Assembly (NCBI GenBank): GCA_003218305.1
Contig: QHMY01000082.1
Coordinates: 1-42,267 of the forward strand
DNA: 42,267 bases
DNA from: Verrucomicrobiota bacterium
GTDB lineage: Bacteria; Verrucomicrobiota; Verrucomicrobiia; Chthoniobacterales; UBA10450
Reading direction: 5' to 3'
In this document: positions 1 to 42,267 of the stretch, one piece after another
How the letters are laid out: every line of letters starts with the position of its first letter
Numbering within the stretch: position 1 is the stretch's first letter
Program-made: the position numbers and the translations under genes
Notes under the pieces: model-generated
Told to the model about the DNA's origin: nothing
The model's database searches: none
The model's input: only the letters and a program-made list of their open reading frames with translations

Positions 1-1316
1 TTCTGCTCGACCCCGTGCTCGAACTGCGGGGCTCAGCCGGGTTTGCCACCGTCGTGAACAACAACTGGAGAGACACCCAGGAGGCTGAGATTCAAGCCAC
101 CGGCATCGCCCCCGTCAATGATCTGGAATCAGCCATTGTCGCCACGTTGCCTCCCGGTTCTTACACCACCATTGTCAGAGGCAACGGGAATACGTCTGGC
201 GTTGGCCTGGTCGAAATCTACGATCTCAGTCAGGGACTCACGTCGAAACTGGCCAACCTGAGCACCCGCGCCATGGTCGGCACCGGCGAGAATATCGTCA
301 TTGCGGGATTCACCTTGAGCAACGCGGCTGGTGATGACTCGCTCATCGTCCGGGGCCTCGGCCCCAGCCTCGCTGCTGCTGGCGTGCCGGCTGTGCTGGC
401 TAATCCAGTCTTGGAGCTCCGGGACTGTCAGGGAACGCTTCTGTTCGCCAATGACGACTGGCAGGACGATCCGGCCCAGGCCGCCATCGTTACCGCCGCC
501 GGCCTCGCGCCTTCTAATAACCTCGAAGCCGCCATTGCCGCGACTCTGCCTCCGGGTCCCTACACCGTTCTGTTCTTTGGCCAAAACAACGGCACCGGCA
601 TCGGCTTGATTGAAGTGTACGACCGCGGCACTAACGTTCCGAACGGCCCGGTGCTCCCGCACAGACCGCCCTGCGCGCCACCACCGCCGCCGATTACTCC
701 AACACCCACGCCCACCCCGATCCCCGTCCCGAGCCCAAGTCCTACCGGCCCCTGCCTCGAGAATTTTGACGGCGTAAACGCCCCTGGTCTGCCCGCTGGT
801 TGGACGGCCACGAATGCTGTCGGACCGACTCCGCTCTGGGTCACCTCGCCCACCACCCCGGATACCGCTCCGAATGATGCGGTAGTCAAAGATCCCGCCG
901 AAGTCAGCGACAAACGTCTCGACACGCGCAACATCATCGTTAATTCGCCTGCAGCTCAGTTGAGTTTCCGCAACAACTTCAGTCTTCAGGACACCTTTGA
1001 TGGCGGAGTGCTGGAGGTTTCGTCACCCAATATTGCCGGCGGAGCATTTACCGATGTCACGAACGCGGCAGTCGGCGGCAGCTTCGTCACCGGCGGTTAT
1101 ACCGGCCCGCTTAACAACACGCTCGGCAATCCGCTCGGCGGCCGAATGGCCTGGTCGGGCAATTCCGGTGGGTATATCAACACCGTGGTCAACCTCGGCC
1201 CGAACGTCGTTGGGCGGACGATCAAGCTCCGCTTCCGCCTCGGGACCGATCAAGCCATCGAAGTGGGCGCCTGGCGCATCGACTCCATCGCCATCACCGG
1301 CGCCGCCTGCCCCTAA
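1..1316 (+). CDS. Secreted repeat-domain protein, C-terminal part (5' truncated)
   Basis: The reading frame is already open at the window edge (first in-frame codons read LLDPVLELRG), so the ORF-track start at 15 is not the real start. What is visible is the end of one domain of about 125 residues, a complete second copy (about residues 80-206 of the ORF; 'LANLSTR', 'GENIVIAGF', 'VRGLGPSL', 'NDDWQDDPAQ'), a Pro/Thr linker ('PPPPPITPTPTPTPIPVPSP'), and a C-terminal domain of about 190 residues starting 'CLENFDGVNAPGLPAGW'. That last part resembles the lectin/MAM-like jelly-roll modules seen at the ends of secreted proteins. The same 125-residue domain ends the 990-aa protein at 6106-9078. No catalytic motif is visible. 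Inferred role: extracellular or surface-attached binding or structural protein; substrate unknown. The stop TAA is followed directly by the GTGCTC-rich repeat element. Confidence 0.85.
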   Translation, partial: LLDPVLELRGSAGFATVVNNNWRDTQEAEIQATGIAPVNDLESAIVATLPPGSYTTIVRGNGNTSGVGLVEIYDLSQGLTSKLANLSTRAMVGTGENIVIAGFTLSNAAGDDSLIVRGLGPSLAAAGVPAVLANPVLELRDCQGTLLFANDDWQDDPAQAAIVTAAGLAPSNNLEAAIAATLPPGPYTVLFFGQNNGTGIGLIEVYDRGTNVPNGPVLPHRPPCAPPPPPITPTPTPTPIPVPSPSPTGPCLENFDGVNAPGLPAGWTATNAVGPTPLWVTSPTTPDTAPNDAVVKDPAEVSDKRLDTRNIIVNSPAAQLSFRNNFSLQDTFDGGVLEVSSPNIAGGAFTDVTNAAVGGSFVTGGYTGPLNNTLGNPLGGRMAWSGNSGGYINTVVNLGPNVVGRTIKLRFRLGTDQAIEVGAWRIDSIAITGAACP

Positions 1317-1500
1317 TCCCCTCGTAATCGTGCTCCTGCTCGTGCTCGTGCTCGTGCTCGATCCCTAAAGCCCGGTCGATCCTGATTTCCTCCTGCTCTT
1401 GATCCTGATTCTGCTCCTGATTCTTCTCCAACGAATCGAACACGAGCTCGCCACGGCGAGTCCGTCCTTTGGCGGACATGAGCACTTCCGCCGACCGGCG
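1317..1500. repeat. GTGCTC-rich element plus inverted copy of a 32-bp repeat
   Basis: Directly after the stop codon the sequence reads TCCCCTCGTAATCGTGCTC, then several GTGCTC hexamers, then degenerate CCTGATTCTGCTC units to about 1430. Bases 1454-1485 are an exact reverse-complement copy of 6015-6046. Hexamers at the left (GTGCTC) and the end (GAGCAC) can pair, so the whole region could fold. It fills the gap between two convergent genes. No ORF here looks real. Confidence 0.75.
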
Positions 1501-1528
1501 TGCCGACTAGCGTTGGCTTGGGTTCGGA

Positions 1529-2464
1529 TTAAAACGCGAGCTGCGCCCCGAAAATCAAGCTCGGCGTCACCACATTGTATTGGCGCGCGCCGACACTCGA
1601 GAAGTTGCCGATATAAGAGGCAGTCGCCGCCAGCACCAAATATTGAGTCGGCATCCAGCTCACCGACGCACCCACCGTCACATTGAAATCGTCCCGGTCG
1701 CCCGCTGGATCATGCGTGTAATGCTGCACCTCGGGCCGGGTGAATCCGCTCAACTGAACCGTTTCGGAAAGATTATAGATGGCGAGGAAATTGAAATAGC
1801 CGGCGAAACGATCGGACACTGAAGGATCGCCGTGCCGCCAGTAGGTGCCGCCCGTGATCCCGAGATTGACCGGAGTGCTGCCCAGCGGCATCAGGTGAGT
1901 GACACTGGCGTTCAGAAATCCGTACCGGTAAAACTCATCGACGGAGGAATGCGGTGCGGTCAGCCGGCTTAGCGAGTAGGAAGTATTGCAAAACCACGTG
2001 TCGTTTGCGTTGAGGTCGTACTTCAAGTCGAGAAGCAAAGTCTGTGAATTGAAATCCAACGAGCCGAATTCGCCGTAGCGAAACCAGTTCTGATCGAAGA
2101 CCAGCGTCGGGGTGAAGTTCCGGGTGGCATAAGGCACGAACGCGGCCCCGACCCGGCCGTTCCAATAAAAATCGCTCTGCTCGCCGTCCGGAACCAGAAA
2201 GGCGTTGCTGGTGAAATTGAGTGATTGCGTGGTGAAGAAGGTAAACATTTTCGGCCTCGGCTGGCGTGAGACCAGGCTGATATCGCCCAGCTCGGAATCG
2301 GAAATGGCCTCCGGTTGTTCCTCATTGTTCAACACATTTTGCTGCCGCGCCCTGGCCTGCTGCTGCGTTTCCACCCGCACGTCCTGGGCGAAACTCTGCG
2401 CCACGGCCAGGAACGAACCGAGGAGCAGAAAAGCTGTTCGATTATGCCAGATGGTGAAGCTCAT
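1529..2464 (-). CDS. Predicted outer-membrane beta-barrel protein
   Basis: A 311-residue protein starting MSFTIWHNRTAFLLLGSFLAVAQSFAQ, a clear signal peptide with likely cleavage after AQSFAQ or nearby. After a Gln-rich stretch of about 45 residues the rest alternates polar and aromatic residues in short strands ('FTFFTTQSLNFTSNAF', 'YVFDQNW'-like segments) with many Tyr/Phe/Trp and no Cys, and it ends in Phe ('FGAQLAF'), the usual C-terminal signature of an outer-membrane barrel. I do not recognise a named family. It lies just downstream (23 bp) of the FecR-domain gene on the same strand and is probably cotranscribed with it. The pair suggests an envelope module, perhaps an export or sensing channel. 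Function is inferred only from its fold-like character. Confidence 0.75.
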   Translation of the reverse strand: MSFTIWHNRTAFLLLGSFLAVAQSFAQDVRVETQQQARARQQNVLNNEEQPEAISDSELGDISLVSRQPRPKMFTFFTTQSLNFTSNAFLVPDGEQSDFYWNGRVGAAFVPYATRNFTPTLVFDQNWFRYGEFGSLDFNSQTLLLDLKYDLNANDTWFCNTSYSLSRLTAPHSSVDEFYRYGFLNASVTHLMPLGSTPVNLGITGGTYWRHGDPSVSDRFAGYFNFLAIYNLSETVQLSGFTRPEVQHYTHDPAGDRDDFNVTVGASVSWMPTQYLVLAATASYIGNFSSVGARQYNVVTPSLIFGAQLAF

Positions 2465-2487
2465 CGTCGGTTTGGGCGAGGTTCCAA

Positions 2488-3768
2488 TTAACGGCCGGGA
2501 AATTGAACAACCACCGAGTTGCTGTTCTGCCCGACCGCCAGCGCTCCGCTAATTACCTGCACTTGCCCATTGTAAAAGACCCGGAGAGTAAAGGGATCGC
2601 TCCCATTCGGAGAATTAAAATTGTTCACGAAAAACGTGTAGAGACCCGCGAGAGGAATTCCGTTGATCGAGATGTTTTCCACTCTCGTTCTCGGCGGAAT
2701 GTCGATCGTGCCCCCGCGGTTATCGTGGTCCAGCAGGGCGAGGGCGCGGCCGTTGTTGAACCTGACGGAGACGTTGCTGAAAGAAACAACCTGCCCCGTG
2801 GGCAGGGTGAGATACAAATCGAGGTCGGCTGAAGTATTCCAGATCAGTTGGGCCTGGATGATGCCGGTGCTGCCGACCGGAAGAATTCCATTAGGATTCT
2901 TGGTCTGAAGCTGCGCCACGGTATCGAGCGGAACCACCTGCCCGACCAAGGCCATGTTAATCGGTCCTGAGGACACTCTGACGTTTGTCTGGTCGACGAA
3001 GCCATGGCGGGCATCGGCTTCGTATTGGGCGATCGCCTGGTTCACCTCGACCGCGTTTGGCAACGGCGCGTTGAACCCCTTGATCAGCGGCGAAGTCTTG
3101 ACGAAGCGCGGAATGTCGAACTGGACCACGCGCGGCATCCCATCCGGCCGGGCAATCAGCATCTCCCCGGCACCAAGCCGGAACGGGGTGGTGTGCTCGT
3201 GGCCGGAACTATCGGTCCAGCGCGATCCGCCATGGATCTTTCCTTCGAGCATGCCGACAATCGTCGTCGTTCCTTTGCCCTTGGAATGACCGGTGCCCTG
3301 TACCGGCGCGGTCGAGATAAAGCCGGTCGAGCCGGTGATCGCGCCGGATATTGCCCCGGATTGAAGCTGGATCGGCCCCGAATTCTTCGGCTTGGAGAAG
3401 AGCACCGCGCCTCTGGTGAAATGCATCGCCCGTGCCGCCGCGTCGAAGGAGAAAATCGAGTTCGATCCAAGACGCGCCAGGGTGAGATCAGCGAACTCGA
3501 GTTCAGCGCGCGATTCCGTTCCGGTCCGCACCACGTTGTCTGGTTGTACCACCGCGCCTTGCGCGGCCGGGCGCGCTTCGGCCGAGAGGTTGGGCGCGAG
3601 GGTGACCACATTATGTTTCTCGCGTACCACCGCCTGCGATAGATCCGCTCCCTGCGCCAGGCTGGCCACGGAGAGGGAACTCGCCACCATTAGAAACGAC
3701 AACCCCCGCTGGGGGGAGCGAAAGATCGAAAGGCGGGCGATAGCCCACCGGCAGGGCCCAGTAAACAT
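2488..3768 (-). CDS. FecR-domain secreted protein
   Basis: The ORF extends to a TTG at 3804, but I prefer the ATG at 3768, which has AGGG just upstream and leaves a long but plausible signal region ending 'LSVASLAQGADLS'. The mature N-terminal half matches the FecR domain: 'DNVVRTGTESRAELEFADLTLARLGSNSIFSF' followed by 'FTRGAVLFSKPK' and a beta-rich 'GTTTIVGMLEGKIHGGS'. The C-terminal 120 residues ('NTSADLDLYLTLPTGQVVSFSN', 'AGLYTFFVNNF') resemble DUF2135/YfaP-like secreted domains. FecR proteins of this kind, unlike classic iron-dicitrate FecR, carry no anti-sigma part and often sit beside CHASE2 cyclases. Here one is divergent from such a gene with about 95 bp between starts. Probably a periplasmic ligand- or polymer-binding partner of that cyclase; this is inference. 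Confidence 0.85.
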   Translation of the reverse strand: MFTGPCRWAIARLSIFRSPQRGLSFLMVASSLSVASLAQGADLSQAVVREKHNVVTLAPNLSAEARPAAQGAVVQPDNVVRTGTESRAELEFADLTLARLGSNSIFSFDAAARAMHFTRGAVLFSKPKNSGPIQLQSGAISGAITGSTGFISTAPVQGTGHSKGKGTTTIVGMLEGKIHGGSRWTDSSGHEHTTPFRLGAGEMLIARPDGMPRVVQFDIPRFVKTSPLIKGFNAPLPNAVEVNQAIAQYEADARHGFVDQTNVRVSSGPINMALVGQVVPLDTVAQLQTKNPNGILPVGSTGIIQAQLIWNTSADLDLYLTLPTGQVVSFSNVSVRFNNGRALALLDHDNRGGTIDIPPRTRVENISINGIPLAGLYTFFVNNFNSPNGSDPFTLRVFYNGQVQVISGALAVGQNSNSVVVQFPGR

Positions 3769-3812
3769 GGCCCTAATGGCACCTTGCCCCCCCGGGTTAG
3801 TCAAGTTCTTTC

Positions 3813-3818
3813 CTATGA
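3813..3818 (+). promoter_or_regulatory. Possible -10 box for the CHASE2 cyclase
   Basis: TATGAT lies about 45 bp upstream of the cyclase GTG start, in the short divergent spacer shared with the FecR gene. No good -35 hexamer is visible at 16-18 bp spacing, so this is only a candidate. Confidence 0.25.
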
Positions 3819-3862
3819 TAAAAGGTTCGCGTTCCTGATCGCGCGTCCGCTATCAAAGGCAG

Positions 3863-6001
3863 GTGCGCATCTTACGCTCCCGGCGTTTCGTCCACGCGGC
3901 GATCGCGCTCGCGGTTTTCCTCGTCGTTGCCGGCCTCTACCGCTTGGAAACCGCCCACCGCGGCACCCGCATCCTGTTAGACCTGGAAAACGGCTTCCGC
4001 GACAGCATCCTCACCGTCGGTGGCCGCCATAATCCCGTCGACCCCAGGCTCGTCTTCCTCGGGATCGACAACGCCTCCCGATCATTGACCAGCCTCGATC
4101 TCCAAAATCGCGACCTCGCACCCGACAGCGCCGAGTATCGCGCGTTATCGCTGATGCTCGAGCCCTGGCCCTGGTCGCGCGAGGTCTATGCGCTCCTCTG
4201 CGAACGTTTGCTGACGGCCGGCGCGCGTGCCGTGGTCTTCGATATCAGTTTCCCGACCCCTAACCGCGGCGACGACGCCCTCCAGGAGGTCATTCGCCGT
4301 TTTCCCGACCGGATCGTGCTCGGCAGCAATCTGGTCCTGGAAACGATCGGACCCGGACAACAGGCTTGGACCTGGAGCATTCCGTCCACCAGCATTCTTC
4401 CCGACTCGTCTCCCGAACATCCATCAGTCGGCTACGTAGTTTTCAATTTCTGGGAATTTGATGCGGTTATCCGGCGTGCCCAATATCAGGCCACGCTCGA
4501 GCAGTTGCAGGGGCTTGCGCCCTCTAATGAGCAGGCGAAAACCGCGCCCGCCTCTCTCGGATTTCGCGCCGCCAGCAAGCTGGCTCCGGTCCAGCTCGAC
4601 CACCCTTTTCAACCCAAACTGTTTCGCTTCACCGGCCCGCCTTACACCTACCCGGCCATTCCCGTTTACCAGGTCTTTACTTACTGGAAGCAAAACTTCG
4701 ACGACGGCGCGGCCTTTAAGGACAAGGTCGTTATGGTCGGCGCGGCCGGAAGCATCTTTCAGGATGAGAAGATAACTCCGTTCGGCCTGATGCCTGGGCC
4801 TGAACTGCATTTGAACGTAATCAACGCTCTTCTGCGCAATGCGTTCCTTCGGGAAATCCCTCCCTGGGCCAGCGACCTTCTCATCGCCTGCGCCGTCCTC
4901 GCCGCCTGGGGCCTCACCGTTCTCGTCCGCAAGACCTGGGTCCGCTTCGCCGCCTTCTTTCTCTTGGTCATCGCCTACCTGGTTGCCGTCAGGATTGTTC
5001 ACGACCGCGCCGACACCATCCTTCTCGCGATCCCTCCCGTCCTGGCGTTCGCGATCGCCGGGCTCGTCTCCTTTATCTACGATTTCACCCACGAAACCCT
5101 CGAGAAACTCCGAATCCGCCGCACCCTCGAGGCCTACGTGTCGAAGGACGTCGTGCGCGAAGTGCTTGATAACCCGGAGAGCTATCTCAGCAAACTCGGC
5201 GGCGAACGCGAGAGGGTCGCGCTCATCATGACCGACCTGCGCGGTTTCACCACCATGTCGGAAGAGATGGACTCGACCCAGCTGGTCGCCCAGCTCAACG
5301 AATATCTCTCCATCATGGTCGACGACATCTTCTCCCGGCGCGGCTCCGTCGATAAATTCATCGGCGACGCCATCCTGGCCGTCTGGGGCCACGTCAAAAG
5401 CGAAGGTCCCGCGCAGGATGCCACCCTGGCGGTCGAAGCCGCTTTGCTCATGCGAGAGAGCCTCCGCCGCTTGAACGCCGATTGGGAAACTCGCGGACTG
5501 AAATCCTTTCACATGGGGATTGGGGTAAACTACGGCGAAGTCATCTTCGGCAATATCGGATCGTCCCGAAAGATGGAGCCGACTGTCATTGGCGACGCCG
5601 TCAATACCGCGTCGCGTCTCGAAGGACTCACGAAAGACTACGGTCGCGACCTGCTCATCGGTGAAGCCGCCGCCGATCTGATCGGCCAATCTTTCAAACT
5701 CCAGTTCGTCGACAAGGTCACGATGAAAGGGAAAACCAAACCGCTCCGGATTTACTCAGTCGTTTCCCGCGGCGACGAACCGGTCGATCCAAAGATGACC
5801 GCTTATCTCGAAGCCTACAACCTGGCCCACGCCAGCTATTCCGCTGGCAACTTCAAGGAAGCGAAATCTCTATTCGAGAATTGTCTGCCCCACTCACCCG
5901 ACGATGCGCTGGTCCGGATGTACATCGACCGTTGCGCCACCCTGATCGACCGCCCCTCCGAAGGCGCCTGGACCGGCGTTCATATCGCCGACCACAAATA
6001 A
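3863..6001 (+). CDS. CHASE2-domain adenylate/guanylate cyclase (class III)
   Basis: A 712-residue membrane receptor cyclase, GTG start preceded by AAAGGC. Order: one N-terminal membrane segment (about 9-25); an extracytoplasmic CHASE2 domain (about 30-325, with 'FLGIDNASRSL', 'ARAVVFDISFPTPNRGDD', 'KVVMVGAAGSIFQDEKITPFG' and 'GPELHLNVINALL'); three more membrane segments (about 332-410); a linker; a class III catalytic domain (about 450-650); and a short TPR-like tail. Catalytic residues are complete: metal Asp458 (MTDLRGFT) and Asp502 (KFIGDA), adenine-selecting Lys498 and Asp578, transition-state Asn581 and Arg585 (GDAVNTASR). It should therefore make cAMP in the cytoplasm in response to an extracytoplasmic cue. 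It is divergent from the FecR/beta-barrel pair. A second CHASE2 cyclase lies at 13683-15797. The stop codon is followed at once by a repeat element. Confidence 0.95.
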   Translation: MRILRSRRFVHAAIALAVFLVVAGLYRLETAHRGTRILLDLENGFRDSILTVGGRHNPVDPRLVFLGIDNASRSLTSLDLQNRDLAPDSAEYRALSLMLEPWPWSREVYALLCERLLTAGARAVVFDISFPTPNRGDDALQEVIRRFPDRIVLGSNLVLETIGPGQQAWTWSIPSTSILPDSSPEHPSVGYVVFNFWEFDAVIRRAQYQATLEQLQGLAPSNEQAKTAPASLGFRAASKLAPVQLDHPFQPKLFRFTGPPYTYPAIPVYQVFTYWKQNFDDGAAFKDKVVMVGAAGSIFQDEKITPFGLMPGPELHLNVINALLRNAFLREIPPWASDLLIACAVLAAWGLTVLVRKTWVRFAAFFLLVIAYLVAVRIVHDRADTILLAIPPVLAFAIAGLVSFIYDFTHETLEKLRIRRTLEAYVSKDVVREVLDNPESYLSKLGGERERVALIMTDLRGFTTMSEEMDSTQLVAQLNEYLSIMVDDIFSRRGSVDKFIGDAILAVWGHVKSEGPAQDATLAVEAALLMRESLRRLNADWETRGLKSFHMGIGVNYGEVIFGNIGSSRKMEPTVIGDAVNTASRLEGLTKDYGRDLLIGEAAADLIGQSFKLQFVDKVTMKGKTKPLRIYSVVSRGDEPVDPKMTAYLEAYNLAHASYSAGNFKEAKSLFENCLPHSPDDALVRMYIDRCATLIDRPSEGAWTGVHIADHK

Positions 6002-6066
6002 CCCCCTCGTTTTCGTGCTCATGTCCGCCAAAGGACGGACTCGCCGCTGCGAGCTCGTAATCGAGT
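6002..6066. repeat. Repeat element after cyclase stop, with 32-bp exact repeat
   Basis: CCCCCTCGTTTTCGTGCTC directly follows the TAA and matches the sequence after the stop at 1316 at 16 of 19 bases. Bases 6015-6046 are exactly repeated, inverted, at 1454-1485, and similarity continues past this core into 'GCGAGCTCGT'. The core has self-complementary parts (GTCC..GGAC, ACTCG..CGAGT). Confidence 0.75.
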
Positions 6067-6105
6067 CTTGATAAAGCAGTCGGCTTCCTACAGGTTCGCC
6101 GGAAT

Positions 6106-9078
6106 ATGTTCCATTCCCTCAAGCGACAAGTCGCCCACTTTTTGTTCAACCTTATACTTGCGGTGATAGCGCTGAACGCGGTGGACGCCCAAAGTGTGCT
6201 TATCCCGAGTACGACGCGCCGAGATCTGGTTTTCGATTTTGCCGGCCAAAATCTCTACATCTCAAACAACACCGGCATCGTCCAAACCTTCAACCTTGCG
6301 ACGCTCACCTTCGGAACCAGCTACAATCTTGGCGGTTCATTGAACGGGCTGGATATTGCGCGCGATAATTCATTCCTCCTGGTTGCGCAAAACACTACCA
6401 GCGGCAATCAGGGAACGTTTCACAAAGTGGCCCTGCCTGCCGGAACAGTAACCAATATCAATTATACGCGTGCATCTGGCGAGACGGGAGCCTGGGATGT
6501 GGCGATCGCTTCAAACGGCTTGGCTCTGGTTACGACGCAATTCGGTGGCTCTGGCTCGGTTCCCCTCCGCCAGATTGATTTGGCATCCAATGTCATCACC
6601 ACCCGGGCAGACAAACCGATGGTGCAGCAGAATACGCACATTCATCGCGGCGGGGACGGAACGCGTTTTTTCTTCCTGGAAAGCAATATCTCCAGCGGGC
6701 CGATCTTTACCTACAGCGCCACCAGCAACACCTTCGGACCAACTACTTCCACGAACACGTTCTTGAGCAATGTCGGCGCGGCCGTAAATCGGGACGGCAG
6801 CCTCATCGCCTTCCGGACCTTTAACAGCATGGGATCTTTGAGCACGGCTCCGAGCTTCAATTATGTTCGCAGCTTTAACGGAATAGATGGAGGAGTCGCC
6901 TTCAGCGCAACCTCCGATACCTTTTTCGGCGTCAACACTGCGACCGACCAGATCGTCGCCTATAGCACTCAAACGTTTGCGGAATTATTCCGCCTTAACA
7001 TTGGCGAAGACATGCCTTCCGGCTCCACCGACTTTGGGACTGGAACGTTAGTGGCCAGCGCGGACGGCAACTGGTTGGCTTTGGAAACGCCGGCGGGCAT
7101 CCGCCTGTTCCAACTCTCAGCACCGTTCCCGACTCCTACCCCCACGCCGACACCCACTGCCACTCCCCCCGTTACCCCCACGCCCAGCCCGGGTGTCCCT
7201 CTTCTTCTGCCCAGCACCACCCGCCGCGATGTGGTCTTTGATTTCGCCGAACAAAATCTCTACATCACAAACTCGACAGGCATCGTTCAGACTTTCAACC
7301 TTTCGACTCTGACCTTTGGAACGAGCTATAATCTGGGCGGTTCTCTCAACGGACTGGATGTCGCTCGTGATAATTCGTTCGTGCTCGTTGCCCAAGGCGC
7401 CAACGGCCCCGCTCAGGGAACTTTTCAGAGAGTTGATTTGCCATCGGGATCGATCACAAATATCAACTACACCCGACAGTTTGAAGCGGGGGCCTGGGAT
7501 GCAGGGATTGCGGAAAACGGCTTAGCTTTGGTTACCACGCAATCCGCGGGCTCTGGCTCGGTTCCGTTTCGTCAGATTAATCTGACGACGAACGCCATCG
7601 CCGTTCGCTCGGACCGGCCATCGGTGAGCCAGAACAGCCAGATCCACCGCAGCACGGACGGCACGCGGCTTCTCGTGATGGAGAGCGGTATTTCCAACGG
7701 GCCGATTTTTACCTATAGCTCTGGCAGCAACACCTTCGGGCCCACTTTCAACACTCAAGATTTTGTGAGCAACGGGGCCGTGAGCCGGAATGGCAGCCTG
7801 GTTGCCTATCGGATCTTTAACAACCCTGCATCCTTAAGGACCGCGCCGGATCTCAATCTGGTGCGAACCTTCCCCGCCATAGATGGGGGGGTCGCATTCG
7901 ATGCGACCAATGACGTGCTGTACGGCGTCAACAGCTCCACCGACGAGATTATTGCTTACAGCACGCAAACATTTGCGGAATTGTTCCGCATCACCATCGG
8001 CGAAAACATGCCTTCCGGCATAACCACATTCGGGATCGGGCCAATGGTGGCGAGCGCGAGTGGCCACTGGCTGGCTTTGCAAACCCCGTTGGGTATCCGC
8101 CTGTTCCACATTCTTGCGCCTATTCCAACTCCTACCCCTGTAGTTCCCACACCGACGCCCACACCTACGGCATCGCCCACCCCTACCGCAAGCGCCACGC
8201 CTCCCGCTACGCCCACCCCTACCGCCACAGCAACTGCCACGGCGACTGCCACTGCCACTGGAACTCCCACTGCCACCGCCACACCTACCTCAACTCCCGG
8301 GCACCTGGGCAACATCTCCACGCGGCTGCGAGTCGAGACGGCTGAAAACGTTATGATCGGCGGCTTTATCATCACCGGCACTCAGCCTAAGAAAGTCATC
8401 GTTCGCGCGATCGGCCCATCTCTAACCGGGCTGGGCATTCCCGGCGCACTGGAAAACCCGATCTTGGAGTTGTACGACTCCTCGCAATTGGTCGCGTCAA
8501 ACGACAATTGGATGGATGCGCCCAACCAGCAGGAAATAATCGCTAGCGGCGTGGCGCCGACCAACGACTTCGAATCCGCCATTCTGATGACGTTACCGGC
8601 CAACAACGCGGGTTACACCGCCATTGTGCGCGGAGTAAATCAAGGCACAGGCGTTGGAACTGTAGAAGCGTATGACCTGGACGGCACCGTAAACTCCAGA
8701 TTGGCAAACATTTCCACCCGTGGCCAGGTCCAGACTGGGGAGAATGTGATGATCGGCGGGTTTATTGTGGTGGGCAGCACCCCGAGCCGAGTGGTCGTAC
8801 GAGCGATCGGGCCGTCGTTGAGCTCAGTCCCGAATCGGCTCGCTAATCCCACCTTGGAATTGCGCGATGCCAACGCCGCGTTGCTCCAATCGAACGACGA
8901 CTGGATGGACGCGCCCAATCGCCAGGAGATCATCGATAGCACGCTGGCGCCGAGCAACGACCTAGAATCGGCTATTCTGATGACGCTGCCAGCCAACAAC
9001 TCGGCGTACACCGCGATTGTGCGAGGGGTCAATGGCACGACGGGTGTGGCCTTGGTGGAAGTGTACTCGTTGCCATAA
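6106..9078 (+). CDS. Large secreted protein: two propeller-like modules and two C-terminal repeat domains
   Basis: A 990-residue protein with signal peptide 'FLFNLILAVIALNAVDAQS'. Residues about 30-340 and 366-675 are a direct duplication, each starting 'LLPSTTRRD(L/V)VFDFA.QNLYI' and ending 'LA(L/F)..P.GIRLF'; the repeated 'LNGLDVARDNSF' and 'TDEIIAYSTQTFAELFR' segments look like blades of a YVTN-type beta-propeller. The modules are joined by Pro/Thr linkers (about 341-365 and 675-731). The end holds two copies of the 125-residue domain also present in the protein at the left edge ('NISTRLRVETAENVMIGGF', 'RAIGPSLTGLG', 'SNDNWMDAPN'). No enzyme motif is seen. Likely an extracellular or surface protein; the linkers suggest wall-spanning or flexible display. 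It follows the CHASE2 cyclase by about 100 bp on the same strand and could be cotranscribed or independent. Confidence 0.9.
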   Translation: MFHSLKRQVAHFLFNLILAVIALNAVDAQSVLIPSTTRRDLVFDFAGQNLYISNNTGIVQTFNLATLTFGTSYNLGGSLNGLDIARDNSFLLVAQNTTSGNQGTFHKVALPAGTVTNINYTRASGETGAWDVAIASNGLALVTTQFGGSGSVPLRQIDLASNVITTRADKPMVQQNTHIHRGGDGTRFFFLESNISSGPIFTYSATSNTFGPTTSTNTFLSNVGAAVNRDGSLIAFRTFNSMGSLSTAPSFNYVRSFNGIDGGVAFSATSDTFFGVNTATDQIVAYSTQTFAELFRLNIGEDMPSGSTDFGTGTLVASADGNWLALETPAGIRLFQLSAPFPTPTPTPTPTATPPVTPTPSPGVPLLLPSTTRRDVVFDFAEQNLYITNSTGIVQTFNLSTLTFGTSYNLGGSLNGLDVARDNSFVLVAQGANGPAQGTFQRVDLPSGSITNINYTRQFEAGAWDAGIAENGLALVTTQSAGSGSVPFRQINLTTNAIAVRSDRPSVSQNSQIHRSTDGTRLLVMESGISNGPIFTYSSGSNTFGPTFNTQDFVSNGAVSRNGSLVAYRIFNNPASLRTAPDLNLVRTFPAIDGGVAFDATNDVLYGVNSSTDEIIAYSTQTFAELFRITIGENMPSGITTFGIGPMVASASGHWLALQTPLGIRLFHILAPIPTPTPVVPTPTPTPTASPTPTASATPPATPTPTATATATATATATGTPTATATPTSTPGHLGNISTRLRVETAENVMIGGFIITGTQPKKVIVRAIGPSLTGLGIPGALENPILELYDSSQLVASNDNWMDAPNQQEIIASGVAPTNDFESAILMTLPANNAGYTAIVRGVNQGTGVGTVEAYDLDGTVNSRLANISTRGQVQTGENVMIGGFIVVGSTPSRVVVRAIGPSLSSVPNRLANPTLELRDANAALLQSNDDWMDAPNRQEIIDSTLAPSNDLESAILMTLPANNSAYTAIVRGVNGTTGVALVEVYSLP

Positions 9079-9180
9079 AAACCCTTGCCTGTTACGCCGT
9101 TTCGGCTTGTCGACATCTGAATCAAAGCGGTCGTTGGCCCAGAAGGTCAGTTGATATTGGGGAGGCGGTTCCACCTTTTT

Positions 9181-9894
9181 TCACTCCCCTCGTTCTCGCA
9201 ATCGTGATCGAATCTCGACAGAAGCGCTTTGCTTCCCTGCGTTTGGCGGCAGCTCGCCAATGATTGCCGGCCGCGGCCGTGGCCTGCTGCCGGAAACGCG
9301 CGGAGTGACCACTTGAATGGTGGGGCCGTACGCGAATCCCTTGCGATCAGAACCGGAGTTGCCCTTCTTGCGCACCCAATGATCGCGCCGCATTCGCACC
9401 CAGGCGGTGCCTCCAATCTTCCTGTTCTCCTCACCGTCCCAAAGAAGAATCAGGACGTGGCTGTCACGCGCGATCAGCTCTCCCACTTTGGCGTACTGTC
9501 GCGTCCGATTCCGCGTTCCGGCCTTTGCCGCCATTGGAATCTCCCATCGAGATTTGGCCCTCGCCAGGAGCGCGCGAAATTCCGCCAGCGATTTTGCAGT
9601 GATAAAGTCTCGCTCGTATTCAGCCTGCTCCATCGGCAACGGCACGATAAGGTCGATCCCGGATGCCAGGGCCACTTCCGCGGCCAAGCGATCGGCTCCC
9701 TCCGCCAGAGGAGTCAGGAGCTGAAATGGAGTGTGGGGATAGGCCGCGCGAAAAGATGAAAACACGCGTGAAAGCTGTTTTCGTAATGTCGGGATACTAC
9801 GGGCCACCAAATCGCGGTGCCCGCTAACCCCGAAGACCAGCGGCGGTTGCTGGTCGGCTCGCTCGCCGCGTCGGTTTGTGTTTCCAGCCTTCAC
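9181..9894 (-). CDS. SLOG-domain protein, probably C-terminally shortened
   Basis: 237 residues. The N-terminal two thirds carries the marks of the SLOG (LOG/DprA-like Rossmann) superfamily: 'VFGVSGHRDL', 'LLTPLAEGADRLAAEVAL', 'IVPLPMEQAEYERDF', 'LLARAK', and later 'SHVLILLWDGEE...IGGTAWV' and 'YGPTIQVVTPR'. SLOG domains bind nucleotides or nucleotide-derived ligands and are frequent sensors in bacterial conflict and cell-suicide systems. Relatives that I recall often continue with a membrane or effector part after the 'VVTPR' segment; here the protein stops soon after, and its last residues (RLRERGE) are read from DNA resembling the GTGCTC-type repeat element. It is on the same strand as, and downstream of, the CHAT operon, but a plus-strand gene lies between. 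Ligand unknown. Confidence 0.75.
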   Translation of the reverse strand: MKAGNTNRRGERADQQPPLVFGVSGHRDLVARSIPTLRKQLSRVFSSFRAAYPHTPFQLLTPLAEGADRLAAEVALASGIDLIVPLPMEQAEYERDFITAKSLAEFRALLARAKSRWEIPMAAKAGTRNRTRQYAKVGELIARDSHVLILLWDGEENRKIGGTAWVRMRRDHWVRKKGNSGSDRKGFAYGPTIQVVTPRVSGSRPRPRPAIIGELPPNAGKQSASVEIRSRLRERGE

Positions 9895-9998
9895 CAGGTT
9901 GTCTTAACAGAAAGCATTTAACCGACAAGCAAACTGCCGGTCGTACCGTCGCCGAATTCGGGTGCAAGAGTTGAGAGAGCGTCCGTCATAGGTCAGTT

Positions 9999-10292
9999 AT
10001 GTTTAGTTCTACGCCCGAGACATCTGCCAGGATCTTCCCCCCAACCGATGAAGAATTGCCGGCCCTTTCGCTTTGGACGTTTGCGCTCGGCATCCTTGCA
10101 CTGCTGACTTTCGGGCTTACCTCGGTGCCTGCAATTATTTGCGGGCACCGGGCGATCGCGGACGAACGCCAGTCGAATAAGGGATCGTTAGGGCGATCCG
10201 TCGCCCTCACTGGGCTGGTAATCGGATATGTCGGTGTCGCGCTCCTGGCGACATGGATCATCGTCGCGGCAAAACTTCTCGCGATGCCCTAG
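9999..10292 (+). CDS. Small DUF4190-type membrane protein
   Basis: 97 residues with two membrane segments (about 24-46 and 70-93) and the DUF4190 hallmark between them: 'PAIICGHRAIADERQSNKGSLGRSVALTGLVIGY'. The acidic/Pro-rich N-terminus is short, without the long Pro-rich tail some family members have. DUF4190 proteins are of unknown function, found in many phyla, often fused to or near envelope or DUF4352/zinc-ribbon proteins. Start ATG is the only good one; no strong Shine-Dalgarno is visible. It sits alone on the plus strand between the SLOG and CHAT genes, so it has its own promoter. Confidence 0.8.
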   Translation: MFSSTPETSARIFPPTDEELPALSLWTFALGILALLTFGLTSVPAIICGHRAIADERQSNKGSLGRSVALTGLVIGYVGVALLATWIIVAAKLLAMP

Positions 10293-10397
10293 CGACGCGG
10301 CTAGTCATCGCCTCCCGCACTGCTCGAATGCCTGACGGCCATTCCGGAAAATCGGCGCTCCGGCATCACCCTCGCCCGGCGTCCTGCGCTTCGCGGC

Positions 10398-13300
10398 CTA
10401 CCGCCAGTCACCCATGAGAACAAATGGCGCCCAGTAAAGTGGACGCGCGAACTTGGGGTTCTTCAGCAGCTTGATTTCGGCACTCTGCAAGGCTGCCGCT
10501 TTGGACTGACCGGAGGCCAGCTGGCGATAAAACTCGACCATGAGTTCCTTCGTGCTTTCGTCGCCGACGCTCCAGAGGCTGGCCAGCACGGTCGTAGCGC
10601 CGGCGCTCGAAAAAGCCTCGGCTAGGGTGGTGATTTCGCCTCCATCCGGATCCTTGTCGCCCAACGCCGATTCACAGGCAGACAACGTTACGAGAGTCAC
10701 CTTCCGTAGGGGAAGATCCCACACCTCGCCCACGGTCAAACGGTCCTGGCCCGGCGCCACGGCCGTCGCCAGTTGGATATAGCTATCGGCCGGAGTCGTC
10801 GCGTTGAGAATCCCATGAGTAGCAAAATGAACGATTCGCTTGTTCAACATTTGCTCGGTGTTCAGCGCCACTTTCGTGACTTCCCCGCCGGAAAGCACTT
10901 CGGTCGATGGAAAAACCTGAGCAATGGCTTTCACCTCCGCTTCGGCGGCGGGAAGGTTCGCCCCGGTCGGATTCCCGAAGGCAACCATGCCGTCGGTTGA
11001 TTTTTCGTTATCGGGCGGTTGCACAACGCTCATCACGTCGGCCGCGGTCAGGTAGACGATCTCTTTGTCTTCGATCAGATATCGCAACGCACCGTCGGCC
11101 TGCTTTTTCGCGAGCGCCTGCATTGGCAGATAGAAGAGAAGCTGATTTGGAATGAATGCGATGGTCTTGATCTGGGCCAAGTCCGATTCAATTGGTGAGA
11201 TGAGCAGATCGTAAAGAGCGGTCAGGTTTTTGGTCAGCGGCCCTCCCGATTCCCCCGTGGTGATCTGCTTGCGCACGGTCTTGATCTTCTTCCAAAGATC
11301 CTCCGGCTTGCCCGGCGCAATCACGATCTTCAAACTCTCCTTGCTCACGAGAAAGATGTAGAGCTGCTCACCGAGCGGCGCGTACTGGATCAGCATGACG
11401 CCCGCCGGAATGCTTCGCTGCGTTTCCTTGAGCGCCTTGGGATTCACGGTCATGAACTTTTCCCAGTTCGGGTTCGAAGACTTGATCTGTTCCACCACGC
11501 GGCGGAATTCTCCCTGGGTAGAGGCGACCACTGTCTTCAGATTTTCGATCTTGCCCTTGTCGCGCTCCGTTTCCGGCTTGGCTTCTTCAGTCCGCAGCTG
11601 CGAAGAAGCGGCATTGAGTTTCGTTTCCAAACCAGCCGCGCGATCCAACAAGCCCTGCATCGTCTTGTCGCCACTCTTCATGCTGGAGAGTCGGAGCGAC
11701 TCCTGCAGCTTTTTTGACTTGGCCCGGTTCAGGTAATCAAAAGCCTCATCCGCTCGGTTCAGCTTGATCAGGATCCTCACGATCCGCTCGTACGGACGGT
11801 AATTGCGTTTCACGTCGGCAAACGTCGTTTCCGAGGCGGCGGTGGCGCGCACGCTTTCGACCAGCTTCACCGCTTCCTTAAAAGATTCCAAAGCCTTCTC
11901 GTTCTCTCCTTTTGCTTCAAATAATTCCCCTTCTGTGCCCAGTGTTCCCATCCGGTCACTCACCGAACCTGTCTTGGCGTCGGCCCCTTTCGCCTCGTCG
12001 ATCAACGTTCTCGCCTCATCGAGTTTGTTTTGTTTCACGCGGATCGACGCAAGGGCCCGGGCCGAACCAGAGACCGCGCTGAAGTTGCCCGTCTTGCGAG
12101 CCAGGAGAAGCGCTTCGCCGCCCCGGCTTGCAGCCTCATCGAGCTTGCCTTCCTCGTCGGCGATTACGGTCAGGAATTGCGTGGCCGAAACCACGCTGCT
12201 CAACTTATGAGCAGCCGCAAAGATCTGCCGGGCTTGCTCGAGCAACTGGCGCGCATTCGCATTATCGCCCTTGCTGAAAGCAAGATCGGCGGCCTGAAGC
12301 AACGATTGCGCCGTCCAGTCATCCTGCCCGATCTGGCGCTTGATGGCGATTGTCTCATTCAACTCCTTCACGGCCAGGTCGACCTCTCCACTCTCGGCAT
12401 GCAAATAGGCCAGACCGCCCCACACCCTGGCCCGTATCCGAGCACGGAAAATCTCGAAGACGTTGATATACCCGCCCTTGGGAAGATCCTCGCCGACTTT
12501 GCGAGCCATCTCATAATACGAAACCGCTTTCTTCAGGTCCCCTTCTTCCTGGCTGATGTCGCCAAGATTCAACAAAGCCATGGCTTGCGACATGCGGTCC
12601 AGGGCCAGCTTCATGTCCCGCGTCTGCGCTTCGGTCTCCTCATGCTTGGCCAGCTCGTCCTTCGTCATGGCGGCCTTCCGTTCCGGCGTCATGAATCGGT
12701 CCTCGGTTAAATCCTTCTGCCTGACCGCGGCCGAGGCTTCGATGCTAGCCAGGGCTTGCTGATAATAATCCCGCGCCTTGGGCAAATCGCCCACGTTGAA
12801 GGCGTACATTCGCGCCAAGGCGGAAAGGCTTTCTTCCAGTTTTCGCTCGGGCATGCTCTCCGGCAGAGCGCGGCGAAGCTCCAGCGCCTCAAGGCCGCTC
12901 TTCTCCGCCTGGTCAAAAAGAGCCAGATCCGCCTGGGCATTCGAAACCCTCTCCAACGCCGTCGCGACGTGCGCGATCTTTTGATTTACCTCTTCAACGG
13001 GTGCCTTCACCTTCGTGAGATAACTCAATTCCAAGCGCCGGATCTCCAGCGATCGCGTTGTATATTTGAGCAGGTTTTCTGCGTCGTTGTTGTCCCGGGC
13101 CAGCTGCTCCAGTGTCGAGAGAGTGTTGAAACGCGTCAGATACCGATTTTTTTCCCAGCCGTGAATCAGCGTTCGCAGGATGGCCTTCTTCGACTCCTCA
13201 GCCTTCGCAAGCTGGTCCCCAAGGGTCTTGATTTGCCCATCTATCTTAGCGTCCTCTTCCACAGCGCCAGTCCGCTCGTATTCCTCCCAGTAGGCTCGCC

Positions 13301-13649
13301 CGGCGGCATAACTTTCGTCCTTGAGGTCCGCACTCTTCGCAAACCAGGTCGCGGCCTCCTCAAATTTGCCGGAATCGAACGCGATCCAGGCGATGTCCGA
13401 CGCAACCTGCATGGCGTTTCTGGCCGCATCGGCTCTTTCCTTTGTCTTATCTTTGGCCGCAACCCGAGCGGCGTCGGCTTTCTTGAATTGGGCTTCAAGC
13501 TGAACGCGGTCAGGCTTTGAGTTGGGGGCGGCTGAGGGGCTCTGTTCTTCGCTGCGAAGCTGGCCCGCAGCTGCCAGGAGGCATGCCGCTACAGCCACGA
13601 TGGCCACCGAGAGCCTTCCAGATATTAAAACGGTATAACTATTTCTCAT
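10398..13649 (-). CDS. Exported TPR-CHAT (caspase-like protease) protein
   Basis: 1083 residues. An N-terminal hydrophobic segment (about 12-32, 'RLSVAIVAVAACLLAAAG') indicates export or anchoring. A long alpha-helical region (about 50-640) is full of TPR units ('AVSYYEMARKVGEDL', 'AVKELNETIAIKRQIG', 'ALESFKEAVKLVESV'). A coiled-coil-like Lys/Glu-rich stretch follows, then the CHAT domain (about 770-1083). The catalytic dyad is present: His945 in HFATHG and Cys992 in LSACES, followed by the usual 'EITTLAEAFSSAGATTVLASLWSV'. CHAT enzymes are caspase/separase-type cysteine proteases. It is the last gene of an operon with a DUF4384-like secreted protein and a CHASE2 cyclase, 33 bp downstream of the latter. 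Whether the protease acts in the periplasm or cytoplasm, and on what, is unknown. Confidence 0.93.
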   Translation of the reverse strand: MRNSYTVLISGRLSVAIVAVAACLLAAAGQLRSEEQSPSAAPNSKPDRVQLEAQFKKADAARVAAKDKTKERADAARNAMQVASDIAWIAFDSGKFEEAATWFAKSADLKDESYAAGRAYWEEYERTGAVEEDAKIDGQIKTLGDQLAKAEESKKAILRTLIHGWEKNRYLTRFNTLSTLEQLARDNNDAENLLKYTTRSLEIRRLELSYLTKVKAPVEEVNQKIAHVATALERVSNAQADLALFDQAEKSGLEALELRRALPESMPERKLEESLSALARMYAFNVGDLPKARDYYQQALASIEASAAVRQKDLTEDRFMTPERKAAMTKDELAKHEETEAQTRDMKLALDRMSQAMALLNLGDISQEEGDLKKAVSYYEMARKVGEDLPKGGYINVFEIFRARIRARVWGGLAYLHAESGEVDLAVKELNETIAIKRQIGQDDWTAQSLLQAADLAFSKGDNANARQLLEQARQIFAAAHKLSSVVSATQFLTVIADEEGKLDEAASRGGEALLLARKTGNFSAVSGSARALASIRVKQNKLDEARTLIDEAKGADAKTGSVSDRMGTLGTEGELFEAKGENEKALESFKEAVKLVESVRATAASETTFADVKRNYRPYERIVRILIKLNRADEAFDYLNRAKSKKLQESLRLSSMKSGDKTMQGLLDRAAGLETKLNAASSQLRTEEAKPETERDKGKIENLKTVVASTQGEFRRVVEQIKSSNPNWEKFMTVNPKALKETQRSIPAGVMLIQYAPLGEQLYIFLVSKESLKIVIAPGKPEDLWKKIKTVRKQITTGESGGPLTKNLTALYDLLISPIESDLAQIKTIAFIPNQLLFYLPMQALAKKQADGALRYLIEDKEIVYLTAADVMSVVQPPDNEKSTDGMVAFGNPTGANLPAAEAEVKAIAQVFPSTEVLSGGEVTKVALNTEQMLNKRIVHFATHGILNATTPADSYIQLATAVAPGQDRLTVGEVWDLPLRKVTLVTLSACESALGDKDPDGGEITTLAEAFSSAGATTVLASLWSVGDESTKELMVEFYRQLASGQSKAAALQSAEIKLLKNPKFARPLYWAPFVLMGDWR

Positions 13650-13682
13650 TAAGCTATTTTGAAAACTTTATATGTATATTTT

Positions 13683-15797
13683 CTATTTTACTTTCAGCTC
13701 GTAGATCCCCGTCCAATTCGATGGGGCCGCCGCGATTAACTCCCGGCATCTCTCTGCCATCAGCTTGCTCGGCTTGTCCTGCGCTTCCCGCTCCAACGCG
13801 GTAAACTTCCCTTCCGCCTCCGCAAATTCTCCCCGCTCATAGTCGACGAAGGCTGAACCATATTCCCGGGCGATCTCCTCGAAATTGGCCGGGCCGAACG
13901 GATGCTTCACCTCCAACAGTTCCAGCGGGAGAGTCTTGCCTTTGACGACAACCCGATCAACCACTCGCGCCTGCGGCGGTGCCGACACCTTCTCATACGC
14001 TTCGCGGGTGATCAGGAACAGCACCCCATAGTGCTTGGTTAACGACTCCACCCGCGCCGCGGAGTTGATCAGATCTCCCACCAGACCGTAATCCAGCCGT
14101 TGGGCCGATCCCTTGTTTCCGATCAAAGCCGTTCCGCTGTGAAGAGCCACGCCATAGTGAAAAAGCGTTTCCACCCGCGGATCCAATTTCGGACGCAGCC
14201 CCTCCATTCCCTCAATCAGAGAGAGCGCGGCGCGAAAGGCCCGATCAGTCGCGTCCGGTTGCGGGTCCGGGGCTCCCCAATAACTCAGGAATTGGTCGCC
14301 GAGAAAATGCTCCATGCTGCCGTCTTCGGCCATGATCGCCCGGGTCTGCACCTCGAAGACCTGATTCAACAGCTGGAACGTGCCGCCGGGCCCCAGCGTC
14401 TCAGCGATCGCAGTAGAGTTGCGCAGGTCCGTCAGAAGGAGGGTCAACTTCGCCTGCTGCGGTTCCATTGATCCCGGGTTCTTCAGGACGTGCTCCATGA
14501 TGCGCGGCGAAAAATAGAGGCCCATGGTGGCGCGAAGTCGCAGGCGTTGCATGAACTCATAGCTCTGCCTCCGTCCCAGTTCGGCTAACGTGATCAGGCT
14601 CCACGCTGCACTCACGGTCACCAGACCGGGCACCCAGTTTGTCTTGATGATGAGGGCGGCGCTGAGAACGCCGGCCAGCGCCACGAAACCAATCCAGAAA
14701 AGGAGAAGCGGCCATGCCCCGCGAAACAGCTTCGTCGCGGCTCCAAAAAGAACGAGCGCAAGAATCGCGAGCGCATCGAGCCAGCGCGGAGTCCGACGTA
14801 ACCAGTTACGCTGGATCAAATCGTTCAAGGCGGTCGAATGCAAAACAACCCGCGGTTGATTCGCGGCCAATGAAGTCGTGCCCACGTCCCCCAGCCCGGC
14901 TCCGTAGTAGGAAACGATCACGATCGCGTTCGTCAGCGGTTGCGCCTTCGTCTGGCGGCTCGCCTCATGGAGCTCGCTGAGCTGCGCCATGTTGTAATGC
15001 CGGAACGCGGCCGGACCAGAACCAGACCACGGGCTGCGATAATTCAGGAGAACGGGATCCAGCTTAAGCTCGCGCGGCTCGATCGTCGTAAAGTCGCTCG
15101 AAATTTCTTCCCAACGCGCAAACCCTCTCCCCCCAGCCTTGGGAAAGGCAACGCCCTTCTCCCAATCCACATCTCGCCAGGCCAGATAACAAGCGAGTCC
15201 AAGCGACGGCTCATGTTTCCCTGCAGAGCCGTGGACATATTCATAGTGACGCAAAGCTCCGTCTCCATCCGCTTGGACGTTGATCAACCCCGCCGGCAGA
15301 ACTCTTTCCCGAAAAGGAAACGACCGAATTCGCTCTTCCTGTCCGCTGTCCGCTGAAGGCAGGAGCGCTTCGGCGAATATCACAGTGCGGTTCTCGCCTC
15401 GGACGCGCTCGACCTCTTTCAGGATCGGGTCCGCCATGGCCTGGTCCCCGCGCCCGAAGACAACATCGAATGCCACGACCCGAGCACCGAGATCGATCGC
15501 CTGCCGAATGATGGTGGCCGCATGCTGATACTCCAGTTCGAGTGTGGGCAGCTTTTCCAAATCCTGCCGAGTGATGTCGGCATGAACAATGTTGGGGTCG
15601 GCCGGAGGAGCCAACCCGTGTTCGTAACGCCAGCGCAAGACCCGCCCGAGCCATCGCATTTCCAGAGGCTCGATCGGACTTCCCGCCAGTAGAACCCAAA
15701 GAGCGGCCAGACCGCAAATCGCCAGGAGGAGCGGCCAGGGCGATCTCAACCACACCTGCTCGTCGGCCGGATTTGTCGGGACGGTGTTACCAGCCAT
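13683..15797 (-). CDS. CHASE2-domain class III nucleotide cyclase, variant active site
   Basis: 704 residues: one N-terminal membrane segment (about 20-42), CHASE2 domain (about 50-335; 'NIVHADITRQDLEKL', 'GARVVAFDVVFGRGDQ', 'NAIVIVSYYGAGLGD'), three membrane segments (about 343-415) and a class III cyclase domain (about 445-640). Metal-binding Asp457 (LLTDLRNST) and Asp501 (HFLGDQ) are present, as are Asp575, Asn578 and Arg582 (GDLINSAAR). The Lys that contacts adenine in the canonical KFxGD motif is His497 here, unlike the sister cyclase at 3863-6001. Product may still be cAMP but specificity is uncertain. A 60-residue C-terminal helical tail follows. The start ATG overlaps the stop of the upstream gene (TGATG), implying translational coupling, and the CHAT protease gene follows. 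Confidence 0.93.
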   Translation of the reverse strand: MAGNTVPTNPADEQVWLRSPWPLLLAICGLAALWVLLAGSPIEPLEMRWLGRVLRWRYEHGLAPPADPNIVHADITRQDLEKLPTLELEYQHAATIIRQAIDLGARVVAFDVVFGRGDQAMADPILKEVERVRGENRTVIFAEALLPSADSGQEERIRSFPFRERVLPAGLINVQADGDGALRHYEYVHGSAGKHEPSLGLACYLAWRDVDWEKGVAFPKAGGRGFARWEEISSDFTTIEPRELKLDPVLLNYRSPWSGSGPAAFRHYNMAQLSELHEASRQTKAQPLTNAIVIVSYYGAGLGDVGTTSLAANQPRVVLHSTALNDLIQRNWLRRTPRWLDALAILALVLFGAATKLFRGAWPLLLFWIGFVALAGVLSAALIIKTNWVPGLVTVSAAWSLITLAELGRRQSYEFMQRLRLRATMGLYFSPRIMEHVLKNPGSMEPQQAKLTLLLTDLRNSTAIAETLGPGGTFQLLNQVFEVQTRAIMAEDGSMEHFLGDQFLSYWGAPDPQPDATDRAFRAALSLIEGMEGLRPKLDPRVETLFHYGVALHSGTALIGNKGSAQRLDYGLVGDLINSAARVESLTKHYGVLFLITREAYEKVSAPPQARVVDRVVVKGKTLPLELLEVKHPFGPANFEEIAREYGSAFVDYERGEFAEAEGKFTALEREAQDKPSKLMAERCRELIAAAPSNWTGIYELKVK

Positions 15798-16492
15798 CAG
15801 GGAGCTGGAGAATCCTTGGCCGCGCCTTCACTGGAGAGAATCAACACGCCCGGACGATCGTCGGCAAAATCGATGCTTTGCGCGAACTGACGCCACGGAA
15901 ATGTCGCGTCTGCGCCTCCGCGGAAAACGCCACCCAACTCAGGCTCGGTTATCGGGGCCTGGTTGACTTTCTCCTTCTCGCTCGTGATGCGGCCAATCAA
16001 CTCGCGCAGCTTGTTCACCTGCATCGCCAGAAGACGCTCGTCGACTTTGGGAGCCTGCATCGCCGCGACCAGCTTTCGCGCTTCCTCGACTTCCTTCGAA
16101 CTGGGAGGCAGGAAGAGGACGAACAAATCGAACGGCGCCTTGGTTCCAGACCACTCCCAGGTCACCGGGTCTTTGGGCAGCTGAACCTCCTCAAATTCAG
16201 CCGCCACCTCCGAAAATTGTGGCCGCCATCCGTTGGCGAGCTTTCCATCCTTGGTCAAAGCAGCCAGCAACACGACGCATTTGTCGCTGGCATCGACGTG
16301 CGCTCTTACGGTCGAGCCCGGCCTCGCCGCCGTCGCTGACGGCTTGAATGGTTCTTCCTTGGCCGACGATCCGGAATCGAGGATCGAGATGCAGGCCCTC
16401 CCCTGCGGTTGATCCGAATCGGCCGCCATCAAACGGCCTGAACAAAACAAGAGGGCGAAAACGCCTGCCAGCAACAAGAAAGCCTTACTCAT
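15797..16492 (-). CDS. Secreted DUF4384-like protein, first gene of the CHASE2-CHAT operon
   Basis: The ORF is open to 16711, but the ATG at 16492 begins an obvious signal peptide (MSKAFLLLAGVFALLFCSGRLMAADS) and gives 231 residues; earlier in-frame codons encode a non-signal-like stretch. The mature protein has a beta-rich domain ('PGSTVRAHVDASDKCVVLLAALTKDGKL', 'FEEVQLP', 'APFDLFVLFLPPSSKEVEEAR') reminiscent of DUF4384, a module often paired with caspase-like or CHAT proteins, then a charged helical segment and a tail without clear motif. Its stop overlaps the start of the CHASE2 cyclase by one base. Inferred to be a periplasmic component that might present a signal to the CHASE2 domain. 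The DUF4384 assignment is by resemblance only. Confidence 0.75.
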   Translation of the reverse strand: MSKAFLLLAGVFALLFCSGRLMAADSDQPQGRACISILDSGSSAKEEPFKPSATAARPGSTVRAHVDASDKCVVLLAALTKDGKLANGWRPQFSEVAAEFEEVQLPKDPVTWEWSGTKAPFDLFVLFLPPSSKEVEEARKLVAAMQAPKVDERLLAMQVNKLRELIGRITSEKEKVNQAPITEPELGGVFRGGADATFPWRQFAQSIDFADDRPGVLILSSEGAAKDSPAP

Positions 16493-16664
16493 AGAGACAC
16501 GTAATGGATAAACGCACTTTGTTGACGAACCAACACGGCTCTTTGTGCGGAATTTCCATGAATTCCGATTCTTCCCATGAACCAAAGAAACGCCAGTCAA
16601 AACCATGCCGATGTTTCCTCGCCATGTCCGAGGATCGTGCGAATGATTAGCGGATTCTGCGCGA
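16493..16664. other. Divergent intergenic region, CHAT operon versus metal-transport genes
   Basis: 172 bp between the signal-peptide start at 16492 (minus) and the ATG at 16665 (plus). Promoters for both directions must lie here, but I see no convincing -10/-35 pair or operator palindrome. The minus-strand ORF that runs through it (residues 1-73 of the track ORF) is rejected as coding. Confidence 0.5.
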
Positions 16665-17726
16665 ATGAACGAAACGGTCTTTACCACCATCGCTCTTACC
16701 GGGTTCGGCATTGCCTTTTTTCACGCGGCCATCCCGACCCATTGGCTTCCGTTCGTCATCACGGCCCGGGCGCAGGGATGGAACCGGAACAAGACGATCG
16801 GCGTGACGGCGCTGGCCGGCACCGGGCATGTCCTTTTCACAGCGTTTCTCGGCGTGCTCATTGCCTGGTTCGGAATCGCGCTGCACGATCGGATCGGCGT
16901 CTGGTTCCATTTGATCGCCGGGGGCGCGCTCTTGCTCTTCGGGCTCTTTTACGTTTATCGGCAGCTCAGCGGGACCGGTTGCGGCCATAGCCATTTGTTT
17001 GGCGGGCATTCGCATCACGGAACAACCCCTCACCTTCACGTGCACGAAAAGGCGGCTTTGCAGCCCGGTCCGCACGGCGGAGCACTGATCGAGACCGGGA
17101 ACGGTGTGGTGGAGATTGCCATCGTCAAAGAAGCTGAAAACGCGAAGTTCCGCCTCTACCCGGTCCCGTCACCGCAGCGACCGGTTGCCACCGTGCCGGC
17201 GCCGAGTATGACCCTCGAAACCATTCGCCCGAGCGAGGAGCGGCAGATTTTCTCCTTTCAAAGTGCGGATGGCTGCCTCGTATCCACGGAGACCATTCCG
17301 ATGCCGCATGAATTCAGGGCGGTTCTGAACGTACCGCATGGAAATCATGTCCACGCTTATGAGACGCATTTTCATCAGCCGGCGGAGCAGACGTCACCAG
17401 AAGAGACAATCGAGATTGTCGCGCCCCAGCGTGGCCGCGTCTCAGATCGCCTGGCCGTCACCAGCTTGCTGGCGTTGCTCACCTTTTCGCCCTGCGAAAG
17501 CTTTCTTCCGGTTTATGTCTCGGGCGTCCGTTACGGATGGATTGGATTCGCCCTCCTCACTGCCGTCCTCTCCATTGCGACGGTCCTGGGAATGGTCATC
17601 TTCACCTGGCTCACACTCAGCAACCTGGAAAAACTTAACCTTCGTTTCCTCGAGAAATACGAAAGCGGAATCATCGGTGGTTTGCTCTGCACGCTGGGAA
17701 TTTTGATAATTGTCCTGGAAAACTAG
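16665..17726 (+). CDS. His-rich NicO/RcnA-like membrane transporter protein
   Basis: 353 residues with about six membrane segments in two groups of three. The first segment carries 'FFHAAIPTHWLPF', close to the HxxxxDH metal motif of NicO/RcnA nickel-cobalt transporters but with Thr for Asp. After the third segment comes a His-rich loop ('CGHSHLFGGHSHHGTTPHLHVHE') and an extended soluble domain of about 130 residues with more His ('PHGNHVHAYETHFHQPAE'). The second group starts 'LLALLTFSPCESFLPVYVSG', like the NicO/DsbD-type 'SPC' helix. A cation diffusion facilitator gene follows 15 bp downstream. Inferred: export or handling of a divalent transition metal; the metal cannot be told from sequence. 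Confidence 0.75.
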   Translation: MNETVFTTIALTGFGIAFFHAAIPTHWLPFVITARAQGWNRNKTIGVTALAGTGHVLFTAFLGVLIAWFGIALHDRIGVWFHLIAGGALLLFGLFYVYRQLSGTGCGHSHLFGGHSHHGTTPHLHVHEKAALQPGPHGGALIETGNGVVEIAIVKEAENAKFRLYPVPSPQRPVATVPAPSMTLETIRPSEERQIFSFQSADGCLVSTETIPMPHEFRAVLNVPHGNHVHAYETHFHQPAEQTSPEETIEIVAPQRGRVSDRLAVTSLLALLTFSPCESFLPVYVSGVRYGWIGFALLTAVLSIATVLGMVIFTWLTLSNLEKLNLRFLEKYESGIIGGLLCTLGILIIVLEN

Positions 17727-17741
17727 CGACCTCGATCCCAG

Positions 17742-18651
17742 ATGAGCGGCCATCAACACGACCAACCGGATGACTGTTGCGGACACTCGTCGAGCGCGGT
17801 GGGTCACAGTCACGCGCCCGCCAGTTTCGGAACCGCTTTCGCCGTCGGCATTACCCTCAACCTCGGTTTCGTTATACTCGAGGCGGCCTACGGCATCTTC
17901 GCCCATTCTCTCGCGCTGATCGCGGACGCCGGCCATAACCTCGGCGACGTCTTGAGCCTGTTACTAGCCTGGCCCGCACCGCGCCAACCGAGCGGCGGAC
18001 CTATGGCCTGAGAAGCTCATCGATCCTCGCGGCCCTGTTCAACGCGATTTTTCTTCTTATCACAGTGGGCGCGATTGCCTGGGAGGCAGTCCGCCGTTTT
18101 GGCGATCCCACGACGGTTGAGGCGAGGACGGTGATCTGGATCGCTATGATTGGAATTGTGATCAACACCGCGACCGCGCTGATGTTCATGTCCGGCCGGA
18201 AACGCGATCTCAACATTCGGGCCGCTTTCCTCCACATGATGGCCGACGCAGCCGTTTCCCTGGGAGTTGTGATCGCCGGCTTTGTTATCCTGGCCACGGG
18301 TCTGGCGTGGATCGACCCGGTCATCAGCCTCGTGATTGCCGCCGTCATTACGTGGAGCACCTGGGGCCTACTGCGCGATTCGGTCAACCTCGCGCTCCAC
18401 GCCGTGCCCCAAGGCATTGAAATAGCCGAAGTGCGCCGTTACCTGGCCAGCCTTCCACACGTGACCGAGGTCCACGACCTCCATGTCTGGCCGATGACGC
18501 TCATCTGGTGCGCGACGTGGCCGACTGCGACTGCGCGCTTCTGGACCAAGCCGCGCGGGATTTACATCGCAAGTTCGAGATCCAGCACGCCACCTTACAA
18601 TTCGAGACCGTTGATCACCATTGTCACCTGGCGGCGGACGAGAAAGTTTAG
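17742..18651 (+). pseudogene. Cation diffusion facilitator (CzcD-type), broken by two frameshifts
   Basis: Three consecutive reading frames together encode a CDF zinc/cobalt exporter. Part 1 (from 17742) has a His/Cys-rich N-terminus and TM2 site 'ADAGHNLGDVLSLLLAW'. Around 17970 the frame changes; the next frame gives 'ERRTYGLRSSSILAALFNAIFLL', TM5 site 'LHMMADAAVSLGVV' and 'VTEVHDLHVW'. Around 18495 it changes again; the third frame gives 'DAHLVRDVADCDC', 'HRKFEIQHATLQFE' and 'DHHCHLAADEKV', ending at TAG 18651. Both HxxxD metal sites survive. Both shifts go the same way and seem to lack a few residues typical of the family, suggesting small deletions. Either a recent pseudogene or two consensus errors in an otherwise intact gene. 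Follows the NicO-like gene. Confidence 0.85.
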
Positions 18652-18724
18652 CCGCACCAACTCCGAGATGGCTTCGATAATTCTATTGAAACGGATACCC
18701 GATCGCATTGACTGTCCGCCAGGC

Positions 18725-19117
18725 ATGAGAATCACGCGTCGTCTGGTGGCAGTGGTCCTGATCGCGCTCGGACTGCTGAATATCATTTCCTGCAGTGCCA
18801 AGGAGAAGAAGCTCACCTTTAACGGCGGCGACTTGTATTACAGCTCTCAAGTGACCGAGGCCGACGCGAAAAGGCTGGGGAATTACCTGGTGGAAGACAA
18901 GTTTTTCGATGGCATCCAAAAAACGGCGAAGCTCGACAAGAACGGAGAAACCTACGAGTTCCGGATGGTCTTAAAAGACGCGGAGAATGTTCGCGAGGTA
19001 ATGAAAACCTATCCCGCCGTCGCAAAGAAACTGAGCGAGCAGGTCTTCCATGGCAAAAAGGTCGCCATTCATTTGTGCGACGACGGTTTCAAGACGCTCC
19101 AAGTCGTCGAGAACTAA
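18725..19117 (+). CDS. Small predicted lipoprotein
   Basis: The track ORF (18065-19117) joins the middle of the CDF pseudogene to this gene in one frame by chance; I start at the ATG at 18725, which gives a 130-residue protein with a lipoprotein signal (MRITRRLVAVVLIALGLL) and lipobox IISC, so Cys23 would be lipidated. An upstream ATG at 18668 is possible but would bury the signal. The mature part ('LTFNGGDLYYSSQVTEADAKRLGNYLVEDKFF', 'KKVAIHLCDDGFKTLQVVEN') contains the 'LYY...VTEAEAKALGEYLV' pattern I associate with small conserved proteins of unknown function. Role unknown; envelope-located. Confidence 0.75.
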   Translation: MRITRRLVAVVLIALGLLNIISCSAKEKKLTFNGGDLYYSSQVTEADAKRLGNYLVEDKFFDGIQKTAKLDKNGETYEFRMVLKDAENVREVMKTYPAVAKKLSEQVFHGKKVAIHLCDDGFKTLQVVEN

Positions 19118-19164
19118 TTACAGCAGCCGGCCAAGCCGCTTCTCAAGCCTCCGCAATCTGCGTT

Positions 19165-20088
19165 TTAAGCGGATAGATTCTCAACGTCGAAAGCGCTCAT
19201 GGCCCTGAACATTTCGTAGCGCTCGGCAATCTGCGGCATGGTCAGGGTCCGCAGACGCTCCATGCTGAACGCCTCAACGTTAAAACTCGCGAGCACACTC
19301 CCTGAAATGATCGCGCGGCGAAGATCGGCAAAAGTCGGATCCACCTTTCTCGAGGCGAGATAACCGGCCAGGCCGCCGGCAAATGTGTCCCCTGCTCCGG
19401 TCGGATCGTGGATGTCCTCCAGCGGATAAGCGCCACAACTAAAAAACTCGTTCTCGCCGAAGAGCAGCGCACCGTGTTCGCCTTTTTTAATCGCGACATA
19501 TTTCGGACCTGAGGCGCGAATCTTCCGCCCGGCTTTGATCAGGCTCGTTTCCTTGGTCAGCTGTCGGGCTTCGCTGTCATTAAGAATGAGCAGGTCCACT
19601 CGCGGAAGGAGCGCGTCGAGCTCGGGCCGCGTGGTTTCAATCCATAGATCCATAGTGTCCGCGACGACAAAGCGCGGGCGCTTCATCTGATCGAGCACGT
19701 GGGACTGCAGCGCGGGCGCGATGTTCGCCAGCAAAACGAAATCAGTCTCGCGGTAGGACGGCGGGAGCTCCGGGCGAAAATGCTCGAAAACGTTGAGCGC
19801 CACCGAGCGCGTCTCGCGCGTGTTCATGTCCCACGCGTATTCGCCAGACCAGCGAAAAGTCTTCCCGGAAACCCGTTGGACACCTTCCGCTTCAATCTGG
19901 CGCGATTTCCAGAACTCGAATTCCGAAGCTGGAAAATCGTCGCCCACGATTCCAACCAGTTTGACGGGTGAAAAGAAGCTCGCCCCCAGGGCGGCGTAGG
20001 TAGCTGACCCTCCCATCAGATCGGCGTGTTCTTCCAACTGAGTTTTGACGGTGTCGAGTGCGATGGAACCAACAATGAGGACTGACAT
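19165..20088 (-). CDS. PfkB-family carbohydrate/nucleoside kinase
   Basis: 307 residues, ribokinase (PfkB) fold. Near the N-terminus 'MGGSATYAALGASFF' matches the GG substrate-binding motif, and 'DPTGAGDTFAGGLAGYLAS' matches the second PfkB signature with the catalytic Asp and anion hole GAGD. 'LILNDSEARQLT' and 'KYVAIKKGEHGALLF' match the middle of the fold. The exact substrate (sugar, nucleoside) cannot be assigned. The start codon overlaps the stop of thiE (TAATG), so the two are translated together; in the accB-accC-thiE-kinase operon a vitamin-related substrate is possible but not shown. The 3' end is followed by convergent genes. Confidence 0.9.
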   Translation of the reverse strand: MSVLIVGSIALDTVKTQLEEHADLMGGSATYAALGASFFSPVKLVGIVGDDFPASEFEFWKSRQIEAEGVQRVSGKTFRWSGEYAWDMNTRETRSVALNVFEHFRPELPPSYRETDFVLLANIAPALQSHVLDQMKRPRFVVADTMDLWIETTRPELDALLPRVDLLILNDSEARQLTKETSLIKAGRKIRASGPKYVAIKKGEHGALLFGENEFFSCGAYPLEDIHDPTGAGDTFAGGLAGYLASRKVDPTFADLRRAIISGSVLASFNVEAFSMERLRTLTMPQIAERYEMFRAMSAFDVENLSA

Positions 20089-20747
20089 TAGGATTTTTGA
20101 TTTTCGATTTGCGATTTGCGATTTAACAGCTCTTTGGCCGCTCGGCCATACGCCGCGATATCTTCTGCCAAAAGCAAACCCGAAACAATAACAACACGGC
20201 GCGCACCTGCTTCGATCACTTCCGGCAAATTGTCCAGCTTGATGCCGCCAATACAGAAAATCGGCAGGCGCACCGCGTCGTGAACCTTTCGGATGTCTTC
20301 AAGCCCGATTGGGCGGTAATCGGGCTTCGTCGGCGTGGCGAAAATGGGCCCGAACCCTATGTAGTCCGCCCCTTCGTAAAAGGCTCGAATCGCCTGATCG
20401 ACACTGTGCGTCGATTTCCCCACGGAACAATTGGGCCCGGCGATTTCCCGCACTTCGGCAATCGGCGGGTCATCCTGCCCCACATGCACGCCTTCTGCCG
20501 CAACCAGACGCGCGATCTCAGGATGGTCGTTGATGATCAACGGAACCCCGTGCGCGGCGGTGACACGGTGCAAGTCCGCCGCCAGCCGCGCGATCTCTGA
20601 CGCCGGCTGCGCTTTCGCGCGCAATTGGAGCAGATCGATACCCGCGGCGATCATTTGTTCGGCCACCTTCACAGCCTCGGAGCTCTCCACGTAGCCCAGG
20701 TCGAGAATGCCGTAGAGCCGGCAGCTGTTTAGATCCGCGGCGGTCAA
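20088..20747 (-). CDS. thiE: Thiamine-phosphate synthase
   Basis: 219 residues. Couples HMP-pyrophosphate and thiazole phosphate to thiamine monophosphate in the cytoplasm. Recognised from 'GIDLLQLRAK', 'LIINDHPEIARL', 'GVHVGQDD', 'SVGKSTHSVDQA', 'YIGFGPIFATPTK' and the phosphate loop 'FCIGGIKLDNL', in the right order and spacing. The start appears to be TTG at 20747, 10 bp after the accC stop; no in-frame ATG lies early enough, and no strong Shine-Dalgarno is seen. The C-terminus (NRKSQIENQKS) is read from a short tandem repeat of GATTTGC-like units and is probably dispensable. Stop overlaps the kinase start. Confidence 0.93.
   Translation of the reverse strand: MTAADLNSCRLYGILDLGYVESSEAVKVAEQMIAAGIDLLQLRAKAQPASEIARLAADLHRVTAAHGVPLIINDHPEIARLVAAEGVHVGQDDPPIAEVREIAGPNCSVGKSTHSVDQAIRAFYEGADYIGFGPIFATPTKPDYRPIGLEDIRKVHDAVRLPIFCIGGIKLDNLPEVIEAGARRVVIVSGLLLAEDIAAYGRAAKELLNRKSQIENQKS
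20091..20126. repeat. Short tandem repeat (GATTTGC-like) at the thiE 3' end
   Basis: Plus-strand sequence contains CGATTTGCGATTTGCGATTT preceded by related GATTTTTGATTTT. It adds Lys/Gln/Asn/Ser-rich residues to ThiE. Confidence 0.7.
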
Positions 20748-20757
20748 GGGCGGGCGG

Positions 20758-22143
20758 TTACTCGTGCAACCGGGTCGGAGTCGGCTTCAACTCGAAGTGA
20801 TCGGAGCTCATCACCCGTTCCACAAAGCCGGTATCATAGGTGCCGTTACAGAATTCCGCATTCCGCATGATGGCGCTATGAAACGGGACAGTCGTCTTGA
20901 TCCCGGTAATGTAATACTCATCCAGCGCCCGGCGCATGCGCGCGATCGCCGAATTGCGCGTCGCCCCGACCGTGATCAACTTCGCAATCATCGAGTCGTA
21001 ATAAGGCGGCACGACATACCCGGTGTAGGCGTGCGAATCGATCCTGACTCCGCGTCCTCCCGGCGCATAATAGAATGCGATCCGGCCCGGCGAGGGTTGA
21101 AAATTTTTCTCCGGATCTTCGGCATTGATCCGGCATTGAATCGCATGAAGCCGCGCCGTGGCGTTAGCCACATGGGGTGAGAGGCGCTCACCCGCCGCGA
21201 TCAAGATCTGTTCCTTGACCAGATCACAACCGTAAACCTCCTCCGTGATCGTATGCTCCACCTGGATCCGGGTATTCATCTCGATGAAATAGTAATTCCC
21301 CTGGTTATCGACCAGGAATTCCATCGTCCCGGCGTTTTGATAACCGACCGATTGCGCCAGCTTGACCGCGGCGTGGCCCATTTTTTTGCGCAACGCGGGC
21401 GAGACCATCGGTGACGGACACTCCTCGATCACCTTCTGGTTGCGCCGCTGAATCGAACAATCCCGTTCTCCAAGGTGAACGACGTGTCCATGCTGGTCGG
21501 CCATGATCTGGAATTCGATGTGATGCGGATTGACGATCAGTTTCTCGATGTAGACATCGCCGTTTCCGAAAGCCTTCTCCGCCTCGGTGCGGGCAGCGTG
21601 AAAGGCCGGGCCGAGGCTGGCTTCGTTATGCGCAGCCCGCATCCCGCGTCCACCTCCGCCAGCCACCGCCTTGATCATGAGGGGGAAACCAATCTTGCGC
21701 GCGAGCTTGAGGGCATCCTCTACGTTCTCGATAATTCCGTCACTGCCCGGCGTGACCGCAACCCCAGCCTTGCGGGCAGACGCACGCGCGGAGTTCTTGT
21801 CCCCCATGGCGTGCATCGCCCGGGCGGGAGGACCGATGAACTTGATCTCGCAGCTTTCGCAGACTTCGGCGAAGTGCGCGTTCTCGGAGAGAAACCCGTA
21901 GCCGGGATGGATGGCATCCACGTCTCCGACTTCCGCGGCGCTCATGATGCGATCGATCTTAAGGTAACTTTCCGAGCTGGCCGGGGCGCCAATACAGATC
22001 GCCTCGTCGGCCAATTGGACATGGAGGGAATCCACATCCGCCTCGGAATAAACCGCGAGCGTTCGGATACCGAGTTCCTTGCACGCCCGGATAATGCGCA
22101 GGGCGATTTCTCCGCGATTGGCGATTAGAATTTTCTCAAACAT
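20758..22143 (-). CDS. accC: Acetyl-CoA carboxylase, biotin carboxylase subunit
   Basis: The ORF runs to 22326, but the family start [17 protein letters not shown] is at ATG 22143, giving 461 residues, the usual size. ATP-dependent carboxylation of biotin on AccB, first step of fatty-acid synthesis. Seen: N-domain '[18 protein letters not shown]' and '[13 protein letters not shown]'; ATP-grasp glycine loop '[11 protein letters not shown]'; '[20 protein letters not shown]'; metal/catalytic 'MEFLVD' and '[18 protein letters not shown]'; C-terminal 'SMIAKLI'. All key residues intact. The gene follows accB by 56 bp and precedes thiE by 10 bp. Confidence 0.97.
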
Positions 22144-22199
22144 CACAGTGGCGCCCGTTCCCGCCGAAAGACCGAAACTACGTAAGCGGAAGGACTGCG

Positions 22200-22664
22200 T
22201 TACCGGACGCGGAAAAGGACCTGGCCGAATTGGACGGGCTTTCCGCCTTCGGCCACGATTTCGGCGATCACGCCTTTTGTTTCCGCCTTGATCTCGTTCA
22301 TGACTTTCATCGCCTCGATAATGCAAACGACCGTTTCTTCGGTGACCTCTTTGCCTACGTCGATGAACGGCGGGGATTCCGGTGAGGCGGCGCGGTAGAA
22401 TGTGCCCACCATGGGGGACACGATCTCCCGGAGAGATGCACCTTTTTCCGCTGCGGAGGCCGCCGGGGCTGGGGCGGGAGCGGACGCGGCCGGCGGGGCC
22501 ACGGGCGCCATCGCGGGCAGGCCGTTAACGGGTTGGGCGAACATCGTTTGCTCGCCCGCGCCCTTTTGCAGCTTCAGCTTGAAGCCGTCCTTCTCCATCT
22601 CGAAGACCGACAGGTCGTTCTTCCTCATGAGATCGATAACGGCTTTGATGTCTTTTAATTCCAA
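22200..22664 (-). CDS. accB: Acetyl-CoA carboxylase biotin carboxyl carrier protein
   Basis: 154 residues. N-terminal helical part ([30 protein letters not shown]), an Ala/Pro-rich linker (about 50-72), and a biotinyl domain (about 78-154) with the biotin acceptor Lys120 in EAMKVMNEI. Includes the 'thumb'-region sequence '[22 protein letters not shown]' typical of bacterial AccB. Carries carboxybiotin between AccC and the carboxyltransferase. First gene of the accB-accC-thiE-kinase operon; the spacer upstream contains GTGCTC repeats. Confidence 0.97.
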
Positions 22665-22746
22665 GATGGCTCCGTGGTCGAGGCTGGGCGTTTAGGTAAC
22701 GCGGTTTTCCCGCCAAGGTCAAGCAAACGAATGACCGCCTCCCCAT

Positions 22747-22832
22747 CGTTCTCGTGCTCGTGCTCCGGCTCGTGCTCGATTAGGGACCGGCCTGACACAG
22801 AACGAGCACGAGTAGGAGCACGAGCACGATTA
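22747..22832. repeat. GTGCTC inverted repeat between accB and the ABC ATPase gene
   Basis: Left arm 22747-22779 (CGTTCTCGTGCTCGTGCTC and following) and right arm 22800-22829 (GAACGAGCACGAG and following) are near reverse complements separated by about 20 bp containing TTAGGGACCGG. Read on the minus strand the right arm starts TCGTAATCGTGCTC, identical over 14 bases to the element after the stop at 1316. Its TAA is the stop codon of the ABC gene. Could form a long hairpin in either transcript and might act as a terminator or mRNA-end structure. Confidence 0.75.
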
Positions 22833-23531
22833 CGAAATGGATGAGGAATCCCCCACCACCCGCCCATCACGCATCTCGACCCGCCGGGAGGCGGCCCGCG
22901 CCACTTCGTCGCTGTGGGTCGCCACAATCAGGGTAGTCATCCGCTCTGTGGCGATCTCCTCCAGCAGTCGCATCACGCTCGAGGCGGACTGAGAATCGAG
23001 ATTGCCGGTCGGCTCGTCCGCGATCAAAAGCGCGGGACGATGGATCAGTGCCCGAGCGATGGCGGTTCGTTGCTGCTCCCCTCCACTGAGTTGATGAATG
23101 AAGTGCGTCGATCGATCGGTCAGTCCGACCAGATCGATCAGCTCCGCCGCTCGTCTCTCGCTCTCCTCCGCCGGCACCCCTTGCAACAGCAAAGGGAAGC
23201 TGACGTTTTCCCTCACGTTCATCGTCGGCAGGAGATTGAAGAACTGAAAAACCAGGCCGAGCTGTCGACGGCGATATTCCGTCAAAGCCGCGTCATCTGC
23301 GGTGTGCAACGCCAGACCGTCCACTACGATCTCCCCTGTAGTCGGCTGCTCCAGGCCCGCGAGAAGGTGAATGAGCGTGCTCTTGCCGCAACCGCTCGGT
23401 CCGCGCACGGCAACAAATTCATTCCGCGCGATTTCAAGCGAGACTCCGTCCAGCGCGTGCACCGCCCGTTCTCCAGTCTTATAATGGCGACAGATGTTCC
23501 TCAGCGAGATCAAGGAAGCTCTATCAGCCAC
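22830..23531 (-). CDS. ABC transporter ATP-binding protein (LolD/MacB type)
   Basis: Cytoplasmic ATPase subunit. Walker A 'GPSGCGKST', Q-loop '[25 protein letters not shown]', signature '[19 protein letters not shown]', Walker B '[15 protein letters not shown]', switch His 'VATHSDE'. The sequence pattern is that of the LolD/MacB/FtsE group that works with mechanotransmission permeases. The track ORF starts at 23624, but similarity begins at '[12 protein letters not shown]'; the GTG at 23531 (VADRAS) gives 233 residues, the normal length, and shortens the overlap with the divergent RluA-type gene. No permease gene is adjacent, so its partner must be elsewhere. Stop codon lies inside a repeat element. 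Confidence 0.92.
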
Positions 23532-24294
23532 GGCCGCCACGCGCGCAAACAACGCCGCCACCTTCGCGATCGTGGCCGAAAGCGATGACTTCATCGTCGT
23601 CGAGAAGCCGGCTTTCCTGCTCATTCATCCCAGCAAACCGACCAATGCTCGCACGCTCTGGGGCGAGCTCCGGCATCTGCTCGCTTTCGAACTCGCCAAC
23701 GGCGGCCAGGTTTCGATCGTCAATCGGCTCGACCGGGAAACGAGCGGGCTGGTCCTGGTGGCCAAGAACGCAGCCACGGCGCGGCGCTTTGGATTGGCGA
23801 TGCAGGAGCAGCGAATCGCCAAGGAGTATCTCGCCATTGTCTGGGGGTGGCCGGAATGGGAATCGAAAACCGTGGATGCGCCCCTGCTCCGGCAAGGCAT
23901 TCACGCGCCATCAAAGATCTGGCTCAAACAAACCATCCACCCGGCGGGTGCCCCGGCCCGAACGCAATTTACGATTGAACGGCGGTTTACTCGCGACGGG
24001 GCAGGCAACGACCGCTTCAGCGTCATCCGGGCGATACCCGAGACCGGCCGCACCCATCAAATCCGCGTGCATCTCTCCTCCCTGGGACATCCGGTCGTCG
24101 GCGACAAGATCTATGGACCGGACGAGGGACTCTATCTTGAATTCATCGAGACCGGATGGACGCCGGCGCTGGAATCTCGCCTTCTCCTGCCACGCCACGC
24201 TCTCCATTCCGCGGCTCTGAAAATCGACGCCGGCGAAACCTGGACCAGTCCGTTGCCGGCAGACCTGAGAACTTTCGCGGGCGACGTCCCCTGA
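23494..24294 (+). CDS. RluA-family 23S/tRNA pseudouridine synthase
   Basis: About 266 residues. Catalytic motif 'VNRLDRETSGLVLVAKN' with Asp80, plus 'FIVVEKPAFLLIHPS', 'KEYLAIVWG' and 'IPETGRTHQIRVHLSSLGHPVVGDKIYG', which together define the RluA/RluC/RluD family. It isomerises uridine to pseudouridine in RNA; the target site cannot be told. No S4 domain at the N-terminus. The start is uncertain: ATG 23494 overlaps the 5' end of the divergent ABC gene; a GTG at 23572 would cut very close to the conserved core. The stop TGA falls within a 16-bp perfect palindrome. Confidence 0.92.
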   Translation: MFLSEIKEALSATAATRANNAATFAIVAESDDFIVVEKPAFLLIHPSKPTNARTLWGELRHLLAFELANGGQVSIVNRLDRETSGLVLVAKNAATARRFGLAMQEQRIAKEYLAIVWGWPEWESKTVDAPLLRQGIHAPSKIWLKQTIHPAGAPARTQFTIERRFTRDGAGNDRFSVIRAIPETGRTHQIRVHLSSLGHPVVGDKIYGPDEGLYLEFIETGWTPALESRLLLPRHALHSAALKIDAGETWTSPLPADLRTFAGDVP

Positions 24295-24306
24295 ATTGCA
24301 ATTCAG
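24291..24306. promoter_or_regulatory. 16-bp perfect palindrome between RluA-type and PagL-like genes
   Basis: CTGAATTGCAATTCAG spans the stop of the pseudouridine synthase and lies 28 bp before the next ATG. It could be an operator for the downstream gene or a small hairpin; no T-run follows, so a terminator is unlikely. Confidence 0.35.
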
Positions 24307-24333
24307 CACGCCCGTCCTATCGTAGCGCGCTCA

Positions 24334-24951
24334 ATGAAAATCTTACGGGTTCTCTCGATATTGTTGCTCGTCGGCGTGGGATCTACGCCGTTCGCCCGCG
24401 CGGCGGAGGACAAGGTTTCAACCCGTTTCGTTGCCGATAATTCTGATGCTCCCAGTTTCGAGATGGCCGCCGAGACCGCCTACATGCTTGGGATCATCAA
24501 CAACCCCAACAGCTACGAGATCGGGGCCCAGTTCATCACCGCGCGCTGGCGTTTTGGTCCCGTGTATCGCGAGGGATTTTTTCGCGGGTACAATCAGTTT
24601 TATTTCTCCGGCGTGGCCGAGCCTATTTTTCGAGGTCCGGAGAATTTCTATTACGGAATCACCATCGGGCTCCGTTACAATTTCCTCCATGCCGGCAGCC
24701 GATGGACTCCCTACGTCTCCGGGGGCGTTGGCCTCGGTTGGATTGACAGCCACGCCAACGTGATTGGCGCGCAGGGCCAGGATTTCACTTTCAATGTCAC
24801 CAGCGCCGCCGGCATTTCCTACCGGATTAACGACCACTGCCAGGCGAGCCTGGGCTTCCTCTTCCAGCATCTTTCCAATGGGGGACAAACCGATCCAAAC
24901 CCAAGCCTCAATCTGCTTGGCCCGCAGCTGGGTGTGACCTGGTCCTACTAG
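24334..24951 (+). CDS. PagL-like acyloxyacyl hydrolase / lipid A deacylase family outer-membrane protein
   Basis: 205 residues with signal peptide (MKILRVLSILLLVGVGSTPFARAAE) and an eight-strand-barrel pattern. Near the C-terminus 'LGFLFQHLSNGGQTDPNPSLNLLGPQLG' matches the PagL active-site segment: His179 and Ser181 in HLSNG. At the spacing where P. aeruginosa PagL has its Glu (14 residues after His) this protein has Asn193, so the third triad member is altered or supplied elsewhere. PagL removes the 3-O-linked acyl chain of lipid A in the outer membrane. Length (about 180 mature residues) is right for the family. Downstream of an RluA-type gene by 39 bp. Confidence 0.8.
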   Translation: MKILRVLSILLLVGVGSTPFARAAEDKVSTRFVADNSDAPSFEMAAETAYMLGIINNPNSYEIGAQFITARWRFGPVYREGFFRGYNQFYFSGVAEPIFRGPENFYYGITIGLRYNFLHAGSRWTPYVSGGVGLGWIDSHANVIGAQGQDFTFNVTSAAGISYRINDHCQASLGFLFQHLSNGGQTDPNPSLNLLGPQLGVTWSY

Positions 24952-24964
24952 TTTGGGTGCGTCC

Positions 24965-25579
24965 ATGAGCCAGCCCGAAGAAAATGTTCTGGTCGTCCGG
25001 CGCAGTCTCTTCGATGAGCTCGGCAGTTTTCATGGCCTCAATTTTGAGCCGGAGAAATACCTCCCGGCGCTTCTTTCGCGCGGAAATAATTTTTTCCTTC
25101 CCCGGGCGCAGGCCGAAAACGATCCCACCCATAAACAGATCATCCCCTATGCCATCATCGCGCACGGGGACACGGTGTTGCATTACGTCCGGGGCAAGAA
25201 AGCCGGCGAGCAACGTTTGGTCGCGAAAGGTTCCATTGGCATCGGCGGCCATATGAATGACAGCGATGAATCGCTCTTTGCGTGGGATGAGGCGGCGTAT
25301 CGCGCCGGGGTGGAGCGGGAAGTGAACGAAGAGATCACCATCGAGACACCGTTTGAAGATCGAATCGTGGCCCTGCTCAATGACGACACGACTGAAGTCG
25401 GGCGCGTCCACCTTGGCATCGTGCATCTCTTTCGTCTGGCCGAACCGAAGGTGGCAAAGCGCGAAGCGATGATCACCAATGTCGCCTTCCTGACGAGGGA
25501 CGAATTGAAGGCTCGGCGCGACAATCTGGAGACATGGTCGCAGCTTTGCCTCGACTCGCTCGATCGCCTGCTGAGTTAA
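24965..25579 (+). CDS. Nudix-type hydrolase / predicted phosphoesterase (COG4112-like)
   Basis: 204 residues from ATG 24965 (track start is a TTG 12 bp earlier). 'GIGGHMNDSDES...AYRAGVEREVNEEITIE' is a Nudix box of the form G..., REx2EE, with a longer insertion before the RE helix, and is preceded by 'IIPYAIIAHGDTVLHYVRGKKAGEQRL'. This arrangement fits the COG4112 group of MutT-like predicted phosphoesterases. Substrate unknown, probably a nucleotide derivative. It lies 13 bp after the PagL-like gene on the same strand; the next genes converge on it. Confidence 0.8.
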   Translation: MSQPEENVLVVRRSLFDELGSFHGLNFEPEKYLPALLSRGNNFFLPRAQAENDPTHKQIIPYAIIAHGDTVLHYVRGKKAGEQRLVAKGSIGIGGHMNDSDESLFAWDEAAYRAGVEREVNEEITIETPFEDRIVALLNDDTTEVGRVHLGIVHLFRLAEPKVAKREAMITNVAFLTRDELKARRDNLETWSQLCLDSLDRLLS

Positions 25580-25626
25580 CCCACGGTCGCCTTGACCTGG
25601 TCTCGCCCTATCCGACGGGCCGCATC

Positions 25627-26178
25627 TTAGCGTTTCCGCTTTTGCTTCGTTTTCTGCTCCGGCGCAGGCGAAGGCGTCGGGGACGGACTTGCTGCCAACA
25701 TTGGCGCTGGTGTTGGCGTCGCTGGAGGAGCTCCCGTCAAAGTGACCGAATCGATCTGCCAGACCGTCATTCCCCGGGAGATATCCACGTCCATTTGGGC
25801 CGTAGTCGCCGGATATTTCAGCTGCGCTTTGAACGTTCCCCTGGGATCGAAGAAATAGGAGCTGAAAACGACGTCTCCCTGGACCTCTATCGGCTGGGCC
25901 GGCACGCCTAATTGGCGCAATCGTTCCAAGAAATTTTCACGCGCCGATTGCAGATACGTCCTCTGCGCTTCGGGACTTTGGTTAACGTGGAAATATTTCT
26001 CGTCGTAGTTTACGGCCAGCCGGGTGACGACGTCGCGGGCAAAAATGCGCGCATTCTTTTCGTGGTTCCGACGCGACTGATACAACCACCAGACGATGCC
26101 ACCCAGCAGCAGCACCACGATTACGAGAAGGGCGAGCCCCCCTTCACCCTTGATTCGCGCGCTTCGAGCGAGTCTCAT
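25627..26178 (-). CDS. Single-pass membrane protein of unknown function
   Basis: 183 residues: basic N-terminus, one membrane segment (about 15-33, 'LALLVIVVLLLGGIVWWLY'), then an extracytoplasmic domain of about 115 residues ('RIFARDVVTRLAVNYDEKYF', 'LRQLGVPAQPIEVQGDVVFSSYFFDPRGTFKAQLKYP') and a Pro/Ala/Thr-rich tail ending in Lys/Arg. No family recognised. It starts directly after the stop of the upstream secreted-protein gene (TAAATG), so the two form a pair. Confidence 0.7.
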   Translation of the reverse strand: MRLARSARIKGEGGLALLVIVVLLLGGIVWWLYQSRRNHEKNARIFARDVVTRLAVNYDEKYFHVNQSPEAQRTYLQSARENFLERLRQLGVPAQPIEVQGDVVFSSYFFDPRGTFKAQLKYPATTAQMDVDISRGMTVWQIDSVTLTGAPPATPTPAPMLAASPSPTPSPAPEQKTKQKRKR

Positions 26179-26544
26179 TTAGAAACCAAAACCCGTCCCC
26201 TTGATCACCTGGCCGTCGCGGATCAGCGCTCCGTGTTTCTGCTTCCCGGTGTAGGCGCCGAACCGGTTTCGGGCAGCGACCTTAAACTCCACCAGATAAC
26301 CATAAACATGCTTCCCATCCCGCCCCGGCAAATCAGCTGGCTTCGGCGCGGCAGTCCACTCTACTTGCGCGCTCTCCGGGTCGACCAGTTTAGTCCCCAA
26401 CCATTTGAGAATGATCTCCTGGTAATTCTTAGGGTATTCCCCATAGACCGTCGGATCCGCTGCGATTTCGATTTCCGTTGTCTCCGCCCGAACCAGCGTC
26501 GGGCAGGCCAGCCCGAGCAGGAGAAGAAGTGCGATCGCTTTCAT
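26179..26544 (-). CDS. Small secreted protein of unknown function
   Basis: 121 residues with signal peptide (MKAIALLLLLGLACPTLVRAE). The mature part ('YPKNYQEIILKWLGTKLVDPESAQVEWT...YGYLVEFKVAARNRFGAYTGKQKHGALIRDGQVI') resembles small conserved periplasmic proteins with the pattern 'Y..I...L...L.DP.SA......P....' and 'N.kN.FGgYtG.q...v...nG'. Function not known. Abuts the following membrane-protein gene and lies 56 bp after gltA. Confidence 0.75.
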   Translation of the reverse strand: MKAIALLLLLGLACPTLVRAETTEIEIAADPTVYGEYPKNYQEIILKWLGTKLVDPESAQVEWTAAPKPADLPGRDGKHVYGYLVEFKVAARNRFGAYTGKQKHGALIRDGQVIKGTGFGF

Positions 26545-26600
26545 TTAACCGACACTAATAAACCACCAGGGAGAAGTCGAGCTTCTCGCGCGACCGCTGT

Positions 26601-27725
26601 TTAGGGCCGCTCGTCGATCGGTATGACTTTCTTCCCCGGCGGCTCGCCGACGTATTCGCTGAGCGGCCGATAGAGCCGATTGTCTTCCAATTGCTCAAGG
26701 ACCTGCGCGCACCAGCCGGAGCAGCGCGCGATGGCAAAAATGGGCGTAAACAAATCCGTCGGGATCCCGAGCGAGTAATAAACAGTCGCCGAATAGAAAT
26801 CGACGTTTGCATTCAGGTTCTTCTTTTCCTTCATCAGCTTCGCAATCCGCTCCGACATCCGGATCCATTTCGGATCGCCGAGCTTCTCGCTCAACTTTAT
26901 CGCCATCTTCTGCAAATGCGGCGCGCGCGGGTCGAGCGTTTTGTAAACTCGATGTCCGATTCCCATGATCTTCTTCTTCTCCGCCAGCTGCTTCTCGATG
27001 TATCCGTCGACATTCTCTTCGCTTCCGATCTCCTCCAGCATGTTAATCACACCTTCGTTCGCACCGCCGTGGAGCGGACCCTTGAGAGTACCGATCGCGG
27101 CGGTAATGGCGGAGTAGAAGTCGGTCAGGGTGGAAATCGTCACCCGCGCACTGAAGGTCGAAGCGTTCATTCCGTGATCGGCGTGAAGAATAAAGGCCAC
27201 GTCGAGCGTGTCGCTGGCCTCTTTCGCCTGCGGTTCGCCGCACATCAGATAAAGAAAATGCTCAGCCTCCGTCAGGTCATCGCGGACGGGCGGAAGCGAC
27301 TTGCCGTTCCTGGCGCGATGAAAGTAAGCGGCGATCACTCCGATCTTCGCGGTGATCGAAATTGCCTGACGCCGGTTAATCTCCGGAGTGGCTTCTTTTC
27401 CGATGTCGGGATCGTACAGGCCCAGCATCGACATCGCGGTGCGCATGACATCCATCGGCTCAGCGTCCTTCGATGCCGATTTCAAAAACTCGATGACTGG
27501 CTCCGGCAACTGGCGTTGGCTGCGCAGTTCGCGCACAAACGCTTCCAGTTCCCGGCGGTTCGGCAGTTTTCGATGAAAGAGCAAATAGACGACTTCCTTG
27601 TAGCTGACTTTGCCCACCAGCTCATTGATGTCGTAGCCGCAATAAATGAGCTGGCCCTTGTCGCCAATGACGTCGCTCAATCGGGTGGTGTTGGCGACGA
27701 CGCCTTCGAGTCCGCGTGAAACCAT
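26601..27725 (-). CDS. gltA: Citrate synthase
   Basis: 374 residues, the shorter bacterial/archaeal type without the N-terminal extension of the E. coli enzyme. Condenses acetyl-CoA and oxaloacetate. Catalytic residues lie in 'LKGPLHGGANE' (His, about 218), 'MGIGHRVYKTLDPRA' (His, about 257) and 'NANVDFYSA' (Asp, about 310). 'ASTFSARVTIST' and 'DVAFILHADHGMNAST' are also typical. Could in principle be a 2-methylcitrate synthase, which shares this size class, but its place after sucC and sucD favours the TCA enzyme. 12 bp after the small conserved gene; no strong Shine-Dalgarno is seen. Confidence 0.95.
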   Translation of the reverse strand: MVSRGLEGVVANTTRLSDVIGDKGQLIYCGYDINELVGKVSYKEVVYLLFHRKLPNRRELEAFVRELRSQRQLPEPVIEFLKSASKDAEPMDVMRTAMSMLGLYDPDIGKEATPEINRRQAISITAKIGVIAAYFHRARNGKSLPPVRDDLTEAEHFLYLMCGEPQAKEASDTLDVAFILHADHGMNASTFSARVTISTLTDFYSAITAAIGTLKGPLHGGANEGVINMLEEIGSEENVDGYIEKQLAEKKKIMGIGHRVYKTLDPRAPHLQKMAIKLSEKLGDPKWIRMSERIAKLMKEKKNLNANVDFYSATVYYSLGIPTDLFTPIFAIARCSGWCAQVLEQLEDNRLYRPLSEYVGEPPGKKVIPIDERP

Positions 27726-27737
27726 TAGAAGGTTTTG

Positions 27738-27977
27738 CTATTCGGAACCATTGGGTTGCGCCCCATGCACTTCGAGCTGCGTAATCATCGGCACATCAAC
27801 CATGAAATAGGAGGGTGTTTGCTCAATCGGTGATGTTACAAAAGCCGTGCGACCGTGGCCCATTATTGCAATAAAATCTGGATGCGGAACATGGAGGGAC
27901 CGGCCGTCGGCAACGTGAATCGTAAAGGGCTGAAAAGGAGCCGCATGCATAGCCTCTCGCAATTTTTCTAATTTCAT
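27738..27977 (-). CDS. Small conserved protein of unknown function
   Basis: The track ORF is longer (to 28220) but its first half is antisense-like sequence in sucD. The ATG at 27977 gives 79 residues: MKLEKLREAMHAAPFQPFTI, then 'DGRSLHVPHPDFIAIMGHGRTAFV' and 'MVDVPMITQLEV'. This 'LREAL.A.PF.PF.IHLADGR...V.HPDF' pattern is a small family I recall as common in Verrucomicrobiota and Planctomycetota; role unknown. Placed between sucD (23 bp) and gltA (12 bp) within the apparent operon. Confidence 0.8.
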   Translation of the reverse strand: MKLEKLREAMHAAPFQPFTIHVADGRSLHVPHPDFIAIMGHGRTAFVTSPIEQTPSYFMVDVPMITQLEVHGAQPNGSE

Positions 27978-28000
27978 AATCTGTGGGGATACACGCGAAG

Positions 28001-28882
28001 CTAATTGCTTCCCTTCAAGCGCGCAATCAGCGTATCGGCCATCACCGCAGGTGTTTCGGCGACGGCAATCCCGGCCGCTTTGAGGGCCTCGATCTTTCCC
28101 GCGGCTGTTCCCTTGCCCCCTGACACAATGGCACCCGCGTGTCCCATGCGCCGGCCCGGCGGTGCCGTCGTCCCCGCGATAAACGCGGCGACCGGCTTCC
28201 GGCAATTCTCCTTGATCCACGCTGCCGCTTCTTCTTCGGCGGTGCCGCCGATTTCACCGATCAGAATCATCGACTCCGTCCCCGGATCGTCGTTGAAAAG
28301 CTTTACCGCATCGAGATGCGACATTCCGTTGATGGGATCGCCTCCAATGCCGATGCAGGTCGATTGGCCGAGGCCCCGCGAAGTTAATTGCCAGACTGCC
28401 TCGTAAGTCAGCGTTCCCGAGCGGGAGATCACACCCACACTGCCCGGCTTGTGAATGTAGCCCGGCATGATCCCGATCTTGCAGGCGCCCGGAGTGATGA
28501 TTCCCGGGCAGTTTGGGCCAATGAGACGGCTCGGCCGGCCGGCCATTTCTGCTTTTACCCGCATCATGTCCATCACCGGAATTCCTTCCGTGATGCAAAT
28601 GACAAGCTCCACTCCCGCGTCAACCGCTTCGAGAATTCCGTCGGCTGCTCCCGCTGCCGGCACAAAAATCACTGAGACATTGCACCTGGTTTCCTGTCGC
28701 GCTTCCCAGACGGTATCGAAGACCGGCACTTTGCCGTCGAACTTTTGGCCACCTTTTCCGGGCGTCACGCCGGCGACCACATTCGTCCCGTACTCCATGC
28801 ATTGCCGGGCATGAAATCCACCGGTGTTGCCGGTAATTCCCTGGACCACGAGACGCGTGTTTTTGTCGACCAATACGGACAT
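28001..28882 (-). CDS. sucD: Succinyl-CoA ligase, alpha subunit
   Basis: 293 residues. Binds CoA and carries the phosphohistidine during interconversion of succinyl-CoA and succinate with NTP formation. Seen: N-terminal '[25 protein letters not shown]', CoA-binding '[10 protein letters not shown]', '[22 protein letters not shown]', and '[11 protein letters not shown]' with active His248. Full length. Starts 3 bp after the stop of the second VOC gene, so it is cotranscribed with sucC across the two inserted genes. Confidence 0.97.
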
Positions 28883-28885
28883 TCG

Positions 28886-29236
28886 CTATTTCCTTTTGTG
28901 CACGACCAGTTTGTTTCCGTCCGGATCTCGAAATTGCGCCATCCAGCAGACCGGCGTCTCGAGCTTATCCATATCAAATTGCACTCCGCGTTCCTTCAAG
29001 ATCGCGATGGTGGCATCGATGTCGTCCACTTCAAACGCCACCGTCGTTCCGTCGCGCGATGGCTGCCAGGAGGGATGGCAACCCACCCCGATCGTCGTCT
29101 CACCCAGATCGTATTCGACCCAGGCGCCGCCCATCGCCGTCGCGCCCGGCTTCAGTTCAAGTGTCTCCTGGTAGAATTTCCGCGCCCGCTCGGCGTCGGA
29201 AACCGCGATGGCGACAAATGCAACTTCCTTGATCAT
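28886..29236 (-). CDS. VOC (glyoxalase/bleomycin-resistance) family protein 2
   Basis: 116 residues, one VOC module: 'EVAFVAIAVSDAERARKFYQETLELKPGATAMGGAWVEYDLGE', 'TTVAFEVDDIDATIAILKERGVQF' and 'FRDPDGNKLVVHKR'. The usual metal ligands of glyoxalase I are not obvious, so enzymatic class is open. It is a clear paralogue of the neighbouring VOC gene (shared 'PVCRMA/PVCWMA' and 'DPDGNK' segments), pointing to local duplication. Lies between sucC and sucD in the same transcription direction. Confidence 0.88.
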   Translation of the reverse strand: MIKEVAFVAIAVSDAERARKFYQETLELKPGATAMGGAWVEYDLGETTIGVGCHPSWQPSRDGTTVAFEVDDIDATIAILKERGVQFDMDKLETPVCWMAQFRDPDGNKLVVHKRK

Positions 29237-29254
29237 ATCGCTTTCGTTTGTTCG

Positions 29255-29617
29255 CTAGGCTGATTTCAGTGCGTGAATGATGATTTTGTTTCCGTCGGGA
29301 TCTTGCACCACGGCCATGCGACAAACCGGACTTTCGATTCCCTCGGCGGCGAAGGGCGCACCCGCGTCTTTCAGACTCTTGATCGCGGCATCGAAATCTT
29401 CCACTTCAATCGCGACACTCGTGCCGTCTGCCGATGGCTTCCATTGATCGCCCACGCTACCGATCGCGAGCGTGTCCGGTCCGATCTCATATTCAATCCA
29501 AACGCCTTCCCCAAATTCGCCGGAAACCTTTAACCCCAACACCTTTTCGTAAAAAGCGCGCGCACGTTTGATGTCGGTTACCGGAATTCCGGTGAAGGCG
29601 ATCTTCTTCGCTTTCAT
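29255..29617 (-). CDS. VOC (glyoxalase/bleomycin-resistance) family protein 1
   Basis: The track ORF extends to 29812 into sucC; the proper start is ATG 29617, which overlaps the sucC stop (ATGA) and gives 120 residues. Single VOC module with '[25 protein letters not shown]', '[23 protein letters not shown]' and '[13 protein letters not shown]'. Probably acts as a homodimer or with its paralogue 18 bp downstream. Substrate unknown; position in a succinyl-CoA ligase operon invites, but does not prove, a link to a CoA-ester or aldehyde side reaction. Confidence 0.88.
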
Positions 29618-30804
29618 TTTCCTCCTCCGGCCGCTTTCACAACCTTTTCCGCGGCATCCGCGAGATCGCCAGCCGTGATCACCGCCAGACCGGATTCCGC
29701 GAGCAACTTCTTGCCAGCTTCCATGTTCGTGCCCTCCAACCGCGCCACCAGAGGGACCGGCAGGTTCACCGCCTTCACCGCATCGATGATTCCCTGCGCA
29801 ATCACATCGCATTTCATGATGCCGCCAAAAATGTTGACCAGGATCGCTTTTACTTTGTCGTCGGAAATCAGGATCTTGAACGCTTCCGTCACCTGATCCC
29901 CCGTCGCGCTGCCGCCGACATCCAGGAAGTTTGCGGGGCTGCCGCCGTAAGACTTGATGATATCCATCGTGGCCATGGCCAGACCCGCGCCATTGACCAG
30001 GCAGGCGATGTTTCCATCGAGCCCGATGTAATTCAGGCCGTGCTTCGACGCTTCCACTTCGCGCGGATCCTCTTCCGCGATGTCACGCATCGCCGCCAGC
30101 TCTGGGTGCCGATAAAGCGCGTTGTCGTCAAAGTTGAATTTCGCATCGAGCGCCAGCACCTGGCCCTCCGGCGTCACTACCAGCGGATTCACTTCCACCA
30201 TTGAGCAGTCGCAGGCTAGAAAAGTGCGATACAAACCCTCGAACAATTTCGCCGCCGCTTTCGCCTGAGTTCCTTCGAATCCCAGCTGCTTCGCCAGTTT
30301 GCGGGTTTGAAAAGCCTGCAAACCCGCCAGCGGATGGATTTTTTCCCGCAGGATTTTCTCCGGCGATTTTTCGGCCACTGCCTCGATTTCGACCCCGCCT
30401 TCGGTGCTCGCTACCACAATGGGTCCGGCGGTCGCCCGATCGAGCAGAATGGCAAAATAGATTTCGCGCGCGATGTCTACCGACTCCGCGACCAGCACCT
30501 TGTTGACGACGCGGCCGGCCGGCCCTGTCTGGTGGGTGACCAAAGTTTGCCCAAGCATTTTCGACGCAACGTCGCGCACCTCCTCGGGCGACTTGCACAA
30601 GTGGACTCCGCCTTTGAATCCATTCGCGAACGTCCCCTTCCCTCGCCCGCCGGCGTGAACTTGCGCCTTGATTACGAGATTGTCCGTCCCCAATTCTCGC
30701 GCCGCCTGCTCCGCTTCCTCCGGCGTGGAGGCAGCCTTGCCCCGCGGCGTGGCGACGCCGAATTTTTGCAGCAATTCTTTCGCCTGATATTCGTGGATGT
30801 TCAT
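29614..30804 (-). CDS. sucC: Succinyl-CoA ligase, beta subunit
   Basis: The ORF is open to 30987, but the conserved start [17 protein letters not shown] is at ATG 30804, giving 396 residues. Nucleotide-binding ATP-grasp subunit: '[16 protein letters not shown]', '[33 protein letters not shown]', '[23 protein letters not shown]', '[10 protein letters not shown]', '[10 protein letters not shown]' and 'VARLEGTN'. Partner of SucD. First gene of the run sucC-VOC-VOC-sucD-small gene-gltA; divergent from the phosphohexomutase with about 97 bp between starts, so the promoter lies there. Confidence 0.97.
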
Positions 30805-30901
30805 CGAGCCTTGTCGCTGACCACTAAGCCTTTGAACGGCGCGCCCGGCAATCGAAAAGAACGATTGCAATGGCAGGACGGTATCGCAAAGTTCGCCTCG
30901 C

Positions 30902-32932
30902 ATGGCCGGGGCTGACTTTGAGGATGCATCTCTGTTGGAAAAGGCCACTGAAGCGGACGATCTCCGCGATTCGGCCGCGAAGAACATTCGCGAATTGCTC
31001 GGAGCTTCGGCCTCACCGGTTTACGCCGCCGCCGTTTCCGAGCTCGCGCGCGCGGGAGAATGGGCGGAGCTCAACGACCGCTTCTACAAAACCCTCGCTT
31101 TCGGCACGGGCGGCCTGCGCGGGCGGACCATTGGGAAGATTGTCACCCGCGCGGAACGGGACGAGGCAGACCCGCAGGAGCGACCACGATTCCCTTGCGT
31201 GGGAACGAACGCGATGAACGATTTCAATGTCAGCCGCGCTACTCAGGGGCTCGTCGCCTATCTGCACGAGTGGCGCCTTCGCCAAAAAATCGAGGGACCA
31301 CCGAAGATTGTGATCGCCTACGATTCGCGGCATTTCTCGAAGGAATTCGCGGAACTGGCCGCCAGGACCGCCGTGGAAAATGGTTGCGATGCCCGCGTCT
31401 TCGAAGGCCCGCGATCGACGCCGGAACTCTCCTTCGCCGTCCGGCAGCTCCGGGCGAGCGCCGGCATCGTAATCACGGCCAGCCACAACCCGCCGCATGA
31501 CAATGGCTATAAAGTCTATTTCGACGACGGCGCCCAAGTGATCGAGCCGCACGCCGGCGGGATCATCGCGCAGGTCAACAGTATTAAGAGCGAGACCTCC
31601 GCCACCAAACCGGAAAAAGGCGGCGAAGTGAGCACGGTCGGGCGCGAAATCGACGAAGCCTACATGAAGCGGCTCGAAAGCCTGATCCTGAATCGCGAAC
31701 TCGTTCGGTCGGCCAAATCGCTTCGCATCGTTTTTACGCCCCTGCACGGTACGGGCGGCGTCATCATCAAACCGATGCTCGAACGGCTCGGTTTCAACTT
31801 CCAGGTGGTCGAGGCACAGGACCGTTTTGATGGGGATTTTCCCACGGTCGATTCTCCCAACCCCGAGAACGCCGCCGCCCTGGCGCTTGGGGTCGAGCTG
31901 GCCGAAAAGGAAAACGCCGATCTGGTTATCGCGACGGATCCGGACTGCGATCGCATGGGAGTTGCCATTCGAACCGCGAACGGCCAGATGGCCCTGATCA
32001 CGGGCAACCAGATTGGTTCCCTCCTCGCCTACTACCGGGCGAAGACGCTTTTTGAAATGGGCGTGCTCACCAAGGAGAACGCGTCCCGCGCCGTCATCAT
32101 CAAGACTTTCGTCACCACCGATCTGCAAAAGGCGATCGCAGAACATTATGGTATCCGCTGTGTCGAGACGTTGACCGGTTTCAAATACATCGGGGCGAAG
32201 CTGGGCAAGTACGAACGCGAGCTCCTGGCGGCTCTGGGTAGGGACGCCGCGCTGCGGCGTCCGAACGAGTCCTCTCCCGCCGCCACCGGCGCGGAGCGCC
32301 GTCCCTACCGGGAAATGTCTGAGGAGGAAACTCGTGAGCTCCGGCTTGCCCACTCGTCCTACTGCTTCTTTGCCGGCGAAGAAAGCTATGGGTATACCGG
32401 CGGCGATTTCGCCCGCGACAAGGATGGCAACGGTGCCTCCATCATGTTTTGCGAGGTTGCTGCTTGGGCGAAGTCGCGCAACCTGACGGTCGACGCGCTC
32501 CTCGATGAGATTTTTTCCGAGTTCGGCTATTTCCAGGAATTCACCGGATCACTTACCTTCGACGGAGCCGAGGGAGCGGAGACGATTGCGCGTTTGCTGG
32601 GATCGTATGTCACCCGTCCTCCAACTGAGATGCTGGGAGCGCAATTGATCCAGGTGAAAAACTTCGAAACCGACACCTACCGGGACATCGAGGGCGAGGA
32701 GATTCCGAAAGAAAAAATGCTGGTGTTCGCGTTTGGGGACCACACTCGCATCGCGATCCGCGCTTCCGGGACCGAACCCAAGATCAAATATTACCTGTTC
32801 GCGCAACGAAGACCGGAGGGGACCCGATTCAGTGCGGCGGAGCTGGCTGAACAAAAACGCCAGGTGAGCGAGCATCTGAAACGGGTCTGGGCTTGGCTGC
32901 GCCAGGATGCGTCGGTGCGGACGGTCGCATAA
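30902..32932 (+). CDS. Phosphoglucomutase/phosphomannomutase (alpha-D-phosphohexomutase)
   Basis: 676 residues. Four-domain phosphohexomutase that interconverts hexose 1- and 6-phosphates. Phosphoserine loop '[19 protein letters not shown]' with Ser194; metal loop 'TDPDCDRMG' (Asp346, Asp348, Asp350); sugar-binding '[12 protein letters not shown]' (about 492-501); phosphate-binding '[12 protein letters not shown]' (from Arg620). 'FGTGGLRG' near residue 70 marks the group close to B. subtilis PgcA. Longer than most relatives; residues about 446-470 ([24 protein letters not shown]) are encoded by a palindromic DNA element inserted in frame between domains, in a likely surface loop. Start by ORF; an ATG with no strong ribosome site. 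Confidence 0.95.
32237..32309. repeat. REP-like inverted repeat inside the phosphohexomutase gene
   Basis: Arms GGTAGGGACGCCGCGCTGCG (32237-32256) and GCGCGGAGCGCCGTCCCTACC (32289-32309) are imperfect reverse complements with a 32-bp middle. The left arm also holds its own small palindrome, GACGCCGC..GCGGCGTC. The reading frame stays open through it. Confidence 0.8.
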
Positions 32933-32971
32933 GCAGCTCGACAACCTGGCTGGGACACGGGAAATTTTCTT

Positions 32972-33286
32972 ATGGCTCGCGAAATCAATCTGGGTGGAGG
33001 CGAAATCACCCTCTTGAAGAAGATCGGCCTGGGAGGCGGACAGATGTACGGCAAGCTGCTGATCGATCGCGTCGATGGAATGGAGACCGCGGAGTTCCTC
33101 GAGACGCTCATCGGCTTGATTGATCAGGGTTACGTTCTCTCAAACAAAGTAAACATTCGACTGATCGAAGAGGCCGAGAAGGCGTTCTTTCGGGTCAACG
33201 CCGCCTACGCCAAGGATTTGCGCGATGCCGTGAATCCCGGGCGAAAGCGGGACCAGCAGCGAATGAAGCGTCAACGGCGCCTCTGA
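32972..33286 (+). CDS. Small conserved protein of unknown function
   Basis: 104 residues: 'GGGEITLLKKIGLGGGQMYGKLLIDRVDGMETAEFLETLIGLIDQGYVLSNKVNIR' followed by a helix 'EEAEKAFFRVNAAYAKDLRDAVNP' and a very basic tail (GRKRDQQRMKRQRRL). No signal peptide or membrane segment. The basic tail suggests nucleic-acid or membrane-surface contact. No family recognised, but codon use and tight spacing (39 bp after the mutase, 8 bp before lnt) support a real gene. Confidence 0.75.
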   Translation: MAREINLGGGEITLLKKIGLGGGQMYGKLLIDRVDGMETAEFLETLIGLIDQGYVLSNKVNIRLIEEAEKAFFRVNAAYAKDLRDAVNPGRKRDQQRMKRQRRL

Positions 33287-33294
33287 CAATACGA

Positions 33295-34950
33295 GTGGCC
33301 GCGTTTCCAAAAGCGCTGCGGCTCTGGCCGTGGCTGGCAGCGATACTGAGCGGCTTACTTTGCACCGCCTGCTTCGCACCGTTTGATCAGGGGTGGCTCT
33401 GCTGGGTCGCGTTGACGCCCCTGCTCGCGGCGATTTGGTTTTCGGGCGCCAATTCGAAACGTCGCTGGTTGCGCGATCTCCTGCTGGGATACGTCGCCGG
33501 GCTGGCGTTTTTCTGGTCTGTTTTTTCCTGGCTCAGGACCGTGACCGTGCCCGGCCTGTTCCTGGTCGGAGCCTACATGTCTATTTATTTTGCGCTCTGG
33601 AGCTGGGTCTGCGGATTGTTGCGCCCATCGCTGCGCGCTCCTGTGGAGGTGGATCGCGGAACGCCACCGCCGCCTGAGGAAGAAGCGTTGCGTGCCCGGT
33701 CCCCCTGGTTGCGTTCGACGAACAACCTTCGTCTCGCTTTTCTTCTCGCGACCGTCTGGGTCGCCCAGGAATGGCTGCGGAGCGTGGTTTTTTCCGGATG
33801 GGGTTGGAACACCCTCGGGGCCGCTTTGCATGCCCAATTGGTCCTCATTCAAATCGTCGAATACACCGGCGTGCCCGGACTTTCCTTCCTGGTCGCATTT
33901 ACCAACGTTATTCTCCTCGCAACCATCCGCCGCCTCATCCTGGAAACGCGGGTCCGGCCGATCCGCCCCCATTACGATTTCACGCTGACGATGGCGGCGA
34001 TTATCGCCGTCATGAGCTTCGGCCTCAGGACGTTGCAAACTGGGCAGCCCTCGAAGCCTCTCCGGGTGGCCCTGGTCCAACCCAACATTCCACGCGAGCA
34101 AAAATTCAGCCCGATGTTTGCGCAGCAAACTTTTGATCAATTCACCGGTTTGAGTACTCCCGCCCTTAGTTCCAGTGCCCCGCCGGACCTAATCGTCTGG
34201 CCGGAAAGCTCGATGCCGGGCCCGGTCCTGCAGGACGAGCTCAGTTTCCAATTCGTCATGGACTTTGCCACCTCGGCCAAGACCGACCTGCTCCTCGGCA
34301 CGCTCGATCTGGATGAAACGCGCGATTACAACGCAGCGCTTCTCGTCGCAGAAAGCGGGCAGCGCGCCCAAATTTATCGGAAAATTCACCTCGTCCCGTT
34401 CGGCGAATATATTCCGGGCCGGCATACCATTCCGTTGCTTGCGCGCGTGGTGGGCGATCAGGTCCCGAGTGATTTCGCTTTCGGCAAGGATTACACGGTC
34501 TTTCGCCTGACGAATGATAAGGCCTTTGTGGCGCCCTTGATTTGCTTCGAGGATACGATCGGAGATTTGGCGAGGCAGTTCGTTCTCGGGGGGGCCAACC
34601 TCCTGGCCAACGTCACGAATGACGGCTGGTTCCTGCGCTCCGCCGGTTCGCAGCAGCATTTGGCCAATGCGGTCTTCCGTTGCATCGAAACGCGCCTGCC
34701 GATGGTGCGGGCGGCGAATACCGGAGTTACCTGCACCATCACTCCGTTAGGCCAGATTTCCTCGAGCCACCTCCTGCCTCCTTTCACAGAAGGTGTCCTC
34801 CTGGGAGAAGTGAACCTGCCCACCGAGCGCGTTCTTACCTTTTACGTGCGGCACGGCGAGATCTTCACCTACGGGTGCGTCGGCGTTTCGATCCTGATGT
34901 TCCTGTTCCTTGGAGCGCAACGACTCCTTAGACGCCGCAAGTCAGCATAG
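33295..34950 (+). CDS. lnt: Apolipoprotein N-acyltransferase
   Basis: 551 residues, GTG start 8 bp after the preceding gene. Inner-membrane enzyme adding the third acyl chain to lipoproteins. N-terminal half has about six membrane segments ('GLLCTACFAPFDQGWLCWVALTPLL', 'SWLRTVTVPGLFLVGAYMSIYFALW'); the periplasmic carbon-nitrogen hydrolase domain has the triad Glu304 (VWPESSMPG), Lys363 (RKIHLVPFGEYIP) and Cys417 (LICFEDT), plus 'LLANVTNDGWF'. One C-terminal membrane segment closes the protein. An acidic insert at about 118-140 ('DRGTPPPPEEEALRARSPW') is longer than in E. coli Lnt. Confidence 0.95.
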   Translation: MAAFPKALRLWPWLAAILSGLLCTACFAPFDQGWLCWVALTPLLAAIWFSGANSKRRWLRDLLLGYVAGLAFFWSVFSWLRTVTVPGLFLVGAYMSIYFALWSWVCGLLRPSLRAPVEVDRGTPPPPEEEALRARSPWLRSTNNLRLAFLLATVWVAQEWLRSVVFSGWGWNTLGAALHAQLVLIQIVEYTGVPGLSFLVAFTNVILLATIRRLILETRVRPIRPHYDFTLTMAAIIAVMSFGLRTLQTGQPSKPLRVALVQPNIPREQKFSPMFAQQTFDQFTGLSTPALSSSAPPDLIVWPESSMPGPVLQDELSFQFVMDFATSAKTDLLLGTLDLDETRDYNAALLVAESGQRAQIYRKIHLVPFGEYIPGRHTIPLLARVVGDQVPSDFAFGKDYTVFRLTNDKAFVAPLICFEDTIGDLARQFVLGGANLLANVTNDGWFLRSAGSQQHLANAVFRCIETRLPMVRAANTGVTCTITPLGQISSSHLLPPFTEGVLLGEVNLPTERVLTFYVRHGEIFTYGCVGVSILMFLFLGAQRLLRRRKSA

Positions 34951-35096
34951 GCATCAAGGAGGGGCGCTTTCCAAACCGCCCATTCCGCCACGCTGCGAAG
35001 CAGTCACTTTACTCAGCGGGCAAACGCCCCCTTAACGCTCCTTTCGATTTTCCGTGCGAATCGACCCGCGCTTGGTTAATCGTCTCCCTGACTCAA

Positions 35097-36032
35097 ATGC
35101 CCGCAAACTCCGAATTTGCCATCTACGTGCGCGGACTCCGCAAGTCCTACAACGGCTTCGAGGCGGTCAAAGGCATCGACTTCGAAGTCCGGCCGGGCGA
35201 AGTCTTCGGATTGCTCGGCCCAAATGGAGCCGGCAAGACAACCACGGTGGAAATTCTCGAAGGCTTGCGGCCTCGCTCCGCGGGCGAAGTCATGGTGCTT
35301 GGTCTGGATCCCGATCAGCAAAAGAAGCAGCTGAAAGACCGGATTGGCGCCTGTCTCCAGGCGACAAATCTCCCCGACAAGATCACGGTGCGCGAAGCAT
35401 TGGACTTTTTCGGGTCGCTTTACTCGCGCAAAGCCGACGTCAATTCGCTCCTCAAGCGGCTTCAGCTCGAGGAGAAACGAGATGCCGGCTACGCCACCCT
35501 TTCCGGCGGGCAAAAGCAACGGCTCGCTCTCGCCCTCGCTCTGATCAACGATCCTCAGATGCTCTTTCTGGACGAGCCGACAACCGGGCTCGATCCCCAG
35601 GTGCGCCTCGAAATTCGCGACCTGATCGAGGAATTGCGGGCCGACCAGCGCACGATCCTGATGACGACGCACTATATCGAAGAAGCGGAGCGCCTTTGCG
35701 ATCGCGTCGCCATCATCGACGCCGGCCAGATTATCGCCATCGGCACGCCCCGCGACTTGCAGGAGCGAAGCGCCAACCAATCGAGCATCGAAATCAAACT
35801 CGTCCAGCCGCTGCCGGACGCTGCTTTGCCTCAGTGGGCGGAGGCGGGTCGCACCATTGTCAGCGACGATCGGCGTTCGATCATCGTCTACTCCGCGCGT
35901 CCGGCGCGGACACTCGTGGAAATGGTAAAGTGGATCGACGCCAGCGGGTACGAGCTGGATGACATCCGCCTTTCGCGTCCCACCCTGGAAGACGTTTTCA
36001 TTGAGCTGACCGGGAAAAAGTTGCGCGACTGA
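35097..36032 (+). CDS. ABC-2 type exporter ATP-binding protein
   Basis: 311 residues. Walker A 'GPNGAGKTTTVEILEGLRP', signature 'LSGGQKQRLALALALINDP', Walker B 'MLFLDEPTTGLDPQVR', switch 'MTTHYIEEAERLCDRVAII', and the C-terminal extension of the DrrA/NodI group ('YELDDIRLSRPTLEDVFIELTGKKL'). Works with the permease encoded one base downstream (TGA A ATG). The substrate may be a drug, lipid or other small hydrophobic molecule; not determinable here. The 146-bp gap after lnt shows only a short GC hairpin (GGGCAAACGCCC) of doubtful meaning. Confidence 0.93.
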   Translation: MPANSEFAIYVRGLRKSYNGFEAVKGIDFEVRPGEVFGLLGPNGAGKTTTVEILEGLRPRSAGEVMVLGLDPDQQKKQLKDRIGACLQATNLPDKITVREALDFFGSLYSRKADVNSLLKRLQLEEKRDAGYATLSGGQKQRLALALALINDPQMLFLDEPTTGLDPQVRLEIRDLIEELRADQRTILMTTHYIEEAERLCDRVAIIDAGQIIAIGTPRDLQERSANQSSIEIKLVQPLPDAALPQWAEAGRTIVSDDRRSIIVYSARPARTLVEMVKWIDASGYELDDIRLSRPTLEDVFIELTGKKLRD

Positions 36033-36033
36033 A

Positions 36034-38229
36034 ATGAAAGCCTTCCTCGCCTTTCTCAAGATCGACCTGAAGCTGGCGCGCCGAAACCGGGCCGTCCTTT
36101 TCTTCAATTATCTCTTCCCCCTTCTGTTCTTCTTCGCTTTCGGCTTCGCCTTTGGCCGATACGGCAGCGGGATTCTTCTTGTTGTAACCATGGTGACAAC
36201 CATTGGCATTCTCGGGACCGGCTTCTTCGGCGCTGGCATGCGCGCGGTTCAGGAACGGGAAGAAAATATTCTGCGGCGTTACAAGGTTACTCCGATCACA
36301 CCCGTGCCGCTCTTGTGCGCGTCGATCGCCATGGGAGTGATTCTCTACCTTCCCACGGTCGGGCTGATGCTGTTTTTGGCGCACAACATTTTCGGCATGG
36401 CCTATCCGCCAAACTGGGTTTCGCTGCTGATTTTCGTTTGTCTCGGGGTCGCGGCGTTTCGTGCCTTCGGTTTGATCATCGCCGCCGTAGTTAACTCCTC
36501 CCAGGAAGGCAATGTCCTCATTCAGATCATTTACATGCCGATGCTTTTCCTGAGCGGGGCGAGCTTTCCCCTCGCCATCATGCCGGACTGGTTAAAACTC
36601 GTGACGAACTTCGTTCCGGCGAGCTATCTGGTCACGGGGATGGCCGGCATTCTCCAGCATGGGGAATCCATCGCGCAGAATTCTAAGTCCGTGTTCGTGC
36701 TGATCATTACTACGCTGGTCGCGCTTTTTATTGCGACCAAACTGTTTCGCTGGGAGAAGGAAGAAACGATCAAGCCTTCCGCCAAGCTTTGGGTGTTGGT
36801 CGTCCTCCTGCCTTTCTTTCTGCTTGGCGGATATCAGGCCTGGAGTCGACAGGAGTTAACCAAAGTCAAAATTCTCGATCGCGAGCGAGCGCGCACACAT
36901 AACTGGCTCATTCAGAATGCGCGCATTTTTGTCGGCGACGGAAAGGTGATTGAGTCGGGCGCGGTTTTCATCCGGGACGGCAAGATCGAAAACGTCTATG
37001 AGGGAAATTCTCCCGACGCCAAATCACTAAACGCGGAAGCAGTCGACGCGGCGGGCAAGACGGTTTTGCCCGGTTTGATCGACGTGCATGTGCATCTGGG
37101 CGCCACCGGCGGCTTCCCGGAAGATTTCGCGAAGCATGATCCCGCCGCGGCTGCCGAGCGCGCACTCCAATCCTATCTGTATTGCGGCGTCACCGCGGTG
37201 CGCAGCGTGGGAGATCGGCTCGACTACATGTTGAAACTGCGCGGCAAGTTTGGAACCGGCGAAGCGCTCGGCTCGGAATTGTTCTTTTGCGGTCCGCTTT
37301 TCACCGTCGAAGGCGGCCACCCGACCGAGTTCGCTAAGTTTATTCCGGAAGTGATGCGCGCATCATTCGAGGGTGAATTTGTCCGGACTCCGAAAACGGC
37401 GGACGAAGCGCGCCAACAAGTAGATGAATTGTCCGCGAAGCACGTTGATGCCATCAAGGGGGTGCTGGACGAAGGGGTGCCGGGTTATCCCTTCAACCGC
37501 ATGGACGTCGATATCCTGCGCGCCGTCGTTGAGGAAGCGCACTCGCACAAACTGCCCGTCGCTATTCACACGGGAAAAAGCGCGGATGTGGTCGATGCCG
37601 CCGCCCTCGGAGCTGACTCGGTCGAGCACGGCTCGTTCGCCGATGACATTCCCGACGCGACGCTGGCCGAAATGAAGAGCAAGGGAATTGCCTACGATCC
37701 TACTTTGAGCGTGGTGGAAGGCTTCACGAATTTCGCGAAAGGCGACACGACCCTGCTCAAACGCTCCCTCGTTCAGCAGGTGACGCCCAAGGACTTGCTC
37801 TCGGGCACGGAGAAAGCGGCCTCGAGCGACCAATTCAAGGGTCTGCGGGAAGGCTTGACCCATTATCCAATGTCGATGGATACCGGCGGAAAGAACCTGC
37901 TCAAAGCCTGGCGGGCGGGTGTCCTTCTCGTGACCGGTTCGGACGCCGGAAATTTTCTCGTGTTGCACGGATCGACCGTGCAACACGAGATCGAGCTTTG
38001 GGTCGCCGCGGGAGTTCCGATCGAAGTAGCGCTTCAGGCGGCAACCTTGAATGCTGCGAAGCTGCTTCGAGCGGATTCGCGCATCGGGACGGTGGAGGCT
38101 GGCAAAGAAGCCACCCTGCTCATCGTCGATGGCAACCCGATCCAGGATGTCCGCGCTCTTTCCTCCGTTTCCGCCGTCTTTCTGAAAGGCGAACGCGTCC
38201 GCCGCGCGGAACTCTTCGAACAGAAGTAA
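36034..38229 (+). CDS. Fusion: ABC-2 permease + metal-dependent amidohydrolase
   Basis: 731 residues in one uninterrupted frame. Residues 1-245 are an ABC-2 permease with about six membrane segments ('RNRAVLFFNYLFPLLFFFAFGFAFG', 'QEREENILRRYKVTPITPVPLL', 'IIYMPMLFLSGASFPL'); a seventh segment (about 252-270) precedes an amidohydrolase domain (about 288-725) of the imidazolonepropionase/prolidase-like group. Metal ligands are all present: His352 and His354 (DVHVHLG), Lys475 (DAIKG), His512 (AIHTGK), His532 (VEHGSF) and Asp637 (TGSDAG). With seven membrane segments and a cytoplasmic N-terminus, the hydrolase would face outside the cytoplasm. Suggests coupled export and hydrolysis of an amide-containing compound; substrate unknown. 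Next to its ATPase gene. Confidence 0.9.
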   Translation: MKAFLAFLKIDLKLARRNRAVLFFNYLFPLLFFFAFGFAFGRYGSGILLVVTMVTTIGILGTGFFGAGMRAVQEREENILRRYKVTPITPVPLLCASIAMGVILYLPTVGLMLFLAHNIFGMAYPPNWVSLLIFVCLGVAAFRAFGLIIAAVVNSSQEGNVLIQIIYMPMLFLSGASFPLAIMPDWLKLVTNFVPASYLVTGMAGILQHGESIAQNSKSVFVLIITTLVALFIATKLFRWEKEETIKPSAKLWVLVVLLPFFLLGGYQAWSRQELTKVKILDRERARTHNWLIQNARIFVGDGKVIESGAVFIRDGKIENVYEGNSPDAKSLNAEAVDAAGKTVLPGLIDVHVHLGATGGFPEDFAKHDPAAAAERALQSYLYCGVTAVRSVGDRLDYMLKLRGKFGTGEALGSELFFCGPLFTVEGGHPTEFAKFIPEVMRASFEGEFVRTPKTADEARQQVDELSAKHVDAIKGVLDEGVPGYPFNRMDVDILRAVVEEAHSHKLPVAIHTGKSADVVDAAALGADSVEHGSFADDIPDATLAEMKSKGIAYDPTLSVVEGFTNFAKGDTTLLKRSLVQQVTPKDLLSGTEKAASSDQFKGLREGLTHYPMSMDTGGKNLLKAWRAGVLLVTGSDAGNFLVLHGSTVQHEIELWVAAGVPIEVALQAATLNAAKLLRADSRIGTVEAGKEATLLIVDGNPIQDVRALSSVSAVFLKGERVRRAELFEQK

Positions 38230-38313
38230 CGCTGCAAGGCGGAAAAGGAAGGTCGATTTCCAAACGCCGAACCAAGTCAACTGGCGCCTGGCACAAGCGC
38301 CTCTCTAAAAGCA

Positions 38314-38345
38314 AACGGCGACCCGAATTTCCCCGGATCGCCGTT
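38314..38345. terminator. Bidirectional intrinsic terminator
   Basis: AACGGCGACCCG and CGGATCGCCGTT form a stem of about 12 pairs with one mismatch around AATTTCC. It is flanked by CAAATTTTG on the right and by CTAAAAGCAA on the left (T-rich on the minus strand), between two convergent genes, so it can end transcripts from both. Confidence 0.7.
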
Positions 38346-38368
38346 CAAATTTTGCGTTACGCGAAGGG

Positions 38369-38689
38369 TTACGCCTTGTCTTCCTTCTTGTGCATCTTCG
38401 AGCACTCGGTCTTCAAGGTCGCTAATTGCTCCTTGGACAAAATGCCTGCCGCGGATTTCAGGAACTTCTCCATGCTCTCCTTGGTGCAGCCGTTCTTGTC
38501 GTAATCGGCGTGCAGAGCGTCCATTTTCGCCTTCTGCTCGGTGGAAAGGTTGAGTTTCGCGTAGGTCTCCGACATGCACATTTTGCTGTCGTTCTTGGCG
38601 TGCGATGCGCAGCAAGCCTTGTCCCCGGCGTAGGCCGAAGTTGCTGCCAAAACTGCTACCGCCACAAATGCTAGTCCCTTGAGTTTCAT
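38369..38689 (-). CDS. Secreted Cys-containing Spy/CpxP-like small protein
   Basis: The track ORF starts at 38803, but ATG 38689 gives a clean signal peptide (MKLKGLAFVAVAVLAATSAYAGD) and 106 residues. The mature protein is helical with two LTxxQ-like segments, 'LNLSTEQKAKMDALH' and 'GILSKEQLATLKTE', the hallmark of Spy/CpxP periplasmic proteins, and five Cys (CCASH, MCMSE, NGCTK, TECSKM). The Cys/His content suggests metal binding or disulfides. Likely a periplasmic chaperone or metal-stress protein; exact role not determinable. Lies downstream of a palindromic repeat and next to clpB but transcribed separately or with it on the same strand. Confidence 0.75.
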   Translation of the reverse strand: MKLKGLAFVAVAVLAATSAYAGDKACCASHAKNDSKMCMSETYAKLNLSTEQKAKMDALHADYDKNGCTKESMEKFLKSAAGILSKEQLATLKTECSKMHKKEDKA

Positions 38690-38737
38690 GGCGGGGAATG
38701 TGGGACAGAAGGGCCGTGAGTGCAACGCGCAATTTTC

Positions 38738-38803
38738 TGTAGCCGCGACCCTGTGGGACGCGTTTACGTGGCCGCACGGCCGATAGTCCCGTGGCTGCAA
38801 CAA
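38738..38803. repeat. Multi-hairpin palindromic repeat between clpB and the Spy-like gene
   Basis: Outer arms TGTAGCCGCG and CGTGGCTGCA can pair (two G-T pairs). Inside are CGCGACCC/GGGACGCG and GGCCGCACGGCC hairpins, giving a branched structure. REP-like; too irregular for a tRNA. Confidence 0.6.
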
Positions 38804-38805
38804 TC

Positions 38806-41376
38806 CTACGCCACCTCGAATTTCAGATTGCCCCCTGCGACATCCACCGTGACCCTCTGTCCCTCGTGCACTTTCCCTTCGAGAATGTCCATGCTCAGGG
38901 GATCGAGAATGTATTTCTGGATCGCTCGTTTCAGCGGACGAGCGCCGTAAACTGGGTCGTAACCGTGGCTGGCGACGAATGCCTTCGCCTCGTCGGATAA
39001 TTCCAGGGTGATCTTCTGATTCTCCAGTCGGCGCACGAGCCGCTTCAACTGAATCTCCACGATCTTCTTCAACTCGTCCTCGATCAGCCGGTCGAAGATG
39101 ACGATGTCGTCGATTCGATTCAGAAATTCGGGGCGGAAATGCTGTCGCAACGCCTCCATGACCAGGCGTTCTCGCGCCTCAGGAGACGACTCCTCCATGA
39201 TGTATTGCGAGCCAATGTTCGAAGTCATGATGATGACGGTGTTTTTGAAGTCGACCGTCCGCCCCTGGCCGTCGGTGATGCGCCCGTCATCCAGCACCTG
39301 CAGCAGCACATTAAAGACATCCTGGTGCGCCTTCTCGATCTCATCGAACAGCACCACCGAATATGGCTTTCGCCGGACCGCTTCGCTGAGCTGGCCGCCT
39401 TCCTCGTACCCGACATAACCGGGCGGCGCTCCGATCAGTCGCGAGACCGTGTGTTTCTCCATGTATTCGCTCATGTCGAGCCGGATCATGGCGTTCTCGT
39501 CGTCGAACAGAAACTCGGCCAGCGCGCGCGATAGCTCGGTTTTTCCCACGCCCGTCGGTCCCAGAAAAATGAACGAACCGATCGGCCGGTTTTCGTCTTG
39601 CAAACCGGCCCGCGCCCGGCGAATCGCGCTGGCCACGGCCTTGATCGCGGTATCCTGTCCGACCACGCGTTGGTGAAGATGCTCCTCGAGCCGGACAAGC
39701 TTCTGCCGCTCACCTTCCTGTAAACGTGAAACCGGAATGTGGGTCCAGCTCGAGACCACTTCGGCGATATCCTCTTCGGTCACCTCTTCGCGAAGCAATT
39801 TATTGCCGCTCGCCGCGATCTTCTCCTCGGTCTCGCGCAGTTTCTTTTCGAGCTCGGGGATACGGCCATATTGCAGTTCGCTCGCTTTCGCCAACTCTCC
39901 CCGGCGCTGCATCCGCTCCAACTCAGTCCGCGCCTGCTCGAGTTCCTCCTTCATCTTGCGCTGTTCGTCGATGACCGCCTTTTCTTTCTGCCACTCCGCT
40001 TTCAGCCCGGAAGATTTCTCCTTCAAGCTCGCCAGTTCTTTCTCGAGTTTCTTCAGCCGCTCTTTGCTCGCCGGATCCTTTTCCTTTTTCAATGCCTGGC
40101 GTTCCATCTCCCGCTGCATGACTTCCCGTTCGATTACGTCGATTTCCGTCGGCATCGAATCGAGTTCGATCTTCAATCGTGACGCCGCTTCATCCACCAG
40201 ATCGACCGCCTTGTCCGGCAGGAACCGGTCGCTGATGTAGCGATGCGACAACACCGCGGCCGCGACCAAAGCAGCGTCCTGAATGCGAACGCCATGGTGC
40301 ACTTCGTAGCGTTCCTTCAATCCGCGCAAGATCGCGATCGTGTCTTCGACGGTGGGTTCATCGACCATGACCGGCTGAAAACGCCGCTCGAGCGCCGCGT
40401 CTTTCTCGATGTATTTCCGATACTCATCGAGCGTCGTCGCCCCGACGGTGCGCAATTCGCCCCGCGCCAGCTGGGGCTTCAACAAGTTCGAAGCGTCCAC
40501 CGATCCTTCCGCCGCGCCTGCGCCGACGATGGTGTGGAGCTCGTCGATGAACAAAATGATCTCGCCCTGCGAATCAGTCACTTCCTTGAGGAACGCCTTC
40601 AGCCGGTCTTCGAACTCTCCCCGGAATTTCGCGCCAGCCACCATCGAGCCGATGTCCATCGCAACGATCCGCTTTTTCTTCAGCGATTCCGGCACGTCGC
40701 CGCTCACGATCCGGCGCGCCAGTCCTTCCACGATCGCGGTCTTTCCCACGCCGGGTTCGCCAATCAGGACCGGGTTGTTCTTGGTTCGACGCGAGAGAAC
40801 CTGCATGACCCGCCGGATCTCGTTGTCGCGTCCTATCACCGGATCGATCTTCCCCTTTCGCGCCATCTCCGTCAGATCGCGCCCGTACTTCTCCAGTGTC
40901 TGGTATTTTCCTTCCGGGTTCTGGTCGGTCACTCGCTGCGACCCGCGCACCTGCTGCAACGCCAGCATCAATTTATCGCGCGTCACTCCGGCGTCCTTGA
41001 GGAACCTGGCCGCGGCGCTCTTCGAATCCGCGAGCGCGAGCAGATAATGCTCGGCGCTGAGAAACTCATCTTTCAGTTTCGCCATCTCCTTTTCCGCCGC
41101 ATCGATCATCGTTCGCAACTCGTTGCCGACGCGCACATCGTAATTTCCGCCCTGGATTTTTGGCCGCCGATTTAGCTCCTGATTCAGTTCGTCTCGCAAC
41201 TGCGGGACAGGGACACCCATCTTTTCCAGCAACGGGCGCGTCACCCCATCCGCCTGATCGAGGAGCGCGAGCAGGAAATGCTCGTTCGTTATTTCCTGCT
41301 GATTGAACTGTGAGGCGACATCCTGCGAGGCCTGCAGCGCCTCCTGCATCTTCTGCGTAAATTTATCCGGCCGCAT
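38806..41376 (-). CDS. clpB: ATP-dependent chaperone ClpB
   Basis: 856 residues, the normal size. Hsp100 disaggregase working with DnaK to rescue aggregated proteins. Clp N-domain (about 1-145, '[21 protein letters not shown]'), AAA-1 with Walker A '[15 protein letters not shown]' (about 204), a coiled-coil middle domain (about 410-530) typical of ClpB and absent from ClpA, and AAA-2 with Walker A '[19 protein letters not shown]' (about 605), '[29 protein letters not shown]', and C-terminal '[19 protein letters not shown]'. AGGG lies 9 bp before the ATG. I saw no clear CIRCE or sigma-32 promoter in the 150-bp upstream spacer. Divergent from the membrane-protein gene at 41527. Confidence 0.97.
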
Positions 41377-41526
41377 GCTTTACCCTATTCTTCGCATGTA
41401 AACCGACAACTAAACTTAAGTCTCATTCTGCAAAACGCCGTTGAGGCAGTCCGTGACGTTCTGAAAACAGTTTGACTCCGCGAGCTCTTTTCGGACATCC
41501 TTGCGGAAACGAATCGACCCACCCCG

Positions 41527-42267
41527 ATGCGTAGCCCCCTTTTTGTCGCAGCCGTTACCGGTGTGATAGCCGGCGGATTCTTCGCCCACTCTTCCTTTGG
41601 CGAGGCACCGGTGAAGCCCGCTTCTGTTGGCTCGGACCTGCAAACCAGCGCCGTGACGACCACCTACGGCGTCTTGAAAGCGCGCGACGATGACACTCCG
41701 CGCGATAAGGATGTGCCTTGCCAGGTAAAACGAGGAGAGGGCATCTGGATCGACGTCCTGGATATCGATGATTGGCTACGGGATCCCAAGGTCGTTCCCC
41801 GCCTGCCGCAGGATCACGGAACCAATCGTCTGGTTCCATTTATCAATGGCAATCCCCTGCAAGGCGTCTACCCGGACAAAAGCGAATACTATGAATATAC
41901 CGACCCGGTGGGACTGCATATTGGTCGAAGTTTTCACTTTATTCTTCGCCGGACCGCAACCTCCAAGAGCAGTTGGGACAAGTTGCTAAATCGGCCCGTA
42001 TTCGTACGGCCGATGGAGCTCTCGGTCGGCTTCGAAAACGGTGAGCGCATGCCGACGTGGGTCGTCCCAAAGACTGGCCTGGATTCCCCTTTCCAATTGA
42101 TCCTCATTCCTACCGCGCGGTTCCTTGCTGGCGTCGCGGTGATCGTGGGGTCATTTATCCTGTTCCTCATCCTTGCCAGCAGCACCGATATCATTCGCGA
42201 CACGACCGTTGCGCTGCGCCCGGACGGTCTGCGGCCTTACAGCCTCGCCCGTGCGCAAATGGCGTTT
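41527..42267 (+). CDS. Membrane protein of unknown function, N-terminal part (3' truncated)
   Basis: Not in the ORF track because no stop occurs before the window end: ATG 41527 begins 247 open codons. Signal-like N-terminus (MRSPLFVAAVTGVIAGGFFAHSSFG), an extracytoplasmic domain of about 165 residues ('VKRGEGIWIDVLDIDDWLRDP', 'LVPFINGNPLQGVYPD', 'FHFILRRTATSKSSWDKLL'), a membrane segment at about 201-222 ('FLAGVAVIVGSFILFLILAS'), then 'STDIIRDTTVALRPDGLRPYSLARAQMAF' at the edge. The 'RPYSLARTQMAFW' turn is one I recall from a conserved family of membrane proteins without known function, where more membrane segments follow. Open throughout with normal local codon use. Divergent from clpB. Confidence 0.8.
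   Translation, partial: MRSPLFVAAVTGVIAGGFFAHSSFGEAPVKPASVGSDLQTSAVTTTYGVLKARDDDTPRDKDVPCQVKRGEGIWIDVLDIDDWLRDPKVVPRLPQDHGTNRLVPFINGNPLQGVYPDKSEYYEYTDPVGLHIGRSFHFILRRTATSKSSWDKLLNRPVFVRPMELSVGFENGERMPTWVVPKTGLDSPFQLILIPTARFLAGVAVIVGSFILFLILASSTDIIRDTTVALRPDGLRPYSLARAQMAF

Follow-up and report, generated by a model that had tools for sequence, protein, structure and literature searches.

How does a palindromic DNA element come to lie in frame within the gene of a phosphohexomutase, and what becomes of it there? The question is raised by a window of 42,267 nucleotides (the whole stretch of DNA that was analysed) from a Chthoniobacterales (Verrucomicrobiota) MAG of a soil bacterium (3.60 Mb in 285 contigs, 88.7% complete). 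We propose that the element is very probably a REPIN, a non-autonomous miniature element of a GTAG repeat that is widespread in the bacterial family, and that it is carried as a tolerated passenger in a permissive loop of the mutase.

A pair of GTAG-tagged REPs and its genomic family

A preliminary description of this DNA had located an inverted repeat in the coding region at positions 32237-32309 (+ strand). The inverted repeat is indeed present and its length of 73 bp stands. However, it is not the single palindrome with 20-bp arms that had been described. The arms (32237-32259 and 32287-32309) are 23 nt long and 83% complementary, and DNA folding of the region yields two separate hairpins (z = -3.9), so that each arm is a palindrome by itself. 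A single arm consists of GGTAG followed by the stem-loop GGACGCCGC-GCT-GCGGCGTCC, and in both arms, as well as in the genome consensus GGTAGGGACGSCGCGCTGCGSCGTCC, the short palindrome is bordered on one side by the tetranucleotide GTAG. The left REP (32237..32262, +), with its GGTAG head and hairpin, matches the family consensus exactly, and the inverted right REP (32284..32309, -; GGTAGGGACGGCGCTCCGCGCCGGTG) has an outer stem that is in part decayed. The 21-bp spacer between them (32263..32283, +) varies among copies and also among the carrier species. The stretch is two GTAG-tagged palindromic REPs in head-to-head arrangement, i.e. a REPIN or BIME.

Within the window the arm GGTAGGGACGCCGCGCTGCG has two matches (0 and 3 mismatches), both inside the element, while shuffled sequences give an expectation of 0.00. 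In the host genome the arm pattern was matched 88 times with up to 2 mismatches, against 0 for the reversed-pattern control; the genome counts come from pattern searches and from stretches that were fetched. Thus, the arm belongs to an interspersed family, and the further genomic copies that the preliminary description had proposed to look for do exist. These numbers leave next to no credence for the view that this is simply a variable loop of the protein and that its DNA, in a GC-rich gene, came to be palindromic by chance. Mutase loops do differ in length, but merely 4 of 101 orthologues are lengthened at this site, and the 88 copies together with the shuffle expectation led us to reject this explanation.

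The 88 arms group into 64 places, with the consensus GGTAGGGACGSCGCGCTGCGSCGTCC, a spacer and an inverted copy. The spacers vary from copy to copy and can be as short as a few nucleotides or as long as some tens. For roughly half of the elements listed, a second arm, in many cases degenerate, lies at most 130 nt away and completes the pair. The 26-nt REP is present in 28 of 46 sampled genomes of the bacterial family, with a maximum of 196 matches in one genome. Its copy number is 66 in the host genome, 196 in G004, 104 in G005 and 0 in G006, and such differences between species would be as for a mobile family. At up to 2 mismatches, the contrast between G006 and its sister G004 reflects either near-complete loss in the one or a large expansion in the other. 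A literature search found no account of repeats in the host's Chthoniobacterales family.

Most copies lie outside recognisable genes. At four of the 64 places a single open frame runs through the element and shows known protein homology to either side of it, namely in the mutase, in COX15/CtaA (L019), in leucyl-tRNA synthetase (LeuRS; L057, at the start of the editing domain) and in a LigD-type ligase, where the element lies in the linker (L025). Frames with an element near their start, such as L013, L023 and L060, were left out of this count because the start codon comes after the element.

The window holds other repeats as well. CTCGTGCTCGTGCTCG-type repeats, another small repeat type, form inverted repeats at 1320-1380 and 22735-22846, and a 53-nt inverted repeat (1433-1485 and 6015-6067, 91% complementary) encloses a stretch of 4.5 kb. 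The variable loop PVEVDRGTPPPPEEEALRARSPW of the next gene, lnt (33295-34950), was considered and rejected; its length differs in every species and it does not resemble a REP product.

Occupied and empty sites in the mutase

The host gene (30902..32932, +) encodes a phosphoglucomutase/phosphomannomutase (alpha-D-phosphohexomutase) of 676 residues, as identified from its reading frame, Pfam domains and orthologues, which were found in 56 of 58 genomes searched. It has the domains PGM_PMM_I, II and III and a sub-threshold IV, and the alignment shows conserved TASHNP, DPDCDR and GEESYGY motifs, so that domains I-III and the active-site, metal-binding and sugar-binding loops of a phosphohexomutase are all present. 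The frame remains open across the element, which encodes residues 446-469 and the first base of codon 470. These residues belong to domain III, after the metal-binding (DPDCDR) and before the sugar-binding (GEESYGY) loop, in agreement with the position given in the preliminary description. An AlphaFold2 model based on a 32-row alignment (mean pLDDT 87, pTM 0.87) has a sole long internal stretch with pLDDT below 50, residues 449-465, which sits between predicted helices at 427-444 and 474-484. The element is thus predicted to form a loop, with fold and frame kept.

Insert length was taken as the number of residues between two fixed motifs, which was measurable in 101 mutase orthologues. In 83 of these there are 38 residues between the motifs, and in four there are 58-63. 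Thus 97 of 101 orthologues have an unlengthened loop and, as the proposed comparison with close relatives was meant to reveal, most close orthologues lack the insert; the non-carriers have a loop of usual length and no visible scar. The frame is intact, as had been stated, but the estimate of about 25 added residues needs refinement. The element encodes 24 residues and one base, and the net gain is about 20 (58 versus 38 residues), being smaller because a few residues of the ancestral loop were replaced.

The lengthened mutases are those of the host, of G004 and G005, all from one genus, and of L153 from another branch of the family. L153 best matches members of another genus. Its insert, GKDAALRRP...ARRPY, is encoded by the REP-like DNA GGAAAGGATGCCGCGCTGCGGCGTCC (3 mismatches), and its genome has no REP copy at up to 2 mismatches. 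The L153 insertion is probably an independent event. Within the genus, the REPINs of COX15 and LeuRS occupy their sites in exactly the species that carry the mutase element (host, G004 and G005), at the same codon in each case. The LigD linker contains a REP-like peptide, GRR.A.SL, in several species of the genus, a wider distribution than at the other sites; judged at the peptide level, this is perhaps an older REP insertion.

Descent, mobilisation and the question of selection

Three insertions shared by the same three species could stem from common descent or from repeated insertion. In the host, G004 and G005 the exact arm GGTAGGGTCGTCGCGCTGCGACGACC of LeuRS is a single-copy sequence, always located in LeuRS, and the LeuRS element has the identical size of 52 nt in all three. 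A variant with just one copy in each carrier genome speaks for common descent. However, the species tree does not unite the carriers. In a tree of 13 genes, built with the REP inserts masked, the host lies near G002 and G003, and G004 is joined to the non-carrier G006 (100/100). A clade of the host with G004, G005 and G006 was rejected (AU test, p=0.0001 for 13 genes and p=0.016 for the four-gene data), and hence a single insertion passed on vertically would have to be accompanied by repeated losses or by introgression. We also considered local recombination at the mutase insertion and rejected it, as a sliding comparison of identity found the carriers to have no extended tract in common, only the few residues adjoining the element.

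A hot spot, in which the carriers gained the REPIN independently and the same family entered the same loop repeatedly in the same frame, is rather unlikely in our judgement. It can draw on L153, which lies outside the genus and has a REP-like insert at the mutase site that its best-matching relatives do not have, on a mutase gene tree that scatters the carriers, and on the LeuRS site, which in other species holds other inserts (GMGFQPMSHRQDADA, AQVSNLQ..ESCPT and ENDEARKPKHE). Yet each of the three carriers has the rare LeuRS variant, and has it at no other place in its genome. In addition, the left COX15 arm is of the same unusual form, GGCAGGGACGGCGCGCGGCGCCGTCC, in the host and G005, and these two have in common a mutase flank, RELLAAL, that is missing in the non-carriers. 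Within the genus we therefore favour common descent of the insertion in the host, G004 and G005, probably with patchy retention: it may be absent elsewhere through allele replacement or loss, or the host may have received it by introgression.

The unlike inserts at the LeuRS REPIN site were seen in L122 (the LeuRS of G003), L256, L264 and L261; they are of the GMGFQPMSHRQDADA, QVSNL..E..CPT and ENDEARKPKHE types, and L254 contains a DNA match to the QVSNL type. The host LeuRS (L057; ORF 674-3427, -) also contains a second in-frame insert, NDEGQMTNVEGMTKPEPAGTSSFDIRPSSF, at residues ~590-623. It derives from a AATGACGAA-type repeat that is found elsewhere in the fetched loci too. This insert is common to the host, G004 and G006, and similar inserts occur in other genera.

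How might the element have been placed? We suppose that a putative Y1 (HUH) transposase of the TnpA-REP/RAYT type would have inserted it as single-stranded DNA. The host genome has four Y1_Tnp ORFs, two of IS200 type and two of RAYT type according to NCBIfam (NF047646; 100.3 bits, over the cut-off, and 79.9 bits, just under it). The RAYT-type ORFs have no REP within ~1.5 kb, i.e. they do not form a REPtron, in which a RAYT is flanked by the same REPs. Among the Y1 loci fetched in the genus, the only one with a REP (a REPIN) within ~1.5 kb is of IS200 type, and G006 has 12 Y1 matches and zero REP. The missing REPtron lowers the claim on the enzyme, not that on the repeat type, since some GTAG families have no REPtron (PMC3733652) and the genome is 88.7% complete and split into 285 contigs. 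The base before the GGTAG of the arm is enriched for T (38/76, p=8e-9), and CT precedes it in 12 of 76 cases (p=4e-4). This bias is weak evidence that accords with cleavage at CT, as described for TnpA-REP (PMC8266576). After insertion, the element would have been retained as its length and reading frame spared the fold, and it presumably has no needed role in the mutase.

The conservation of the arms bears on this passenger status. At third positions of codons for the same amino acid, identity within the arms is 38/41, 39/42 and 37/39 for the three species pairs (~93%), compared to 52-55% (~54%) elsewhere in the mutase, COX15 and LeuRS (Fisher p 1.4e-7, 2.1e-8 and 4.3e-8, codons within one element not being independent). 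A synonymous identity of ~93% is not predicted for a purely passive old passenger. It could be explained by independent or recent insertion, by gene conversion or by selection, the arms sharing a family consensus; for the LeuRS arms gene conversion is unlikely because their variant is unique. Selection would imply a use for the hairpin as DNA or for the peptide that it encodes, either as a functional intragenic REP (e.g. in mRNA or supercoiling) or as a protein loop. In each of the three genes the spacers have diverged but the arms have kept their synonymous sites, as selection would have it. We nevertheless regard it as highly doubtful: most mutase orthologues do without the element, the right arm of the mutase copy shows some decay, the loop is modelled with low confidence, and insertion from one consensus, independent or recent, or gene conversion would likewise give similar arms. 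A broader idea, which we hold to be doubtful as well, is that in this bacterial family several unrelated kinds of small repeat keep entering the same small set of permissive loops in housekeeping enzymes and travel with the allele from one lineage to another, the arms of intragenic REPs being held at the DNA level as still usable mobile-element ends and not as dead scars. Our preferred reading of the mutase element itself remains the tolerated passenger.

Relation to known intragenic repeats

The locus is a clear example of a mobile hairpin of DNA turned into protein sequence: occupied sites, empty sites and further genomic copies are at hand, and the loop is predicted to be flexible. That one trio of species shares three insertions, in conflict with the species tree, makes a question testable that earlier catalogues of intragenic REPs left open, namely whether such inserts are passive scars, the outcome of recurrent hits, or alleles passing from species to species. 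Intragenic GTAG REPs as such are already published (PMC3733652); the present work contributes the host genes, the empty sites, their structural setting and a pattern common to several species.

The preliminary description was right in calling the element REP-like. However, the kinship to the RPEs of Rickettsia that it suggested did not hold. An RPE is also a small palindrome in frame within housekeeping genes, but it carries the tag CGTC, and CGTC repeats have no association with transposase genes (PMC3733652), whereas the tag here is GTAG. Nor are coding insertions limited to Rickettsia, since the same study, which defines GTAG REPs and their head-to-head dimers, reports intragenic cases in many genera, most of them in the verrucomicrobium Opitutus terrae. 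With REPINs (PMC3116915) and with BIMEs and their RAYT (PMC8266576) the family shares two inverted REPs with a variable spacer, many dispersed copies, the GTAG and genomic Y1 transposases. It differs in that no REPtron was found, and its mobility is putative; REPtrons accompany most, not all, GTAG families (PMC3733652). The closest likeness, judged on tag and layout, is to the GTAG REPs of PMC3733652, which comprise 24 published families, have GTAG beside a palindrome, are mainly head-to-head dimers and are mostly intergenic with some in ORFs. Intragenic REPs in that study often encode 20-30 residues, loops and linkers were proposed as neutral sites, and REPs were found at about the same recB site in two Xanthomonas species. 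Opitutus terrae belongs to the same phylum as our host, and a further likeness is that the targets listed for GTAG REPs include DNA ligase and tRNA synthetases. A difference lies in the host gene of the present element, a phosphohexomutase, to which COX15 and LeuRS are added as other hosts.

Follow-up and report, generated by a model that had tools for sequence, protein, structure and literature searches.

A conserved fusion of an ABC-2 permease and a predicted periplasmic amidohydrolase in Verrucomicrobiota

A membrane export pump of soil Verrucomicrobiota carries an amidohydrolase as part of its permease chain. In the 42,267-nucleotide stretch of DNA analyzed here (the window; contig QHMY01000082.1), one open frame of 731 aa encodes an ABC-2 permease fused to an amidohydrolase. 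This arrangement is conserved, and the literature searched contains no description of a permease-amidohydrolase fusion. It is a variant of the hydrolase-fused ABC exporter idea and not a new category. The PCATs, in which a C39 peptidase is fused to an exporter, likewise place an exporter and a cargo-processing hydrolase on one chain. However, the PCAT enzyme is a cysteine peptidase that docks on the cytosolic side and is attached to a chain in which TMD and NBD are fused (PMC6959990), whereas the window fusion joins a metallo-amidohydrolase, predicted to be periplasmic, to a separate ABC-2 permease. In PCATs, cleavage of the cargo precedes export and happens on the cytosolic side. With a metal hydrolase on the far side of the membrane, the product would stay inactive until it is out of the cytoplasm.

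Architecture of the fusion protein

The preliminary description of this DNA read the frame as a whole ABC-2 permease, a seventh membrane helix and a complete amidohydrolase with all its ligands, and Pfam matches, AF2 models and the ligand alignment confirm that reading. The features, by position in the window, are:

35097..36032, + strand: ABC ATPase, DrrA-like, 311 aa, upstream partner of the fusion
36034..38229, + strand: ABC-2 permease/amidohydrolase fusion, one open frame
36034..36756, + strand: permease core, residues 1-241, six TM helices, ending ...FRWE (PF01061/PF12698)
36775..36843, + strand: seventh membrane helix, residues ~248-270 (hydropathy, K/R counts, AF2 helix 248-287)
36844..36903, + strand: linker, residues ~271-290 (AF2 pLDDT about 51-55)
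36904..38226, + strand: amidohydrolase domain, residues 291-731, COG1228/Xaa-Pro dipeptidase-like (profile matches, AF2, fold matches)
37087..37095, + strand: HxH metal ligands H352 and H354, invariant in 22 orthologues and kept in L083
37318..37320, + strand: H429 of the GGH motif, invariant, likely carbonyl-polarizing by its role in the family (PMC13081902)
37456..37458, + strand: K475, expected carboxylated bridging lysine, invariant
37567..37569, + strand: metal ligand H512, invariant
37627..37629, + strand: metal ligand H532, invariant
37942..37944, + strand: D637, catalytic and metal-ligand residue, invariant

The permease half belongs to the ABC-2 type, matching ABC2_membrane (PF01061) at residues 4-206 with 76.1 bits against a Pfam cut-off of 26.9. 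ABC2 and amidohydrolase are the only Pfam families that match the fusion, and the C39 cysteine peptidase of the PCATs is not among them. The NCBIfam scan found no equivalog for the fusion, its best results being a partial match to an Xaa-Pro dipeptidase and a match to DrrB. Because the DrrB score (TIGR01247) of 51.4 bits falls under the curated cut-off of 223, the permease is DrrB-like and not a DrrB. The adjoining gene encodes a cognate ABC ATPase (PF00005, 111.8 bits), whose best NCBIfam match is DrrA-like (TIGR01188, 267.6 bits, below the curated cut-off). A DrrA-like ATPase beside a DrrB-like six-helix permease is the arrangement of the DrrAB-type drug exporters. The window pair differs from these in scoring under the NCBIfam cut-offs and in what follows the permease core, since ordinary permeases lack both TM7 and the hydrolase.

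In the AF2 model of the whole chain, helices occupy residues 19-40, 46-77, 90-120, 128-151, 156-174, 217-237 and 248-287, with a re-entrant pair at 185-209. These are read as six ABC-2 helices plus a seventh, with moderate confidence (mean pLDDT 72, pTM 0.54), and hydropathy agrees. Ordinary DrrB-type permeases from plasmids of Rubrobacter, Thermomicrobium and Streptomyces terminate exactly at FRWE or FRWQ. The FRWE motif of the window protein is at residues 238-241, and the extra part begins there, with a short loop, TM7, a low-confidence linker and the hydrolase.

Only 1 nt separates the ATPase stop codon from the fusion ATG, a spacing at which translational coupling is probable. The same gap holds inserts of 90-240 nt at L016:1267-1500 and in L018, L019, L021, L022, L023 and L027; they resemble dispersed repeats and would disrupt such coupling. 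In other relatives, 0-21 nt lie between the ATPase stop and the fusion start.

Side of the membrane

In all full-length orthologues, the loop of 13-16 aa between TM6 and TM7 contains 4-6 K/R, and the loops read as outside contain 0-2. Under the positive-inside rule, this K/R-rich loop would be cytoplasmic and the hydrolase, hence, periplasmic. TM7 is probably a signal anchor that leads out of the cytoplasm. Several stand-alone amidohydrolase relatives start with signal-peptide-like segments. Together, the loop charges and these segments make a periplasmic hydrolase a well-supported prediction. An extracytoplasmic hydrolase behind seven helices had been proposed earlier; the loop, the signal peptides on stand-alone relatives and the end of ordinary permeases at the junction all support it.

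The hydrolase domain

Residues 343-722 match Amidohydro_1 (PF01979) with 104.4 bits against a Pfam cut-off of 25, and the domain carries the HxH, K, H, H and D ligands of the family. The match to the Xaa-Pro dipeptidase model NF051886 is partial, its 168.2 bits lying below the curated cut-off of 500. H352, H354, K475, H512, H532 and D637, together with H429 of the GGH motif, are invariant in 22 aligned orthologues and are kept at about 31% identity in G619, a genome from a different order of the same class. In known family members the ligands hold a pair of metals, with a carboxylated lysine as the bridge (PMC11342369), and a histidine helps to polarize the scissile carbonyl (PMC13081902).

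Modeled alone with its distant relatives (AF2), the hydrolase domain reached a pLDDT of 93.2 and a pTM of 0.93. VIA-align gave Z scores of 42-45 against 2QS8, 3MTW, 3BE7, 2P9B and ochratoxin amidohydrolases, with 44 for the first three, and lower scores against molinate hydrolase (37), imidazolonepropionase (33) and the bottromycin amidohydrolase 6I5S (30.6). The fold is closest to dipeptidases, an Arg/Lys carboxypeptidase and N-acyl-amino-acid (ochratoxin) amidases. The nearest solved relatives hydrolyze dipeptides and N-acyl amino acids (PMC11342369). Deacylation or peptide-bond cleavage had been suggested as the reaction: dipeptide cleavage fits the nearest structures, and deacylation is conceivable.

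The COG1228 amidohydrolases, namely the Xaa-Pro/Xaa-hydrophobic dipeptidase 2QS8, Cc2672 (3MTW), the Arg carboxypeptidase 3BE7 and the ochratoxin amidohydrolase ADH3 (8IHQ), share the fold, the HxH-K-H-H-D ligands and GGH with the window domain. In contrast to it, they are stand-alone secreted or soluble enzymes with no transporter fusion, and they are 25-30% identical to it. After strand 5, the HxH motif reads HAH in 8IHQ and HTG in the window protein, and because the second histidine is replaced, specificity cannot be transferred from 8IHQ.

Conservation of the fusion

Essentially the whole fusion frame is present in 23 genomes: 20 of the same family, two of another family of the order and one (G619) from a further order of the class. 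L009 and L010 are taken as the same genomes as G021 and G023, because their contigs are equally long. The same-family copies are 66-85% identical to the window and include all eight genomes of the genus (8/8). Identity is 45-46% in the two genomes of the other family and about 31% in G619, whose copy is the only one found among 196 genomes of its order. In two genomes beyond these, G027 and G029, the fusion is interrupted by contig ends only. In the orthologue of L027 (G036:C304), the alignment starts at residue 25 and a TAA lies before it, which could reflect a later start, a sequencing error or decay. The genome searches were centered on members of this phylum, and the plasmid collection contained no full-length copy. 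A single origin of the fusion is not rejected by the hydrolase tree (AU p 0.34) or the permease tree (AU p 0.15) and is shown by neither.

A permease-only search of 210 genomes of the order returned no orthologous permease (at least 44% identity) lacking the hydrolase, save for those that run into a contig end. No case was found in which the orthologous permease is split from the hydrolase. NG86 dN/dS against three congeners was 0.04-0.07 for the permease, 0.06-0.12 for TM7 and the linker and about 0.11 for the hydrolase, values that are rough because synonymous changes are near saturation. Since the ratios are low, permease and hydrolase are both under purifying selection.

The genome that contains the window is incomplete, with 285 contigs, which would leave room for an artefact of assembly or annotation. 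An assembly join at the junction, a concern raised in the preliminary description, is nevertheless ruled out by the recurrence of the fusion in 23 genomes and by the low dN/dS through the junction. On the same evidence, the chance of any such artefact is practically nil.

Gene neighborhood

Ten loci were compared, taken from the window's family and from two genomes of another family. The ATPase gene is the one gene that always adjoins the fusion, and in every relative whose contig extends far enough it lies directly upstream. At the two loci of family f10, the shared stretch is the 3-kb cassette alone. The neighbors in the window, named by inspection of translations, are apolipoprotein N-acyltransferase, phosphoglucomutase and ClpB, and they accompany the fusion in near relatives only. 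In three genera the N-acyltransferase gene is found upstream; in g5, g7 and f10 it is not. No small peptide gene conserved beside the ATPase-fusion pair was found across genera. The intergenic region between the N-acyltransferase and ATPase genes contains, at 34951-34982 of the window, a REP-like element of about 31 bp. The genome has more than 40 copies of this element, and some of them form pairs of nearby copies on opposite strands.

Neither the window's genome nor 12 other genomes of its family contained a YcaO gene (0/13), and the fusion does not classify there as a TOMM exporter. Both f10 genomes have two YcaO genes each, on contigs other than that of the fusion, in contexts that by inspection look unrelated to a SagBCD operon. 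In L146, L147 and L148 (G155 C332, G156 C260 and C314), the f10 YcaO genes lie near glycosyltransferase-like and unassigned genes and by inspection are unlike the SagBCD type.

An apparent azole-peptide operon in G619

The G619 copy lies in a different setting, an apparent SagBCD operon recognized from profile matches and inspection (L084:7028-19389, - strand, contig C10). Upstream of the ATPase and fusion genes, on the same strand, are genes for a radical SAM enzyme, SagB, a SagC-like component, a SagD YcaO protein and two CPBP/CAAX-type membrane proteins. The SagB-type dehydrogenase scores 110 bits (TIGR03605, cut-off 78) and the SagD YcaO protein 230 bits (TIGR03604, cut-off 219), so that YcaO is present in this genome; the SagC-like component, at 147 bits, is under its cut-off of 188 (TIGR03603). 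One CPBP-type protein was assigned by Pfam (Rce1-like) and the other by eye. After the fusion comes a gene for an FG-GAP/ASPIC lipoprotein, which overlaps it by 4 nt. Upstream, a 46-aa ORF (L084:19249-19389) whose tail is rich in Cys and which has a Shine-Dalgarno-like site is a candidate precursor, picked by eye among several small ORFs.

These genes have the apparent anatomy of a pathway for a thiazole/oxazole-modified peptide (SagBCD/TOMM). As in streptolysin S-type operons, SagB, SagC and SagD components, CPBP proteases and an ABC exporter stand in one operon, a likeness seen in G619 only. The differences are that the G619 permease is fused to an amidohydrolase, that there is an extra radical SAM enzyme and that the window's family is without such an operon. 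Because YcaO is absent in 13 of 13 genomes, the cargo in the window's family must differ from that of G619.

Apart from the fusion, no exporter was found in the G619 operon, and the presence of the fusion there suggests peptide processing during export. In the biosynthesis of bottromycin, an azole RiPP, a dinuclear zinc amidohydrolase (PurAH/BotAH) removes the follower peptide (PMC10885120). By analogy, the fused enzyme may trim the exported peptide in G619. PurAH/BotAH (6I5S) is comparable as an amidohydrolase with a dinuclear zinc site whose substrate for trimming is an azole RiPP (PMC10885120). It differs in having no transporter fusion, and its fold match to the window hydrolase is more distant (Z 30.6, 19% identity) and falls below the dipeptidases. 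In a poorly studied phylum, the G619 operon offers a starting point, since its peptide pathway can be identified.

Proposed function

We lean, at slightly better than an even chance, toward an ABC-2 exporter with a tethered periplasmic amidohydrolase that cuts an amide bond of the emerging cargo. The products of 35097-36032 and 36034-38229 would assemble into an exporter of two ATPases and two permeases, presumably as a dimer. The seventh helix of each permease would reach the periplasm and hold an amidohydrolase with a binuclear metal site where the pathway ends. The exported compound would be small and either peptide-like or N-acylated, and the hydrolase would cleave an amide bond of this cargo as it emerges, by trimming, deacylation or activation. 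Sequence comparison shows the fusion, its conservation, an intact active site and the ATPase partner. The direction of transport is suggested by analogy with the ABC-2/DrrB family. Export with hydrolysis of a cargo amide on the trans side is the most economical reading, with about an even chance of being right in detail. The tethered hydrolase points to an amide bond in the cargo, and the substrate is therefore testable. That the hydrolase processes the exported compound, as first proposed, gains real if limited support from G619, where the fusion would serve as exporter in an operon with SagB, SagC and SagD and a Cys-rich candidate precursor. It is weakened in the window's family, which lacks YcaO and in which only the ATPase is constant. 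The points against cargo processing are this absence of YcaO, the lack of a conserved small peptide gene and of any constant neighbor but the ATPase, the low identity (about 31%) of the G619 copy and its isolation among 196 genomes of its order, and the existence of related 7-helix permeases that end in another domain.

The pump could instead serve self-protection or resistance, expelling a toxic amide or peptide that the tethered amidase destroys outside the membrane. DrrA/DrrB-like exporters are drug-efflux pumps, close structural relatives of the hydrolase act on ochratoxin, molinate and phenylureas, and the two-gene cassette occupies unrelated places in different genera. However, 8/8 genomes of the genus carry the fusion beside housekeeping genes, which looks like core physiology, and the G619 fusion lies in a biosynthetic operon; we consider self-protection unlikely. 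Since the closest relatives are secreted dipeptidases, the enzyme might also be an ordinary periplasmic dipeptidase for nutrient salvage, anchored on a membrane protein and only incidentally coupled to transport. This is improbable, because no split form of the fusion was found, the ATPase is present every time and an ABC-2 pump would be a strange choice of anchor. The sister seven-helix permeases, which have a domain unlike a hydrolase at the same place, would speak for a non-catalytic receptor or gate. The invariance of the six ligands and H429 in 22 aligned orthologues, and their retention at about 31% identity, argue against this role, which we regard as very improbable.

Sister permeases with another C-terminal domain

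A seventh helix also occurs in two permeases of this order and in seven permeases from other families of the class, but there an unrelated domain of about 150 aa follows it. These permeases, mainly of families f17, f28, f4 and f10 of the same phylum, are:

L097-L103: 7-helix permeases with an unannotated C-terminal domain
L066:904-2316, - strand: the same type
L067:1009-2238, - strand: the same type

The seven sister permeases score at least 240 bits against a 7-helix permease profile that includes the two same-order permeases, versus at most 100 bits for ordinary ABC-2 permeases. In the permease tree, the two same-order sisters join the amidohydrolase fusions with a support of 85/86, which is not decisive. 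The hydrolase is not required for 7-helix pumps, because the sisters have another C-terminal domain. The general plan may be a seventh helix with an extracytoplasmic module, of which the hydrolase is one of two seen, and the sisters suggest a general design. More broadly, and with somewhat less than an even chance, there could be a class of ABC-2 exporters in which TM7 tethers an exchangeable periplasmic module, metallo-amidohydrolase or ~150-aa domain, at the pump exit. The hydrolase form would then be a new trans-side coupling of peptide export and maturation, acting on an azole peptide in one lineage and on another compound in the window's family.

Each of the sister loci examined has its own adjoining ATPase (8/8), and these loci have no other constant neighbor. 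The ~150-aa domain has no match in Pfam or NCBIfam. Its alignment (A4) contains conserved W, Q and R residues as well as AVPD-like and VRERS.LYA.KF stretches, and the domain stands apart from an in-frame permease only in G155, as a 115-aa frame.
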